Source: Bacteroidales bacterium (GTDB taxonomy: Bacteria; Bacteroidota; Bacteroidia; Bacteroidales; P3). Taken from it: a stretch of 64,000 bases of DNA. Positions 1 through 64,000 of the stretch are shown piece after piece. Numbering within the stretch: the stretch's first letter is position 1; each line of letters starts with the position of its first letter. The stretch is taken from positions 1-64,000 of the forward strand of contig JAQVXZ010000004.1 in assembly GCA_028708845.1 (NCBI GenBank), read 5' to 3'. A program made the translations under genes and the position numbers. The notes beneath the pieces were generated by a model. That model was not told the DNA's origin and ran no database searches. It was given only the letters and a program-made list of their open reading frames with translations.

Positions 1-96
1 GTTTCACGAAATTGAATCTTCGTTTTAAAAATTTCTTTCTTTGTTTCAGCAAATTCTTTCTTTGTTTTAATTTCCTAACTCTGCGTTTCATTTCCT
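1..96. repeat. 21-bp tandem array, left part cut by window edge
   Basis: GTTT(C/T)A recurs at 1, 22, 43, 64 and 85, an exact 21-bp period. Complete units start at 13, 34, 55 and 76, and a decayed unit may start at 97. The best core is TGAATCTTCGTTTTA at 13-27; other units have TCTTTCTTTGTTTCA-type cores in which the left arm has lost symmetry. The array lies 3' of the hydrolase gene that ends at 233 on the minus strand. It belongs to the same family as the arrays near 13.3, 29.5, 51.0 and 62.9 kb. The array continues beyond base 1, so its full length is unknown. Confidence 0.85.
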
Positions 97-232
97 TATG
101 ATTCGCCTTGCTTCATTGTCTTATTTTAATCAAAAAACAAGCTTGTAAAACAAACCAAAATCAAATAAACGCAGAAGAAACAGAATAAATCAATGAAATA
201 TTAGCCATTTACGTGTAATAAGAAGAAATAAT

Positions 233-1000
233 CTATTCTTTGATGAAATCTAATATTGATTTGAGTAAAAATGCAGGATTATCAACCTGTATTAAGTGAC
301 CAGCATTTGGAACTGTTATTGTTTTGGAGTTTTTAAACTTTTCTTTGAATGTGATTAGGTCTTCATCCTTAACATAGTTTGAATTTTCCCCTCTAAGTAA
401 AAGAGTTGGGATATTTATGTCTGAAAACTCAATACGAGCCATTACTTTTTCTACTTCTTTGGCAAGCATAGTTATATTCGATCTCCATCTAAGAGTTTTC
501 TTAGAGTAATCTAAATTCTTTAAAAGAACATCTACATAATCTTTCTCTATCCCTTTCTCAACCAAATATGCTCTAAAACGGCTTATATCTTTGAAATCCG
601 ATGGGTTTATCTCTAGAATTAGGTTTATTAGCAAATCTCTTGCTTGAGTCCTTTGGTAGTCTTTAAAATGAATATCAATTAAAATTAAGGATTTATAGTA
701 TTCAGGATTTTTATCAACCATCTTCATAGCTATTTTGCCTCCCATAGAATGCCCAAGTAATATTGGGTCTTCAAATCCTTGAGTTATGCAAAATGAATAG
801 AGAATATCAGCCAATTCATCAAAGGAAAAGTCTTCGGTGTGGAAGCTTCTGCCGTGGTTTGGAATATCTGGCACAATAACATTAAAACCCTGCTCGGAAA
901 GAAACTTAGCTGCCATCATCCAATGGTCGCTTAGTCCCAACCAGCCATGAAGAATCAAAATTGCTTGCCCTTGTCCGTGTTGTTGAAAGTAAAATTCCAT
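233..1000 (-). CDS. alpha/beta-fold hydrolase (esterase, YbfF-like)
   Basis: A 255-residue single-domain alpha/beta hydrolase with no signal peptide, so probably cytoplasmic. The oxyanion-hole HG sits at residues 18-19, the nucleophile elbow GHSMGG at 83-88 (Ser85) and the catalytic His in NAGH at about 235. The usual acidic residue should lie in the RGENSNY segment near residue 205, where the exact acid is not obvious. The family includes YbfF-type acyl-CoA or short-chain esterases; the substrate cannot be told from sequence. It is divergent from rnfA, with about 130 bp between the starts. Confidence 0.85.
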   Translation of the reverse strand: MEFYFQQHGQGQAILILHGWLGLSDHWMMAAKFLSEQGFNVIVPDIPNHGRSFHTEDFSFDELADILYSFCITQGFEDPILLGHSMGGKIAMKMVDKNPEYYKSLILIDIHFKDYQRTQARDLLINLILEINPSDFKDISRFRAYLVEKGIEKDYVDVLLKNLDYSKKTLRWRSNITMLAKEVEKVMARIEFSDINIPTLLLRGENSNYVKDEDLITFKEKFKNSKTITVPNAGHLIQVDNPAFLLKSILDFIKE

Positions 1001-1070
1001 ATTATTTTTTGTTTTTAATCAATAATGCAGTCATATTGAATGCAAAATTAAAAAAATATGGAAGATATCC

Positions 1071-1101
1071 TTTGATAGGTTGTAAATTTTAATTAGTTTT
1101 G
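1071..1101 (+). promoter_or_regulatory. Bacteroidota-type promoter of rnfA
   Basis: TTTG at 1071-1074, a 19-bp spacer, then TAGTTTTG at 1094-1101. This is a perfect match to the TTTG-N19-TAnnTTTG consensus known for Bacteroidota. Transcription would start near 1108, giving a leader of about 20 nt before the ATG at 1129. Confidence 0.75.
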
Positions 1102-1128
1102 CACATTAAAATCTAAAGTTCTTCAACT

Positions 1129-1707
1129 ATGGAATATGTAGCAATTATTATTTTTGCGGTATTCGTTAACAACGTAATACTATCACAATTCTTAGGTATT
1201 TGTCCTTTCCTTGGTGTATCCAATAAGGTTAGCACGTCCTTAGGAATGGGAGCAGCGGTTGTTTTCGTTATGACCCTTTCAACTCTTGTTACCTACCTTT
1301 TTCAACACTATTTACTAAATCCTCTTGAAATAGGTTTTCTCCAAACCATTGTTTTTATCTTGGTAATTGCAGCTTTGGTTCAAATGGTTGAGATTATATT
1401 AAAGAAAGTTAGTCCAAGTTTATATCAAGCTCTTGGAGTTTTCCTCCCACTTATCACAACAAACTGTGCAGTTCTAGGTATAGCAATCTTAGTTATTCAA
1501 AAAGATTTTTCTTTAATAACAGGGCTTGTTTATGCAATTGGGATGTCATTAGGTTTCACCCTAGCAATGGTTCTTTTTGCAGGACTAAGAGAACAAATTG
1601 AGCTTTCATTTACCCCAAAAGGGATGAAAGGAATGCCGATAGTACTTGTAACAGCAGGCATTTTAGCAATGGCATTTATGGGATTTGCTGGCTTGGTTAA
1701 AATCTAA
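1129..1707 (+). CDS. rnfA: Rnf electron transport complex subunit A
   Basis: A 192-residue integral membrane protein with six hydrophobic segments, the usual length for RnfA/RsxA. The N-terminal NNVILSQFLGICPFLGVS segment distinguishes it from NqrE and points to RnfA; a second conserved LITTNCAVLG segment lies near residue 110. RnfA and RnfE form the core of the ferredoxin:NAD+ oxidoreductase, which couples electron flow to Na+ or H+ export. In most Bacteroidales rnfA closes an rnfBCDGEA operon; here it has its own promoter and the other rnf genes are not next to it. Downstream genes at 1718 and 2175 appear co-transcribed. Confidence 0.9.
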   Translation: MEYVAIIIFAVFVNNVILSQFLGICPFLGVSNKVSTSLGMGAAVVFVMTLSTLVTYLFQHYLLNPLEIGFLQTIVFILVIAALVQMVEIILKKVSPSLYQALGVFLPLITTNCAVLGIAILVIQKDFSLITGLVYAIGMSLGFTLAMVLFAGLREQIELSFTPKGMKGMPIVLVTAGILAMAFMGFAGLVKI

Positions 1708-1717
1708 TATTTTCATA

Positions 1718-2167
1718 ATGGATAATGAAGTTAAAGACCCTACAAATGAAGAAACTCCTTCAGAGCAAGAGGTAAAGATTGATATAAACCCAATTAAATC
1801 TATTGTTAAGGACAAGACCAGCAGGAAATTATCAAAAGGACTTAAGGAAAAACCAAAGAAAGCATCTTGGTGGGGAAGAACTAAAAGAAAGAAACTAGTT
1901 TTAGAACTTCAATCTGCACTTAAAGAATTTGGAATTCAAAAGGCTTGGGTTCATAATCATTTTATTACCGCAGAAGAAAAGAAAGCTAAAAATTTTACTA
2001 TCTATGTTGAGATTAATGAGTTGAGAATAAATAAGATTGATGCTCATCAATTAGATATATTAATGGATAATAAATTTAAAAAGAAGAAGATAAGCATTAT
2101 TGATGTAGCTACACTTCAGCCCTCCATTAAAGAGTTTGTTTTCAAAGACGTTACCCCTTTACTGTAA
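1718..2167 (+). CDS. hypothetical basic protein, possibly nucleotidyltransferase-like
   Basis: I choose the ATG at 1718, 10 bp after rnfA; an upstream TTG at 1685 would overlap rnfA. The product is about 149 residues. It has an acidic N-terminus (about 1-25), a Lys/Arg-rich middle with KKASWWGRTKRKK, and an alpha/beta C-terminal half. The tail (IDAHQLDILMDNKF then KKISIIDVATLQPSIKEFV) resembles the end of minimal nucleotidyltransferases, where a strand of the form VDLVTL precedes an LRExI helix. The catalytic GS-x(9)-DxD signature is not visible, so any such relationship is weak. It sits between rnfA and two glycosyltransferases with short gaps, which suggests one operon. Confidence 0.65.
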   Translation: MDNEVKDPTNEETPSEQEVKIDINPIKSIVKDKTSRKLSKGLKEKPKKASWWGRTKRKKLVLELQSALKEFGIQKAWVHNHFITAEEKKAKNFTIYVEINELRINKIDAHQLDILMDNKFKKKKISIIDVATLQPSIKEFVFKDVTPLL

Positions 2168-2174
2168 ATACTTA

Positions 2175-2936
2175 ATGAAAATTTCAGCAAGCATAATTTC
2201 ATTCAACGAAGAAAAGAATATCGAACGTTGTTTAATATCTCTGCAAGGTGTTGTGGATGAAATAATTGTTGTGGATTCCAATTCTACTGACAGGACAAAA
2301 GAGATTTGTTCGAGATACGATAATGTAAGATTTTTTTCACAAGACTGGCTAGGTTATTCTTCTCAAAAAAACTATGCAAATAGCTTATCGTCAAATAATA
2401 CCATCCTTTCAATAGATGCCGATGAGGCATTATCTTCTGAATTGAAACAAAGCATTCTTGAAATAAAGGCTAAATATAAAGATATCACTAATCCAAATAT
2501 AATATTTTCAGTAAAGAGACTAACAAACTATTGTGGTTCTTGGATAAAGCATTGTGGCTGGTATCCAGATATTAAAGAGAGGATTTTTAGTAAAGAAGTT
2601 AATTGGGTAGGAGATATACATGAGTCCTTACTTCATTTGCCTAATACAAAAACAATTATGCTTAAGGGCGACTTATATCATTACTCTTATCATACAACCT
2701 CTGATCATATTCTTCAAGTAGAGAAGTTTACAAACCTTACCTCAAAGCAAGCTTTTGAGAACGGGAAGAAAGGTCATATCCTAGGACTATGGTTTAAGCC
2801 TCAATGGAAGTTTTTTAGAGATTACATATTAAAAGCAGGAATATTAGATGGCTATGCAGGCTATCAAGTTTGTAGGATATCTGCTTTTGCAACCTATTTG
2901 AAACATGCAAAGCTTAGAGAACTTAATAAGAAATAA
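2175..2936 (+). CDS. glycosyltransferase family 2 (WaaE/KdtX-like)
   Basis: The start is the ATG at 2175, 8 bp after the previous stop; a start at 2136 would overlap it. The product is about 253 residues. The GT-A fold is visible in ISFNEEKNIERCL, the metal/sugar-nucleotide region EIIVVDSNSTDRT, and the DxD-like SIDADEAL near residue 90. The WLGYSSQKN segment and the later CGWYPDIKERIF and HESL elements are typical of the GT2 group that includes the LPS-core transferase WaaE. It overlaps the GT9 gene by 32 bp, so a joint role in lipopolysaccharide or surface glycan assembly at the inner membrane is likely. Confidence 0.85.
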   Translation: MKISASIISFNEEKNIERCLISLQGVVDEIIVVDSNSTDRTKEICSRYDNVRFFSQDWLGYSSQKNYANSLSSNNTILSIDADEALSSELKQSILEIKAKYKDITNPNIIFSVKRLTNYCGSWIKHCGWYPDIKERIFSKEVNWVGDIHESLLHLPNTKTIMLKGDLYHYSYHTTSDHILQVEKFTNLTSKQAFENGKKGHILGLWFKPQWKFFRDYILKAGILDGYAGYQVCRISAFATYLKHAKLRELNKK

Positions 2937-3942
2937 AACTAATCCTGTCTTCCTGATTTCTCGTACCGATAGCATTGGAGATGTTGTTCTTACTTTGCCG
3001 ATGGCGGGGATTTTGAAATCTATTTACCCCAATTCGAAGATAATCTTTCTTGGAAAAACATATACCGAGCCTATTGTTAGTTTATCTTCTCATATTGATA
3101 AGTTTATAAATTGGGATTCATTAAGTTCAGAAAGTTATCCAACCCAAAAAATACTTTTAAAGCAATATAATATTGATGCTTTTATTCATGTTTTTCCTTC
3201 AAAAGCTATTGCAAAACTTGCAAAAGAAGTTAAAGTTCCAATAAGGATAGCTACATCTCACAGGGTATATAATTGGCTTTATTGTAATAAACTTATAAGA
3301 TTTTCAAGGAAGAGATCTGAGCTTCACGAGAGTCAATTAAATATAAAATTAATAGAATGTCTTGGAGCAAAATCTAATTATAGGATTGAGGATTTGAATA
3401 AATTTATTGGTATTCAAGCTAATAGTATAACAACTCCAGCTGATAGTTTAATTGATAACAAAAAGTTTAACTTAATTCTCCACCCAAAATCTAAAGGAAG
3501 TGCAAGAGAGTGGGGGGTAGATAACTTTAATAAGTTAATATCTATTTTGCCCGAATCGGAATATAATATTTTTATTACCGGAACAAAAGAGGAGGGAGAC
3601 TTAGTTAGAAAAGAGATAATTAATAAGAATATTGGAAGAGTTCATGACCTAACAGGAATATTCTCACTTTCAGAGTTTATCTCATTTATTGGCAAAGTAG
3701 ATGGCTTAATTGCTGCAAGCACAGGTCCACTTCATATTGCATCTATTTTAGGAGTAAACGCCTTAGGATTATATCCTCCAATAAGACCAATGCACCCGGG
3801 TAGGTGGAAGCCAATAGGAGAAAAGACAAAAGTATTTTCGAAAAATGAAGAATGTTCAAAATGCAGAGAAACACGATATTGTGAGTGTATGCTTTCCATT
3901 AACCCAAATGACATTCTAATTTATCTCGATAAAATTAAATAA
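2905..3942 (+). CDS. glycosyltransferase family 9 (heptosyltransferase-like)
   Basis: A 345-residue GT-B protein. The N-terminal SRTDSIGDVVLTLPMAGIL motif is the GT9 signature. The C-terminal domain has HPKSKGSAREWGVDNF (acceptor/phosphate binding) and the ADP-sugar-binding segment DGLIAASTGPLHIASILG near residue 265. A Cys cluster (CSKCRETRYCEC) near the end is common in this branch. It overlaps the preceding GT2 gene, indicating translational coupling, and ends at a strong terminator. A heptose or heptose-like LPS-core transfer is inferred; the donor sugar is not determined by sequence. Confidence 0.85.
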   Translation: MQSLENLIRNKTNPVFLISRTDSIGDVVLTLPMAGILKSIYPNSKIIFLGKTYTEPIVSLSSHIDKFINWDSLSSESYPTQKILLKQYNIDAFIHVFPSKAIAKLAKEVKVPIRIATSHRVYNWLYCNKLIRFSRKRSELHESQLNIKLIECLGAKSNYRIEDLNKFIGIQANSITTPADSLIDNKKFNLILHPKSKGSAREWGVDNFNKLISILPESEYNIFITGTKEEGDLVRKEIINKNIGRVHDLTGIFSLSEFISFIGKVDGLIAASTGPLHIASILGVNALGLYPPIRPMHPGRWKPIGEKTKVFSKNEECSKCRETRYCECMLSINPNDILIYLDKIK

Positions 3943-3944
3943 TA

Positions 3945-3978
3945 AAAAAGGTCGCTAAATAATTATAGCGACCTTTTT
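3945..3978. terminator. bidirectional intrinsic terminator
   Basis: Perfect 13-bp inverted repeat (AAAAAGGTCGCTA at 3945-3957 and its complement at 3966-3978) with an 8-nt loop, A-rich on one side and T-rich on the other. It separates two convergent genes that end at 3942 (+) and 4008 (-), so it probably serves both. Confidence 0.85.
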
Positions 3979-4007
3979 ACTTATATTGTTTGTTAGATTT
4001 TTCTAGC

Positions 4008-4559
4008 TTACAATTCAAATACTGTTTCAACAATTGATTTTCCTGTTTGAACAGCTTTTAAGTTTTCTGGTATCATTTTATGATGGCGTTCTGGAAGAGA
4101 TTTAAGTAAACCTTTTTCAATGAATTCTTCAGTTACAACTGGTTTAACTTCTAAGAATGCTCCAAGAACAATCATGTTAAATACTTTTGCCATTCCAAGC
4201 TCAGATGCTTTTTCTGTTGCAGCAACCTTGTAGATATTAATATCTTTACGAGTTGGAGGATTAAATACTCCATTAGGGTCGTATAATAATACTCCACCAG
4301 GCTTAACTGTCTTTTCAAACTTGTCAAGAGATTGTTGGTTAAGTATGATTGCTGTGTCAAATTGGCTAATGATTGGAGAACTGATTCTTTCATCAGAAAT
4401 AATTACTGATACGTTTGCAGTTCCTCCACGCATTTCAGGGCCGTAAGATGGCATCCAACTTACTTCTTTATCTTGCATAGCGCCTGAGTAAGCAAGAATT
4501 TTACCCATTGATAAGACTCCTTGTCCACCAAATCCGGCTATGATGATTTCTTCTGTCAT
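4008..4559 (-). CDS. 2-oxoacid:ferredoxin oxidoreductase, gamma subunit
   Basis: A 183-residue protein covering the whole gamma (pyruvate/ketoisovalerate oxidoreductase) domain. The Gly-rich GFGGQGVLSMGK segment is at about residues 9-20, with the conserved MPSYGPEMRGG near 37-47. It is the last gene of a minus-strand operon ordered ferredoxin, alpha, beta, gamma. The complex oxidatively decarboxylates 2-oxoacids to acyl-CoA with reduction of ferredoxin, or runs in reverse. The gap to the beta gene is 17 bp. Substrate (2-oxoisovalerate versus 2-oxoglutarate) is not settled by sequence alone. Confidence 0.9.
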   Translation of the reverse strand: MTEEIIIAGFGGQGVLSMGKILAYSGAMQDKEVSWMPSYGPEMRGGTANVSVIISDERISSPIISQFDTAIILNQQSLDKFEKTVKPGGVLLYDPNGVFNPPTRKDINIYKVAATEKASELGMAKVFNMIVLGAFLEVKPVVTEEFIEKGLLKSLPERHHKMIPENLKAVQTGKSIVETVFEL

Positions 4560-4576
4560 TGCTTTTACGTTTAAGG

Positions 4577-5356
4577 TTATTTTTTAACTTTTTCTCCGTC
4601 AACTTTTATGTCGCCGATTGGATACTTAACAAACATGTTTTCTACCATCCATTTGTTAGCTTCAACTGGTGTCATTTTCCAACCTGAATTACAGTTAGAA
4701 ACAACTTCAACTAAAGAAGTTCCTTTTTTGTTCTTTTGGTTTTCAAATGCTTGACGAATTGCTTTTTTTGTTTTTCTAACAGCTGCTGCAGTGTGAACAG
4801 ATTGACGAGTGATGTAATATGTTCCTGGTAATTCTGCAAGTAATTCTGTTATTTGCAAAGGATAGCCATTTAATTCAACTGTACGTCCGTAAGGAGAGGT
4901 TGCTGTCTTCATACCAAGTAGTGTGGTAGGAGCCATTTGTCCTCCTGTCATACCATAGATACCATTGTTAATAAAAATAATAACAATGTTTTCGCCACGG
5001 TTACAAGCGTGAATTGTTTCAGCAGTTCCAATAGCAGCTAAGTCTCCATCTCCTTGGTAGGTAAATGTGTGACGATCTGGGAACATACGTTGAACTGCTG
5101 TTGCAATTGCAGGTGCTCTTCCGTGAGCTGCACCTATTGCGTCAACGTTGAAATAATTGTAAGCTAAAACAGAGCAACCAACTGGAGCAATGCAAATAGC
5201 TTTATCTTGAATACCCATTTCTTCAATAACTTCTGCTACAATACGGTGTGTTGTTCCGTGCCCACAGCCTGGACAATAATGCATTATAGCATCTGTAAGT
5301 ACATTAGTTTTTTCGTAAACTAAGTTTTCTGGTTTAATTATATCTGGATTAAACAT
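4577..5356 (-). CDS. 2-oxoacid:ferredoxin oxidoreductase, beta (thiamine diphosphate) subunit
   Basis: A 259-residue subunit. The CPGCGHG motif is at 28-34, the thiamine-diphosphate/Mg2+ motif starts with GDGD at 102-105 and continues to the NNGIYGMTGGQ segment at about 130-140. This is the usual small beta subunit of four-subunit KOR/VOR enzymes. It lies 5 bp after the alpha gene, so the two are almost certainly translated together. Confidence 0.93.
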   Translation of the reverse strand: MFNPDIIKPENLVYEKTNVLTDAIMHYCPGCGHGTTHRIVAEVIEEMGIQDKAICIAPVGCSVLAYNYFNVDAIGAAHGRAPAIATAVQRMFPDRHTFTYQGDGDLAAIGTAETIHACNRGENIVIIFINNGIYGMTGGQMAPTTLLGMKTATSPYGRTVELNGYPLQITELLAELPGTYYITRQSVHTAAAVRKTKKAIRQAFENQKNKKGTSLVEVVSNCNSGWKMTPVEANKWMVENMFVKYPIGDIKVDGEKVKK

Positions 5357-5361
5357 ATCTC

Positions 5362-6447
5362 TTAACCTTTAATGATTTTTTCTTCTAATGCTTCTAGAAC
5401 TTCATGTGGAGTATGGATGATTCCGCCATAACGACCAAAGTGTTCAACTGGACAACGGAATTCTGCTGCCAATCTTACATCTTCTACCATTTGACCAGCG
5501 CTCATTTCCACTGCCAACATTCCTTTTACTTTTTTAGAGAACTCTGCAATTTGTTTCTTAGGGAATGGGAATAATGTGATAAGACGTAGAAGACCTACTT
5601 TTATTCCTTTTTCTCGTCCAAGTTGAATAGCTTTTTGTGCAATACGTGCACTTGATCCATAAGCAACAAATATATATTCAGCATCTTCACAGTTAATGGC
5701 TTCGAAAAGTACTTCCTTTTCTTCCATTTCTCTGTATTTTGCTTGAAGCTTATGGTTATGTAGTTCTTGTTTAGCTGAATCAAGATCTAGTGATGTGATA
5801 ATGTTATGGTCTCTATCAGCTGGTTTTCCACAACTTGCCCATGGTGCATTTTTTCTTAGTTCTTCTTCAGTCCAACGAGGAATATGAGGTCCAACATATA
5901 GTTTTTCCATAACTTGACCAATTGCACCGTCAGAAAGTATCATAACTGGATTACGATATTTAAATGCAATTTCCCATCCTAAGAATACGAAATCATACAT
6001 TTCTTGTACAGATGCTGGTGCTAATACATACATTTGGTAGTCTCCGTGTCCGCCTCCTTTAACAGCTTGGAAGTAGTCTGCTTGAGATGGTTGGATAGTT
6101 CCTAAACCAGGACCTCCACGTACAACGTTTACTACTAGTGCAGGAAGTTCTGCTCCTGCAAGATAAGTTAACCCTTCTTGCATAAGACTTATTCCTGGAG
6201 AAGAAGAAGAGGTCATTACCTTTTTACCTGCTGCTGCTCCACCATATACCATGTTAATTGATGATGTTTCACTTTCTGCTTGTAAAACAACCATTCCTGT
6301 AGTTTCCCATGGTTTTTCAATCATAAGATGTTCCATAACTTCAGATTGCGGTGTGATAGGATATCCAAAATATCCGTCGCAACCTGAGCGTATTGCTGCT
6401 TCAGCAATAGCTTCGTTACCCTTCATTAATTTTAGCTCTTTTGCCAT
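5362..6447 (-). CDS. vorB: 2-oxoacid:ferredoxin oxidoreductase, alpha subunit (VorB-type)
   Basis: A 361-residue subunit with the N-terminal pyrimidine-binding domain (KGNEAIAEAAIRSGCDGYFGYPITP near residues 9-33) and a C-terminal domain II that ends with an FGRYGGIIHTP segment. Length and the GxxAI-x-YPITPQ-type pattern match the alpha chain annotated as 3-methyl-2-oxobutanoate dehydrogenase subunit VorB; KorA paralogues are close. It follows the ferredoxin gene by about 20 bp. Confidence 0.9.
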   Translation of the reverse strand: MAKELKLMKGNEAIAEAAIRSGCDGYFGYPITPQSEVMEHLMIEKPWETTGMVVLQAESETSSINMVYGGAAAGKKVMTSSSSPGISLMQEGLTYLAGAELPALVVNVVRGGPGLGTIQPSQADYFQAVKGGGHGDYQMYVLAPASVQEMYDFVFLGWEIAFKYRNPVMILSDGAIGQVMEKLYVGPHIPRWTEEELRKNAPWASCGKPADRDHNIITSLDLDSAKQELHNHKLQAKYREMEEKEVLFEAINCEDAEYIFVAYGSSARIAQKAIQLGREKGIKVGLLRLITLFPFPKKQIAEFSKKVKGMLAVEMSAGQMVEDVRLAAEFRCPVEHFGRYGGIIHTPHEVLEALEEKIIKG

Positions 6448-6467
6448 TTCTATTATAATTTAATAGT

Positions 6468-6686
6468 TTATAACTTTACTTTGTAAACAGTGATTACTCC
6501 GTCAGGACATACTAAAGCACAGCTAGTACAACCTATGCAATTGTCAATTATTGCTTCAGAATAATGATATCCTTTACCATTTACATTTTTTGACAGAGCG
6601 AGAACACTGTTGGGACATGCGGTAATGCATACTCCACAACCTTTACAACGCTCTTTATCAATTACAACTGCTCCTTTTATTGCCAT
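6468..6686 (-). CDS. 2-oxoacid:ferredoxin oxidoreductase, delta subunit (2[4Fe-4S] ferredoxin)
   Basis: A 72-residue ferredoxin with two complete cluster motifs: Cys14, 17, 20, 24 and Cys50, 53, 56, 60, both of the CxxCxxCxxxCP type. It is the first gene of the operon and supplies the electron-transfer chain from the active site to external ferredoxin. Reduced ferredoxin from this enzyme would be a natural substrate for the Rnf complex, one subunit of which is encoded at 1129. Confidence 0.93.
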   Translation of the reverse strand: MAIKGAVVIDKERCKGCGVCITACPNSVLALSKNVNGKGYHYSEAIIDNCIGCTSCALVCPDGVITVYKVKL

Positions 6687-6864
6687 TGTTTTTACTTTTA
6701 ATTGGTTTATATTTAGTCTTATTAATTTCAGACTTCAAAATTATAACTTATTTTTCATTGTAGCAAATAAATATAGTTAATAAAATATTAATGCAATAAT
6801 ACAACGGGAATTGCGTTATTAATATTGTTAAATAATTTTTGTATTAATTAATATTGAAAAGTCT

Positions 6865-7443
6865 ATGTCAAAATTTACATTACCTGTGTTCCCATTTGCT
6901 CAAGATGCATTGGAACCTCATATTTCAAAATCTACAATTGAATTTCATTATGGTAAACACCATCAAGCTTATGTAGATAACTTAAATAAGCTAATTGTAG
7001 GAACAGAATTTGAAAACTCTACCCTAGAAGAAATTGTTATGAAATCAAGTGGTGGAATTTTCAATAATGGTGCTCAAGTTTGGAACCATACATTTTATTG
7101 GAATTGCTTAACTCCAAAATCAACTCTAAAACCTCAAGGAAAACTTCTTGAAGCAATTGAAAAAGAATTTGGAAATTTCGAAGAATTTAAAACAAAATTC
7201 ACTGCTGCTGCTACAACTTTATTTGGTGCAGGATGGGCATGGTTAGTTAAAAATGCAGATGGAAACTTAGAAATTGTTCAAACTTCAAATGCAGAAAATC
7301 CAATGAAGCAAGGGAAAACTCCCCTTTTAGTTTGTGACGTTTGGGAGCATGCTTATTATCTTGACAAACAAAATCGTCGCCCTGCTTATTTAGAAGCATT
7401 CTGGCAAATTGTTGACTGGAAAAAAGTAGAAGAAAGATTCTAA
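6865..7443 (+). CDS. sodB: superoxide dismutase, Fe/Mn family, cytoplasmic
   Basis: A 192-residue enzyme, the normal length for Fe-type SOD. Metal ligands are visible as His28 (FHYGKHH), His75 (WNHTFYW), Asp158 and His162 (CDVWEHAYY). There is no signal peptide, so it acts in the cytoplasm, removing superoxide. A nearly identical copy with a signal peptide follows at 7533. The two genes are separated by a strong inverted repeat, so they may be transcribed separately. Confidence 0.95.
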   Translation: MSKFTLPVFPFAQDALEPHISKSTIEFHYGKHHQAYVDNLNKLIVGTEFENSTLEEIVMKSSGGIFNNGAQVWNHTFYWNCLTPKSTLKPQGKLLEAIEKEFGNFEEFKTKFTAAATTLFGAGWAWLVKNADGNLEIVQTSNAENPMKQGKTPLLVCDVWEHAYYLDKQNRRPAYLEAFWQIVDWKKVEERF

Positions 7444-7465
7444 ATTTCAAGTATTATTAAAACCT

Positions 7466-7520
7466 AAAGTATTCTGATTATTATAAATATTAAGTATTGA
7501 AATAATAATCAGAATATTTT
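7466..7520 (+). terminator. long inverted repeat between the two SOD genes
   Basis: A stem of about 19 bp (ATTCTGATTATTAT at 7471-7484 with its complement at 7502-7515, extended on the outside) followed by an A/T-rich run. It probably terminates the first SOD transcript, or it limits read-through into the second gene. Confidence 0.6.
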
Positions 7521-7532
7521 TATTTATACACC

Positions 7533-8219
7533 ATGGATATGAAAAAAAGATTTACTCTTATATTTATGATCTTAATGCTAGTAACAGCATTTAATGTTCA
7601 AGCACAGCCAAATATTGCAAAGAAAAGTACGGAGCAAATTAATGGTCAATTTGTTTTACCTAAATTGCCTTATGAAATGAATTCTCTTGAACCTCATATT
7701 TCGCAAAAGACTCTTGAATTCCATTATGGTAAACACCATCAATCATATGTTGATAACCTAAATAAGTTAATTGTTGGAACAGAATTTGAAAAGTCTACAC
7801 TTGAAGAGATTGTTATGAAATCAAGCGGTGGAATATTCAATAATGCAGCTCAAGTTTGGAATCATACATTCTATTGGAATTGTTTAACTCCAAAATCGAA
7901 ACTTAAACCTAGTGGAAAGTTACTTAGAGAAATTGAAAAAGAGTTTGGAAGCTTTGAAGATTTTAAAACAAAATTCACAGCTGCTTCTTTAAGTTTATTT
8001 GGTTCAGGATGGGCTTGGCTAGTTAAGAATGCAGATGGGAGGTTAGAAATCATTCAAACCTCTAATGCAGAAAATCCAATTAAGCAAGGAAAAACTCCTC
8101 TTCTAGTATGTGATGTTTGGGAGCATGCATATTATATAGACAAACTAAATCGCCGTCCTGCTTACTTGGAATCATTCTGGCAAATTGTTGACTGGAAAAA
8201 AGTAGGAGAAAGATTATAA
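7533..8219 (+). CDS. sodB: superoxide dismutase, Fe/Mn family, exported copy
   Basis: 228 residues. A Sec signal peptide (KKRF then a hydrophobic core and AQA-type site ending around residue 25) is followed by a short linker and a full SOD domain. The ligands are conserved at His64, His111, Asp194 and His198, offset by 36 from the upstream copy. The mature part matches the upstream SOD almost residue for residue, so this is a recent tandem duplication with addition of an export signal. Initiation could be at the ATG at 7533 or 7539. The enzyme would defend the periplasm or surface against superoxide. Confidence 0.92.
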
Positions 8220-8242
8220 TTCCATTTATATACTAATATATT

Positions 8243-8283
8243 AAAAAGAGGTGGTCGAAAGTTAATTTCAATTATCTCTTTTT
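8243..8283 (+). terminator. probable terminator after the SOD pair
   Basis: AAAAAGAG at 8243-8250 pairs with CTCTTTTT at 8276-8283; the loop contains a small GAAA...TTTC inverted repeat. A T-rich run follows. It lies between the second SOD gene and the ackA promoter. Confidence 0.45.
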
Positions 8284-8316
8284 TCTTTAATTATAAATCT
8301 AAAAATGTGTTGTTTC

Positions 8317-8347
8317 TTTGTCCTTTCATTTATTCTTTCTAATTTTG
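8317..8347 (+). promoter_or_regulatory. Bacteroidota-type promoter of ackA
   Basis: TTTG at 8317-8320, a 19-bp spacer and TAATTTTG at 8340-8347 match the consensus perfectly. The start codon of ackA follows about 37 bp later. Confidence 0.75.
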
Positions 8348-8384
8348 TAAGCTTGAAATTAATAAATATCTAAAAAAATAAATC

Positions 8385-9581
8385 ATGAATGTATTAGTAT
8401 TAAACTGCGGAAGTTCTTCTATTAAATATCAATTAGTTGATATGGCTAACGATGCTGCGGTATTAGCAAAAGGTTTGGTTGAAAGAATTGGATTGGAAAT
8501 GGGTGAGTTTACTCATAAACCAACAGGTAAAGATAAACATTATATAAAAACTCCAATACCTACTCATAAAGTTGGAATAGACTTAGTACTTGGAGCTCTT
8601 GTAGATGAAAAAGTTGGAGTGATTAAATCATTAAAAGAAATTAATGCATGTGGTCATAGGGTTGCTCATGGTGGAGAAATATTCAAGCAATCTGTTATTG
8701 TTGGAGTAAATGAAAAAGCAAAAATAAAAGAACTTTGCGCACTAGCTCCTCTTCATAATCCTGCAAACTTAGAAGGGATTGAAGCTATGGAAGCTTTACT
8801 TCCTGGAGTTCCTCAGGTTGCAGTTTTCGATACATCTTTCCATCAAACTATGCCAGAGGAAGCTTATATGTATGCTATCGACTATAAATATTATACTGAT
8901 GACAAAATACGCCGCTATGGTTTTCACGGAACTAGTCATAAGTTTGTTGCTGAAAAGGCAGCTAAATTGGCAAACATCGATATAAAAAATTCTAAAATTG
9001 TTAGTTGCCATTTAGGAAATGGAGCTTCAATTTGTGCTGTTAAGAATGGTGAGTCAGTTGACACATCAATGGGATTCACTCCAGTTGAAGGATTGGTTAT
9101 GGGAACAAGAGCAGGAGACTTAGATATAGGAGCATTCTTATACATATGTGAAAAAGAGGGTCTTAATATTACAGCAGCTAATAACATGATAAATAAGAAA
9201 TCAGGACTTTTTGGCCTAAGTGGTCATGCTGATATGAGAGAAGTTTGTGAAGGAAAGAATGCTGGAGTAAAAAGAGATACAATAGCTTTTAACCTTTTTT
9301 GTAATAGGGTTAGAAAATACATTGGAGCATACGCAGCAACTATGGGAGGACTAGATTTAGTTCTTTTCACAGGTGGGATAGGTGAAAATGCTGATGATGT
9401 TAGAGAAAAAATATGTGAAGGATTAGAATTCCTAGGAGTTGAATTCAATAAAGAGGCTAACACTGGAATAAGAGGAATTGATAATATGTTATCAAAACCT
9501 TCATCAAAAGTAAAAGTGATGATGATTACAACAGATGAAGAATATGTTATTGCAACTGACACTTACAATTTAACTAAATAG
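8385..9581 (+). CDS. ackA: acetate kinase
   Basis: A 398-residue ASKHA-fold kinase, the full length for AckA. The N-terminal NCGSSSIKYQL, the central HRVAHGG, the FDTSFHQTMP segment, the RRYGFHGTSHK segment and the C-terminal LVLFTGGIGENA phosphate loop are all present. It converts acetyl phosphate and ADP to acetate and ATP (substrate-level phosphorylation). The phosphotransacetylase gene that usually accompanies it is not in the window; instead an acyltransferase gene follows after 3 bp. Confidence 0.96.
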   Translation: MNVLVLNCGSSSIKYQLVDMANDAAVLAKGLVERIGLEMGEFTHKPTGKDKHYIKTPIPTHKVGIDLVLGALVDEKVGVIKSLKEINACGHRVAHGGEIFKQSVIVGVNEKAKIKELCALAPLHNPANLEGIEAMEALLPGVPQVAVFDTSFHQTMPEEAYMYAIDYKYYTDDKIRRYGFHGTSHKFVAEKAAKLANIDIKNSKIVSCHLGNGASICAVKNGESVDTSMGFTPVEGLVMGTRAGDLDIGAFLYICEKEGLNITAANNMINKKSGLFGLSGHADMREVCEGKNAGVKRDTIAFNLFCNRVRKYIGAYAATMGGLDLVLFTGGIGENADDVREKICEGLEFLGVEFNKEANTGIRGIDNMLSKPSSKVKVMMITTDEEYVIATDTYNLTK

Positions 9582-9584
9582 TAA

Positions 9585-10148
9585 ATGAAACAAATTGCTA
9601 AATTCATATTGTGGGCTTTTGGTTGGAAGCTAATTGGAAAACGAGAGCCGCAAATGAAAAAATGTATCTTTATACAAGCTCCGCATACATCTATGTCGGA
9701 CTTTTTATGGGGACGTTTAGGATTATGGCAATTGGGAGTAAATGTTAAATTCTTAATCAAGAAAGAAATGTTTTTCTTTCCTTTTGGACTCATTTTGAAA
9801 GCATTAGGAGGAATACCTATTGATAGGAGTAGTGGGAATAATGTTGTAGAACAAATAGTTCACCAATTCAATTCAAGAGATGACTTCTCGCTTGTAATTA
9901 CACCTGAAGGAACTAGGAAGTATACAGAACGATGGAAGAAAGGATTTTATCATATTGCCATTAAGGCAAATGTGCCAATTTATATTTCTTACCTTGACTA
10001 TGAAAAGAAAGAAGGTGGTCCAGGAAGGATATTCCATCCAACAGGCGACTATGAAAAAGACTTTGCAGAGATACAAGAATTCTATAAAGATAAGGTTGCA
10101 AAATATCCTGAGAACTTTAATTTAAGTAAACAATACCAAAATAAATAA
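9585..10148 (+). CDS. 1-acyl-sn-glycerol-3-phosphate acyltransferase-like protein
   Basis: A 187-residue PlsC-family protein. The catalytic HTSMSD (the HX4D motif in the form His-Thr-Ser-Met-Ser-Asp) is near residues 34-39, the GGIPIDRS motif is near 78, and the TPEGTR motif is near 107. No clear transmembrane segment is seen, as in the short 'MtfA/acyltransferase' forms common in Bacteroidota. It starts 3 bp after ackA and ends 5 bp before aspS, so the three probably share a transcript. The acyl acceptor is inferred from family membership only. Confidence 0.85.
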
Positions 10149-10153
10149 GAAAG

Positions 10154-11905
10154 ATGTTAAGGACAAACACTTGCGGAGAGTTAAATATAAGTAATTGTAA
10201 CCAGAATGTTATATTAAGTGGTTGGGTTCAGCGTTCAAGAGACTTAGGAGGAATGACCTTTATTGATTTAAGGGACAGATATGGTATTACTCAATTAGTT
10301 TTCAATATGGAAACCAATTCTGAACTATGTGAGAAAGCAAGAAAACTTGGAAGAGAATACGTAATTCAAGTAAAAGGAACGGTTGCAGAAAGAAGTAATA
10401 AGAACCTAAAAATTCCAACAGGAGAAGTTGAAATCATAGTAAATGAAATCAATATCTTGAATGCTTCTAAAACACCTCCTTTCACAATAGAGGACAACAC
10501 TGATGGTGGTGATGAATTGAGACTGAAATATCGATATCTTGACCTTCGTCGCAACCAAGTAAAGCAAAATATGGTTCTTCGTCACAATTTGTCTATTCTT
10601 ATTAGAAATTACTTGAACGACTTAAGTTTTGTGGAAATTGAAACTCCATACCTAATTAAGTCAACTCCTGAGGGAGCAAGAGATTTTGTTGTTCCTTCAC
10701 GAATGAATCCTAACGAGTTTTATGCCCTTCCTCAATCTCCACAAACATATAAGCAATTGTTAATGATTTCTGGGTTTGATAGATATTTTCAAATAGTAAG
10801 GTGTTTTAGAGATGAAGACCTAAGGGCAGACCGTCAACCTGAATTTACTCAAATTGACTGTGAGATGTCCTTTGTTGAACAAGAAGATATATTAAATTTA
10901 TTTGAGGGATTAATGACGTTTCTTTTCAAAGAAGCAAAGGGAGTAGAAATAAAAGAATTTCCGAGAATGACTTGGGCAGATGCTATGAAGTATTATGGTT
11001 CTGATAAGCCAGATATTCGTTTCGGGATGAAGTTTGTAGAATTGAACGACTTAGCTCAAAATAAAGGCTTTTCAGTTTTTGATGATGCAGAATTAGTTAT
11101 TGGAATTTGTGCAGAAGGATGTGCGCAGTACACTAGGAAACAGATAGATGAGCTTGTTGACTTTGTAAAAAGACCTCAAGTTGGAGCAAATGGCTTAGTC
11201 TATATTAAGTATAATGATGATGGAACGCTTAAATCATCTGTAGACAAGTTCTTTACGCCAGAACAACTCCTAGAAATTGCTAAGAAATTTGGAGCAAAAG
11301 AAGGGGATTTAATGCTAATAATGGCTGGAAAAGAAGAAAAAACGCAAAATTCCTTAGGTGTTTTACGTTTAGAGATGGGTAACAGACTAGGTTTGAGAGA
11401 TTCAAATAAGTATTCTCCACTTTGGGTTGTTGACTTTCCACTTCTTGAATGGGATGAAGAAACAAACCGTTTCTATGCTAAGCACCACCCATTTACAGCT
11501 CCAAAACCAGAAGACTATCCAAAGTTATTTACATCACCGAAGGACGTAAGAGCAAATGCTTATGACCTTGTTATCAATGGTGTGGAGATTGGAGGAGGTT
11601 CAATCCGTATTTATGATAAGGAAATGCAGAATGATATGTTTAAAGTACTGGGAATTAGTAAGGAAACTGTCAATTCTCAGTTTGGTTACCTATTAAATGC
11701 TTTTGAATATGGTGCACCACCTCATGGAGGAATTGCATTTGGTTTTGATAGACTTTGTTCAATATTTGGAGGAGTTGAGTCGATAAGAGATTTCATTGCT
11801 TTCCCAAAGAATAATAATGGAAGAGACACAATGTCTGACGCTCCATCTTTAATTGCACAAGATCAATTAGATGAGTTATGTCTTTCTCTTATTCCAAAAC
11901 AGTAG
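10154..11905 (+). CDS. aspS: aspartyl-tRNA synthetase
   Basis: A 583-residue bacterial-type class II synthetase: N-terminal OB-fold anticodon domain (about 1-105), catalytic core, and an inserted GAD domain (about 280-410). Motif 2 reads [18 protein letters not shown] and motif 3 contains [18 protein letters not shown] is the conserved ATP-site strand. It charges tRNA-Asp. The gene ends at a strong terminator. Confidence 0.97.
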
Positions 11906-11927
11906 ATTGAAAATTATCTAGAATATT

Positions 11928-11968
11928 TATGCCACTATATTAATAAAATGTAGTGGCATATTTTTTTT
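11928..11968 (+). terminator. intrinsic terminator after aspS
   Basis: TATGCCACTA at 11928-11937 pairs with TAGTGGCATA at 11951-11960, followed by a run of eight T. Confidence 0.85.
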
Positions 11969-11997
11969 ATACTATCTTTGCTTTAAATTGATTAGAT

Positions 11998-12462
11998 ATG
12001 GAAGCAAAAGAAATTATTAAGGAATTAGGATTATCGCCTCATCCAGAGGGAGGATATTATAGGAGATTGTTTTCTTCTGATAAACAGACTATTGAAGGAA
12101 AAGGTCTAATAAGTTCTATCTATTACTTGTTAGAGGGAGAGGATTTCTCCGCTTTTCATCGCCTATCTTCTGTTGAGCTTTGGTTCTTTCACATAGGAGA
12201 ACCAATAAATATTTACATACTTAATAATCATGGGAAATTAGAAACACATACTCTTTCATCTGATTTGAATGATAGTTTTCAGTTGGTTGTAAAGCCAAAC
12301 ACTTGGTTTGCTGCCGAAATTCCATCCAAAAAAGGTTTCTCCTTAGTTAGCTGTGCAGTCAGTCCTATGTTTTCTTTTAATAATTTTTACCTAGCAAATA
12401 AGGAAGAGCTGATTAATTATTACCCAGAACACCAATCAATTATAAATAGACTTACAAGGTAA
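11998..12462 (+). CDS. cupin-superfamily protein (DUF985)
   Basis: A 154-residue cupin of the DUF985 family. The N-terminal LGLSPHPEGGYYRR segment is the family hallmark, followed by SIYYLLEGEDFSAFHRL, a WFFH...G strand and the C-terminal VSCAVSPMFSFNNF strand. The biochemical function of the family is not established. A TATCTTTG promoter element lies at 11973-11980 without a clear upstream TTTG, so the gene is probably monocistronic. Confidence 0.85.
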   Translation: MEAKEIIKELGLSPHPEGGYYRRLFSSDKQTIEGKGLISSIYYLLEGEDFSAFHRLSSVELWFFHIGEPINIYILNNHGKLETHTLSSDLNDSFQLVVKPNTWFAAEIPSKKGFSLVSCAVSPMFSFNNFYLANKEELINYYPEHQSIINRLTR

Positions 12463-12517
12463 AATCAATCATTATTTGCAATGAAATAGAAAAAAACTAG
12501 ATAAAATGTAAAGTATA

Positions 12518-12549
12518 TTTGTCAGTTTGGATAATATACTATACTTTTG
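12518..12549 (+). promoter_or_regulatory. Bacteroidota-type promoter of the membrane protein/XRE pair
   Basis: TTTG at 12518-12521, 20-bp spacer, TACTTTTG at 12542-12549. The spacer is one base longer than the consensus. The start codon is 29 bp downstream. Confidence 0.55.
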
Positions 12550-12578
12550 TAGCGTTAAACAATTAAAAAATTACCGTT

Positions 12579-13076
12579 ATGAAAAAATCTTATTTATTCC
12601 CAACGTATTTTAAGAAAATCGGTTGGATAGTTACGTTACCAGTTATGCTGTATATGCTAATAGCAACAATCTTTGATTTAGCCTGGGACTCTACTGTTTA
12701 TATGCCTGCAATTTATGCAGAAATGGATCTCTCTTCTTTTTTTGGCAATAATCCAAAAGAAAATGCTTTTTTTACAATTGCCAAGACATCATTTGCTAGT
12801 ACTTTACTACCAGTTCTTATTGTAATTGGATTAAGTTTTATTGCTTTTTCTAGGCATAAGAATGAAGATGAGTATATTTCTAAGATAAGAGAGCAGTCTT
12901 TGGTTTGGTCAATGATTGTTGGCTATTCAATTTTTATTCTCTTGACTTTATTTTTATATGGTACAATTTATATTAGTGTTATTATGTATGATATCTATCT
13001 TTTTCTAATATTATTTGTGTGTAAGTTTAATTTTGAGCTTTACCGTTTAAAAAAATCTATGCGTAATGAAGAATAA
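12579..13076 (+). CDS. hypothetical integral membrane protein
   Basis: 165 residues with four hydrophobic segments (about 15-35, 67-87, 105-130 and 130-150) and a charged tail. I do not recognise the family. It overlaps the next gene, an XRE-type regulator, by 11 bp. This arrangement of a small membrane protein followed by a short Cro/CI-like regulator is frequent in Bacteroidota and Bacillota, where the membrane protein may sense a signal or control the regulator. That role is inference. Confidence 0.75.
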   Translation: MKKSYLFPTYFKKIGWIVTLPVMLYMLIATIFDLAWDSTVYMPAIYAEMDLSSFFGNNPKENAFFTIAKTSFASTLLPVLIVIGLSFIAFSRHKNEDEYISKIREQSLVWSMIVGYSIFILLTLFLYGTIYISVIMYDIYLFLILFVCKFNFELYRLKKSMRNEE

Positions 13077-13269
13077 TATTAGAGTAGAGAGAGCTGTGTT
13101 GAAAATGTCGCAGCAAGACCTGGCTGATAGGATAGGGGTCTCTCGTCAGACTATAAATGCCATAGAACTAGAGAAGTATGTTCCTTCTGCATTGGTTATT
13201 ATGAAGATTTCTTATGTATTTGGTAAACCTGTTGATGAGGTTTTTCAGCTTGAGGATAAAGACTGGTAA
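13066..13269 (+). CDS. XRE-family transcriptional regulator
   Basis: A 67-residue, single-domain helix-turn-helix protein. The recognition region is seen in SQQDLADRIGVSRQTINAIE (residues about 15-34), followed by the YVPSALVIMKISYVFGKPVDEVF pattern of YgzD/YozG-type regulators. It overlaps the upstream membrane-protein gene by 11 bp, so translation is coupled. Probable dimeric DNA-binding repressor or activator, perhaps autoregulatory. Confidence 0.9.
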   Translation: MKNNIRVERAVLKMSQQDLADRIGVSRQTINAIELEKYVPSALVIMKISYVFGKPVDEVFQLEDKDW

Positions 13270-13335
13270 CTAATATCTTAGCAAAAGTCTAATAAATCCA
13301 AATCTCTGATAACATGTGTTATAGTCTTAGCTAAA

Positions 13336-13440
13336 TGAATCTTCGTTTCAGCAAATTAAAACGAAGATCTAGCAAATTAAAATGAAGATTCAGCAAATTC
13401 TTTCTTCGTTTCATTTCCCTAGATCTTCGTTTCATTTTAC
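13336..13440. repeat. 21-bp tandem array, five units with two inverted cores
   Basis: Units start at 13336, 13357, 13378, 13399 and 13420, exactly 21 bp apart. Cores: TGAATCTTCGTTTCA, TAAAACGAAGATCTA, TAAAATGAAGATTCA, TCTTTCTTCGTTTCA, TAGATCTTCGTTTCA. The second and third are in the opposite orientation to the others although the spacer (GCAAAT) keeps its direction. The array is between two convergent genes. Confidence 0.92.
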
Positions 13441-13452
13441 TAATAGAACAAA

Positions 13453-13494
13453 AAAAGCCTGCATAATACCTATTACAGTAATATGCAGACTTTA
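13453..13494 (-). terminator. terminator of the MFS transporter gene
   Basis: Inverted repeat of about 15 bp with mismatches (CTGCATAaTAC and GTAaTATGCAG) ending in a T run on the minus strand. It lies about 20 bp beyond the stop codon of the transporter gene. Confidence 0.7.
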
Positions 13495-13516
13495 AGGGTT
13501 ATTTTATGCTAATATA

Positions 13517-14920
13517 TTAGTTCTTTTTATTTGGGATATCTAAGCCGTAACCTTTTTTCTTATCAATTCTTTTTAGAATTATTGCAAGGAAAAATGCTGC
13601 AACTCCGAAGCCTGCGAATATTAGTTCTGGTACAGTATAGTTATATCTTGCACCCACAACTTCTGCTTGGATTTGTTCTGCAACTCCTGGGTTTGAGACT
13701 GATAATGCATATCCAATTAACATCGGTACTAATAATAGGCCAATGTTTTGTATGTAGAATATTAATCCATAAGCTGATCCTAAGTACTTTTCATCTATAA
13801 TTTTAGGAAGTGAAGGCCACATAGATGCAGGAACAAGAGAGAAGGCAACGCCTAAAATTACTATTGTTCCTATTGCTACAAATGGAGTGAATGCTGCTTC
13901 TGGAACTAATGCAAAAATTAGATGTGAAATTGTTAGTAATATTGCTCCATACATCATCATTGTTGCTCCCTTTCCTTTAAAGTCTAAGAATGCACCAATA
14001 AATGGGGTTAGAACCATTGCTCCGATAGGGAAGAACGATACATATTTTGCGGCAATAGCAGCATCAATGCTTAGTTTTGAAGCGAGCATATCTGTTGCGA
14101 ATTTTTGGAATGGGAAGATTGCTGAATAGAACAAAACGCATAGTCCTGCAATTGCCAAGAAACCTGGATTTGTTATAATTTTCTTAAGGTCAGAAATTCT
14201 GAATTCATCCTCAGGATCTACATTTGTTCCTTCTCCAGTTTGTTTGTCAAGAGCCTTATCCATAAATGTATAGATAAAGAATGTGATAAACCCAATTAAA
14301 AGGAATAATACTCCAAAGAATACTGAATTTGAAACTCCACCTTCTTTAGCAAATATAGGAGAAAGTTGGAATACTGCAAAGACTCCTAAACGAGCAAGAG
14401 CCATTTCAAGCCCCATTGCAAGAGCAAGTTCTTTTCCCTTAAACCATTTTACAATAGTTTTAGAAACTGTGATACCAGCCATTTCAACACCAACTCCAAA
14501 GATAGCAAACCCAAAGAAAGCTAGTTTCGCAGAAGCAGGAACGCTTACAATAAAAGAATTTAGGAAATCTTGAATTCCTGTTCCAACAAAGCCTGGGGTC
14601 AGTGCATACCATTTAAGAGTAGCACCTGCAAGCATAAGAATTCCAGATAATCTTAAGGTAAATCTTATACCCATTTTATCAAGAATAATCCCTGATAGAA
14701 TTAGAAATCCTGCGAATACATTTAGGAAGAATTCAGATCCTCCAAGCATACCAAATGTTTCATTAGACCAAAAATAAGGGTCTTGTTCTAATAAAGTTTT
14801 TAATGGTGCAACGACATCAACAAAGAAGTATGCGAAAAACATTGTTGATGAAATCAATATTAGAGCAATCCAGCGCATAGTCTTGGAATCTCTCATCGAT
14901 GTGCGTAATTTTTCTGTCAT
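13517..14920 (-). CDS. MFS transporter
   Basis: I choose the ATG at 14920 (467 residues); the longer reading to 14953 adds 11 residues that overlap a likely promoter element (CAAAGCTA at 14951-14958, TAnnTTTG on the minus strand). The protein has about 12 hydrophobic segments in two halves with a cytoplasmic loop around residues 220-250 (DKQTGEGTNVDPEDEF). A motif A-like GIILDKMGIRFTLR follows the second helix. It is a major facilitator of unknown substrate, similar in layout to organic-anion/nitrate-type carriers of Bacteroidota. Confidence 0.85.
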   Translation of the reverse strand: MTEKLRTSMRDSKTMRWIALILISSTMFFAYFFVDVVAPLKTLLEQDPYFWSNETFGMLGGSEFFLNVFAGFLILSGIILDKMGIRFTLRLSGILMLAGATLKWYALTPGFVGTGIQDFLNSFIVSVPASAKLAFFGFAIFGVGVEMAGITVSKTIVKWFKGKELALAMGLEMALARLGVFAVFQLSPIFAKEGGVSNSVFFGVLFLLIGFITFFIYTFMDKALDKQTGEGTNVDPEDEFRISDLKKIITNPGFLAIAGLCVLFYSAIFPFQKFATDMLASKLSIDAAIAAKYVSFFPIGAMVLTPFIGAFLDFKGKGATMMMYGAILLTISHLIFALVPEAAFTPFVAIGTIVILGVAFSLVPASMWPSLPKIIDEKYLGSAYGLIFYIQNIGLLLVPMLIGYALSVSNPGVAEQIQAEVVGARYNYTVPELIFAGFGVAAFFLAIILKRIDKKKGYGLDIPNKKN

Positions 14921-15157
14921 GTTTACAATTTTTAATAATTTTTCAATGTGCAAAGCTATAATATTTTGTTGATATGAGTTTTATTTATAAAGATTTTATT
15001 TTATTATTGGCTTTAAACTTTTGATTAAGTGAAAAATAATTCTTTTTCATAATCATTAATGAGTAAATAATTTATTGTTATTAGGGAGTTATAAAATAAA
15101 ATTCTATCTTTGCACATTCTAAAAAATGAGTATTTTTAAAATAAATCATTATTATAT

Positions 15158-18100
15158 ATGCAAAACAAAGGTGCGATTAAAATTATTGTAATTATCTTTT
15201 CTTTGGTATGTTTGTATCAACTATCATTTACATATTTTTCTAAAAAGGTAGAAAGAGATGCTAATGAATACGCTGTAAACAGCTATGCTAAGAACTTAGC
15301 TAAGACACTATCAAATGGAGATGGATTAAGAGAGCAAGAAATTTTCGACTCAATATCTCACGAAAGAGAGTTAAATTACTTAGATTCAATTTCTGAAAAG
15401 ACTGTTTATAACTTTCTTTGGATACGTCCTTTTACATATAAAGAGTGTAAGGCAAGAGAGATTGGAATGGGTCTTGACCTAAAGGGAGGGATGAACGTTA
15501 AGATGGAAGTTTCTACAGTAGATGTGGTAAGAAATCTTGCAACGAACCCTAATGACCCTGCTTTTTTGAAACTAATTGATCAAGCAACAGAACTTCAAAA
15601 AGTAAATGGAAAGAATTTTTACACTTCTTTCGAAGAGGTCGTTAAAGAAACAGAAAAAACTAGTAAAGTAAATTTATCTGCTTTTTTCAGAGTTAAATTA
15701 AAAGAAAGTGGAATTACAACAAATTCTACAAATTCTGATGTTCTTTCTGCAATAAAGAAAGAATGTACAGATGCTTTCGATAGAACATACCAAGTTTTAA
15801 CAAAGCGTATAGATAAGTTTGGAGTTTCAGAAATGACAATTCAAAAATTGGATGCTTCAGAAAGAATTCTTATTGAATTGCCAGGTGTTTCAGACCCTCA
15901 ACGTGTTAGTAGGTTGTTGGAAGGAACAGCTCAATTGGAGTTTTGGTTAGCAGGTGATGCTGGTAAAGTTTTCCAATCACTAGGTGCTGCTGATGAATTC
16001 TTATCAAACTTAGGAGAAGAGGTTGATGAAACCTTAGTTGAGGATAGTCTTAATAATAATGTAGAGAAGCCAGTTGCTAAAAAAGATACATTATTAGGTA
16101 ATAAGAGACCTTTGTTGGATTTATTCACAAGACTTAATAGAGGAGACTTAGCTCCTACAGTTGTTGGAACAGCAACTTCAACTTCACAAAAAGAAATTAA
16201 TCGTCAACTTGAAAGAGCTGCAAAGGTTCTTCCATCTGATGTTAAATTTCTTTGGAGTGCACAGCCTATATCAAAAACTAACGAATACGAATTATACGTT
16301 ATACAATATACCAATAAAGCAAAAAGTGCTCTTTTAGATGGAGACGTAATTGATGATGCCCGTCAAGACTTTGACCAACAAGGTCGCCCTGTCGTTTCAA
16401 TGTCTATGAAGGCAGAAGCAGCAAGGAAATGGGGAAAGATAACTGGATCAAATATTGGTAATAGTATAGCTATTGTTCTTGATGATGTTGTTTATTCAGC
16501 ACCAAGAGTAAATGGTGAAATTAGTGGAGGACGTTCAGAAATTTCTGGAAGTTTCTCAATTGAAGAAGCAAAAGACTTAGCAAATATCTTAAAATCTGGT
16601 AAGCTAACCGCACCTGCGAAAGTTGTTCAAGAATCAATAGTTGGCCCTTCTTTAGGAGAAGAATCAATTAGAGCTGGATTTATATCATTTATCCTATCAT
16701 TAATTATAGTATTTGCTTACATGCTATTCCTTTATAGTTTTGGGGGCATTGCTGCTTGTGTAGCATTAATAGTAAACTTATTCTTCCTATTTGGAGTTTT
16801 AGCTTCAATAGGTGTTGTTCTTACATTATCAGGAATTGCTGGTATTGTTCTTATTCTTGCAATGGCGGTAGATGCTAACGTAATAATAAACGAACGTATT
16901 AAAGAAGAATTAAGACTAGGAAAGAATATCAATAATGCAATTACTGATGGATATAAAGCATCATACTCTGCAATTATTGACGGAAATGTTACAACATTAA
17001 TAACAGGTATAATCTTAGCTTATTTTGGAGCAGGTTCTGTTATGGGCTTCGCTATAACATTATCTATTGGTATTTTAACATCATTATTTACAAGTATATT
17101 CATTTCTCGTCTAACAATGGAATGGATGCTTAGCGTTAAAACTCTTAAAAACAAACTTACATTCTCAAATAAACTAATGGCTAACTTCTTAGTAGATCCA
17201 AAATATAAATTTGTTGAATCTGCAAAGAAACAATTAATGATTTTTGCAGTTATTGCTGTAATCTTAGTTGGTTTCATAGCAGTCAAAGGATTAAATTATG
17301 GAATTGACTTTACAGGAGGAAGAACTTATGTAGTTAGATTTGACCAAGATGTTAATGTGAACGAGATTAGAACTTCTCTTGAAAAGGAATTTGGATCTTC
17401 TCCTGAGGTGAAAACTTTCGGACCAAACTATCAAGTGAAAATTACAACAGACTATAAAGTTAAAGAAGATAATGAAGATGTTAAGAAAGAAGTTGTAGGA
17501 AAAATATTTAACGGTACTAAAGAGTTTTATGCAGATAAAAATATAAGTATTGAACAATACCAATCAACTCTAAAATCTCCACTTGGTATAATTAGTTCCG
17601 AAGTTGTTGGACCAACAATTGCTGACGATACCAAAACTTCAGCAATAATTGCAATTATATTCTCTCTGATAGCAATGTTTATCTATATTGCAATAAGGTT
17701 CTCTAAGTGGCAATATAGTCTTGGAGCAATTGCAGCACTTACATTTGATGCATTATTTACTATTGGAATGTTCTCTGTTCTTGGAGGATTGCTTAACTTT
17801 AGTTTGGATGTCGATATGAACTTTGTCGCAGCTGTGCTAACGGTTATTGGGTTCTCAATTAACGATACTGTTGTTATTTTTGATAGAATACGTGAAAATA
17901 TAAAGCTATATCCAAAACGTGATTTTGGAGAAATTATGAACCTTTCATTAAATCAAACATTAAGTAGAACAGTTAACACTATAGGTACGGTATTCTTATC
18001 TCTATTAATTATAATAATTTTTGGAGGAGATGTCCTAAGAGGATTTGCATTTGCATTACTGATAGGAACAACATCTGGAGTTTTCTCTACATTGTTTATA

Positions 18101-18172
18101 TCAAATCCAATTACTTATTTGTTAATTAAAAAGCAAAACGTCAAAAACGCTTTAAAAAATAAAACAAAATAA
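15158..18172 (+). CDS. secDF: protein translocase SecDF (fused)
   Basis: A 1004-residue SecD-SecF fusion, as is normal for Bacteroidota. SecD occupies about residues 1-640, with a large exported region that includes the GMGLDLKGGMNV motif (D1) and the TM block beginning IRAGFISFILSLIIVFAYM; the AMAVDANVIINERIKEEL motif is in TM4. SecF starts near 690 with NYGIDFTGGRTY and ends with the FSINDTVVIFDRIREN motif. It uses the proton or sodium gradient to drive late steps of Sec-dependent export. A TATCTTTG element at 15105-15112 is a likely promoter -7 box. Confidence 0.96.
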   Translation: MQNKGAIKIIVIIFSLVCLYQLSFTYFSKKVERDANEYAVNSYAKNLAKTLSNGDGLREQEIFDSISHERELNYLDSISEKTVYNFLWIRPFTYKECKAREIGMGLDLKGGMNVKMEVSTVDVVRNLATNPNDPAFLKLIDQATELQKVNGKNFYTSFEEVVKETEKTSKVNLSAFFRVKLKESGITTNSTNSDVLSAIKKECTDAFDRTYQVLTKRIDKFGVSEMTIQKLDASERILIELPGVSDPQRVSRLLEGTAQLEFWLAGDAGKVFQSLGAADEFLSNLGEEVDETLVEDSLNNNVEKPVAKKDTLLGNKRPLLDLFTRLNRGDLAPTVVGTATSTSQKEINRQLERAAKVLPSDVKFLWSAQPISKTNEYELYVIQYTNKAKSALLDGDVIDDARQDFDQQGRPVVSMSMKAEAARKWGKITGSNIGNSIAIVLDDVVYSAPRVNGEISGGRSEISGSFSIEEAKDLANILKSGKLTAPAKVVQESIVGPSLGEESIRAGFISFILSLIIVFAYMLFLYSFGGIAACVALIVNLFFLFGVLASIGVVLTLSGIAGIVLILAMAVDANVIINERIKEELRLGKNINNAITDGYKASYSAIIDGNVTTLITGIILAYFGAGSVMGFAITLSIGILTSLFTSIFISRLTMEWMLSVKTLKNKLTFSNKLMANFLVDPKYKFVESAKKQLMIFAVIAVILVGFIAVKGLNYGIDFTGGRTYVVRFDQDVNVNEIRTSLEKEFGSSPEVKTFGPNYQVKITTDYKVKEDNEDVKKEVVGKIFNGTKEFYADKNISIEQYQSTLKSPLGIISSEVVGPTIADDTKTSAIIAIIFSLIAMFIYIAIRFSKWQYSLGAIAALTFDALFTIGMFSVLGGLLNFSLDVDMNFVAAVLTVIGFSINDTVVIFDRIRENIKLYPKRDFGEIMNLSLNQTLSRTVNTIGTVFLSLLIIIIFGGDVLRGFAFALLIGTTSGVFSTLFISNPITYLLIKKQNVKNALKNKTK

Positions 18173-18202
18173 ATCTTAATAATAGGTATTTAGTATTTTA
18201 AT

Positions 18203-18233
18203 TTTGGTAATATCGGTTTTTTAGCTAAATTTG
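18203..18233 (+). promoter_or_regulatory. Bacteroidota-type promoter of the 18.2-28.3 kb operon
   Basis: TTTG at 18203-18206, 19-bp spacer, TAAATTTG at 18226-18233, a perfect consensus match. The first ATG is about 20 bp downstream. No comparable element is seen before the following three genes, which suggests one long transcript. Confidence 0.75.
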
Positions 18234-18253
18234 TGGCTTAAATATATAGGAAC

Positions 18254-18613
18254 ATGAGTATATATGTGTTAATAGGAATTATGGTGTTTGCGTTGATATC
18301 CAAAAGATTATTTTCGTCTTTGGGTAAACAAATAACCGATTCTACGCAACCGATATTAGATGAAAAGAAGAAGAAAAGTATTTTTGAAGAGATTTTCGGA
18401 GAGTTTTACAGTGATGTAGAAAACCAAAATATAGTTAAAAAAGATATCGATCCGGTTAAGGAGAAAAGTAAACCGGCAAAAATTATTAAGAATAAAATAA
18501 TAGAAGATAAACAAAATAGTTTCGAAATAAAGGAAGAAGATGAATTTGATTTAAGAAAGGCAGTTATTTACTCTACAATATTAAATAACCCTTTCATTGA
18601 TAAAAGTATATAG
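18254..18613 (+). CDS. hypothetical single-pass membrane protein
   Basis: 119 residues: one N-terminal hydrophobic helix (about 2-20), then a highly charged Lys/Glu-rich tail with no recognisable domain. Probably anchored in the inner membrane with a cytoplasmic tail. It is the first gene of the presumed operon leading into the TonB-dependent receptor; the gap to the receptor is 44 bp. Function unknown. Confidence 0.7.
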   Translation: MSIYVLIGIMVFALISKRLFSSLGKQITDSTQPILDEKKKKSIFEEIFGEFYSDVENQNIVKKDIDPVKEKSKPAKIIKNKIIEDKQNSFEIKEEDEFDLRKAVIYSTILNNPFIDKSI

Positions 18614-18657
18614 ATATGAAATTTCATTCTTTACATAAATAATATAAAAAAAGAAAT

Positions 18658-21600
18658 ATGTTGAGAAAATTATTCTTTACTCTAGGTTTGTTTTTAACAA
18701 CCAGTTTAATTTTGTACTCACAAGGAACTTTGACGGGTACAATTACCGATTCTAAAACAGGCGAACCGATGCCGTTCGTAAATGTTATTGTTGAACAAGG
18801 AGGTCAACAAAAAGGAGGCGCTCAAACAGATTTGGATGGTAACTACCAAATTAAACCTTTGAATGCTGGAAATTATGATGTAATTGCAACCTTTGTAGGA
18901 TACAAAAAAGCAATGAAAACAGGTGTTCGTGTAACAGCGACAGGTTATTCACCAGGGGGAAGTCTTGCCTTAGAGCCTTCTTCTACAGCAATTGATGAAG
19001 TCGTTATTACAGACTATGTCGTTCCACTTCTTGAGTCAGGAACTGCAGAGACAGGAAAGCGTATCACCAATGAAGATATCGATAAGATGGCTGCAAACAC
19101 TGTTGATGCAATTATTGCAACAGTGGGTGGTATTTCTGACGTTGATGGAGGTGCTGGAACTGCTCGTGGAGAGTCTGGAATGGTTACCTATGTTAATGGT
19201 GTTGCAAAAAAAGGAAGCGTAAATCTTCCAAAAGCTGCAATTGCTGAGATTCAAGTTATTCTTGGAGGGACTCCTGCTCGTTATGGAGAATCTATCGGAG
19301 GAACAACAAACATTACACTAAGACCACCAGAAAACAAATTTACTGGTATGCTTAGATACCAAACCTCAGAACCTTTAGATACAAGAGGACTACATAGAGT
19401 TGAATACTATTTGTCAGGACCAATGTATAAGAAGAAAACATCTGATGGAATAGAAAAAAGTATTATTGGATTCCGTTTATCTGGATCTAATGGGTATAGT
19501 CAAGATGGTAATAGTAGACCTAAAGACAATTATTATTATATGCTAAAAGAGAATAAACAAAATTTTCTTGATGCAAACCCTTTAACATTTGACCCATCAA
19601 CTGGAGCTGTATACAATACTGCTTCATTCTTAAGATTAGATGATTTTGAACAAGTGGGAAGAAAACCTAATATGTGGAGTAACTCTGTTTATTTAGAGGG
19701 AGGTCTAGATATTCGTTTTAGCGATAATAGTATCCTTCAAATTAATGGAGAATATGTAAATAGAATAGGTAGAGATGCTGGTTATAGTTCAATGTTGCTT
19801 AACAATGCTAATAACTCAGAATCTAAAGGTAATAGCTTCCAAATTATGGCAGACTTTACCCAAAAATTCTCTTCACCATCTGAAACTTCTAAAATTAAGA
19901 ATATTATCTTTAATATGAATGGTGCTTATGAGAGATCATTTAGTGAAACTCAAAGCAAGAATCATGGAGATGATTTATTCAAATATGGTTATGTAGGAAC
20001 TTTTAATACACATAAGAGAAATACATATGCATTAACAAGAATGGAAATAGGTGGAGTAATGCAAGATGTTATGGAACATAATGGATGGTTAGACTACCAA
20101 GTAGACTATACGCCATCAGATGCAAATCCAGGTCTTGCAAGATACACTTGGCAGCTTTATAACGACCCAAGCTTCTCATCAATTAGATCTTCTTTAGTAA
20201 ATTATGACTATCTTCGTTCATACTTAGGTCTAACTAATGGTGATAGACCTGGAAGTATTTATCAAATGTTCCCAAGTTCATTCTCATGGGAAAATGCTGG
20301 AGTACCAACAGGAGGATATTCAAAATCTGAATCTCAAAACGTTTACATTTCAGCTAAAGTTTCTGCCGATATAGGTAAACACGCACTTGAATTTGGATTC
20401 CAATATGACCAAACTACATCACGTGCATACTCACTATCTGCTTCTTCTTTATGGACAATTATGAAGCAAGAAGCTAACTCACATATATTATATCGTGATT
20501 TAGAAAACCCAATAATCGATAATTCAGGTTCTATTCCATACATTACTTATAATAGATCTTATGACCAAGCAAGTCAAACTTATTTTGACAGAGCTTTAAG
20601 AGAAAAATTAGGTTTAAGAGTTGATGGAACAGAATTTATAGATATTGATAGCTATGACCCTTCAACCTTCTCATTAGATATGTTCTCAGCTGACGAATTA
20701 TTTAATAATGGTGGAAACAGGTCAATAGTTTCTTATTATGGTTACGACCATAGAGGAAATGCAGTTAAAGGAAAACAAAACCTTCAAAACTTTTTCTCAG
20801 ATCCAACTAATAGATCATTAGGTGCATGGCAACCTATTTATATGGCTGGATATTTTCAAGACCAATTCTTCTTTAAAGATTTAATTTTCAATATTGGATT
20901 CCGTGTTGATAGATTCGATGGAAACCAAATGGGATTGAAAGATAACTACTTATTATATTCTGCATATACAGCAGGAGAATTAGAAATTCCAAATCGTCCT
21001 TCAAGTATTGGTGACGACTATGTAGTATATGTAAATACATTAAGTGGCAACACAACAACTAGTGATGCAAGCAAGGATGGATTTATTAGAGGATACAGAA
21101 ACGGTAACACTTGGTATAATGCAAATGGTGAAATTGTTTCAAATCCAACTGATATATCAGGATCATCTGGTCAACCTCTTCCATTTAGAAAAGGGAAATT
21201 AAATGATACTGGACTTCCTTATCAAATTTCTACTGACGCTTTCGAGGACTATAAACCACAAGTAATTGTTATGCCACGTATAGCTTTCTCATTCCCAGTG
21301 AGTGATAAATCTGAGTTCAAGGCATCTTATGATATGATTGCTCGTCGTCCTCAAAGTTATTGGAGAGCTAACTATGTTGATTATCTATTTATGGAAAGAC
21401 AATCAGGTAGTACTCTAACAAATCCAAACTTAAAGCCTGAGAAAATTACTAACTATGAATTAGGATTTACTCAAGTTTTATCAAGATCTTCAGTATTAAT
21501 TATGTCTGCATACTATAAAGAAACAAGAGACCTAATTGCTCTAGTTCAATATGTAGGAGCTGACCCAACATCATTATATTATTCATTCGGGAACCAAGAC

Positions 21601-22335
21601 TTTAGAACAACAAAAGGACTTACAGTTACATACGAATTAAAAAGATCAAGTAATTTACGTGTTAACGCAAACTACACATTGCAATATGCTGAAGGAACAA
21701 CAGGTTTACCTCAGTCAACAATAGTTTCTTTAATTCAAGCTGGTTATCCAAACATTAAAATGTTATATCCAATTGGTGATGATAGACGTCATGAGTTTAA
21801 ATTACAATTAGACTTCCGTTATCAAGGTGGAGATAAATACAATGGACCAACTTCTAAAAGAATCGTTACTGATCAATCTGGAGAAGAACGTGTGAAAATT
21901 ACTAAATGGTTACAAAACTTCGGCGTTAACTTAACTGGAGTAGCTCAATCAGGAAGACCTTACACTAAATATTTCAGCAACACACAAAGATCAATAGTTG
22001 GTAGTTTCAATGGAGCAAGACTTCCTTGGATATTCAGAATTGACCTTAATATCGATAAATCTTTTGATATTAAAGTTGGGAAGAAGATGACCCAATTAAA
22101 TCTTTTTGCAAGAATAAATAATGTATTAAATATTAAAAATATTGCTAGTGTGTTTGGAGTAACTGGTGACCCAGACGATAATGGTTACCTAACAGACCCA
22201 GAAACACAAACAATTATTGCGAACCAATTAGATCCAAATTCTTTCAGAGATTATTATTCAATGTATCTAAACAATGTTGAATATAACTATCAAAGACCAA
22301 GAATGGTATATTTAGGAGTAGCTTATACATTTTAA
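18658..22335 (+). CDS. TonB-dependent receptor with N-terminal carboxypeptidase-regulatory-like domain
   Basis: A 1225-residue outer-membrane protein. A signal peptide (1 to about 22, ending YSQ) precedes a CarboxypepD_reg-like beta-sandwich (GTLTGTITDSKTGEPMPFVNV to about 105) and a plug domain (about 115-225, with ARYGESIGGTTNITLRPP near 205-220). A long 22-strand-type barrel ends with a terminal aromatic residue (YLGVAYTF). No SusD partner gene follows. Instead it is followed by a very large T9SS cargo and a PorV-like protein, so this is not a classic SusCD pair. The ligand is unknown. Confidence 0.92.
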   Translation: MLRKLFFTLGLFLTTSLILYSQGTLTGTITDSKTGEPMPFVNVIVEQGGQQKGGAQTDLDGNYQIKPLNAGNYDVIATFVGYKKAMKTGVRVTATGYSPGGSLALEPSSTAIDEVVITDYVVPLLESGTAETGKRITNEDIDKMAANTVDAIIATVGGISDVDGGAGTARGESGMVTYVNGVAKKGSVNLPKAAIAEIQVILGGTPARYGESIGGTTNITLRPPENKFTGMLRYQTSEPLDTRGLHRVEYYLSGPMYKKKTSDGIEKSIIGFRLSGSNGYSQDGNSRPKDNYYYMLKENKQNFLDANPLTFDPSTGAVYNTASFLRLDDFEQVGRKPNMWSNSVYLEGGLDIRFSDNSILQINGEYVNRIGRDAGYSSMLLNNANNSESKGNSFQIMADFTQKFSSPSETSKIKNIIFNMNGAYERSFSETQSKNHGDDLFKYGYVGTFNTHKRNTYALTRMEIGGVMQDVMEHNGWLDYQVDYTPSDANPGLARYTWQLYNDPSFSSIRSSLVNYDYLRSYLGLTNGDRPGSIYQMFPSSFSWENAGVPTGGYSKSESQNVYISAKVSADIGKHALEFGFQYDQTTSRAYSLSASSLWTIMKQEANSHILYRDLENPIIDNSGSIPYITYNRSYDQASQTYFDRALREKLGLRVDGTEFIDIDSYDPSTFSLDMFSADELFNNGGNRSIVSYYGYDHRGNAVKGKQNLQNFFSDPTNRSLGAWQPIYMAGYFQDQFFFKDLIFNIGFRVDRFDGNQMGLKDNYLLYSAYTAGELEIPNRPSSIGDDYVVYVNTLSGNTTTSDASKDGFIRGYRNGNTWYNANGEIVSNPTDISGSSGQPLPFRKGKLNDTGLPYQISTDAFEDYKPQVIVMPRIAFSFPVSDKSEFKASYDMIARRPQSYWRANYVDYLFMERQSGSTLTNPNLKPEKITNYELGFTQVLSRSSVLIMSAYYKETRDLIALVQYVGADPTSLYYSFGNQDFRTTKGLTVTYELKRSSNLRVNANYTLQYAEGTTGLPQSTIVSLIQAGYPNIKMLYPIGDDRRHEFKLQLDFRYQGGDKYNGPTSKRIVTDQSGEERVKITKWLQNFGVNLTGVAQSGRPYTKYFSNTQRSIVGSFNGARLPWIFRIDLNIDKSFDIKVGKKMTQLNLFARINNVLNIKNIASVFGVTGDPDDNGYLTDPETQTIIANQLDPNSFRDYYSMYLNNVEYNYQRPRMVYLGVAYTF

Positions 22336-22365
22336 TTAATAGATTAGATAGAAAATTATTGAAAG

Positions 22366-25300
22366 ATGAAACAAATATTTAAAATAACAACGTTAGTTTT
22401 AATCTACCTTAGTTTGCAAAGCCCTGTTTTTGCAAGAGAATATCAAGGTCCGATTAAAAAATCTGCAACGTCGACTACCAAAGATGCTACTGCTGGTGTT
22501 GAAAGATGTAGAAGAGCTCAAGGTTCAGCTGAATTAAGTATAAATAATGTTAGAGCACGTATTAACACTGGTGGTAATATGTGGTTTGATGGAAACACAG
22601 CAAGATACTATGTACCGAAAGATGGTACTAGTACTGCGATGTTCTGTGCTGCATTATGGATTGGTGGACAAGACGAAAATAAACAATTAAGAGTAGCTGC
22701 ATTACGTTTTGGACAAAATGGAGACGATTTCTGGCCTGGTCCATTAACAGTTGACAAAAATGCTGCTGTTAACAAATCAGTTTGTGAAAAATGGGATAAA
22801 CACTTCCGTATCACTAAAGCTGAAGTTGAAGCATTCGTAGCAGGATGTCAAAAAAATGCTCAAGGACAAATCATTGGAGGTCCAACTGATCAAAGTTTAA
22901 TTACCGAGGCAATTAGAACTTGGCCAGCACATCCAGAAAACTATGCTGAGTTAAACCAAACCAAATACCTAGCTCCTTTTAAGGACGTTGATGGTGATGG
23001 TATTTATAACTATGCAGCAGGAGATTATCCTTACTATGACTTTAATGGAGATCTTTGTCCAGTTGTTGCAAAACAAAGTGGTCAAAAATATAATCCAATA
23101 AGAACCATGGAAGACTCAATAGGAACAGGTGGACAACCAGTTCACGGAGGAATCTTAGTTGACCAAGTACTTAAAGGAGATGAAACTCTTTGGTGGGTAT
23201 TTAACGATAAAGGAAACTCACACACTGAATCACAATCTGCAAATCCAATTGGTTTAGAAATTCGTGCACAAGCTTTTGCTTTTAGTATGAATGACGAAAT
23301 CAATAATATGACTTTCTATTCTTATGAAATTATCAACCGTTCTACATTTACTCTTCAAAACACTTACTTTAGCCAATGGGTTGATCCTGACTTAGGTTAT
23401 GCTCATGATGATTTTGTTGGTTGTGATGTTAAGAGAGGTTTAGGATATTGTTATAATGGAAATGCAACCGATGGCCCAGGAACTGGAGCATATCCAGGAA
23501 ACCCTCCTGCAATTGGTATTGACTTCTTCCAAGGACCTTATTTAGACCCAGATGGAATAGATAATCCTAAAGTTTATATTGACTTAGTTAAAAACGGACC
23601 ACACTCAGCTTGGTTAAAAGAAGATCAATATCAAAAAAGAGATGATAATAACGATTTCATCCTTGATGGAAGCGGAAATAAAATATTAGATACATTAAAA
23701 GTAACTGCAGATGCTGAAAGATTTGTTGATTACTGGTATAATGTAAACGATAAAATAACTAACGGAGCAAATATAAACGGAGTTAACTTCGGAAATGGTA
23801 TTATTGATGACGAACGTTTTGGTATGAGAAGATTTGTTTATTATGAAAATAGTGGACATACAACCAAAGGTGAGCCAGATAAAGCTACAGACTATTATAA
23901 CTACCTTAGAGGAATGTGGAAAACAGGAGTTACTATGACCTTTGGTGGTGATGGTACTTCAGGAACTATTCCTTGTGACTTTATGTTTCCTGGAACAACT
24001 GATATTTGGAATTGGGGAACTAAAGGTATTATTCCTAACATTACTGACACTAGAGGATGGACTGAAGAGTCTTCAAACAACGCTTCAGGTGACAGACGTT
24101 TTATGCAATCAGCAGGGCCTTTCGAACTTAAGCCAGGTGCTATTAACTATATTACTGTAGGTATCCCATTTGCTCAAGCAGCATCAGGAGGTCCTTATGC
24201 ATCAGTAACCTTATTAAGACAAATTGACGATAAATGTCAAGCATTATTTGATAATTGTTTTAACCTATTAGAAGGACCAGATGCTCCAGACTTAACAATT
24301 AAAGAATTAGATAGAGAATTAATTTTATTCTTAACTAATGATTCACCAGCATCAAACAACAGAAATGAATCATTTAACAAGATTGATATTTCAATCCCTG
24401 TTAAGTATGAAGATGTATTTAAGGTAAGCGAAATTCGTCTTGACCAAAATAATGATCCTTATATTTATACTTTTGATAGTATTAGAAGTACTACATACTA
24501 TGATCAATATTATAAATTTGAAGGATATCAAATCTTCCAGTTAAGAGATAATAAAGTATCGGTATCTGATATCTACGATGAGGACAAGGCTAGACTTGTA
24601 GGTCAATGTGATATTAGAAACTTTGATACACTGCAAAATAATCAGCCAATTGCTAAGCTTGTTAATTATTACAAAGATGATAATATTGGCGACTTAGTTC
24701 CTAAGGTAATGGTTGCTGGTTTAAATAAAGGAATCCAACATACATTCAAGATTACAGAAGACAAGTTTGCTACTACAAACGATAAGACTCTTGTAAATAA
24801 TAAGAAATACTATTATGTTGCTATTGCATATGCTCATAATAATTACAAACAATTTAGTTCAACAGACCCAACTAAGTTTGACGGACAAAAAATTACTTAT
24901 TTAGCAAGTAGGAAAACTGGTTTAGGTAGAAGTATTACACCAACAACTGCAATTCCTCATAATGTTGTTCCAGAACAAAATGGTACATTAGTACAATCCA
25001 CTTATGGAACATGTCCTGAAATTACAAGAATTGAAGGACACGGTAACGGAGGAATGGTTCTTAATTTCAAGCAAGAAACAGTAGAAAAAATAATGGGTAA
25101 GGCAAACGAAGAACCTTCAGGTTTGTCATATGTTACAGATTTAAAATATGAACAAGATTTTGGTCCATTAAATATTAAAGTTATCGACCCTATCAAATTA
25201 CGTCCAGGTAAATTTATTATTAAAATTATACCTTCTGATACTTCAACCAACCTAATGTTTGGAAAATGGAAATTACAAAATGCTGATACTACCCTACCAT

Positions 25301-27168
25301 TATATACTTTAAAGGTTGATGGAGTTTCAAAGGATGTATTTTCTATAACATCAGATAGAATCATTAGAGATATCAACGAGCAAGTTGTTTTCCCATTAGG
25401 TTTGTCTATATCACTTACTAATCCTCAGCAAACAGCTACTCCTTTATACATTGGAAATGATTTGTATATTAAGCAAAGAAGAGTATTTGGTGGAGATTTA
25501 AGTGAAGGAACAGACTTATTCTCATCAGTTGTTGCAAAGGATCCAAATAAAACATGGTTATTTGGAGTTGCTGACAATGATGGTAGTGACTATACTAACT
25601 GGATTAAGTCTGGTGGAAAAACTGCATCAGAATCTATAGTTAGAGGTTTTCCAACCTTAACAGATGCTTCTCTAGAAGATGTTCTAGCTTATTTAACTCA
25701 GGATTATTATTATGCTGTTGGTAAACTAGTTTGGAACCCATCTGATGGCAAGAATGACACTATTTTTACAAATTTCCCAATTGATAAAAATCAAGACTAC
25801 GAAGAATTTGGTAATGGCTGGTGGGCACCATATAGACTAACATCTGTTTATACTAATTACTCAGGTGAAATAATTCCTCACCCTGGATTCTCATACTATC
25901 ATTTTGGAACAGCAGCAGAACCTGCTCCTATAACAAAATATAGAATGGACCCAGCATTCCTTTACTCTACAGCATCAAATGATATGAACAATCTTGCATC
26001 AGTAGATATTGTTTTCACAAGCGATAAAACAAAATGGACAAGATGCCCTGTTATTGAAATGGGAGATGATATAAATCAAACACAAGGAAAAGCAAAACGT
26101 TTCCAAATAAGAAGACATCCATCTGTTGATAAGAATGGTCAGCCATTAGGTGACGGAACTCAAGGATGGGGATGGTTCCCTGGTTATGCAATCAATCTTG
26201 AAACAGGTCAAAGGTTAAATATGATGTTTGGAGAAAACTCACAATTAGGAGAAAACAAACCTGGAAACGGAAGAGACCTAATTTGGAATCCAACTTCAAC
26301 TTCTTTTGGAGCTAATGGAGAGCCTGTATTTGGAGGAATGCATTACATATATGTATTAGGAGCTTCACAATATACACTCTTTACACCTAACGGACTTGAA
26401 CCTAATAAAGAAAAGAGAATTGTAAACCCACCTTCTTATAACGATCTTAACGCTCAAGGAGACAAAGATATGGGAACATGGGCTTATAATAAACTCAAAA
26501 AACTAGAATTAATAACTCTTACAAACACTACTCCATATAACGATTACAAAAATGATAATCTAACAGAAGCTATGGAAGTATTTGGTTCTGTAATGTGGGT
26601 TGGTATGCCACTTGCAACAGCATTCGATCAAAATCGTTTAGCTGAAATCCCAACTGATGTAAAAGTATCACTAAGAGTACGTCAACCATATAAGAAGAAT
26701 TATATCAGCAACATAAATGGAGCTGCTATATCTCCTCAGAACGACAACTACCCTATGTATGAATTTACAATAACTAATGATATTGCAACTACAGTTGGTA
26801 ATCTTGAATTAGCTAAATCTGAATTAGATCAAGTATCTGTTGTTCCTAATCCTTATTTTGCAGCTTCAACATATGAAGGAGACCAAGTTGAAAACCTTGT
26901 AAAGATTTGTAACTTGCCACCTGATTGCTATGTAACTATCTATTCAGTTGATGGAACTGTTATTAGAAAATTACGTGGACCATCTAGAAGCCTAGTTTCA
27001 GGAACAGGTTCAGCACTAACATCAATAGATTGGGATTTAAAGAATCATAAAGGATTACCAATCTCAGGAGGTGCGTACTTGATACATATTAAAGCTGATG
27101 GTGTTGGTGAGAAGATAATTAAATGGTTTGGCGCTTTACGTCCAACTGACTTAAACTCATTCCAATAA
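22366..27168 (+). CDS. large secreted protein with T9SS type A-like C-terminal sorting domain
   Basis: 1600 residues with a signal peptide (1 to about 23, ending VFA). A Ca2+-binding-like segment KDVDGDGIYNYAAGDYP is at about 206-222 followed by DFNGD. Middle regions are long and rich in Asn/Asp/Tyr without a family I can name. The last 85 residues (SVVPNPYFAAS, then ITIYSVDG-like and SGGAYLIHIKADG elements) have the architecture of a T9SS type A sorting domain. It is 30 bp after the TonB-dependent receptor and 41 bp before a PorV-family gene. It is probably exported through T9SS and kept at the surface. Confidence 0.85.
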   Translation: MKQIFKITTLVLIYLSLQSPVFAREYQGPIKKSATSTTKDATAGVERCRRAQGSAELSINNVRARINTGGNMWFDGNTARYYVPKDGTSTAMFCAALWIGGQDENKQLRVAALRFGQNGDDFWPGPLTVDKNAAVNKSVCEKWDKHFRITKAEVEAFVAGCQKNAQGQIIGGPTDQSLITEAIRTWPAHPENYAELNQTKYLAPFKDVDGDGIYNYAAGDYPYYDFNGDLCPVVAKQSGQKYNPIRTMEDSIGTGGQPVHGGILVDQVLKGDETLWWVFNDKGNSHTESQSANPIGLEIRAQAFAFSMNDEINNMTFYSYEIINRSTFTLQNTYFSQWVDPDLGYAHDDFVGCDVKRGLGYCYNGNATDGPGTGAYPGNPPAIGIDFFQGPYLDPDGIDNPKVYIDLVKNGPHSAWLKEDQYQKRDDNNDFILDGSGNKILDTLKVTADAERFVDYWYNVNDKITNGANINGVNFGNGIIDDERFGMRRFVYYENSGHTTKGEPDKATDYYNYLRGMWKTGVTMTFGGDGTSGTIPCDFMFPGTTDIWNWGTKGIIPNITDTRGWTEESSNNASGDRRFMQSAGPFELKPGAINYITVGIPFAQAASGGPYASVTLLRQIDDKCQALFDNCFNLLEGPDAPDLTIKELDRELILFLTNDSPASNNRNESFNKIDISIPVKYEDVFKVSEIRLDQNNDPYIYTFDSIRSTTYYDQYYKFEGYQIFQLRDNKVSVSDIYDEDKARLVGQCDIRNFDTLQNNQPIAKLVNYYKDDNIGDLVPKVMVAGLNKGIQHTFKITEDKFATTNDKTLVNNKKYYYVAIAYAHNNYKQFSSTDPTKFDGQKITYLASRKTGLGRSITPTTAIPHNVVPEQNGTLVQSTYGTCPEITRIEGHGNGGMVLNFKQETVEKIMGKANEEPSGLSYVTDLKYEQDFGPLNIKVIDPIKLRPGKFIIKIIPSDTSTNLMFGKWKLQNADTTLPLYTLKVDGVSKDVFSITSDRIIRDINEQVVFPLGLSISLTNPQQTATPLYIGNDLYIKQRRVFGGDLSEGTDLFSSVVAKDPNKTWLFGVADNDGSDYTNWIKSGGKTASESIVRGFPTLTDASLEDVLAYLTQDYYYAVGKLVWNPSDGKNDTIFTNFPIDKNQDYEEFGNGWWAPYRLTSVYTNYSGEIIPHPGFSYYHFGTAAEPAPITKYRMDPAFLYSTASNDMNNLASVDIVFTSDKTKWTRCPVIEMGDDINQTQGKAKRFQIRRHPSVDKNGQPLGDGTQGWGWFPGYAINLETGQRLNMMFGENSQLGENKPGNGRDLIWNPTSTSFGANGEPVFGGMHYIYVLGASQYTLFTPNGLEPNKEKRIVNPPSYNDLNAQGDKDMGTWAYNKLKKLELITLTNTTPYNDYKNDNLTEAMEVFGSVMWVGMPLATAFDQNRLAEIPTDVKVSLRVRQPYKKNYISNINGAAISPQNDNYPMYEFTITNDIATTVGNLELAKSELDQVSVVPNPYFAASTYEGDQVENLVKICNLPPDCYVTIYSVDGTVIRKLRGPSRSLVSGTGSALTSIDWDLKNHKGLPISGGAYLIHIKADGVGEKIIKWFGALRPTDLNSFQ

Positions 27169-27209
27169 TATTAACCAGCAAAGATTGAAATATTTTAAAT
27201 AAGATAGAT

Positions 27210-28289
27210 ATGAAAGATATATATAGAATATTTGCTTTTATCACGTTAGGAATTTTACTATTCTCCAACTTGAATCTAAAAGCAGGGAACGATGACAGAA
27301 GAGGGACTGCTGGTGCAGGATCTCTTTTGATAAACCCTTGGGCTAAAAGTGCTGGTTGGGGCGGTGTGAACACTGCTTGCGGTACAGGTATAGACGCACT
27401 TTTTTCTAACGTTGCAGGTTTAGGACGTATTTCAGGAACTGAGGCTAACTTTTCTTACAACAATTGGTTAGACAACTCAGGAGTTGGAGTTAGTTCATTT
27501 GGTATTGGACAAAGTCTTGGAGACTACGGAGTTCTTGGAATTTCTGTTACTTCAATGGGTTTTGGACTTATTGATAGAACTGCAGTAAATAGTCCGGAGT
27601 TCAATAATGGAACTTTTTCAATTTCTAATATGAATATTGGAGTTTCATTTGCAAAAGCTTTCTCAACCTCAATATATGGGGGAGCAACTGTTAAGGTTGT
27701 AAATGAAGGTATAGATAACGTTACAGCAACAGGAGTAGCAATTGATGCAGGTATCCAATATGTAACAGGTGAAAATTACGAAATCAAATTCGGTATAACT
27801 CTAAAAAACTGGGGACCAGCAATGAGTTATAGTGGAGACGGTTTGTCTACTGTTGCAGACTTTTACGGACGTCAAATGTCTTTGGAACAACGTTCTCAAA
27901 GTTTTGAAATCCCTTCAAGTTTAAATATTGGAGCATCTTATGACTTCCTATTCTCTGAAAACAAACACAGATTAACAACTGCATTAAACTTTGCATCAAT
28001 GGCATTCTCAAAAGACCAGTACACATTAGGTCTTGAGTATTCATTCGCAAAGATATTTATGCTACGCTCTTCATACACATATGAAGACGCTATAACAACT
28101 AGTGTTTACGATGTTGATGCAGGTGCAACAACTCTTTATTCAGGTTTTGCTGCTGGAGCTTCAATTGTTGCTCCAATACAAAAATCTAAAAACGACAAAA
28201 ACGGAGTTAACTTATCAATTGATTACGCTTATAGATTGACCAAGATTGGAGGAGGAATCCACACTGTAGGTCTGGTGATTTCGTTGTAA
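27210..28289 (+). CDS. PorV/PorQ-family outer-membrane barrel
   Basis: 359 residues with a signal peptide (1 to about 25) and a beta-barrel of the PorV/PorQ family: the AGAGSLLINPWAKSAGWGGVNTA segment near 32-54 and the LFSNVAGLGRISGTE segment near 65-80 are typical. PorV-like proteins shuttle or dock T9SS cargo on the outer membrane. Its place directly after a large T9SS cargo suggests that it serves that protein. It is the last gene of the transcript, before a strong terminator. The family assignment is fairly secure; the link to the upstream cargo is inference. Confidence 0.85.
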   Translation: MKDIYRIFAFITLGILLFSNLNLKAGNDDRRGTAGAGSLLINPWAKSAGWGGVNTACGTGIDALFSNVAGLGRISGTEANFSYNNWLDNSGVGVSSFGIGQSLGDYGVLGISVTSMGFGLIDRTAVNSPEFNNGTFSISNMNIGVSFAKAFSTSIYGGATVKVVNEGIDNVTATGVAIDAGIQYVTGENYEIKFGITLKNWGPAMSYSGDGLSTVADFYGRQMSLEQRSQSFEIPSSLNIGASYDFLFSENKHRLTTALNFASMAFSKDQYTLGLEYSFAKIFMLRSSYTYEDAITTSVYDVDAGATTLYSGFAAGASIVAPIQKSKNDKNGVNLSIDYAYRLTKIGGGIHTVGLVISL

Positions 28290-28312
28290 TATAAACACTT
28301 AATTTAATAAAT

Positions 28313-28351
28313 GAATCGAAGACCTTTCATTAAGGGTCTTCGATTCTTTTT
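28313..28351 (+). terminator. intrinsic terminator of the 18.2-28.3 kb operon
   Basis: GAATCGAAGACC at 28313-28324 pairs perfectly with GGTCTTCGATTC at 28335-28346, followed by five T. Confidence 0.88.
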
Positions 28352-28371
28352 AATTCATAATACAATTAATT

Positions 28372-28848
28372 ATGTCAAAAATTAAATATTATTCGGAAGA
28401 GGGTCTAGAAAAGCTAAAGCAAGAGCTTCAAAACCTTATCGCAATTGAGCGTCCGGCAATCTCTGCAGCAATTGCCGAGGCAAGAGACAAGGGAGACTTA
28501 TCTGAGAACGCTGAATATGATGCAGCAAAAGATGCTCAAGGACACTTAGAGGCAAAGATTTCTAAGCTTCAAACCCTAATTTCAAACGCTCGCCTACTTG
28601 ATGAAAGTAAGATAGACACATCAAAAGTCTTACTTCTTTCTAAGGTGGAGTTTGTTAACCTTGCTACCAAGAAGTCACAGGTATATGAAATAGTACCAGA
28701 AAGCGAAGCAAACCTTAGAGAAGGAAAGATTTCTGTAACCTCACCAATTGCAAAAGGAATGCTAGGCAAGAAAGAAGGAGAAATAGCAGAGGTTGAAGTT
28801 CCAGCAGGGATTTTGAAACTACAAATAATCAAAATAACAAGAGATTAG
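28372..28848 (+). CDS. greA: transcription elongation factor GreA
   Basis: 158 residues, the same length as E. coli GreA. The N-terminal coiled coil carries the acidic tip motif (ARDKGDLSENAEYDAAKDAQ, about residues 37-56), and the C-terminal FKBP-like domain ends with the SPIAKGMLGKKEGEIAEVEVP pattern. It rescues backtracked RNA polymerase by stimulating transcript cleavage. It is followed after 1 bp by a HIT protein gene, as in many Bacteroidota. Confidence 0.97.
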   Translation: MSKIKYYSEEGLEKLKQELQNLIAIERPAISAAIAEARDKGDLSENAEYDAAKDAQGHLEAKISKLQTLISNARLLDESKIDTSKVLLLSKVEFVNLATKKSQVYEIVPESEANLREGKISVTSPIAKGMLGKKEGEIAEVEVPAGILKLQIIKITRD

Positions 28849-28849
28849 T

Positions 28850-29242
28850 ATGACAACTATATTTTCAAAAATCATTGCAGGCGAAATACCATGTTACAAA
28901 GTAGCAGAAACTGAGAATTGCTTTGCATTCTTAGATATATCACCACTTGCAAAAGGACATACATTAGTTATTCCAAAGAAAGAAATAGACTATATATTCG
29001 ACCTTGACGATGATTTATTGTCAGAGATCAATATCTTTGCTAAAACCCTAGCAAAAGCCATTCAAAAAGCATTCCCATGTCCTAAAGTTGGGCTTGCAGT
29101 TATAGGACTTGAAGTACCGCACGCACATATACACCTTGTGCCAATTAACAGTGTAGGAGACCTAGACTTTAAGCGTCCAAAACTATCACTATCAAAAGAA
29201 GAATTTGAGGAAATAGCCTCCAAAATAAAAGCTAATCTATAA
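28850..29242 (+). CDS. HIT-family nucleotide hydrolase
   Basis: 130 residues with the histidine triad PHAHIHLVPI near residues 87-96 and the N-terminal IFSKIIAGEIPCYKVAE segment typical of Hint/PKCI-type proteins. Likely a nucleoside phosphoramidate or dinucleotide hydrolase. It is coupled to greA (1-bp gap). The greA-HIT order is widely conserved. Confidence 0.93.
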   Translation: MTTIFSKIIAGEIPCYKVAETENCFAFLDISPLAKGHTLVIPKKEIDYIFDLDDDLLSEINIFAKTLAKAIQKAFPCPKVGLAVIGLEVPHAHIHLVPINSVGDLDFKRPKLSLSKEEFEEIASKIKANL

Positions 29243-29274
29243 ATAAGATTAGAAAACAAACAATTATAATTCAT

Positions 29275-29311
29275 AAAGCGAAGAAGGAAACAAACCCTCT
29301 TCGCTTTTTTT
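29275..29311 (+). terminator. intrinsic terminator after the HIT gene
   Basis: AAAGCGAAGAaGG at 29275-29287 pairs with CCTCTTCGCTTT at 29296-29307 with one bulge; a T run follows. Confidence 0.8.
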
Positions 29312-29398
29312 ATGCAATATGATAATTAATTTTATCATAATCAAGCCTTAAACTTACAAATTAAAGTAGTAAATTATTATACTCAAATCTTAAATTGC

Positions 29399-29570
29399 TA
29401 AGATGCCCATCTCAACGTGCTAAGATGTACATCTCAACGTGCTAAGATGTACATCTCAGTGAGCTAAGATGTACATCTTAGTAAAATGAATCTTCGTTTC
29501 AATAGTTTTATACTTTGTTTCAGGAGTTTTATTCTTTGTTTCAGAAGTTTAATATTGCGTTTCCTGTTTT
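29399..29570. repeat. composite tandem array: four 22-bp units then four 21-bp units
   Basis: The 359-bp gap between convergent HIT and recO genes holds the terminator and this array. Block 1: units at 29399, 29421, 29443 and 29465 (22 bp) with cores TAAGATGCCCATCTCA, twice TAAGATGTACATCTCA, and TAAGATGTACATCTTA, the last a perfect 16-bp palindrome. Block 2: units at 29487, 29508, 29529 and 29550 (21 bp) with TGAATCTTCGTTTCA, TTATACTTTGTTTCA, TTATTCTTTGTTTCA and TAATATTGCGTTTCC. The second block starts exactly where the next unit of the first is due. A degenerate unit may precede at 29377. Confidence 0.92.
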
Positions 29571-29600
29571 TATTTCTTGTTAATCTGCGTCTTATATTAC

Positions 29601-30335
29601 TTAATGAAGTATTGTTGTTAGGATTTTCTGAGACTTTATGGAGTTTGGACTTAGGAGATGGGTCTCGTAGAATTTAATTAATATGTTTAGGATTTTTGTT
29701 TTCTCTTCTTTGTTTAAGGTTATTGGATTTTTCTCTTCTGAATATGGGTTTTGTGATAAGAGAAATGAAGAGAAAAGTGATGAATCTTTTTCGTTAAGAT
29801 GGTTGCTATGAATTGGGTTTGTTCTAAGGAAATATCCTTTTGATAGGTCGAAGTATTGGTTTTCTTGTGAGTAATTATTCATTGGTTGAAAGCCTAGATG
29901 TTCTGAAAGTTCTATTAGGAAATATAAATGAAAGGTTGAATAATTGCTTTCAAGTGCGTTGAGGGATTTGATTTTCTCTTCTATGAAATCATATAGCTCC
30001 TCATTTTTCTCTTCTTCTCTAAGGCATTGATTAATGATATCGGAAATAAAAAATGCAAGTGTTGTTTTCTTTATATCGGAGAATAGGGGGGTGAGGTCGT
30101 AGTCAATCTTTGCTTCACTTATTAGCTGTAAGTCTTTCTTGGGATTGTTATATGCTTCAAGTTCTAAGATATATAGGGGTTGGAATAGATTGGAACGTAG
30201 TTTTGCTTTCGGGTTCCTGCTTCCTTTTATTATATAAGATTTTATTCCAAATTCCTTTGTGAGTATTTTTACTATTATGCTGGTTTCTGAATAGGCAAAT
30301 GCTTTAAGGACTATGCCTTTTGTCTTGAAAATCAT
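29601..30335 (-). CDS. recO: DNA repair protein RecO
   Basis: 244 residues. The N-terminal OB-fold begins KTKGIVLKAFAYSETSIIVKILT and is followed by the YIIKGSRNPKAK segment and an alpha-helical C-terminal domain. The C-terminal zinc-finger cysteines of some RecO proteins are missing, as is common in Bacteroidota. RecO with RecF/RecR loads RecA on SSB-coated DNA. It lies 9 bp after the PorZ-like gene on the same strand, an order often seen in this phylum. Confidence 0.92.
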   Translation of the reverse strand: MIFKTKGIVLKAFAYSETSIIVKILTKEFGIKSYIIKGSRNPKAKLRSNLFQPLYILELEAYNNPKKDLQLISEAKIDYDLTPLFSDIKKTTLAFFISDIINQCLREEEKNEELYDFIEEKIKSLNALESNYSTFHLYFLIELSEHLGFQPMNNYSQENQYFDLSKGYFLRTNPIHSNHLNEKDSSLFSSFLLSQNPYSEEKNPITLNKEEKTKILNILIKFYETHLLSPNSIKSQKILTTILH

Positions 30336-30344
30336 TGAGCTTTG

Positions 30345-32723
30345 CTATCTTATAAATAGAATTTTCCCAACTGCGGTTTCTTTTCCTTCAAGTGCTGAAC
30401 CAAATATTAAATAAACTCCTGAGCTTACTCTTTCTCCATTGAAGTTTTTCCCATTCCAAACGGCCTGTCCTCCGATTGATTTAAGATGTGCTACTGCGTT
30501 TCCTGCAATATCTGTTATGCGTACGTCAGAATCTGATACAAAGCCCTTAATTGCAATTATTCCGTTATACTCTGGCTTCACAGGGTTTGGATATGCTGTT
30601 AGATTTCCTGCTTTTTCCTCTCCTGCCATCGATTCTGCCTTATATGATATTACACCAAGACCTGTCCCAATATAAACTTCTCCTGTTTTTGGGTCTTGCG
30701 CCATAGTTATTATCCTATTTGAATAGAGTGGTGAGTTTTCAGCGGTAAAATGATATAGCTGTTTGTCTCCATTTGGTGAGAAAACGAATATTCCATTTCT
30801 TTCTGTGCCAACCCATTTCCTATTTCCTCCATCGCTCATTATGCAGTTGATATTGTCGAAGTTAAGTAGGTATTGTGCAATTCCTTCTTCTTGGTATATT
30901 ATGTTGTTGCAAGTAACAGTTGATTTGTTGGTTGCCCCTACTTCAAAAAGATTGTCTAAGGAATATATAACCTTAACTCCTTTGTCTGTCCCTATCCAAA
31001 TTTCTCCATCACTATCTTGAACCATACAATTAACTTTATTTGACTGGTCTTTTGCTCCATTGTTTGGGTCAATAAGTATTTGGTTATTATTATTATCTAA
31101 GGCTAATATATCATTATTGCTTGTCCAAAGGAATTTATAGTAGTTTCCATGATTATATTTATCGAGCATTAAGCCTAAGACTTCTGCTTGTCCAATGCTA
31201 TTGAATGTGTTGAAATTGCCCCATTCGTTCCTATAATTATAATAACAGAATGAATTGCTTGAAAGAGAATTTGCTACAATAAGATTTGAGGATGGGTCGT
31301 ATTCTGCTCCTGCAATTCTATATCCATAGACGTCGCTCTTAAGAGTATTATTAGTATTTGTGCTATCCCAAATCTTTACAATTTTATTATCTAATATCTC
31401 AACAACTCCATTCCACCACGATGCAGCCATTAGGTGATTAGGATTTCTTGGGTCAACACTAATATGGATTATATCTTTTAATATATGTTGGTAATCGAGG
31501 TGGTTACTTAAACAATCCCAATAATAACCGTTGAAATGATATATGTTTCCAGGATAACCTCTTGGTGCATTTTGAATGTTTCTTCCTCCTGGTGCAACAT
31601 AAATCTTATCATTTGATGCAGTTATTGAGAAAACACCATTGGATAAAGGACCATTAGGATAAATTGATTTGGCAACAGTATCGGATTCAAAATCTTTAAG
31701 AAATATTAGTCCTCCTGCTTTTTCGTGTGATAGCCATAAATTACTACCAACAATGATTGCATCGCCAACCTCTGGGGTTATTGCTAAGTTATTATAGTCA
31801 TTGGTTATTGGTCCCCACTCAACATCAATAAATCTTTTTTGATTATAGTTTTCGTCTAAGACAATTACTGCTTGGTTTGATGACCCCCATGTCTTATAAA
31901 CTAAATAGTCATCGGTTGGTTTAATCCAATATGCTAATAGGTTTGTGAAAACGGTATCCCATTGATCTAGTTTTTTCTCTAATAAGTGAATGCGAGCATC
32001 ATCAACCTTAATGCCTGCCATAAGTTTATCTTTATATTTAAAAAGATACTTAATTTCTTTATTGGAAGGATTGTCTAAGCTTTGATGTTTTATCCAAGTT
32101 TCGCTTGTTGCTAGGGAAGGGGAGTTATAGGGTGCGTATAGCAAGCCATTAACTGTTGCAGCGTAAATTGAATCATTATCAATCAAAACGGCATTTACAT
32201 TTATCTTAGAGCTATTATATCCTATATAGTATGTTTCAAAGATTTCTTTTCTTTCTAAGTCTAAAACCACAATTCCAAAACCACAAGATAGGTATGCCTT
32301 TTTCTTATGAAAGATAATATTGTTTATCGACTTGCTGCCTTCTATGGAACGAATCTTTATGTCGGGGATATTATAAACCTTATCTTTTTGAATTATATCA
32401 ATATTAGAATTCTCGTATACAACAATAATGCTTTTAGTGGTTTTGTCGTAAGCAAGTTGAACAATGCCTGCATCGGTTAACCCATTAACTTTCGAAAATC
32501 TTTCAACCGAGTTATCTTCCTTGTCATAGTAAAACATAGCAGTCCCTGCCGAGACTAGAATCCTATTCTCAACTAAGGCTAGTTTTTGAGTTTGGTAATA
32601 CGATAAATGGTCTCTCCAAGAGCCAATAGGAATATTAGCATATTGTGCCTTAGATGTATAAGGCATTAATAATATTAATAATGAACAAAGGAGTATTGAA
32701 AATACTAGATTAATAGCTTTCAT
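30345..32723 (-). CDS. porZ: PorZ-like T9SS beta-propeller protein
   Basis: The ATG at 32723 is chosen (792 residues); the longer reading would need a TTG at 32744. A signal peptide is followed by IPIGSWRDHLSYYQTQKLALVENRILVSAGTAMFYYDKE-type N-terminal propeller sequence, a second propeller, and a T9SS type A-like C-terminal domain (last about 85 residues, starting NLTAYPNPVKPE and ending GKILFIR). PorZ is a surface component of the T9SS sortase system that hands anionic LPS to the sortase PorU. Its position next to recO agrees with other Bacteroidota. A generic T9SS cargo propeller is the alternative. Confidence 0.85.
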   Translation of the reverse strand: MKAINLVFSILLCSLLILLMPYTSKAQYANIPIGSWRDHLSYYQTQKLALVENRILVSAGTAMFYYDKEDNSVERFSKVNGLTDAGIVQLAYDKTTKSIIVVYENSNIDIIQKDKVYNIPDIKIRSIEGSKSINNIIFHKKKAYLSCGFGIVVLDLERKEIFETYYIGYNSSKINVNAVLIDNDSIYAATVNGLLYAPYNSPSLATSETWIKHQSLDNPSNKEIKYLFKYKDKLMAGIKVDDARIHLLEKKLDQWDTVFTNLLAYWIKPTDDYLVYKTWGSSNQAVIVLDENYNQKRFIDVEWGPITNDYNNLAITPEVGDAIIVGSNLWLSHEKAGGLIFLKDFESDTVAKSIYPNGPLSNGVFSITASNDKIYVAPGGRNIQNAPRGYPGNIYHFNGYYWDCLSNHLDYQHILKDIIHISVDPRNPNHLMAASWWNGVVEILDNKIVKIWDSTNTNNTLKSDVYGYRIAGAEYDPSSNLIVANSLSSNSFCYYNYRNEWGNFNTFNSIGQAEVLGLMLDKYNHGNYYKFLWTSNNDILALDNNNNQILIDPNNGAKDQSNKVNCMVQDSDGEIWIGTDKGVKVIYSLDNLFEVGATNKSTVTCNNIIYQEEGIAQYLLNFDNINCIMSDGGNRKWVGTERNGIFVFSPNGDKQLYHFTAENSPLYSNRIITMAQDPKTGEVYIGTGLGVISYKAESMAGEEKAGNLTAYPNPVKPEYNGIIAIKGFVSDSDVRITDIAGNAVAHLKSIGGQAVWNGKNFNGERVSSGVYLIFGSALEGKETAVGKILFIR

Positions 32724-32782
32724 GCGTAATATATTGTTATACAATTGTAAAATACTTAACGCATTAGAGTATTAAATATTGC

Positions 32783-33853
32783 TTAGTTAACAGCCTCTTT
32801 CAATCTTTCAGCATTTTCAGCTAATTGAAGTGCATCAAGAATTTCTTGTAGGTCTCCATCCATAAAGGAAGTAAGGTTATGCATTGTATAATTTATTCTA
32901 TGATCACTAACTCTCGATTGAGGATAGTTATAGGTACGAATCTTTGCACTCCTATCACCAGTTGAAACCATTGTCTTACGTTTTGATGACATTTCTTCCA
33001 AATACTTATTGTATTCTAATTCAAATAGTCTTGTTCTCAAAACAACCATAGCTTTTTCAAGATTCTTGATTTGTGATTTTTGGTCTTGACAAGAAACAAT
33101 AATTCCTGTTGGAACATGGGTAAGTCTAACAGCAGAGTATGTTGTATTCACCGATTGACCACCAGGACCTGATGAACAAAAGGTGTCTTTTCTAATATCT
33201 GATTGTTTAAGTTCAACATCAAATTCTTCAGCCTCAGGCAAAACAACTACTGATGCAGCAGAGGTATGAACCCTTCCTTGTGTTTCGGTTTGTGGAACTC
33301 TTTGAACGCGGTGAACTCCTGATTCGTATTTCATTTGTCCATAGACGCCATTGCCCATAACATTAATAATAACTTCTTTATATCCTCCAGCAGTTCCTTC
33401 GGTAAAGTCAACAACGTCAAATTTCCATCCTTTTTTCTCAAAGAACTTTAAGTACATTCTATATAAATCGCCAGCAAAAATACTAGCCTCATCACCTCCA
33501 GCTCCAGCTCTAATTTCAAAAACTGCATTCTTACTGTCTTGAGGGTCTGATGGAACAAGCATTAGTCTAATCTCATCCTCCATTTCGTCCCTTCTCTCAA
33601 TTAGGCTATTCAATTCCTCTTTTGCCATTTCTCGAAACTCTTCGTCCTTTTCGGTATTAAGAACTTCTTTTGCATTATTTATGTTTTCTAAGATGTTTTT
33701 ATATTCTTTGTAAGCCTCAATAATAGGTTGTAGATCTTTATAATCCTTATTTAGCTTTACATAACGCTTCATATCAGACATTATCTCTGGCTGATTAATT
33801 TGATCTTCTATTAATAGGAACTTTGAATAAATTGCTTCTAACTTATCTAACAT
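32783..33853 (-). CDS. prfA: peptide chain release factor 1
   Basis: The ATG at 33853 gives 356 residues, the usual length; the longer reading to 33883 runs into a promoter-like element (CAAAAATA at 33873-33880). The GGQ motif is in [12 protein letters not shown] near residue 230. The codon-recognition tripeptide position reads PQT in [10 protein letters not shown], the PxT pattern of RF1 rather than SPF of RF2. It terminates translation at UAA and UAG. Confidence 0.95.
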
Positions 33854-33884
33854 AATATAAAATTTTGAGGTGCAAAAATACAAA

Positions 33885-33899
33885 TAAATCTTCGTTTAA
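33885..33899. repeat. solitary core of the 21-bp repeat family
   Basis: TAAATCTTCGTTTAA matches the TGAATCTTCGTTTCA core of the tandem arrays with TAA/TTA ends. It stands alone in the divergent promoter region between prfA (-) and the DUF4837 gene (+), unlike the arrays, which sit at gene ends. Confidence 0.5.
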
Positions 33900-33964
33900 T
33901 AAACTTTTGCCTATGTTTTCTCGATTTATTTTAAGATATTTGCAAATTATTATATTAAATTGGT

Positions 33965-35017
33965 ATGAAAAAGTTATTTTATTTTATTGCATTATTTTCA
34001 ATAGTTTCATCCCTAACGTTATTAAGTGGATGTAAGAAAAAAGATTCAACCGAATCCAAAGAACAATCCCAGTCATCAGTTAATCCAAAGAATTTACCTT
34101 CATCAGGGGGGAAAACATTGGAAATGCTATTAATTGTTCCAGACGAAGTTTATAAAGGAGAATTTAGGGATACAATAGGTTCATATTTCCTTAAAGCTTG
34201 TGAAGGGATTTCAAGTCCTGAGCCACTTTTTGATGTAGTTCAAATACAACCAAAAACATTTTACAATTCTGAGATGTTCCAAAAGCATAGAAATATCTTT
34301 ATTATAGACTATGCAAAGACTAATACCGAAAATACTATTTTCCAAAATATAGACTACAAGTCTTTCCCTCAAGCATATTTCCAAATTATTACAAATAATA
34401 TGGATAGTCTTTATAGTATGATTAGCAGATACGCACCTTCCATAATTAATCAATTCTATGATAATGAACATAGAAGAGTTGCAGTGGCATTTAAAAGATT
34501 GGAGAATGTTGAATTGACCAAGAAACTAAGAAATACCTTTAAATTCACATTAACCTTTGCAAAAGAGTTTTCTATTTCTAAGTTTGAAGATGATTTTGCA
34601 TGGATTAGAAAAGATTATAGAGTAAAAGCCGATCAAAAGACATTAAACCTTATGATTTACAAGACACCTTTCTTGGGAGATGGAATGTTTAATGAAGAAA
34701 AGATAATAGAGTTAAGAGATAAAATCTCAAAAGAGAATATACCTGGCCCAACCCGTGGTTCATATATGGGAACAGAAACAAGATATCCATTATCAAGAAA
34801 AACTGTAAGCATTAATGGTCAACCAGCAATTGAAACAAGAGGGTTATGGCGATTGTTTAACGACTTCATGGGAGGTTCTTTCATTAACTATTGTTTTTTT
34901 GACCAAAAGAATAATCAATTTATAATGATTGATTGTTTTGTCTATTCTCCAAACCAAAATAAGAGGGACGAATTAATGCAGTTAGAATCAATAGTATATA
35001 GTTTAAAAATAGAATAA
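33965..35017 (+). CDS. DUF4837-family lipoprotein
   Basis: 350 residues. A lipoprotein signal peptide ends in LLSGC (lipobox, Cys near residue 23), followed by a low-complexity Ser/Lys linker and then the DUF4837 domain (LLIVPDEVYKGEFRDTIGSYF to the SIVYSLKIE end). The family is found in Bacteroidota and has no assigned function. It is divergent from prfA and upstream of the methylmalonyl-CoA operon, which has its own promoter. Confidence 0.85.
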   Translation: MKKLFYFIALFSIVSSLTLLSGCKKKDSTESKEQSQSSVNPKNLPSSGGKTLEMLLIVPDEVYKGEFRDTIGSYFLKACEGISSPEPLFDVVQIQPKTFYNSEMFQKHRNIFIIDYAKTNTENTIFQNIDYKSFPQAYFQIITNNMDSLYSMISRYAPSIINQFYDNEHRRVAVAFKRLENVELTKKLRNTFKFTLTFAKEFSISKFEDDFAWIRKDYRVKADQKTLNLMIYKTPFLGDGMFNEEKIIELRDKISKENIPGPTRGSYMGTETRYPLSRKTVSINGQPAIETRGLWRLFNDFMGGSFINYCFFDQKNNQFIMIDCFVYSPNQNKRDELMQLESIVYSLKIE

Positions 35018-35028
35018 TCCTTATTTCC

Positions 35029-35059
35029 TTCGTAATGTAAGAAAACAATAGTATTTTTG
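35029..35059 (+). promoter_or_regulatory. probable promoter of the methylmalonyl-CoA decarboxylase operon
   Basis: TTCG at 35029-35032 (one mismatch to TTTG), 19-bp spacer, TATTTTTG at 35052-35059. It is 48 bp upstream of the epimerase start codon. Confidence 0.55.
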
Positions 35060-35106
35060 CATTTTATTTGACGCGAGTAATTTATTAACAAAAAACATAT
35101 AATAAT

Positions 35107-35508
35107 ATGAAACCTAAACGTATAGAGCATATAGGTATAGCTGTTTCGAATTTAGAAGAAGCAATTAAATACTGGGAAGATGTTATGGGACTAGAATGTT
35201 ATAACATTGAAGAAGTAGTAGACCAAAAAGTAAAGACAGCCTTTTTTAAGGTTGGTGAAGTAAAAATAGAATTGTTGGAAGCAACATCTCCAGATAGTCC
35301 AATTGCAGGATTTCTAGAGAAAAAAGGACCAGGGGTTCATCATATTGCTTTTGCAGTTGATAATGTTAATGAGGCACTTGCTGATGTTGAAAAAGCAGGA
35401 GCAAGACTTATTGATAAAACATCAAGAAAAGGAGCAGAGGGATTAAACATTGGTTTCCTTCACCCAAAATCAACATTGGGAGTACTTACAGAGCTTTGTG
35501 GCGAATAA
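35107..35508 (+). CDS. mce: methylmalonyl-CoA epimerase
   Basis: 133 residues, a vicinal-oxygen-chelate protein. RIEHIGIAVSNLEEAIKYW opens the first module, HHIAFAVDNVNEAL the second, and VLTELCGE closes it with a conserved Glu ligand. It interconverts the (R) and (S) forms of methylmalonyl-CoA, linking methylmalonyl-CoA mutase to the decarboxylase encoded by the next genes. It is the first gene of the operon. Confidence 0.95.
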   Translation: MKPKRIEHIGIAVSNLEEAIKYWEDVMGLECYNIEEVVDQKVKTAFFKVGEVKIELLEATSPDSPIAGFLEKKGPGVHHIAFAVDNVNEALADVEKAGARLIDKTSRKGAEGLNIGFLHPKSTLGVLTELCGE

Positions 35509-35544
35509 TAGAATTAAATTATTAAATAATTAAATATCATAATA

Positions 35545-37104
35545 ATGGCTTTTGAAGATAAAATAAAGCAACTACTCGATAAAAGAGCAGAAGCAAAACT
35601 AGGTGGGGGTCAAAAAAGAATTGACGCTCAGCATGCAAAAGGTAAACTAACCGCACGTGAACGTATTGAAATCCTTTTAGACGAGGGTTCTTTCGAAGAA
35701 TTTGATATGTTTGTCACTCATCGTTGTACAGATTTCAACATGCAAGACAAAACCTTCCTTTCAGATGGTGTTGTTACAGGTTATGGAACAATAGACGGAC
35801 GCCTTATCTACGTATTCTCACAAGATTTTACAGTATTTGGAGGTTCTCTATCTGAATCTTTTGCAAAGAAAATTTGCAAAGTAATGGATCAAGCAATGAA
35901 AGTTGGAGCTCCAGTTATTGGGCTTAATGATTCAGGTGGTGCTCGTATTCAAGAAGGTGTTAATTCATTAGCTGGTTATGCTGAAATATTCCAAAGAAAT
36001 ATTATGGCATCAGGTGTGATACCTCAAATTTCAGCAGTCTTTGGCCCATGTGCAGGTGGAGCGGTTTATTCACCAGCTCTAACTGACTTTATCATGATGT
36101 CAAAAGAAAATAGTTATATGTTCGTAACCGGGCCTAAGGTAGTTAAGACAGTTACCGGAGAAGATGTAACTGACGAAAAACTAGGAGGAGCTATGGTTCA
36201 TGCTACAAAATCTGGGGTAACTCATTTTGTTGTTGACACAGAGCAAGAAGGCCTGTTATTAATTAGAAAACTAATGACTTATCTTCCATCAAACAATTTG
36301 GAAGAAGCTCCAATTTATCCATGTTCTGACCCAATAAATCGTTTGGAAGACTCTTTAAACTCAATTATTCCAGAAAATAGAAACAAACCATACGATGTTA
36401 AAGACATTATTCATGCAATTGTTGATGATGGCGAATTCTTAGAAGTTCATCGCAACTTTGCAGCAAATATTGTTGTAGGTTTTGCACGTTTCAACGGAGT
36501 TTCTGTTGGTATTGTTGCAAATCAACCAAACTATATGGCTGGTGTATTAGATATAAACTCATCAAGAAAGGGAGCACGTTTTGTTCGTTTTTGCGATGCT
36601 TTCAACATTCCTATAGTAACCCTTGTTGACGTACCAGGATTCCTTCCAGGAACAGCACAAGAATATAATGGAATCATTGTTCACGGAGCTAAATTCTTAT
36701 TTGCTTATGGTGAAGCTACAGTTCCTAAGGTTACTATAACTCTTCGTAAATCTTATGGTGGTGCTCATGATGTTATGAGTTCAAAACAATTACGTGGTGA
36801 TATCAACTACGCTTGGCCATCATCAGAAATTGCAGTTATGGGAGCAAGTGGAGCAACTTCAGTTCTTTATGGCAGTGAAATAAAGAAAATTGAAGGAGAT
36901 GAAGCTAAAGCTGCATTCATTGCAGAAAAAGAAGCAGAATACAACGAAAAGTTTGCTAACCCATACAACGCAGCGAAGTTTGGTTATATTGATGATGTTA
37001 TTGAACCGAGAAATACTCGTTTCCGTATCATTAGAGCTCTTCAAGCATTAGCTACTAAGAAGGATCAGAACCCAATGAAAAAACATAGCAATATTCCATT
37101 ATAA
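35545..37104 (+). CDS. mmdA: methylmalonyl-CoA decarboxylase carboxyltransferase subunit
   Basis: 519 residues of the acyl-CoA carboxylase beta/carboxyltransferase family with N and C crotonase-like halves. Visible elements are the [23 protein letters not shown] segment (about 130-152) and the [27 protein letters not shown] segment (about 347-373). It transfers CO2 from methylmalonyl-CoA to the biotin of the carrier subunit, giving propionyl-CoA. With the downstream biotin protein and membrane subunit it forms a Na+ pump rather than a carboxylase. Confidence 0.93.
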
Positions 37105-37114
37105 TAAAAAAGAG

Positions 37115-38083
37115 ATGAAAGTTAATATAATAAAAACTGTTGTATTATTTCTTTCGCTTGTCTTTTCTTTGAGTATTAGTGCTCAGAAGAAAGCTACGAT
37201 TGAAACGATGCAACAAGAAATAGACTCTTTGAAATCTCAGATAGCCAATGTTAATGCAGGGGGAACCTACGACCCATTGGTGCCTCAAACTTACGCTGTA
37301 GATTCAAAGACACAAACTGTAGCAGTAATTAATCATAATGAGAATACTGTTGAAATACTAGTCCCAATAAAAGATGGATTTAAAAAAGAAATTGTTTTAC
37401 TTGTTGACGTAGTAGCTGGTCGCCACGATGAATATGCTATCTATAGACCTAAGAGTATTGCAATTTATGATAATCATATTGTTTACTTGGCTTCAAATAG
37501 AGATAGTTCTTTCGTTAGAGTTATTAACTTTAAAGGAGAACTAAACCAAGAATATAGATTTAACGGAGCAGCATCTGCATTTAGTTATATCCCCGACACT
37601 AAACAGCTTTATATAGCTGGAGATAACGTTAATGGATATAATATATTTGCAATTGATGTTAAGCAAGGTTTTGAGCATATTGATATTGCAAATTCACCTT
37701 TATTTAATTATGTAAAACCTATGAAAGGTGATGAGATTTCAAAACACGACCCTTATGGTCTTGGTTTAACTCTTATTGCAGTAAGTACAGTTTTCCTTGC
37801 CCTAATAGTTATCTTCTTGTTTCTACTTCTCTTTAAAAATACTATTATTAATTTACAAGATAGAAAAGCAAGAAAGCAAGAGGCGAAAGATTCTAAACAA
37901 GCAGGACCTAAGTCTATTGCTTCTATAAGTGGAGAAGAGTTTGCAGCAATTGCAGCAGCAATCTACATGTATGACGATCAATTACATGATGAAGAAAACA
38001 CAATTCTTACAATTAATAAGGTTTCAAAAACCTATTCACCTTGGAGCTCGAAATTGCATAATATGAATGTTTATAGGCGATAA
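37115..38083 (+). CDS. OadG-family subunit with a large exported domain
   Basis: 322 residues, much longer than classic OadG/MmdD chains of roughly 80-120. A signal-type N-terminus (1 to about 23) and a short coiled coil precede a periplasmic region (about 60-190) with beta-propeller-like strands such as QTVAVINHNENTVEILVP and KQLYIAGDN. A single helix lies at about 215-240 (GLGLTLIAVSTVFLALIVIF), matching the OadG domain. The cytoplasmic tail has EEFAAIAAAIYMYDDQLHDE. It sits 10 bp after mmdA and 23 bp before the biotin carrier, so it should be the assembly/delta subunit. What the exported part does is unknown. Confidence 0.85.
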   Translation: MKVNIIKTVVLFLSLVFSLSISAQKKATIETMQQEIDSLKSQIANVNAGGTYDPLVPQTYAVDSKTQTVAVINHNENTVEILVPIKDGFKKEIVLLVDVVAGRHDEYAIYRPKSIAIYDNHIVYLASNRDSSFVRVINFKGELNQEYRFNGAASAFSYIPDTKQLYIAGDNVNGYNIFAIDVKQGFEHIDIANSPLFNYVKPMKGDEISKHDPYGLGLTLIAVSTVFLALIVIFLFLLLFKNTIINLQDRKARKQEAKDSKQAGPKSIASISGEEFAAIAAAIYMYDDQLHDEENTILTINKVSKTYSPWSSKLHNMNVYRR

Positions 38084-38106
38084 TCATAAAAAAAGAAATA
38101 AGTAAA

Positions 38107-38538
38107 ATGAAAAATTATAAATTCAAAATAAACGGAACAAGTTATACCGTTGACATAAATAATGTTGAGGGACAAACAATCGAATTAGAGCTTAACGGCA
38201 CTGCTTATTCAGTTGAGATTGACAAAGAGGTTAAACAAACAAAAACACCTAAGTTAGTTCGTCCAGTAGCTGTACCATCAACCGACTCAACTCCTCAAAC
38301 TGCAAAAACAACTAGCACAGGAGCCCAAACAGTTAAATCTCCACTACCAGGAACTGTTCTTGATATTTATGTTAATGTTGGAGACGTAGTAAAGGTTGGT
38401 CAAAAACTAATAATGTTAGAAGCTATGAAAATGGAAAACATTATTGATTCAGACTTAGCTGGAACAATAACTGAAATAAAAGCACGAAAGGGAGACTCTA
38501 TTATGGAAGGCGATGTGCTTATAACAATAGGAGGCTAA
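38107..38538 (+). CDS. mmdC: biotin carrier subunit of methylmalonyl-CoA decarboxylase
   Basis: 143 residues. An N-terminal small beta domain, a Pro/Thr/Ala-rich linker (about 45-75) and a C-terminal biotinyl domain with the EAMKMEN motif; the biotinylated Lys is residue 108. The swinging arm carries CO2 from MmdA to the membrane subunit. Confidence 0.95.
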   Translation: MKNYKFKINGTSYTVDINNVEGQTIELELNGTAYSVEIDKEVKQTKTPKLVRPVAVPSTDSTPQTAKTTSTGAQTVKSPLPGTVLDIYVNVGDVVKVGQKLIMLEAMKMENIIDSDLAGTITEIKARKGDSIMEGDVLITIGG

Positions 38539-38541
38539 AAA

Positions 38542-39714
38542 ATGATAGCATTAGAATCTACAATGGGTTTCATGGAATTTATCCAAACCCAACTCGTCCA
38601 ATTTTTTTCCTACACATCATATGGTAACTTTACATTAGGTCATATCATAATGATTGCTATAGGCTGTTTCTTCATAGGTCTTGGAATAATAAAAGAATAC
38701 GAACCATTATTATTAGTCCCTATTGGGTTTGGTATCATTGTTGGGAATATTCCTTTCTATCCTGGCTTACGAACAGGAGTCTATGAAGCAGGCTCAGTTC
38801 TAAATATACTTTATCATGGTGTACAAAACGGATGGTATCCTCCACTCATATTCCTAGGTATTGGTGCCATGACCGACTTCTCAGCCCTTCTTTCCAATCC
38901 AAAACTACTACTAATTGGTGCCGCAGCACAGTTTGGTATTTTTGCAGCTTACGCAATAGCACTTCAACTTGGTTTCACACCAGCAGAAGCAGGAGCAATT
39001 GGTATTATTGGAGGAGCTGATGGTCCAACAGCAATCTTTATTTCATCACAATTAGCACCAGAGCTACTAGGAGCGATAGCCGTTTCGGCATATTCCTATA
39101 TGGCCTTAGTTCCTGTTATTCAGCCGCCAATTATGCGAGCTCTAACTACTAAGAAGGACCGTTTAATTAGGATGAAACGTCCACGTCCAGTATCAAAACT
39201 TGAGAAAGTATTATTCCCTATAATAGCATTCCTCTTAACATGTACCATAGTGCCAACAGGTATTCCTCTTTTAGGTATGCTTTTCTTTGGTAACTTGCTT
39301 AAAGAATCAGGAGTAACCAAGCGTTTAGCTACAGCAGCATCAGGTCCAATTATTGACACAGTAACAATATTAATTGGTCTAACAGTTGGAGCTTCAACTC
39401 AAGCAACATCTTTCCTTAATGCAAAATCAATAGGAATCTTCGCACTAGGAGCATTCTCTTTCGTTGTTGCAACAATAGCAGGGGTATCATTTGTTAAGTT
39501 TATGAACCTATTCTTAAGAGGCGATAACAAAGTTAACCCATTAATTGGAAACTCAGGAGTATCGGCAGTGCCAGATGCTGCACGTGTTTCACAAGTTGTT
39601 GGACAAGAATATGACAGAACAAATCACTTATTAATGCATGCAATGGGACCAAACGTAGCGGGAGTTATGGGGTCAGCAGTTGCAGCAGGTATCTTACTTG
39701 CATTCTTGAAATAA
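38542..39714 (+). CDS. mmdB: sodium-translocating decarboxylase membrane beta subunit
   Basis: 390 residues with about nine to ten hydrophobic segments. The GGADGPTAIF segment (about residue 154) is the conserved Na+-site region of OadB/MmdB/GcdB, and TVTILIGLTVGASTQA near 274 is the second. It decarboxylates carboxybiotin and exports Na+. The gap to the biotin gene is 3 bp. The energy released supports a Na+ gradient also served by Rnf. Confidence 0.96.
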   Translation: MIALESTMGFMEFIQTQLVQFFSYTSYGNFTLGHIIMIAIGCFFIGLGIIKEYEPLLLVPIGFGIIVGNIPFYPGLRTGVYEAGSVLNILYHGVQNGWYPPLIFLGIGAMTDFSALLSNPKLLLIGAAAQFGIFAAYAIALQLGFTPAEAGAIGIIGGADGPTAIFISSQLAPELLGAIAVSAYSYMALVPVIQPPIMRALTTKKDRLIRMKRPRPVSKLEKVLFPIIAFLLTCTIVPTGIPLLGMLFFGNLLKESGVTKRLATAASGPIIDTVTILIGLTVGASTQATSFLNAKSIGIFALGAFSFVVATIAGVSFVKFMNLFLRGDNKVNPLIGNSGVSAVPDAARVSQVVGQEYDRTNHLLMHAMGPNVAGVMGSAVAAGILLAFLK

Positions 39715-39743
39715 GAAGAGAGTAATACAACTAAACTTATATA

Positions 39744-39785
39744 ATATAGGTAATTAATCTCCGAGATTAGTTACCTATATTTTTT
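39744..39785 (+). terminator. intrinsic terminator of the decarboxylase operon
   Basis: ATATAGGTAATTAATCT at 39744-39760 pairs with 39764-39780 (one mismatch) around a CCG loop, with a T run at 39781-39785. Confidence 0.85.
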
Positions 39786-39844
39786 ATATAGACTTGTTGT
39801 CCTATCTCTTAGAGCCCAACTTTTCTTTCTTTGTTTCAATCTCA

Positions 39845-39982
39845 CCACATACCCATGTCGCACTCCCTCACATGGGCATGTCATGGCTCCTGACATGGGT
39901 ATGTCACGTATGCTGACATGGGTATGTGAGCGACCTTGACATGGGCATGTCAGGAACCGTGACATGGGTATGTCATGAGTTT
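39845..39982. repeat. 23-bp tandem array with TGACAT-ATGTCA cores
   Basis: This 451-bp gap between two plus-strand genes holds a terminator, this array and a possible promoter. Six units at 39845, 39868, 39891, 39914, 39937 and 39960 are exactly 23 bp apart. The core is TGACATGGGTATGTCA or the GGGC variant, arms TGACAT/ATGTCA around four bases. The first unit has the opposite orientation (CATACCCATG). Spacers of 7 bp differ in every unit. Flanking sequence (CTTTGTTTCA around 39830, TGATTCTTCATTTAG at 39982) looks like 21-bp-family units. Confidence 0.92.
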
Positions 39983-40164
39983 GATTCTTCATTTAGATAG
40001 TTTGTTTCTTTATTCTAATATCTTATCTCTTTGATTGAGGGTTTTATTACTTTGTTTTTTCAATATATACTTGTGTATTATTGACTTTTGTGTCTTGTTT
40101 TTTATTTTTGAATAACAATTATAATTATTGGCTATTATAATTTTGTACCTTTGCACTTCGAATT

Positions 40165-41517
40165 ATGAGTGAAGATAGAACCCTTTTATTAGAGAGAGAA
40201 GATACCGGCAAGCTATTACTTAAATATGCTTTTCCTGCAATTGTGGCAATGATTGCAGCATCATTATACCATATTGTGGATAGTATTTTTATTGGGCAAA
40301 AGCTAGGAGCCTTAGCAATTTCTGGGCTTGCACTAACATTTCCCCTTATGAACCTGGCTGCAGCTTTTGGCTCCTTGGTAGGGGTAGGGGGTGCAGCAGT
40401 TATGTCTATTCGATTAGGAGAAAGGGATATTGAATCAGCAAAAATGGTTCTTGGAAATGTTGTAATCTTAAACATAATTATAGGAATTGGTCTAACGGTT
40501 TTGATTCTTCCATTCCTTACAGAGGTGCTTTATATGTTTGGAGGGAGTGATGCAACCTTGGGTTTTGCAAGAGAATTTATGTTTATTATTCTTTCTGGTA
40601 ATGTTCTAACATCTCTATATCTTGGACTTAATGCCTTATTACGCTCTTCTGGATACCCAAATTTGGCAATGTATGTAACATTATTCTCAGTAGTTCTAAA
40701 TATCCTTCTTCTTACCTTATTTATTATTATTTTAGATTGGGGAATTGCAGGAGCAGCTTGGGCAACTATTATAGCTCAGTTCGTAGCCTTAGTATGGCTT
40801 ATTTTTATTTTTATGAGAAAAAATAAGGTTATTCACTTCACTAAGGATATATTTAAACTTAAAAAGAAAATTGTTAGAGATATTTTCTCCATTGGCATGT
40901 CTCCATTCCTAATGAACCTAGCAGCAACCGGCGTTGTTATTCTAATTAATTATAGTTTAAGGAAATATGGTGGTGATTTAGCAATTGGTGCTTATGGGAT
41001 AATAAATAGGGTTGCTTTTCTTTTTGTTATGGTGGTGCTAGGTATAACTCAAGGGATGCAACCCATAGTTGGTTATAATTATGGTGCAAAACGCTACGAT
41101 AGGGTCTTAGAGGTGCTTAAGAAAGGAACTATTATGGGAGTAATAACAATGGTAATTGCATTTTTGTCTGTTGAATTCTTCCCTCTAACAATAAGTAAGG
41201 CATTTACAAGTGACCATGAATTAGTTGATATTGCATCAAAAGGATTTAGAATTGTTTTTATCTTATTCCCAATAGTAGGTTTTCAAATTGTTTGTTCAAA
41301 CTTCTTCCAATCGATTGGCAAGGCAAAAAAAGCAATATTCCTTTCCTTAGTTCGCCAGGTAATAGTTCTTATTCCGCTTCTATTTATCCTTCCGTATTAT
41401 TGGGGAGTACAAGGGGTTTGGATAAGTATGCCAGCTTCCGACTTAGCAGCAACAATCATTACAGCTATTCTAATTGCCAAAGAAATCAAGATACTAAAAG
41501 CTCAACCTTTAAGATAG
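40165..41517 (+). CDS. MATE-family efflux transporter
   Basis: 450 residues, about 12 hydrophobic helices in two homologous bundles. The N-terminal half has YHIVDSIFIGQKLGALAISGLALTFP near residues 33-58 and the C-terminal half the GITQGMQPIVGYNYGAKRYDRV signature near 292-313. It is a Na+- or H+-driven exporter of drugs or metabolites; the substrate is not predictable. TACCTTTG at 40146-40153 is a possible -7 element very close to the start. Confidence 0.92.
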   Translation: MSEDRTLLLEREDTGKLLLKYAFPAIVAMIAASLYHIVDSIFIGQKLGALAISGLALTFPLMNLAAAFGSLVGVGGAAVMSIRLGERDIESAKMVLGNVVILNIIIGIGLTVLILPFLTEVLYMFGGSDATLGFAREFMFIILSGNVLTSLYLGLNALLRSSGYPNLAMYVTLFSVVLNILLLTLFIIILDWGIAGAAWATIIAQFVALVWLIFIFMRKNKVIHFTKDIFKLKKKIVRDIFSIGMSPFLMNLAATGVVILINYSLRKYGGDLAIGAYGIINRVAFLFVMVVLGITQGMQPIVGYNYGAKRYDRVLEVLKKGTIMGVITMVIAFLSVEFFPLTISKAFTSDHELVDIASKGFRIVFILFPIVGFQIVCSNFFQSIGKAKKAIFLSLVRQVIVLIPLLFILPYYWGVQGVWISMPASDLAATIITAILIAKEIKILKAQPLR

Positions 41518-41546
41518 TTGATTATATTTATCGTTAAGTAAAGATT

Positions 41547-42116
41547 TTAGGGTTTTAAGCGTTTTAGTAATCGTTTCCCATAATTTATGCTTGCAGGGGT
41601 TCCATTAATAAGTAGCTTTTCAGCGATGGGTATAAGCTCTTCTTTTACCCAAGCATGTTTCTCTGCATAATATAATAGTATTTCTAATTGCCACATCTTT
41701 GTTCCAATTGGAATATCCTTTGCAATTAACCACTTAAAGCATCCTTCAATTATTATTTCATCATTAGATTCTCTAATAGCTTTTTGAATAATTGGGCTAG
41801 CTTTTCCTTTTGCATTAAGTTTAAGGGCTAAGGCAAGCATCCTTCCATAATGGCGAGCACAAGCATAGTTAGGGATAGTATTATAGTCTTTTAGGAGGTC
41901 TTCGATAATCAAATCAATAACTTCAATATCCTTTTCATACATCTTTTCTATTGTCCAGGCTGCATGAAATCCTATTTTTTGTTTCTCTTTAAATGATATA
42001 TCATATAAAACACTAATAGGGAAACACTCCTTTTCGATATCTTTGATTATATCTCTAAGGCAGTCTTTCCCTATTGGCTTATCATAGAACTCAATAAGAT
42101 ATTCTCTTGTTATCAT
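41547..42116 (-). CDS. hypothetical ARM/HEAT-like helical protein
   Basis: 189 residues, predicted almost all-helical, with repeated helix pairs of the DLLKDYNTIPNYACARHYGRMLALALKL type. No enzyme motif and no signal peptide are visible. Homologues in Bacteroidota are often mis-annotated as adenylosuccinate lyase, but no lyase signature is present here. It is 26 bp downstream of the barrel-protein gene on the same strand. Confidence 0.7.
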   Translation of the reverse strand: MITREYLIEFYDKPIGKDCLRDIIKDIEKECFPISVLYDISFKEKQKIGFHAAWTIEKMYEKDIEVIDLIIEDLLKDYNTIPNYACARHYGRMLALALKLNAKGKASPIIQKAIRESNDEIIIEGCFKWLIAKDIPIGTKMWQLEILLYYAEKHAWVKEELIPIAEKLLINGTPASINYGKRLLKRLKP

Positions 42117-42142
42117 TATTGATTATGAATAAATATTAAACC

Positions 42143-43888
42143 CTAGAAAGAAAATGAAGCTCCTATCATTCCCATAAACTTTTGTGAAGGGAAGTTATAG
42201 TATTCCTCATAGCGTTGGAATGCAAGGTTATTTAACTTCACAAATAATGAAAGCTGGTCGCTATACTTATAGTTTACGCTTAGGTTTATATCAATAATTG
42301 GGTCTAAGTTCTTTTCTTCTCCCAAATACATTGCCTTCATTCCTGATTTGAATTGAGGGGTAAGGTCAAAGATTAACTTATTGCCTGCTATATACTGCAA
42401 AGAAAGAGAGGTTGAAAATGTTGGTTTATAGTAAGCAAAGTCTAATAAATCTGTTTTGTATGATTGGAATTCTGCATCAAGGTTTAGAGAAAATACTTTA
42501 ATAACATTATATTCCAAATGTGCTCTAAGATAATATCTAACTGCATCATCATAAACTATATTAAACATATTATTATATTCTGCAAAAGGTTCTAATTGGT
42601 AGAAATGAAGGTCGTTGAAGTTTTGTAGTCCTGCCTCTAAATTAATCCCAAGTTTATTGGAGAAGGTTGAGCTAAGCTTTGCAAATAACTTATAGTTTGA
42701 TGTAGTTTTAATATTAAGAAATGGGCTTATATAAGGGTTGTCAATTCTTATTGTATTTAATGAAATCCTTTCAAGCTTTCCTGTTAAACCTCCCTCAAAA
42801 TATATCTTCTTAGGAATAAGTGGGAAGTATATAATTGCTGTTGGGTAAATATAAAAGTCTTTTTCTTGTCCAAATTCTGTTACAAAATCAACTGCGGTAT
42901 GGAGTTGAAATTTATTTACCTTAAAGTCAAAATAAGGTTTAACGCTAAGAAGTCCTGTGTTGTATTTATTTGTATTGTTTGTAATATAATCTGGTGTAAA
43001 AATCTCTGAAGAGAAATAAGGAGCTGAATTAAAGATTGAAGCGTCATAATTATTTAAAGAATGTAGATATGATAATTTAAGACCCAGTAGTTGTTTGTCA
43101 TTATCAAATAGCTCAAATCTCTTAGAGGCCTCTGCGTCAAACCTAACGTTTAGTTCATTTGATCCCCATTTGCCAAAAAGGTCTTCAATTCCAAAGCTAA
43201 GTTTGTGATTTAATGCATCTTCATTACGGAATAAGCTTTCGTAGTTTGTTTTAAATCCAACATTATGCCAAGAGGTTCTAAAGTCTGAATTATCAATATC
43301 TGCAACCTCATTATTAAATCCGTAATAATAGTTTATTGAATTATTATAATATGCTTTTGCATCAACAAAGAACTTATTCCAAATCTTCTTTCCATAAACA
43401 TTAATATCATTATCAGCAAAATGATTCTTTGGATAATCTTTTATTGACCAGTGAGAAGAGTAATGTCGTGCATGAATGGCGTAGAGTAATGATTTATTCC
43501 TTGTTTCAGAATATAAGCCTTCAAAATAAGGTGTTAGATATGTACCTATTCCTGCCTTAATGTTTCCATTATATAGCATAGAAATAGGCTCTCCCTTAAC
43601 CTTAGCTGCTTTAATCTCTTCAACATTGTATTTTGTAGAAAAGACATTATTCATTATCTCATACTTAAGGTCAGGAATAACAAAGGTAGTATCGAAAATG
43701 CTTGGGTTATCCGAAATCTTCATAGCCTCATTAACCACAGGATCAAACTGGGTTGAAATAATAACACTTTCATTTAAGTTCTGTCTTATATCTCTTTGTA
43801 TAGTATCTTTTATTGGACCTTGAGCCATTAACCCAAAGCTCATTAGAGAAATAAGTATAAATAATTTTATTCTATTTATAGTTTTCAT
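42143..43888 (-). CDS. outer-membrane beta-barrel protein (TonB-dependent-receptor-like)
   Basis: The ATG at 43888 is chosen (581 residues); the longer reading begins at a TTG. A signal peptide ends at about LMAQG, a short periplasmic segment follows (to about residue 90), then alternating aromatic strands to a terminal SFSF. It lacks a plug domain and a TonB box that I can identify, so it is closer to a passive or structural barrel. It is 27 bp after the TPR gene and probably in one operon with it. Confidence 0.8.
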   Translation of the reverse strand: MKTINRIKLFILISLMSFGLMAQGPIKDTIQRDIRQNLNESVIISTQFDPVVNEAMKISDNPSIFDTTFVIPDLKYEIMNNVFSTKYNVEEIKAAKVKGEPISMLYNGNIKAGIGTYLTPYFEGLYSETRNKSLLYAIHARHYSSHWSIKDYPKNHFADNDINVYGKKIWNKFFVDAKAYYNNSINYYYGFNNEVADIDNSDFRTSWHNVGFKTNYESLFRNEDALNHKLSFGIEDLFGKWGSNELNVRFDAEASKRFELFDNDKQLLGLKLSYLHSLNNYDASIFNSAPYFSSEIFTPDYITNNTNKYNTGLLSVKPYFDFKVNKFQLHTAVDFVTEFGQEKDFYIYPTAIIYFPLIPKKIYFEGGLTGKLERISLNTIRIDNPYISPFLNIKTTSNYKLFAKLSSTFSNKLGINLEAGLQNFNDLHFYQLEPFAEYNNMFNIVYDDAVRYYLRAHLEYNVIKVFSLNLDAEFQSYKTDLLDFAYYKPTFSTSLSLQYIAGNKLIFDLTPQFKSGMKAMYLGEEKNLDPIIDINLSVNYKYSDQLSLFVKLNNLAFQRYEEYYNFPSQKFMGMIGASFSF

Positions 43889-43920
43889 ATTCAAAATATA
43901 TTTTAGTATTATTATTGAGT

Positions 43921-46900
43921 TTAATTAGCCTCTGGTAATGGTTTGTTATTTGATTTGCTTCCATCAATAATGATTTCGTCAACCTCTTCTTTTGTTTGCT
44001 TAGCTTTTATCTGAGTCTTTTCTTTAATTGCATTTTCTGCATTCTCAATTGTTTCAATCTTAGCTTTTGCAATATCAACAAGTTCCTCCCCATCATAATT
44101 ATCAACAATACTTTGGTAGGTTTGTTTAGCTATCATATTCTTGTTTTTCTTCACATAAATATCTCCCAATAGAATAATTGATTTTGCCAACCAATACTCA
44201 CTCGTTGGGTTTGCCGAAATTGCTAATATCTGCTTCTCTGCTTCTGCATTCTTTTGATTATTAAAGGCGTTTTCTGCAAAAACATAGTTAGCCTCGCCTG
44301 AGTAATCTCCATTCTTAGACTTCTTTAGCTTGGTAAATTCTTTAAGTGCATTAACTGTATCGCCCATTGAATAATAGCTTTTAGCAATTATATAATTAGC
44401 CTCATCATTTGCTGCACTTGTGTTTTTAGCATTTGAAAGTACTTTTTGAGCAGATGCAATTGCAGTTTCATATTGTGATAAATAGAAATCTGTTCTCATT
44501 ATTCCAACCTCTGCCAAAGCCTTATGATTATTTACTTCGGTTTCTTTTTGTAATCTCTTATATAATTCATTTGCTTGCCTATACTCTTTTGTTTCATAGC
44601 TTATATTTGCAGCATTTAACAAGGAGTTTTCTGTAAACATATTCTTTGGAGCCGAACAAATAAACAAATAAGATATCAAGGCACTGTCTTTTTTGTTTTC
44701 TTTCATTAAACAATCAGCCAAGTAATAGTTAGCATTAACTGAGAAGAAGCCAACAGGAAACTTATTAAGGTAATCTCTAAATCCTTTAATTGATTTCTTG
44801 CACTCCCCACTCATATATAAGTTTTCAGCTGCCTCAAAAGTTATTGAATCCTCTTCATTAACTGTGAAGTTTGCATCAGGGATTGTTTTTATGTATTCAG
44901 AAAACTCATCAACCTTGTTTTGACTAACATAGATTGTTCTTATACTTTTTATCCCAGACTTAGATTCTTCAGTCTTTGGATAAGATTTAACCAATTTGTC
45001 AAGGGTTTTAAGTGCTAAATCATCTTTTCCGTCCTTATAATAAAGCATCCCAATCTTGCTAATTGCTGTTTTGGCATGAATTGATTGTGGATGGTCTTGG
45101 GCAACTTTGGTATAGGTTTGAAGTGCTTTCTCATTTTGTTCTAAAACTAAATAAGCATTGGCAAGTTCAAACAGCATACTAGCCTTATATGAACTATTTG
45201 GGAAATCACTTATTGCTTTTTGCAGAATTGTTGACTTGTTTGCTATGTTTCCTGAGGCTCCTACCGATAATGCTTTCTGATATGTTGCATAGTCAACATC
45301 GATAAGGTTAGCGTTTATAACATAATTATATTCTTTTATTGCATTATTGAAATCTCTTTCCATATAATAACAATCAGCAAGACGGTTATGTGCATCAGAA
45401 ATTAATTGTGGGTGCTCTCCAATGCTTGCATTTAGGAAGCTATTGAAGAAGTCTTTTGCCTTCTTATAGTTCTTTTGTTTAAAGTAATTATACGCCATTG
45501 AGTAATTAGCCTTAGAATAATATGTGCTCTTATTTACATTGGGAACCTTATAGAAAGAATTTAACTCTCTAATTGAACCCTCATAATTACCTAAACGATA
45601 CGAACATTCTCCTCTAAGATAATATGCAGCTGCTGTTAGGTTATTATCAATTTGGTTTTCTAAACTCTTATTAAATAATTGTATTGCTTCCTTATAGTTG
45701 TTTTCGTTAAATACCTCAATACCTCTATTTAATGCAATTCTTTGGTATGCTGCATTAATGGTCTTGCTTCTTGAGGGTAGTTCTTCAATAAGTTTTAGGG
45801 CATGCTGATAGTTCTTCGATGCGCCATATAGTTGGGCTAAGTATTCTTTTACTTCGTTTATCTTGCTCGATTTTGGATAAGTATCGTAATAGAGTTGGAA
45901 TGATTGTAGGGTTTCGTTAAATGGATTAGGTAGCTCATATGATAGCTTGGCAAAGTTAAGAAGGGCATCTTCACTAATTGCTGGGTCAAAACCTAAGGTA
46001 TAGGCTTCCTTAAAAGAAGAACGTGCTGAAACCTTATCGCCTGTCTTAAGATAAGAATATCCAATATTATATAGCGCATGTTGAGAAAGAGAATCGTTAT
46101 TGGTTGAAGCTTTTAATAAGAAAGGAATAGCTTCTTGGTGGTTTCCGCTTTTGTTTAGGGTATAACCTAATAAATAATTATCCTCTGGGGTAGCTGCTGG
46201 ATTATCTTCAACTCCTTTTTTAAGATATGGTATTGCTTCCTCATAGCGTTCAAGCTTACAATATGCCTCACCCAGCATTCTATTTGTTTCATAAGAACGC
46301 TTAGAGTTAGAAAGCTGTGAAAGTTCTGAGGCTTGCTTAACTAATTCGGCATAATTGTTTTGAATATAATAGATTTGAGCTATATAATATGGAGCGATAC
46401 CTTTAAAGTTCCTATCATTCTTTAAGGTTTTAAATTCCTTTAAGGCTGCATCGTATTTCCCTTCTGAATATAATATATGGGCGTAATAATAAGTAGAAGG
46501 TGATGAATACTTGCTTTTTGTGTCTTTGACTTTTGCAAAATAGCCTTTTGCTTGGTCAAAACTATTGATATTGAAAAGGCAATAACCAAGTTTATAATTA
46601 AATTCAAGCTTTTGATCATCCGTTAGGCTTCCATACTCTATCTCGTTATAGGTTTCAATAGCGCTTATGAAGTCATTTTGTTTTTGATAGAAGTTAGCTA
46701 AGCTGAAAAATGCATCATTCTTTCTTACGTTGTTTGGAAAAAGGGTAAGGAATTCCCTGATTTGATTGTCTGCATCATTGTTTTCAAGGTTAGAGGCTGC
46801 AATTGCTTTATAGAAATAAGCATCTGCAAGGTCTGATTTATTGCCTGTTTTAAACAAATCAATATAATTAACATATTGTTGGTAGGCTGCAGCGTATTTT

Positions 46901-47031
46901 TGTTCGTTTAAAAATGCTTTTGCATCATCTAAGATTCGTTGAGGTTCTTTTATAGCTTCAGTTTTCTGAGCCATAAGGCTAAAACTAAATACATTGCATA
47001 AAAAGATAAGAGCTAAAAGTTTTCTGTTCAT
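43921..47031 (-). CDS. large exported tetratricopeptide-repeat protein
   Basis: The ATG at 47031 is used (1036 residues); the longer reading starts at a GTG. A signal peptide ends at about SLMAQ. Essentially the whole length consists of TPR/Sel1-like helix pairs (for example SYLKTGDKVSARSSFKEAY and NAYLVLEQNEKALQTYTKVA). A charged Lys/Glu tail ends the protein. It is periplasmic or surface-associated and likely a scaffold. It is followed directly by an outer-membrane barrel gene, which suggests a functional pair. Confidence 0.88.
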   Translation of the reverse strand: MNRKLLALIFLCNVFSFSLMAQKTEAIKEPQRILDDAKAFLNEQKYAAAYQQYVNYIDLFKTGNKSDLADAYFYKAIAASNLENNDADNQIREFLTLFPNNVRKNDAFFSLANFYQKQNDFISAIETYNEIEYGSLTDDQKLEFNYKLGYCLFNINSFDQAKGYFAKVKDTKSKYSSPSTYYYAHILYSEGKYDAALKEFKTLKNDRNFKGIAPYYIAQIYYIQNNYAELVKQASELSQLSNSKRSYETNRMLGEAYCKLERYEEAIPYLKKGVEDNPAATPEDNYLLGYTLNKSGNHQEAIPFLLKASTNNDSLSQHALYNIGYSYLKTGDKVSARSSFKEAYTLGFDPAISEDALLNFAKLSYELPNPFNETLQSFQLYYDTYPKSSKINEVKEYLAQLYGASKNYQHALKLIEELPSRSKTINAAYQRIALNRGIEVFNENNYKEAIQLFNKSLENQIDNNLTAAAYYLRGECSYRLGNYEGSIRELNSFYKVPNVNKSTYYSKANYSMAYNYFKQKNYKKAKDFFNSFLNASIGEHPQLISDAHNRLADCYYMERDFNNAIKEYNYVINANLIDVDYATYQKALSVGASGNIANKSTILQKAISDFPNSSYKASMLFELANAYLVLEQNEKALQTYTKVAQDHPQSIHAKTAISKIGMLYYKDGKDDLALKTLDKLVKSYPKTEESKSGIKSIRTIYVSQNKVDEFSEYIKTIPDANFTVNEEDSITFEAAENLYMSGECKKSIKGFRDYLNKFPVGFFSVNANYYLADCLMKENKKDSALISYLFICSAPKNMFTENSLLNAANISYETKEYRQANELYKRLQKETEVNNHKALAEVGIMRTDFYLSQYETAIASAQKVLSNAKNTSAANDEANYIIAKSYYSMGDTVNALKEFTKLKKSKNGDYSGEANYVFAENAFNNQKNAEAEKQILAISANPTSEYWLAKSIILLGDIYVKKNKNMIAKQTYQSIVDNYDGEELVDIAKAKIETIENAENAIKEKTQIKAKQTKEEVDEIIIDGSKSNNKPLPEAN

Positions 47032-47140
47032 AATTATATTATTTTTCACGGGATAAAATTACACAATTATAACGAAATAGAGCCAATGAATTGGTATATT
47101 TTTCAACATAAAAAAGTTAAACACTTACCTTTGTATGAAT

Positions 47141-47176
47141 AAAACCCCTTAAACATGGATTTGTATAAGGGGTTTT
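47141..47176 (-). terminator. terminator downstream of the frameshifted T9SS cargo gene
   Basis: AAAACCCCTT at 47141-47150 and AAGGGGTTTT at 47167-47176 form a perfect 10-bp stem. It lies between the stop at 47190 and the start of the TPR gene, so the two genes are separately transcribed. Confidence 0.75.
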
Positions 47177-47189
47177 AGGGGGCTTTATC

Positions 47190-49459
47190 TTATTTTGGGC
47201 TACCAATAACTGCAACGGTGCCTTTTTTCTTTTGACTTAATCCGTCACCGTCCTTATAAACTAGATACCAAACATAGGTTCCGTCCTGCGCATAGCCTCC
47301 ACTTTTAAGTTTACCATTCCATCCTCCTCCAATTTTGTTATTTGTTGTGAATATTTTTTCTCCCCATATATTAAATATCGAAAGTTCATACTCTAATGGA
47401 ATTGATGAGAAAGGTAAGAAAACTGATGTTATATCTCCTGAGCCTGGAGTAAAAGCATTAGGAAGATATATGGTGAAGTCTGGTTTAACAATAACTCTTC
47501 CTCTTGCTGTATCTGGACATAATGCCTCATTATAAGCAACCAATATAACTTCATATTCTCCTGGTTGGTCGTTAGGATAAACATGGTATCCATTTTCATC
47601 TGTTGAGGTCTCTCCATCCCCAAAGTCCCAAAGTACTGAATGAGAATTCGCCGTTAGATTAATAAATTTAGTTTGTGTATTTATATAGGTTAGGTTGGTT
47701 GGATTTAACGACATTGTTGCGTTAACATTTGGATATGCGGTAATAGTAATTTGATTTTTTGCCTCACAACCAAACTCATCGCTAATTGTAACTTTATATG
47801 TTGTTTGACCACTTGGCATTGCTATAGGACTAAGGGCTGTATTGTTTTGTGCTAGTTTAAGGTCGGCAGGAATAGATGTCCAAACACATGTCACTGCATT
47901 TGTGCAAGAAAGCTGAATGCTATCTCCTTCACATATCTTATCTCTGTCAGTACTTACTTCGGTAGTTCCGGTATTAACTCTAAAGTTAACAGTTTTTGAA
48001 ATTTCTCTAAAGCACTCATCTTTTGCCGTAATGGTAATTGTTATTGGTTCAGTAATTGTTACATAGTTTGAATCTGCGGTTGGTCTTTCTCCAATTGGTT
48101 GACCATCGGGTCCTGTCCATAAATATGTTGTATTACCAATTCCATTAATTACTTTTGCTTGTAATAGCTCTCTTTGAGGTAATACATTATTACAATAAAC
48201 TGTATCGTTTCTTATATATGAGAATTCAAAGGTTTCAGGAACAACTGCTTTAATTAATATTGTGTCCATTTTAGAACAAGGAGTTGTATTTTCTGTTATT
48301 ATCTTTAAGGTTTTTATTTGTCCAGGAATGTCTGATGGGTCTGTAAGAAAGTTGATTATAGTCTGAGCAATAGAGTCTCCTTCTGGAAATGTTAGTTGGT
48401 TACCAAATGCTTCATAATCTACACCTTCAACCATATCACCTTCAACTTGAAAAGTATAAGTATCGTATTCTGTAGCTGGTCTATTAAGTTTAGCAGTAAT
48501 AGTTGTTGATGAGCATCTAGCTTTTATTAATAAAGTATCACCACTACTAGGCCCTTCAGTTAATCCACTAAGATCAACCGCATCTGTTTTAAATGAATTA
48601 GCTCCAAGATATACTGAAGAATTTAATGCATGGTCTGAAACATTACAAATAGCTATAGAAATTGAATATTTATAGCAAGGAGCTACTGTAATTCTCTTTG
48701 TTTCAAGAGCAATTGTATAGCCTTGCATTTTATTAATTGAAGAACCGCTTGTGAGTTGAATATGTAAATGAGAATTTGAAGGGTCTGTGCCACTAGTACC
48801 ATACCCGCTATTAACAGTATTAATAGTAACGGGTAGTTCTGGGTATGTGTCAGGAATTATTGCAATATTATAATTTGCAATTGAGGTGTATCCAGCAATA
48901 GTAGTAGGACTTCCGTCGTCTAAAAGTGGTCCAGTAACGAAGAATCCAAATGCATCGTTGTAGTTGGAGTTAACATAACCAGGGTATTCATCGCTTGCAA
49001 AAACATATTTAAAAGAAACTTCATTTCCTTGAGGAACGAAGTCGAATGATAGTACTCCAATATCGTTCATAGACTTGTCGCTTAATCCAAGGTCGTTAAG
49101 TACTAATCTAAGAGGTACTGCAATTTCTTCGTTATCACTTGCAGGAACTGCATTGGAGCTATGAGTACCATATGGACCAGCTGCTGCATCTTGAATATCC
49201 CCAGTAACAATAACCAAACCGCTACTTAGTTTAATATTCTGTCCTGATGTGTCGGCATTAGTAAAAGTTCCAAATTGATTTGAGTTTGCAACTTCTAGCC
49301 CATTGAATCTAACGTTAGAAACCTCAACACCTCCTCCTATAAAATAGGTTTCAATAATTTCTTGAACGTTTTGTCCACTTCTTGGTGTGCATACTACTTG
49401 TGATTGTCCTAAATTAAATAAGGGATAAGTAATGCTAATAGGTATAATATTTTTTTCAT
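47190..49459 (-). CDS. choice-of-anchor L / PKD protein with T9SS type B sorting domain, frameshifted
   Basis: The intact frame runs from about 49468 to 47190 but has no ATG; the first usable codon in it is a TTG at 49217, which would skip the export signal. An ATG at 49459, just after a TATCTTTG -7 box (49482-49489), opens MKKILYLLALLIPYLI, a clear signal peptide, and then hits a stop. One extra base near 49409-49412 would join it to GQSQVVCTPRSGQNVQ. The body has a choice-of-anchor L domain, a Cys-containing Ig-like region, a PKD domain (VLWDFGDGETS) and a gliding-motility-type C-terminal domain (YLPNAFTPG to the end). Surface adhesin-like cargo. Confidence 0.8.
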
Positions 49460-49574
49460 AACTTAACTTTTATTTGTCTCGCAAAGATAATAATTATTGC
49501 AATATTCTTGTATTTATAACACTATAAATCTAATTTTTGTTTACTTTTGCCATTACAAATAATTAAAACTAGAA

Positions 49575-50384
49575 TTGAAAAAGGATTTATTTTTACTAAA
49601 AAAGGCTTTAAAACCTTTTTATAATATGTATCTAAAGCTATATATGGATTTAGATAAGACTGAAAACGACTTAATAGAAACAGAGTTTAATAGGAAGGTT
49701 ATTAGGCTAGACAATGACGTGTCAGATATTATGACAGCTAGGGTTGATATATTGGCATTAGAGTTTTCAACTCCCTTTAATGAAGTTATGGAGACTATTG
49801 CAAAGAGTGGGTTTTCGAGGATTCCTGTTTACGAAAATGAATTAGACCAAATAAAAGGGGTGCTTCATGTTAAGGATCTTTTTAAATACTTATGCGTTGA
49901 TAAAGAATTTGAATGGAATAGGATAATTAGGGAAGCTTTTTTTGTTCCAGAAACAAAGGACGTTAATGACCTGTTAAAAGAGTTTCAAGAAGATAAACGT
50001 CACCAAGCAATTGTTGTTGACGAGTTTGGCTCTGTTGTAGGAATTGTTAGCTTAGAGGATATTTTAGAAGAAATTGTTGGAGAGATTATTGATGAATTTG
50101 ACTCCCTACAACCTTCATTATTTACAAGACTAGGGAAGAGGAGCTATTTGTTCGCAGGCAAAATTAGTATTAATGACTTCTGTAAAGCAATTGGTCTTCC
50201 TGACGATAAGCTTTTTGAAGAGGTTAAGGGTGATGCTGATACTTTGGCGGGAATGCTTATTGAAATTGCAGGTCATTTGCCAAAGCAAGGAGAGAAGATC
50301 AAGTTCCAGAACTATATCTTTGTTGTTGAAAAAGCTGACAATAGAAGGATTGAAATAGTTAAACTTACTATTAAAATTGATTAG
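49575..50384 (+). CDS. gldE: GldE-like CBS/CorC-domain protein lacking the membrane domain
   Basis: 269 residues from the TTG at 49575, or 252 from the ATG at 49626; an in-frame stop lies just upstream at 49560. A CBS pair (DIMTARVDILALEFSTPFNEVMETI to DEFGSVVGIVSLEDILEEIVGEI) is followed by a CorC/HlyC domain ending in VEKADNRRIEIVKL. The position next to gldD identifies it as the GldE counterpart, needed for gliding/T9SS in Flavobacterium. Typical GldE proteins have an N-terminal DUF21/CNNM membrane domain of about 150-180 residues that is absent here. A TACTTTTG element lies at 49542-49549. Confidence 0.8.
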   Translation: MKKDLFLLKKALKPFYNMYLKLYMDLDKTENDLIETEFNRKVIRLDNDVSDIMTARVDILALEFSTPFNEVMETIAKSGFSRIPVYENELDQIKGVLHVKDLFKYLCVDKEFEWNRIIREAFFVPETKDVNDLLKEFQEDKRHQAIVVDEFGSVVGIVSLEDILEEIVGEIIDEFDSLQPSLFTRLGKRSYLFAGKISINDFCKAIGLPDDKLFEEVKGDADTLAGMLIEIAGHLPKQGEKIKFQNYIFVVEKADNRRIEIVKLTIKID

Positions 50385-50391
50385 TACTAAG

Positions 50392-50982
50392 ATGCAAAAG
50401 AGATTTTTTTTATTAGCGATATTATCTGCGGGTCTTTTCATTGCTTGCTCGGGAGATAAAAACTCAGCCCCTAAGCCAAAGACTTATTTCCGAATAGACG
50501 TTCCTTTACCAATCTATCAGAAGTTCGATACCTTAGGACTTCCTTTTATGTTTGATTATCCAAACTATGGAGTCGTAGAAAAAGCAGAACAAAGGTTTGA
50601 TAATAAGAATTGGTTTAATATAAACTATCCTGATTATGGATGTAAGTTATATTTAAGCTTTGTTGGTCTTTCTCCAAAAAACACTTTGTCTAATCTGGTA
50701 AATGACAGTTATAATTTAACCAAAGAACACGATAAGTTTTCAAGTGGAGTAATAGAAAGAGCATATTCGAATCAGGAGGCTAAGGTTTATGGTTATGTTT
50801 TTGAGATAAAAGGAACCAAGGTAGTTTCGCCTTATCAGTTTTACATAACCGATAGTTCTCGTTATTTTGTTAGAGGAGCTTTATATATTGAGTCAAGCCC
50901 AAATACCGATTCCCTTTCTCCAATAATCCAGAGACTGACCCAAGACTTAGATTATATGATTTCTACCTTTGAGTGGAAGTAG
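50392..50982 (+). CDS. gldD: gliding-motility/T9SS lipoprotein GldD
   Basis: The ATG at 50392 gives 196 residues; the longer reading begins at a TTG at 50377 inside gldE. The lipobox is LFIAC, followed by KPKTYFRIDVPLPIYQKFD and LPFMFDYPNYG, which are diagnostic for GldD. The protein is anchored in the membrane and supports T9SS or gliding function together with GldE. The gene follows the gldE stop by 7 bp. Confidence 0.92.
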   Translation: MQKRFFLLAILSAGLFIACSGDKNSAPKPKTYFRIDVPLPIYQKFDTLGLPFMFDYPNYGVVEKAEQRFDNKNWFNINYPDYGCKLYLSFVGLSPKNTLSNLVNDSYNLTKEHDKFSSGVIERAYSNQEAKVYGYVFEIKGTKVVSPYQFYITDSSRYFVRGALYIESSPNTDSLSPIIQRLTQDLDYMISTFEWK

Positions 50983-50998
50983 TGCTTATATGCTAAAA

Positions 50999-51145
50999 TG
51001 AAACGCTGTTTCAGAGAAATGAATCAAAGAAAGAATTTACTGAAACAAAGAAAGGATTTACTGAAACTTCGTTTCAAGAAATTAAAACAGCGTTTCAGTG
51101 GATTAAAACGAAGATCTAATTTGGTGAAACAAAGAAAGAAAAAGG
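50999..51145. repeat. 21-bp tandem array, seven units, clearest palindromic cores
   Basis: Seven units start at 50999, 51020, 51041, 51062, 51083, 51104 and 51125, each exactly 21 bp. Cores: TGAAACGCTGTTTCA, TGAATCAAAGAAAGA, TGAAACAAAGAAAGG, TGAAACTTCGTTTCA, TAAAACAGCGTTTCA, TAAAACGAAGATCTA, TGAAACAAAGAAAGA. The first and fourth are perfect inverted repeats TGAAAC-N3-GTTTCA. The array lies between convergent gldD and the DUF5606 gene and runs into a terminator. Confidence 0.95.
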
Positions 51146-51179
51146 GACTTAATTAATCAATAACTAAGCCCCTTTCTTT
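51137..51179 (-). terminator. terminator between gldD and the DUF5606 gene
   Basis: AAAAAGGGACTTA near 51139-51151 pairs with TAAGCCCCTTTCTT at 51165-51178 with a few mismatches. It is T-rich on the minus strand and overlaps the last unit of the array. Confidence 0.6.
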
Positions 51180-51200
51180 ATGTTGAAAAGCCTAAATAAA

Positions 51201-51632
51201 CTATTCTTCAGTAGCTTTTTCAGTCTCTTGTGTTTCTTCTTCTTTCTCGTTTAAGTCAATAAGATTTATTTGATTTAATATATTATACCAAGTAAATAGC
51301 TTTTTCATATCAGAGGTATAAACCCTTTCTAAATCAACATTAGGAAGCACTTCTTTCATATAGCTAACAAGTTCTTTAGTATCCGATTTAGGGTTGATAC
51401 ATTCCTTGCCTTCTTCTTTCTTATAAATTTCTTGAAAGACTTTTGACAGTGGCACATCTTCATCAGTTGTGAATATGCTTATATCTTCTAGTGAGCTGAT
51501 TTTTTCTTTTGCAAATGCTTGTTGGCGTTTGCCGTCAATTAGAGATTCTATTAATGCTCCGTTTTTTGTTTGTGAAACAAGTTTAAACAATCCTGGCTTG
51601 CCCGATATTGATAATATCTTACTTAAATCCAT
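51201..51632 (-). CDS. DUF5606-family protein
   Basis: 143 residues. MDLSKILSISGKPGLFKLVSQTKNGALIESLIDGKRQ is the conserved start of a Bacteroidota family now called DUF5606; the SM-like/beta N-terminus suggests nucleic-acid or protein binding but no function is known. The last 20 residues are Glu-rich. It follows the S4-domain gene by about 40 bp, perhaps in one transcript. Confidence 0.8.
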   Translation of the reverse strand: MDLSKILSISGKPGLFKLVSQTKNGALIESLIDGKRQQAFAKEKISSLEDISIFTTDEDVPLSKVFQEIYKKEEGKECINPKSDTKELVSYMKEVLPNVDLERVYTSDMKKLFTWYNILNQINLIDLNEKEEETQETEKATEE

Positions 51633-51674
51633 ACTTTTAATTTGTTTTATTATATTAGTTCTTATTTGGTATTC

Positions 51675-51890
51675 TTATATTATTTCGATCCTATCTTCCA
51701 TTATCTCAACAAAATCGCCCTTTCTTAGCTTAGCTCTTTTGCGGTAATCAACCTCTCCATTAACCTTTACCTCCCCATAAACAACCATTTCTTGAGCTAT
51801 TGCTCCGCTATCGGCAATACCAGTAGCTTTTAGTAATTGTATAAGTTGAATAAATTCGTCCTTCTCTCTTAGTTGAAATTTTGTTGTCAT
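51675..51890 (-). CDS. S4-domain RNA-binding protein (YaaA/YbcJ-like)
   Basis: 71 residues, a single S4 domain: FIQLIQLLKATGIADSGAIAQEMVVYGEVKVNGEVDYRKRAKLRKGD. The length and pattern match YbcJ/YaaA-type proteins that bind structured RNA, probably rRNA. No additional domain. Confidence 0.9.
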   Translation of the reverse strand: MTTKFQLREKDEFIQLIQLLKATGIADSGAIAQEMVVYGEVKVNGEVDYRKRAKLRKGDFVEIMEDRIEII

Positions 51891-51981
51891 GTCTTCTTAA
51901 TTAAAATAGAGGTGCAAATTTACAATTTTATGGATAGGTAACGTTATTCTATGCAATTTATTTAATAAAAGAGTAAATAAA

Positions 51982-52012
51982 AGAGCCCTCATATAATTAA
52001 AATGAGGGCTCT
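51982..52012 (-). terminator. terminator of the peptide transporter gene
   Basis: Perfect 11-bp inverted repeat AGAGCCCTCAT / ATGAGGGCTCT with a 9-nt loop, T-rich on the minus-strand side. Confidence 0.8.
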
Positions 52013-52041
52013 AATAAAAGTTTTTATGTTTTTATTGCTTA

Positions 52042-53571
52042 TTATCTTGCAACTCTTTCAAGCCACTTAAGCATAAATATCATTGTAAACATTGAAATCA
52101 AACAAGCTGACACGAAGATAGTCCATGTTGCCCATACTGGAATAGTATTATAGAATATTACTCCAATAAACAATAGTTGGTTACCTAATGCTGTTGCACT
52201 CAACCAACCTCCTTGCATAATACCTTGGTATTTAGGTGGTGCAACCTTAGAAACGAATGCGATTCCAAGAGGAGATATAAATAGTTCTGCAACTGTAAGG
52301 ATTAAATAAGTTCCTATTAGTAACCATGGAGTAACTCTCATAGCATCTGGAACTCCTCCTGCTGCAATTCTTTCTGCTGCTGTTGGAAGTCCAATAGAGC
52401 CAATAGACATTACTGCAAAAGCTGTAGCTGCAATACCCATACCGATAGCAATCTTCTTAGGAGTTGAGATTTCTATGCCTCTAGCCTTAAGCCATCCAAA
52501 GAAACCAATCACGATTGGAGTAAGGAAAACTACGAATATAGGGTTAAATGCTTGGAAGACTTCAGCACCTTGAAGTGTAGTAAAGCCAAGGTTGATATTA
52601 ATCATTTTCGTATAGTCATTGGCAAAAAGAGTTAGAGATTGTCCGTTTTGGTGGAATGAGAACCAGAAGAATATAACCACTGCAAATACTGCAAAAAGAG
52701 CATAAAGTCTTTGTTTTACTTCCTTAGCATCCATTTCAACTTCCTTAACAGTACCAGCATCTGTCTTAACAATAGTCTTCATTGAAGGGTCTGGAAGGTT
52801 CTTTTTGTTAGCGATGAATATAGATAGTGATATAACCATTGCAATGATAGCAATACCGAAAGAATAGTGATATCCTTCCATAAATACGTTAAGATAAGTA
52901 GTAGCAAACTCACCTATATTAGATACATCTCCACCAACTTTCTCTGCAAGTTCAGTAAAACGAGTTGTTGCATCTGGGCTTAGAGTTCCACTAACATATT
53001 GGTTGCAAAGACCAGGAAGGTCAGCATTAAACTCAAAACCTTTACTCTTTACCCACCAGTTCCTTAAACCAACAGCCATAAGAGGAGCAAACATAGCCCC
53101 AACGTTAATGAACATATAGAAGATTTGGAAGCCTACTTCTCTCTTATCTGAGTACTTTGGGTTATCGTAAAGTTGACCTACAACAGCTTGTAAGTTACCT
53201 TTAAACAAACCGTTTCCAAAAGCTATTGAGAACAATCCAAAGCATGTAATAGCAAAAACCAAAGGCATATTCTCAACAGGAGTCTTAGTTGGAATAGCCA
53301 GAAGGATGTATCCCACTGTCATTAACACCAAACCAACCAAGATAGTACCTTTATACTTCTTGGTTTTATCAGCGATTAGACCACCGACTAAAGCCAGAAT
53401 GTAGATTAAGGCATAGAAGACTGAATAGATAATTGCGCCTTCTGAACCTGTGAAACCAAACTTATTGTTAAGGAACAAAAGCAGGATCGCCATCATAATG
53501 TAGAAGCCAAAACGTTCTCCCATATTGGCAAGAGCAGCCGAGACTAGCCCTTTTGGATGATTTTTAAACAT
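52042..53571 (-). CDS. POT-family (proton-dependent) oligopeptide transporter
   Basis: 509 residues with about 14 hydrophobic segments. The start HPKGLVSAALANMGERFGFYIMMAILLLFL carries the E-x-x-E-R/F-like POT motif on helix 1, and the FQIFYMFINVGAMFAPL segment (about 148-164) is the PTR2 signature. It imports di- and tripeptides with protons, a typical nutrient route for Bacteroidales. A CAAATATA element (53626-53633) is a possible -7 box. Confidence 0.93.
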   Translation of the reverse strand: MFKNHPKGLVSAALANMGERFGFYIMMAILLLFLNNKFGFTGSEGAIIYSVFYALIYILALVGGLIADKTKKYKGTILVGLVLMTVGYILLAIPTKTPVENMPLVFAITCFGLFSIAFGNGLFKGNLQAVVGQLYDNPKYSDKREVGFQIFYMFINVGAMFAPLMAVGLRNWWVKSKGFEFNADLPGLCNQYVSGTLSPDATTRFTELAEKVGGDVSNIGEFATTYLNVFMEGYHYSFGIAIIAMVISLSIFIANKKNLPDPSMKTIVKTDAGTVKEVEMDAKEVKQRLYALFAVFAVVIFFWFSFHQNGQSLTLFANDYTKMININLGFTTLQGAEVFQAFNPIFVVFLTPIVIGFFGWLKARGIEISTPKKIAIGMGIAATAFAVMSIGSIGLPTAAERIAAGGVPDAMRVTPWLLIGTYLILTVAELFISPLGIAFVSKVAPPKYQGIMQGGWLSATALGNQLLFIGVIFYNTIPVWATWTIFVSACLISMFTMIFMLKWLERVAR

Positions 53572-53732
53572 AGTTTTCTTTTTTAATTATTAAATTAATT
53601 GAACTTGATTCCTAAAATAAGAGTGCAAATATACTTAGACTTATTTACTTCACCTAATTAATTAGATAGGTTTTAACTCTTTTTTTAATATATTTGCAAT
53701 CTCGTATCAAGACCATAAGAATTTCGACTTAG

Positions 53733-54314
53733 ATGAACAAAGGAGCCAAAGAGAGGATAGTATTAGGAATAGACCCAGGGACCAATGTCTTAGGTTACTG
53801 CGTCGTAGAGCAGAAAGGAAGGGAGATGAAACTTCTTTGTATGGACGTTCTTAAGCTGGGTAAGATAGAGGATATGCCCACAAGGATGAAGATACTATTT
53901 GATTCTATTATAACTATTATCGACAAATACCACCCCGATATCCTCTCAATTGAGGCTCCATTCTTTGGGAAAAACGTTCAGTCAATGCTCAAATTGGGTA
54001 GGGCACAAGGGCTTTGTATTGCCGCAGCTTTCTCAAGAAGCATACCCTTTGTTGAGTATGCACCAAGGAAGATAAAGCAATCCATAACCGGAAATGGGGC
54101 GTCTTCAAAGGAGCAAGTTGCCCTTATGCTACAAAGAATACTAAAGTTTGAAGATATGCCAAAGTACTTAGATGCAACCGATGCCCTTGCTGCTGCTCTA
54201 TGTTATATTAACCAAAGGGATATTGTTTATGAAGAAACAACACCTGCCAAACCAAAGTCTAAGAAGGCTTCTTGGGCGAGTTTTGTTTCCGATAACCCAA
54301 ATAAGGTAAGGTAA
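53733..54314 (+). CDS. ruvC: Holliday junction resolvase RuvC
   Basis: 193 residues. The RNase H-like fold starts VLGIDPGTNVLGYCVVE (catalytic Asp14), SIEAPFFGKN holds the second acid (near residue 72) and the DATDALAAALCY helix near the end the remaining two. The Arg/Lys-rich C-terminal extension is common. It cleaves Holliday junctions with RuvAB. A TATATTTG element at 53689-53696 is the likely promoter -7 box. The gene is convergent with rsmI with a 3-bp gap. Confidence 0.96.
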   Translation: MNKGAKERIVLGIDPGTNVLGYCVVEQKGREMKLLCMDVLKLGKIEDMPTRMKILFDSIITIIDKYHPDILSIEAPFFGKNVQSMLKLGRAQGLCIAAAFSRSIPFVEYAPRKIKQSITGNGASSKEQVALMLQRILKFEDMPKYLDATDALAAALCYINQRDIVYEETTPAKPKSKKASWASFVSDNPNKVR

Positions 54315-54317
54315 TAT

Positions 54318-54995
54318 CTAAGATTTGGTTAATCCTTGTACCACAATTACTATCTCTCCCTTAATTGATTTGGCAGAGAAATAAGCAAGTAACTCCTCTA
54401 TCGTTCCCCTCTTATTCTCCTCATAAAACTTCGATAATTCTCTGCTAACACAGGCTTTTCTGTCTTTGCCAAAGTAGTCTTGGAATGAGGAAAGCGTCTT
54501 AATAAGCCTGTGAGGAGACTCATAAAAGACCATCGTTCTCTCCTCTTGAACTAAGCTTTCTAACCTTGTTTGCCTCCCTTTCTTATGGGGAAGGAAGCCC
54601 TCAAAGCAAAATCTATCACACGGAAGACCCGAATTTACAAGTGCAGGAACAAAGGCTGTTGCACCCGCAAGGGTCTCAACCTCCACATCATTCCTAATAC
54701 ATTCCCTCACCAGTAAGAAGCCCGGATCGGATATAGCCGGCGTTCCAGCATCGGTAATAAGAGCAATGGTGGCTCCCGACTTTATCTCTTGAACAATGCT
54801 TTCCACCCTTTGGTGCTCGTTGAAAAGATGATGTGACTGGAGCGGAGTCTTAATTTCGAAATGATTAAGAAGGGGTTTTGAGGTGCGAGTATCTTCGGCA
54901 AGAATCAAATCAACCTCCTTTAAAATCCGTATAGCCCTGAGAGTAATGTCTTCAAGATTGCCAATTGGAGTGGGAACAAGATAGAGTTTGGACAT
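54318..54995 (-). CDS. rsmI: 16S rRNA (cytidine-1402-2'-O)-methyltransferase
   Basis: 225 residues of the tetrapyrrole-methylase fold. LYLVPTPIGNLEDITLRAI at the start, the EDTRTS segment, ALITDAGTPAISDPGFLLV, and the GFLPHKKGRQTRLE segment are diagnostic for RsmI (YraL). It methylates C1402 of 16S rRNA. It lies 12 bp downstream of trpS, so it is co-transcribed with it. Confidence 0.95.
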   Translation of the reverse strand: MSKLYLVPTPIGNLEDITLRAIRILKEVDLILAEDTRTSKPLLNHFEIKTPLQSHHLFNEHQRVESIVQEIKSGATIALITDAGTPAISDPGFLLVRECIRNDVEVETLAGATAFVPALVNSGLPCDRFCFEGFLPHKKGRQTRLESLVQEERTMVFYESPHRLIKTLSSFQDYFGKDRKACVSRELSKFYEENKRGTIEELLAYFSAKSIKGEIVIVVQGLTKS

Positions 54996-55007
54996 ATAAT
55001 TATTTAT

Positions 55008-56006
55008 TTAGAATGGTTTAAAACCTATGATTTCCCTAACCTCTCTTATCGTTTTTTGGGCAGAATCTCTTGCCTTTTCACTCCCCTGACTTACCACCTT
55101 TTTAAGATAAAGCTCATCTTTTTCAATATCAAGTATCCTCTCTCTAAAAGGCAAAGTGAAGTTTACCATATCCTGAGCCAGCTCCTTCTTCATATCACCA
55201 TAGCGAATCGAACACTCATTATACTTCTTTTCAAAGAACTCAACCTTGTCCTTACTTGATACAAGTCGCATAAGTGAAAACAAATTATCAATCTCTTGCG
55301 ACATTGGTTCCCTCTCTTTGGTAGGACCAGAATCGGTCTTTGCCCTCATAATCTTCTTCCTTATAACGCTCGGATCGTCCACTAAGAACAGCGCATTACC
55401 CTCTGTCTCACTCTTTCCCATCTTACCACTGCCGTCCAAACCTGGCACCTTCACAAGCTCATTACCAAAGTTGTAAGCCACAGGCTCGGGGAAATAATCC
55501 ACCCCATACATCCTATTAAACCTGCCAGCAAAGTCTCTTGTCATCTCCAAATGCTGCTCTTGATCCTTACCAACCGGCACATGAGTGGCCCTATGTATAA
55601 GAATATCAGCCGCCATAAGGCAAGGATAGGTCAGAAGTCCGGCGTTAACATTATTCGGATTCTGCCTAATTTTATCCTTAAACGAAGTAACCCTCTCCAA
55701 TTCTCCAAGATACGCATTCATATTTAAGAACATATAAAGCTCACAAGTCTCAGGCACTTCGCTCTGAATGTATATAGTTGACCTCTGAGGATCGAGCCCA
55801 CAGGCCAAGTACTGTGCCAATATAGTCCTAACATTATAATGTAAATCCTTAGGATTAGGGTGAGTTGTTAGGGAGTGATAGTCGGCAACAAAGAAATAAC
55901 AATTATGATTTTCTTGTAGGGAAATAAAATTTTTCAATGCTCCAAAATAGCTTCCAAGATGAAGATTCCCCGTAGGACGCATTCCACTTACTATAGTTTC
56001 CATCAT
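55008..56006 (-). CDS. trpS: tryptophanyl-tRNA synthetase
   Basis: 332 residues (331 from the second Met), standard for bacterial TrpS. The class I HIGH-type motif is in TGNLHLGSYFGAL near residues 12-24 and the KMSKS-type motif reads GSGKMGKSE near 195. CAAAGATA at 56030-56037 (TATCTTTG on the minus strand) is the likely -7 box. Confidence 0.96.
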   Translation of the reverse strand: MMETIVSGMRPTGNLHLGSYFGALKNFISLQENHNCYFFVADYHSLTTHPNPKDLHYNVRTILAQYLACGLDPQRSTIYIQSEVPETCELYMFLNMNAYLGELERVTSFKDKIRQNPNNVNAGLLTYPCLMAADILIHRATHVPVGKDQEQHLEMTRDFAGRFNRMYGVDYFPEPVAYNFGNELVKVPGLDGSGKMGKSETEGNALFLVDDPSVIRKKIMRAKTDSGPTKEREPMSQEIDNLFSLMRLVSSKDKVEFFEKKYNECSIRYGDMKKELAQDMVNFTLPFRERILDIEKDELYLKKVVSQGSEKARDSAQKTIREVREIIGFKPF

Positions 56007-56209
56007 ATAAATCTAAGATTTGAATTTTGCAAAGATAGGATAAAATTAATTATTTTCTGCAAATCGCCCCCCATATACCACCAAGAAATAAGACGCAAAG
56101 TAACTTTAATAGTTTGTTTTTCTTTGACTAATTAGTATTAAATTAATATTTTGTCTGTCAAGTTATTATACTTTATCCATGTTATTAAAGCATAAAAGAT
56201 ACATATAAG

Positions 56210-56240
56210 TTTGGGTTTAAAGTAATTATTCTTATATTTG
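56210..56240 (+). promoter_or_regulatory. Bacteroidota-type promoter of the lipoprotein pair
   Basis: TTTG at 56210-56213, 19-bp spacer, TATATTTG at 56233-56240, a perfect match. It places the transcription start near 56247. Confidence 0.75.
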
Positions 56241-56325
56241 CCCCCAGAACTACTTCATATAAAGCTTTCTAATATTAAGGAATATGAAGTCTGGAGTGGA
56301 GAAAAAACATATAAAATACAAAGAT

Positions 56326-56787
56326 ATGAAGAAGTTATTACTAATTTTAATGAGTTTAATCCTCTTTTCTTGTAATGATGATATGGAGATTGCAAAGCTA
56401 CAAGAGGGGGTATATGATTTGGATATAAGAGGAAAATCATATTGCGATGTGAACAATCCAGCTGACTATAGTTGCGATCAAAGGCTAGTGATAGCAAAGA
56501 TTGATCAAACACATTATACAATTGCAATAGGTCAATCCTACTATAATTCAACTGGGGAACCTATTATTAAAGAAACCAAAAGCATATTAAAGATAACTGA
56601 GGGTAAGAAGATAAATGGTTCTATATATGTATATTCGGGTATGGGAACGCTGATTAGGGGGAGTATTGATGGAGAAATAGACCTTGAAGGTAATATAAAA
56701 GGGACTTATGATGGGCAGGAATTTTGTTACCATAGCACCGCTCCAGTGAAAGCAACATTTACTCTTATATATGACCAATACCAATAA
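56326..56787 (+). CDS. hypothetical lipoprotein
   Basis: The ATG at 56326 is chosen because it starts a lipoprotein signal (KKLLLILMSLILFSCNDD, Cys near residue 16); an in-frame ATG at 56284 would add 14 charged residues. The product is 153 residues. The exported part is beta-rich, with a C-terminal RGSIDGEIDLEGNIKGTYDG motif. Function unknown. A similar protein follows after 8 bp. Confidence 0.75.
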   Translation: MKKLLLILMSLILFSCNDDMEIAKLQEGVYDLDIRGKSYCDVNNPADYSCDQRLVIAKIDQTHYTIAIGQSYYNSTGEPIIKETKSILKITEGKKINGSIYVYSGMGTLIRGSIDGEIDLEGNIKGTYDGQEFCYHSTAPVKATFTLIYDQYQ

Positions 56788-56795
56788 TTAAAGCC

Positions 56796-57275
56796 ATGAA
56801 GAAGTATTTTTTAATAGTAATAGCAGCTCTTTTGCTCTTGTCTTGTAAAGAAGAGGAAAGAGACTTTTCAGGTGTTTATAACGCCAAATTTGAAGGTCAG
56901 TACACCTATAACGACACAATAAGGAGCTATAAAGAAAGCTTTCAACTCCTGATTTCTAAGAAAGACGATACAAAATACAGCCTTTCCTCTTTTCTAGAAG
57001 TTGTAGATATTAGAGATGGCATTGACTATAGTTACTCCATAAGCTCCGAAAACACAATAGTAAATCTTAGTTCTGAGGATAAGATAAAGGGAGATTTCTA
57101 TATGCTCACACAAGATGGCCCTTGGAGAAAAGGAAGTTTTGAGGCAAGCATAAAGGGAGATAAGTTGCAAGGAAGCTTTGATGGCTTTGAGGCAATTTAT
57201 CAAAGAACAGATACTGGATGGCAAACAATTTTTTGTCCAATTACCAATGGAAAGTTCACCGCAACTAAAGATTAA
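56796..57275 (+). CDS. hypothetical lipoprotein, divergent paralogue of the preceding gene
   Basis: 159 residues with a lipoprotein signal (LLLLSCKEEE). Beta-rich, no known domain. The segment WRKGSFEASIKGDKLQGSFDGFEAIYQ lines up with RGSIDGEIDLEGNIKGTYDGQEFCYH of the upstream protein, so the two probably derive from one ancestor. Same operon. Confidence 0.75.
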   Translation: MKKYFLIVIAALLLLSCKEEERDFSGVYNAKFEGQYTYNDTIRSYKESFQLLISKKDDTKYSLSSFLEVVDIRDGIDYSYSISSENTIVNLSSEDKIKGDFYMLTQDGPWRKGSFEASIKGDKLQGSFDGFEAIYQRTDTGWQTIFCPITNGKFTATKD

Positions 57276-57325
57276 CGGTGCAGAAATGAAGACTCCATAA
57301 TCTCCTATCAAAGAAGTACTTATCC

Positions 57326-57457
57326 CAATACGCCATAATGCCAAAAGTAAAACGCCGTTTTAAGGTGGTTAAAGTGGCGTTTCGAGGGTCTTAAAACGGC
57401 GTTTCATTATGGTTAAAGTGGCGTTTTACTTTTGTTAAAGTGGCGTTTTGGTTTTTG
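57326..57457. repeat. 22-bp tandem array with TAAA(A/G)(C/T)G-GCGTTT cores
   Basis: This array occupies most of the first half of a 371-bp gap between two plus-strand genes. Units at 57348, 57370, 57392, 57414 and 57436 are exactly 22 bp apart, with a decayed unit at 57326. Cores: TAAAACGCCGTTTTA, TAAAGTGGCGTTTCG, TAAAACGGCGTTTCA, TAAAGTGGCGTTTTA, TAAAGTGGCGTTTTG. The TAAAAC-GGC-GTTTCA core is the same as one unit of the array at 51 kb. The rest of the gap (57458-57645) is G/T-rich then A/T-rich; no clear promoter was seen. Confidence 0.92.
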
Positions 57458-57645
57458 TGGGGCTTTGGTTTGGTTTTTGTAGGGCTTGGGTTTGGGAGAT
57501 TTGGAAAAGGGGGTTTTTGGTTATAATGCAGGGTTTTTTATTAAATAATATTAAATTTTTAGGTCTTGATACAATAAGTTTTAGATATATAGCGTTTGGT
57601 TTTGTAGTTTATAACAAGTAATATTAACCTTAAAAATTAAAAGTT

Positions 57646-58053
57646 ATGGCAATTAAGTATGTTAGAGTTAAGCGTATTATTCAGGTGGGTGCGAACCCTG
57701 GACAGAAGTATTTGGCAAGACAGGTTAAGAAGAAGACTATATCTTTTGACCAGATTGCAGAGAGGGTACAAGCCCATTCTTCGATGACAAAGGCTGATGT
57801 TTATGCGTCTTTTATGCAGGCTGTGGAGGAGATTACTGAAGAGTTGATGGAAGGAAATCCTGTTCAGCTGGGTGAGTTAGGGACTGTTTACCCTACCTTT
57901 TCTGCCAAGGCTGTGGATGATTTGGAAGATGTTGATGCTAGTACTATCTCGAAACCTAAGCTTAGATTCCTATTTTCTAAGAAGCTAAGGGAGAAGATGA
58001 AGGAGGTTCCTGTGGAGCTTGACAAGTCTCAAGAGATTAAGGGTCTTCAATAG
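57646..58053 (+). CDS. HU-like DNA-binding protein
   Basis: 135 residues of the Bacteroidota HU-related family: KYVRVKRIIQVGANPGQKYLARQVKKKTISFDQIAERVQ then a dimerisation region with GNPVQLGELGTVYPTFSAKAVDD, and a C-terminal Lys-rich tail. It lacks the classic long beta-arm Pro motif of HU, so DNA bending is not assured. Nucleoid-associated or DNA-structure-binding protein. It ends at a strong terminator. Confidence 0.85.
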   Translation: MAIKYVRVKRIIQVGANPGQKYLARQVKKKTISFDQIAERVQAHSSMTKADVYASFMQAVEEITEELMEGNPVQLGELGTVYPTFSAKAVDDLEDVDASTISKPKLRFLFSKKLREKMKEVPVELDKSQEIKGLQ

Positions 58054-58074
58054 GGACTTAGTTTTTTGAGTGAT

Positions 58075-58109
58075 AAAACGCCGATTTGTTTGATGCAAGT
58101 CGGCGTTTT
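58075..58109 (+). terminator. intrinsic terminator after the HU-like gene
   Basis: AAAACGCCGA at 58075-58084 pairs with TCGGCGTTTT at 58100-58109, perfect 10 bp. Its arms resemble the cores of the nearby 22-bp array. Confidence 0.8.
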
Positions 58110-58243
58110 GTGGTTTGAGATAATGGGTTTTCTGGTTCGAGATAATAGATTTTATGTTTTTATTTTCTAAATTATAGTATAGTTGAAAAAATATACTTAC
58201 TTTTGCAAGACTAAGATTTAAAATAATTTAAAAGAAGATAATT

Positions 58244-60088
58244 ATGTGTGGTATTGTTGGTTATATAGGGATGAAAGATGCTTTCCCTATATTAATAAAG
58301 GGATTAAAAAGACTTGAATATAGGGGTTATGATAGTGCAGGAGTTGCTCTTTTGAATAGTGAAGGGGAGCTTAATGTCTATAAATCCAAGGGAAAGGTGA
58401 AGAACTTAGAGGAGTATTGCATAGGTAAGGACGTAAGTGGAACGATTGGAATTGCTCATACCAGGTGGGCTACTCATGGGGAACCCAACGACCTAAACGC
58501 CCATCCTCACTACTCACAATCAGAGAATATTGCCCTTATTCATAACGGTATCATTGAGAACTACCTTGCAATAAAGAAGATGTTAGTAAGGGAAGGCTAT
58601 ACTTTTAAGAGCGATACAGACACCGAAGTCTTGGTTCAGGCTATTGAATATATAAAGAAGAGATATGATTTAACCCTGTCTGAGGCGGTTCAAAGGACGC
58701 TTAAGTTTGTTATAGGAGCCTATGCTATTGGTGTTATTGAGAAGAATAAACCCGATTGTTTGGTAGCTGCAAGGAAGGGAAGTCCTCTTATTGTTGGCAT
58801 TGGAGAGGGGGAATTCTTCCTTGGATCTGACGCAACACCTATTATAGAATATACATCTAATGTTATATATCTTAATGATGAGGAGGTTGTTCTCCTACAA
58901 AGAAACAAGAAACCTGTAGTTAAGACCTTAAAGGATGAGGATGTTCACCACGATATAATAAAGATTAAGCTACAATTAGAAGACATAGAAAAGGGTGGAT
59001 ATCCTCATTTTATGCTTAAAGAAATCTTCGAACAGTCCAAGAGTTTGGCTATGTGTATGAATGGAAGGCTTAATACTGAGCTTATGGAAATAAAGCTTAG
59101 CGGTATTACAACCAACATTGAAAGGTTCCGCTCTGCCAAAAGAATCATCATAACAGCCTGTGGTACATCGTGGCATGCGGCACTTATTGGCAAGTATCTC
59201 TTCGAAGAGTTTTGCAAAATACCAGTAGATGTTGAGGTTGCATCGGAGTTTCGCTACCGTAGTCCGGTGATTCACTCAGACGATATCCTTATTCCAATCT
59301 CTCAATCAGGGGAGACTGCCGATACGCTTGCGGCGATGGAGCTTGCGAAAAGTCACGGAGCATTCATATACGGAATATGTAATGTGGTTGGAAGTTCAAT
59401 AGCTCGAGGTACCGATTCTGGCACTTATACACACGCAGGACCTGAGATTGGAGTTGCTTCAACCAAGGCTTTCACAACACAAGTTACGGTTTTAATTATG
59501 ATGGCTCTTCAGATTGGAAGGGAATTAAAGACACTTCCTGAAGCAAGATATAAGAAAATAGTAAGAGAATTAGCAAATATTAATACCAAGATTGAGGAGT
59601 GTTTTGAGCTTAGTAAAGAGATAAGGAAGATATCATCTGTCTTTACTTACGCACGTAACTTCATGTATTTGGGTAGGGGATATAACTTTCCAGTTGCATT
59701 AGAAGGAGCTTTGAAGCTAAAAGAAATCTCGTATATACACGCCGAAGGCTACCCTGCAGCAGAGATGAAACACGGACCTATTGCCCTTATTGATGAGGAA
59801 ATGCCTGTGGTAGTTGTCTCTCCTAAGCTAAAGACTTACGAGAAGATTGTTAGCAATGTTCAGGAAATTAAGGCAAGAAAAGGCAAGATAATAGCAATAG
59901 TAACAAAGGGTGATGTTGATATAAAGAAGATGGCGGACTTCTGCATCGAGATTCCAGACACCGAAGAGTGCCTAACGCCGCTTCTTACTGTTATACCTCT
60001 TCAGTTCCTTTCCTACTATATTGCAACCGTAAAAGGAAGAAACGTTGACCAGCCAAGGAACTTAGCTAAGTCGGTAACCGTTGAATAA
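58244..60088 (+). CDS. glmS: glutamine-fructose-6-phosphate aminotransferase (isomerizing)
   Basis: 614 residues. The Ntn amidotransferase domain starts MCGIVGYIG (Cys2 is the nucleophile after Met removal) and has GIAHTRWATHGEP near residues 70-82. Two SIS sugar-isomerase domains follow (TACGTSWHAALIGKYLFEEF near 306 and the FMYLGRGYNFPVALEGALKLKE segment near 475). The C-terminal tail NVDQPRNLAKSVTVE is canonical. It makes glucosamine-6-phosphate for peptidoglycan and LPS. A TACTTTTG element lies at 58198-58205; no ribozyme-like leader is seen. Confidence 0.97.
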   Translation: MCGIVGYIGMKDAFPILIKGLKRLEYRGYDSAGVALLNSEGELNVYKSKGKVKNLEEYCIGKDVSGTIGIAHTRWATHGEPNDLNAHPHYSQSENIALIHNGIIENYLAIKKMLVREGYTFKSDTDTEVLVQAIEYIKKRYDLTLSEAVQRTLKFVIGAYAIGVIEKNKPDCLVAARKGSPLIVGIGEGEFFLGSDATPIIEYTSNVIYLNDEEVVLLQRNKKPVVKTLKDEDVHHDIIKIKLQLEDIEKGGYPHFMLKEIFEQSKSLAMCMNGRLNTELMEIKLSGITTNIERFRSAKRIIITACGTSWHAALIGKYLFEEFCKIPVDVEVASEFRYRSPVIHSDDILIPISQSGETADTLAAMELAKSHGAFIYGICNVVGSSIARGTDSGTYTHAGPEIGVASTKAFTTQVTVLIMMALQIGRELKTLPEARYKKIVRELANINTKIEECFELSKEIRKISSVFTYARNFMYLGRGYNFPVALEGALKLKEISYIHAEGYPAAEMKHGPIALIDEEMPVVVVSPKLKTYEKIVSNVQEIKARKGKIIAIVTKGDVDIKKMADFCIEIPDTEECLTPLLTVIPLQFLSYYIATVKGRNVDQPRNLAKSVTVE

Positions 60089-60115
60089 ACTAATAAATAA
60101 CTAAGAAATCTAATC

Positions 60116-61657
60116 ATGATAAAGCATTTTTCCGATAAAGATATTGAGCAAATCAAAGCCTATGGACTAAGTGTTGATGAGGTTGAAGACCAGATTATCA
60201 ACTTTATAAAAGGCTTTCCCTATGTCAAATTGCATGAGAGTGTAAGCAAGGGAAACGGCTTACTTGATATGTCAAAAGCGGAAATAGACAATACAATTCG
60301 TTATTATGAGGAGAATAAAACGAAGCATTCCATCCTAAAATTCGTCCCTTCTTCGGGTGCAGCAACAAGGATGTTTAAGGATTTAATGGAGTTTTCAGGG
60401 CTATATATGGGCATGCCATACAATATGAAGAACTTCCCTTCGGCTCATAAAACCTTAGATAATATTGAGAGTTTCGCCTTTTACGAGGAGTTAGAATCAA
60501 TAATTAACGCAAGTGGAATCACCTTAGAGGAGCATATGGTTAGCGGAAACTACACCACAGTTGTTAACTATATCCTTACCGAAATAGGACTTAACTACGG
60601 CAAATTGCCAAAAGCACTAATAGCATTTCACCGTTATCCAGAGGCAGAAGAAAGAAAAGTCAGATACGCAATTGAGGAACATCTTGTTGAAGGAGCAAAC
60701 TATGCAAGGGAGGAATCCTCAGAAGTCAATATCCATTTCACCGTTTCACCAGAGCATAAAGAGGCAGTTATGGAGCTTATATCTAAGGTTCAGCCCCATT
60801 ATGAAGAGGTTTTTGGGGTTAAATACCTTATTAACTACTCCCTGCAAAAGAAGGAAACCGATACCATAGCCGTCAATCCTGACAACACAATAGCCTATGA
60901 TAAGGACGATAAACTCATATTTCGCCCATCAGGACATGGAGCTTTAATAGAGAATCTTAACGACATCAAGGGTGATATTATCTTTATTAAGAACATCGAT
61001 AACGTAGCACACGACAAGCTAAAACCCCATACCTATAAGTATAAAAAGCTAATAGCAGGCACATTAATCAAGGTTCAAGAAGAAGTATTTTCAGCCCTTA
61101 GAAAACTAGAAAGTGGAAACTTGAAGTCGCAAGACGTAGTAGATATCATAACGCTATGCAATAAGATAGGCATCAATCTCTCAGAAGAGGAGAAGAAAAG
61201 TGAAGATATGATGCAAGTATTATTTGATAAACTCAACCGTCCAATAAGAGTTTGTGGAGTAGTAAAGAACCAAGGAGAGCCAGGAGGAGGACCTTTTTGG
61301 GTCATCAAAGACGGACTAAGAAGCCTTCAAATTGTAGAATCATCACAAGTAAATATGCTAGATGAGGAGCAGAAAACCATATTCCAAACCTCCCAATACT
61401 TCAATCCAGTAGACCTAGTATGCGGAGTTAAGGACTATAAATCAAGGAACTTCGACCTAAGAAACTTCATAGATAAGGACTCAGGCTTTATATCCAATAA
61501 GTCCAAAGATGGAAAACTAATCAAGGCACAAGAGCTACCAGGGCTTTGGAATGGTGCAATGGCGAATTGGATAACCCTATTTGTTGAGGTACCTATCCAA
61601 ACCTTCACCCCAGTAAAGGAAGTAAATGACCTTCTTAGAGACGAACATCAATACTAG
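60116..61657 (+). CDS. DUF4301-family protein
   Basis: 513 residues. The FVPSSGAATRMFKDLMEF segment near residue 75 and the RVCGVVKNQGEPGGGPFWV segment near 380 are conserved in DUF4301, a family restricted largely to Bacteroidota with no proven function. The first motif recalls nucleotidyltransferase-type Gly-rich loops, and the family has been placed near sugar nucleotidyltransferases; treat that as weak. No signal peptide. It is 28 bp downstream of glmS, so a link to amino-sugar metabolism is possible. Confidence 0.88.
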   Translation: MIKHFSDKDIEQIKAYGLSVDEVEDQIINFIKGFPYVKLHESVSKGNGLLDMSKAEIDNTIRYYEENKTKHSILKFVPSSGAATRMFKDLMEFSGLYMGMPYNMKNFPSAHKTLDNIESFAFYEELESIINASGITLEEHMVSGNYTTVVNYILTEIGLNYGKLPKALIAFHRYPEAEERKVRYAIEEHLVEGANYAREESSEVNIHFTVSPEHKEAVMELISKVQPHYEEVFGVKYLINYSLQKKETDTIAVNPDNTIAYDKDDKLIFRPSGHGALIENLNDIKGDIIFIKNIDNVAHDKLKPHTYKYKKLIAGTLIKVQEEVFSALRKLESGNLKSQDVVDIITLCNKIGINLSEEEKKSEDMMQVLFDKLNRPIRVCGVVKNQGEPGGGPFWVIKDGLRSLQIVESSQVNMLDEEQKTIFQTSQYFNPVDLVCGVKDYKSRNFDLRNFIDKDSGFISNKSKDGKLIKAQELPGLWNGAMANWITLFVEVPIQTFTPVKEVNDLLRDEHQY

Positions 61658-61770
61658 AAATACTTAAAAAAACCTAAAACACAAGCTTATTTTACAATTA
61701 ATGATGTCCCAAAACATTTATTTCATTACTTTTGCACATTACATTTATATATAAACAATATTATTTTATT

Positions 61771-62760
61771 ATGACCAATTCAACAAGACTGTATTTAACA
61801 CTTACCTTATTCCTTCTATTACCATTATTCTCAATGGCTCAGCTACCTAAAGAGGATGGAATACACGAACGAGGGATGATGAAGAACAGAACAAATGTTG
61901 AGAAAGAAAGTTCTGAATACCAGATAGGCATAATAAAAGATACTGTACGCTTTCGTAAATCACTTATGAAGTTTGTAGGAACAAGCCTTGTTTATGAAGA
62001 TGATGCAGCAGAGAACGAGGAAGATATCCTAAAAGAAACTACACCTCAATCCACCTCAATCCACAGAAAGAAAACAGATTTCTCAAACCTAACAGAAGCA
62101 ATCTCCATACCTCTAGTAGATAATAAGAACAAAAAATACTACTCATTCCCTTCCGATGGAGTAAGAGTAACTTCACGATTTGGTCCAAGAAGAAGACGTT
62201 ACCACTACGGAATAGACTTAGGACTAAGAGTTGGAGAGCCAATCCGTTCAATGTTCGATGGCACAGTAAGAGTAGCAAAGAGAGCAGGAGCTTATGGCAA
62301 CTTAGTAGTAATCGATCACGATAACAAACTAGAAACCTATTACGCTCACCTTTCACAAATCAATGTAGCACCAGGAGACGAGATAAAAGCAGGCGAAGTT
62401 CTAGGACTAGGAGGAAGTACAGGACGCTCCACAGGCCCACATCTTCACCTTGAAATCCGTTACGAAGGAGCAGCAATAAACCCAGAAGACGTAATCGACT
62501 TTGCAACCTATACCCTAAAAGATAATACCCTACAACTAACCAAAGATAATTTCCGTCACCATTCAAGCAGAAACACCAATGTTAAGTTAGCTAATAACAA
62601 AACAAAGGCAACCAAAGGCGGACAATACACAAACGTTAGAAAAGGTGAAACACTTAGTGCAATTGCAAAGAGACATGGAACAACAGTAAGTAAGTTAGCA
62701 AAGCTAAACAATATCAAAGGTTCCAAGATCAAAGCAGGTCAAAAGCTAAGAGTTAGATAA
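61771..62760 (+). CDS. exported M23 peptidoglycan hydrolase with LysM domain
   Basis: The ATG at 61771 gives 329 residues; an upstream in-frame ATG at 61732 overlaps a TACTTTTG promoter element (61727-61734). A signal peptide ends at about FSMAQ. The M23 domain (about 140-245) has the zinc ligands in YHYGIDLGLRVG and in HLHLEIRY. The C-terminal LysM is the last 45 residues (VRKGETLSAIAKRHGTTVSKLAKL). The architecture is that of NlpD/EnvC-like or cell-separation endopeptidases acting on the cell wall. Confidence 0.93.
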   Translation: MTNSTRLYLTLTLFLLLPLFSMAQLPKEDGIHERGMMKNRTNVEKESSEYQIGIIKDTVRFRKSLMKFVGTSLVYEDDAAENEEDILKETTPQSTSIHRKKTDFSNLTEAISIPLVDNKNKKYYSFPSDGVRVTSRFGPRRRRYHYGIDLGLRVGEPIRSMFDGTVRVAKRAGAYGNLVVIDHDNKLETYYAHLSQINVAPGDEIKAGEVLGLGGSTGRSTGPHLHLEIRYEGAAINPEDVIDFATYTLKDNTLQLTKDNFRHHSSRNTNVKLANNKTKATKGGQYTNVRKGETLSAIAKRHGTTVSKLAKLNNIKGSKIKAGQKLRVR

Positions 62761-62852
62761 CAAAACTTCATTATTTCATTCCCAAACCATCTTAATCCTA
62801 TTTCCAAACATAGGTTAGCGATTAAATAATATCCCATAATCATTCAGCAAAT

Positions 62853-63085
62853 TAAAACTCTGAAAGGATTGTCTGAATCAAAGAAAGAGAAAAATAAAAC
62901 GCCATAATAATTTTCTAGAACAAAGAAAGGATTTCCTAAAATAGCGTTTCATTTCACTAAGGTGCCACCTTACACATAGTAACCTGCCACCTTACTCGAG
63001 TAACCTGCCACCTTACTATAAGTAACCTGCCACCTTACTCAAATAAGTCTTTGTTTCATTAAACTAAATCTTTGATTTACAAGAT
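62853..63085. repeat. composite tandem array, eleven units of 21-22 bp
   Basis: The gap from 62760 to 63228 is mostly this array. Units start at 62853, 62874, 62895, 62916, 62937, 62958, 62980, 63001, 63023, 63044 and 63065. The middle block has TAAGGTGCCACCTTA (a perfect TAAGGT-GCC-ACCTTA inverted repeat) and three copies of TAACCTGCCACCTTA. The outer units are of the TGAATCAAAGAAAGA, TAGAACAAAGAAAGG, TAAAATAGCGTTTCA and TAAGTCTTTGTTTCA type. All units keep a T(A/G)A start in phase although the core changes. The rest of the gap is A/T-rich. Confidence 0.93.
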
Positions 63086-63218
63086 TATTCCTAAGTCTTG
63101 CAATTCCCTTGCCTCATCTCCATCAATTTCTATCCCCCCCAAGCCCAAAACAAGTAAGTAATATTATTTATTTTACACTTTTCCCATAATTATTGCAATC
63201 TATTCCAAAACATTTTCC

Positions 63219-63226
63219 TATCTTTG
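63219..63226 (+). promoter_or_regulatory. possible -7 element before the RHS fragment
   Basis: TATCTTTG fits TAnnTTTG, but the expected TTTG is not at the standard distance. Transcription from it would enter the RHS frame without an ATG near the start. Confidence 0.35.
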
Positions 63227-63227
63227 A

Positions 63228-64000
63228 CGTCTGAAAGAGAAATACAATACATATTATAATCCTTTCTGTTGGACAGAAGACAACCGTTTACAAGCCGTGA
63301 AGGACGATAAGATGGGCGCATTTTATAACTATGATGCATCAGGGGAAAGGAATTTGAAGCTTACAGGTGGAACTGTGGATGTAACTCAAAATGGAACATC
63401 AGTAAACACACCAGTCTTAGATCAACAAACCTTGTATGCAAGTGCTTTGGTAACCATTAATGATAAAGGATATACAAAGCATTACTTTGAGGAAGGGAAG
63501 AGGATATGTAGTAAGATAGGAAGTGGAGAACTACAAGGAATACATATACTAGTAGACCCATTATCAGGAGATATCCCACGTCTTTTAGCAGAATCAGACA
63601 ATTTAATAATTAAGTCCTTTGATGAATGCTTGGGTATAACCCCAATGATAAAAACCGAAAGTATCTATGACAATACAATCAAACGATACGAAGGACTTGA
63701 AAACCCAGACGAACCAGTCTTCTACTACCATAGCGACCACTTAGGCAGTGCATCCTATATCACAGATGACCATGGACACGAAACCCAACACTTAGTTTAC
63801 TTACCATTTGGTGAATTGCGAAGCAATCGTGAGTACCATAATACTAATAATAAATGCGACGAACAGCATTGGGTAGATATGAAATACAATACTTCTCAAT
63901 TCGACACCCCATATAAATTCAATGGCAAAGAAAAGGATGATGAATTGCGAAGCAATCGTGAATACCAAAATAATAATAAATTACATGAACAAACCGGTTT
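63228..64000 (+). CDS. RHS-repeat-associated core fragment, 5' truncated and cut by the window end
   Basis: One open frame from a stop at 63225-63227 to the window end. Homology starts abruptly at about 63270 (WTEDNRLQAVKDDK, then YNYDASGERNLKLTGG), as in the middle of an RHS/YD-repeat protein; there is no ATG until 63312 and no signal peptide. Later parts read YYHSDHLGSASYITD and DTPYKFNGKEKD, the conserved RHS core. The core is interrupted twice by related in-frame insertions (63816-63869 and 63945-63992). RHS proteins are large polymorphic toxins or surface shells; this copy may be a displaced C-terminal cassette or a gene remnant. Confidence 0.85.
63816..63869 (+). mobile_element. in-frame palindrome-bearing mini-insert, copy 1
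   Basis: 54 bp encoding LRSNREYHNTNNKCDEQH, placed between YLPFGE and WVDMKYNTS, which are contiguous (YLPFGE-x-WVD) in typical Bacteroidota RHS cores. It begins with the palindrome ATTGCGAAGCAAT (63815-63827). The first 22 bp are nearly identical to copy 2. It keeps the reading frame. Confidence 0.6.
63945..63992 (+). mobile_element. in-frame palindrome-bearing mini-insert, copy 2
   Basis: 48 bp encoding LRSNREYQNNNKLHEQ, placed between KFNGKEKDDE and TG, where the usual RHS motif is KEKDEETG. It starts with the same palindrome ATTGCGAAGCAAT (63944-63956). The frame is kept. The right boundary is set only by the resumption of the RHS motif at the last codons of the window. Confidence 0.6.

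Follow-up and report, generated by a model that had tools for sequence, protein, structure and literature searches.

In the Bacteroidales genome considered here (2.43 Mb in 58 contigs), a tandem array of 21 bp units begins 16 bp after the stop codon of gldD and holds its phase exactly from position 50999 to 51125. What kind of element this array is, and whether its fixed unit length reflects a bound protein, a transcript, a peptide or the way in which the repeats are copied, is the question raised by this locus. The window, meaning the whole stretch of 64,000 bp that was analysed (bases 1–64000 of contig C17), carries arrays in each of the seven intergenic regions for which a preliminary description had reported them (Table 1). 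The unit consists of a 15–16 bp core with T as its first and A as its last base, often in the form TRA...TYA, and a 6–7 bp spacer, an anatomy that had been correctly read at the outset. Additional 22 bp G/T-rich tandem repeats are located at 57447–57495 and 58105–58160, around a gene of the HU family (57646–58053).

Table 1. Arrays of the window and features of the gldD locus (positions in the whole stretch).
Feature	Position	Strand	Remarks
Class A array, 21 bp	1..96		Contig C17 begins inside array
Class A array, 21 bp	13336..13440		Cores in both orientations
Class B family F2	29399..29480		Four 22 bp units with core TAAGATGTACATCTCA
Class A units, 21 bp	29487..29570		In register behind F2 block
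Class B family F4	39845..39982		Six 23 bp units with core TGACATGGG[TC]ATGTCA; loop occurs in either orientation, variable spacers
gldD, gliding motility lipoprotein GldD	50377..50982	+	NCBIfam TIGR03512, E 1.9e-49
Focal class A (F1) array	50999..51145		7 units of exactly 21 bp; TNNNNC-NNN-GNNNN[AG] cores in both orientations; 6 bp A/T-rich spacers
Terminator-like hairpin (AAAGGGACTTAA..TAAGCCCCTTT)	51137..51180		Adjoins array, between gldD and convergent gene 51201-51632; read in sequence
22 bp array	57330..57457		F1-like cores TAAAACGCCGTTTTA and TAAAGTGGCGTTTTA
Class A units, 21 bp	62853..62957		Lead in register into family F3
Class B family F3	62958..63037		Four units of 21-22 bp, TAAGGTGCCACCTTA followed by TAACCTGCCACCTTA
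Class A units	63044..63085		Behind F3

The arrays are genome-wide and beyond chance. In the intergenic DNA within 464 kb of this genome, 901 windows of 42 bp repeat themselves at lag 21 (mean of 0.0 in 20 dinucleotide shuffles), 816 at lag 22 (1.6 in shuffles) and 71 at lag 23 (0.6 in shuffles), and any other single lag from 10 to 41 yields at most 37. The maxima of self-similarity fall at 21, 22 and 23 bp and at the doubled values, with almost none elsewhere. Unit lengths of 21, 22 or 23 bp, and an architecture that stays constant as the core sequence changes, are therefore borne out across the genome; the periodicity is neither reproduced by shuffled sequence nor limited to the window, as it recurs in relatives. 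Arrays were found in 80 of 322 intergenic regions of an 846 kb sample of this genome, which is an upper estimate because about half of the sampled stretches were picked near hits, biasing array frequencies upward; genes were called by a simple longest-ORF rule. The contig ends at window position 1, at the end of G009:C178 and at the start of G004:C49 lie in or beside arrays, which indicates that draft assemblies under-represent them. A long 22 bp array of the CTTACCCTAAAAGTCAGTCTTT type at L090:8897-9225 (G000:C33) merges into TTAAATCCAAAACTAAGAAG units.

The arrays fall into two classes, A and B, which need to be separated. Class A (family F1, 21 bp) has TNNNNC-NNN-GNNNNA cores in both orientations, built from half-sites that include TGAAAC, TAAAAC, TGAATC and TCTTTC, and its mean fold z of about −1.3 to −1.5 compares with −1.1 in array-free intergenic regions. 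Class B has units of 22–23 bp (21–22 bp in F3) with conserved palindromic cores (TAAGATGTACATCTCA in F2, TAACCTGCCACCTTA in F3, TGACATGGGTATGTCA in F4, TAATACGGCGTAATA in F5, TATGTTGGCAACATA in F6, plus others) and nearly free spacers, 24 of the 27 F4 spacers being distinct. On both strands, F2, F4, F5 and F6 fold much more stably than shuffled sequence, with a mean fold z of about −8 to −9, and F3 does so to a lesser degree, at about −3, so that the single family into which the arrays had initially been merged is divided. The palindromic core ascribed to all arrays holds for the 22–23 bp families (29399–29480, 39845–39982 and partly 62958–63037) and fails as a general rule, since class A cores are palindromic at the level of chance: perfect palindromes make up 5.7% of the 87 distinct 21 bp cores, against 8.4% expected from the half-sites used (P=0.24). 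Over all copies there is a deficit (F1, 5.0% vs 12.7% expected; F2, 1 homotypic palindrome vs 9.2 expected). The idea that class A is selected for perfect palindromes is thus rejected, and avoidance of them is not claimed because the deficit is non-significant among the distinct F1 cores. In the focal array, two of the seven cores are perfect palindromes and the remaining five pair at 5, 4, 3, 2 and 1 of 6 positions; its fold z of −5.4/−6.8, which includes the two perfect cores, is unlike the class A mean. The fold z of the F2 block at 29399–29480 is −5.2/−6.7 with neighboring class A units included, and the units in region 1–96 lack any 6+6 dyad at 0–1 mismatch.

Despite this division, class A and class B share one register. 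Several families (F1–F6 and others) occur in one genome at a near-constant unit size, the outer T..A is common to several of them, and class A units flank F2, F3 and F4 blocks, with phase kept in F2 and F3. F2 copies are composite, consisting of F1-like units, 4–5 F2 units and again F1-like units, with the two flanks mutually inverted. Given that these flanks recur and that similarity between copies fades at about 70–80 bp from the block, F2 is read as a dispersed composite with an estimated size of roughly 220 bp.

The dynamics of the units can be seen in relatives, especially in G009, at about 93% identity. The comparison covers five orthologous arrays with both sides from G009 and two from G004, a small number because contigs in the draft assemblies of relatives frequently stop within arrays. 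Three of the five class A arrays differ between G009 and this genome by exactly one 21 bp unit. Of the remaining two, the first is the same over its whole length in both genomes, and the second has had about 40 bp replaced at unchanged phase. The other aligned intergenic DNA (4,278 bp) has no gap of more than 7 bp. The substitution rate in arrays, 0.115, is near that of other intergenic DNA, 0.093, with 0.076 in coding DNA, and an F2+F1 array aligns with its G004 counterpart without gaps and with many substitutions. The differences by one unit and the in-phase replacement of a tract suggest a gain and loss of units through slippage or unequal recombination, together with in-register conversion between arrays at other places in the genome that homogenizes the units, whereby phase would be kept while sequence changes. 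In G009, the site corresponding to the F4 array after 39714 is taken by a different sequence resembling an inserted transposase gene (L201, G009:C252:14900-16500).

Since 21 bp correspond to seven codons, class A arrays could be small genes encoding basic heptad-repeat peptides. The example at the focal array is MKRCFREMNQRKNLLKQRKDLLKLRFKKLKQRFSGLKRRSNLVKQRKKKGLN, where a 52-codon frame opens with an ATG at 50998 and closes with a stop beyond the repeats (50998–51159). An ATG stands at the first unit in many arrays, and in-frame stops are few (14 in 169 units). The antisense frame, however, is just as stop-free, in-frame stops occur in a number of arrays, and the predicted peptides have no family match. 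In addition, the L068 array at 7669–7767, in which both strands contain stops, is nearly identical in G009 except for one deleted unit, and class B units, which share the register, are 22–23 bp long and hence not multiples of three. The coding test of class A was negative, with open frames and no sign of protein selection. This explanation is very improbable, and the frame over the focal array is probably incidental.

The position of arrays relative to gene ends, which the preliminary description had proposed to tabulate, is strongly biased. The comparison used a single sample throughout and counted intergenic regions between ORFs of 90 or more codons; arrays are present in 27 of 51 regions between convergent genes, in 33 of 155 between co-directional genes and in 9 of 64 between divergent genes (convergent vs divergent: odds ratio 6.9, P=1.4e-5). 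Between co-directional genes, 24 of the 33 arrays lie closer to the upstream gene's 3′ end. Arrays may be tolerated at gene ends because they would harm promoters.

The convergent bias is also consistent with chains of intrinsic terminators, in which a 15 bp arm plus a 6 bp spacer would be half a hairpin and neighboring inverted units would be bidirectional terminators. The density of stems of at least 9 bp is 5.4 per kb in arrays and 1.0 per kb in other intergenic DNA, and at 11 of 54 convergent gene ends the array itself contains a stem-loop with a T-tract, a structure also present in relatives. The region orthologous to that behind gldD provides examples: in G008, G034, G025 and G013, it contains other 21 bp-spaced units whose neighboring inverted pairs form terminator-like hairpins, with stems of 16–18 bp and T/A tracts in the first three and of 12 bp in G013. 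Nevertheless, most class A arrays of this genome lack such a structure, are largely in a single orientation and fold like array-free DNA, and several arrays sit beyond a separate terminator. Convergent ends carry terminator-like hairpins at the same frequency whether arrays are present (27/54) or absent (24/48), which indicates that arrays do not replace terminators; a role as terminator substitutes is rejected. Intrinsic terminators and the present arrays are thus alike where inverted neighboring units form a stem and T-tract in some relatives, whereas most arrays here are of another form and coexist with ordinary terminators. As an account of the arrays, terminator chains are decidedly improbable. 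The region behind gldD in G002 and G005 contains a hairpin only.

The distribution among relatives was surveyed in stretches of 20 kb or shorter. A signal at lags of 20–24 bp is present in all 8 stretches from the genus and in 13 of the 22 taken from the family; in stretches from other families of the order it was found in 0 of 20 at lags 21–23 and in 1 of 20 at lag 24; some further Bacteroidales loci, with no family assigned, also have it. The trait is clade-specific and ends near a family boundary, and array sequences differ among species. F2 is found in 6 of 61 genomes, belonging to two genera in a patchy manner, and F1-like arrays in 14; F2 is absent from 6 of the 11 genomes of the window's own genus. 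The carriers of F2 are G000, G003, G004, G008, G009 and G021, and it is lacking in G001, G002, G005, G006, G007 and G010. In G021, which belongs to the other genus, F2 cores (AAGATGTACATCTT) are abundant (L104, L110, L216, L217), although they are absent from those six genomes; either horizontal spread or repeated loss could account for this. The gene downstream of the focal array has relatives from uncultured Bacteroidales. Another kind of intergenic repeat, consisting of head-to-tail TTTAAGG heptamers, is located at L238:300-448 in G011 of the same family.

This distribution bears on whether the arrays are DNA-level platforms for a clade-specific protein that binds cores and spreads along the array, with the spacing of the protein fixing unit length and each family having its own core; nucleoid organization and insulation between convergent genes are the uses that come into question. 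The clade boundary, the retention of the F2 core across genera, the common outer T..A and the conservation of cores beside variable spacers argue for such a platform, and protein binding has been proposed for satellites of this type (PMC8161180). Conversely, class A half-sites are randomly combined, and behind gldD there is almost no intergenic DNA in G001, G003 and G006, which have no equivalent of the array, long or short. Nor do periods of 21, 22 and 23 bp hold one helical face: many units are 22 or 23 bp long and rotate by about 34° or 69° per unit at 10.5 bp per turn, and 21 bp cores are mostly not dyads, so that the suggestion of dimers aligned on one face of the DNA does not stand. A binding platform is therefore rather unlikely. 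A lineage-restricted protein family, or one protein tolerant of the inner sequence, could coat the DNA between convergent genes at 21–23 bp spacing, with species exchanging core families together with the cognate protein, as the patchy F2 set might suggest; this variant is distinctly improbable.

Several known systems resemble the arrays in part. Like REP, BIME and REPIN elements, they are short tandem palindromes at gene ends; unlike these, they have a fixed unit length, many unrelated core sequences and no RAYT link, and the GTAG or CGTC tags of REP/REPIN do not occur, by reading, in the listed F1–F6 core sequences. That a RAYT transposase mobilizes them as REP/REPIN-type elements is suggested by their dispersed, palindromic and intergenic nature and by RAYT-like genes in G000, yet the array-rich genomes G001, G003, G004, G009, G013 and G021 have no Y1_Tnp match, whereas many array-poor genomes do. 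This uncorrelated distribution contradicts a RAYT mobilizer, the probability of which is practically negligible. CRISPR loci likewise combine a constant, partly palindromic core with varying spacers, as in F4 here, but their spacers are about 20 nt or more, in contrast to 6–7 bp at many dispersed loci. Phage carriage was also considered, and no viral contig has the exact two-unit patterns of F1 or F2. Rfam yielded zero matches at gathering score in the window.

Subirana and Messeguer reportedly described bacterial satellites with constant units of 20–23 nt in J Bacteriol in 2020. In another article by these authors, tandem repeats of constant size are given as 20–21 nt and 52 nt in Bacillus and 20–23 nt in many groups, with variable and mostly species-specific sequence; protein binding or a small RNA is proposed, and about 21 nt is remarked to equal two helical turns (PMC8161180). 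The element is thus not undescribed, as had been supposed, and the arrays belong to this published kind: units of constant size are present in at least four copies, several families of the same size exist per genome, and the arrays probably lie outside protein genes. Constant unit size, variable sequence, several families per genome, a non-coding nature, about 4–10 units and probably restriction to clades or species are shared with the satellites of these authors (PMC8161180, PMC6749651). Relative to the accessible portions of these sources, the palindromic core with its free spacer, the two classes in one register, the composite element, the measured turnover of whole units, the strong convergent bias and the clade boundary are new here; the strings "palindrom" and "cruciform" are absent from the text of PMC8161180.

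The arrays are best explained as non-coding, dispersed and clade-specific intergenic satellites of the bacterial 20–23 nt kind, combined with a structural role of class B at 3′ ends. Satellite identity and dynamics are very probable, the 3′-end role is tentative, and the combination has about an even chance of being correct. Class B blocks, if transcribed, would fold into successive short hairpins from whichever strand is read, and these may act as BIME-like 3′-end structures by stabilizing transcript ends or blocking read-through, and class A blocks alone would need no function. Against this explanation, F2 cores (GATGTACATC) persist patchily across six genomes from two genera, beyond what neutral drift would lead one to expect, which leaves room for sequence-specific binding. 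The equal frequency of terminator-like hairpins at convergent ends with and without arrays likewise counts against it.

These arrays offer a handle on why some bacteria carry constant 20–23 nt satellites of unrelated sequence: more than half of the sampled convergent intergenic regions have arrays, single units are gained or lost between close relatives, and structured and unstructured classes share one register. Because the trait ends near a family boundary, candidate proteins can be searched for by presence and absence, and the symmetric anatomy together with the fast turnover provides a route to the function of such repeats.
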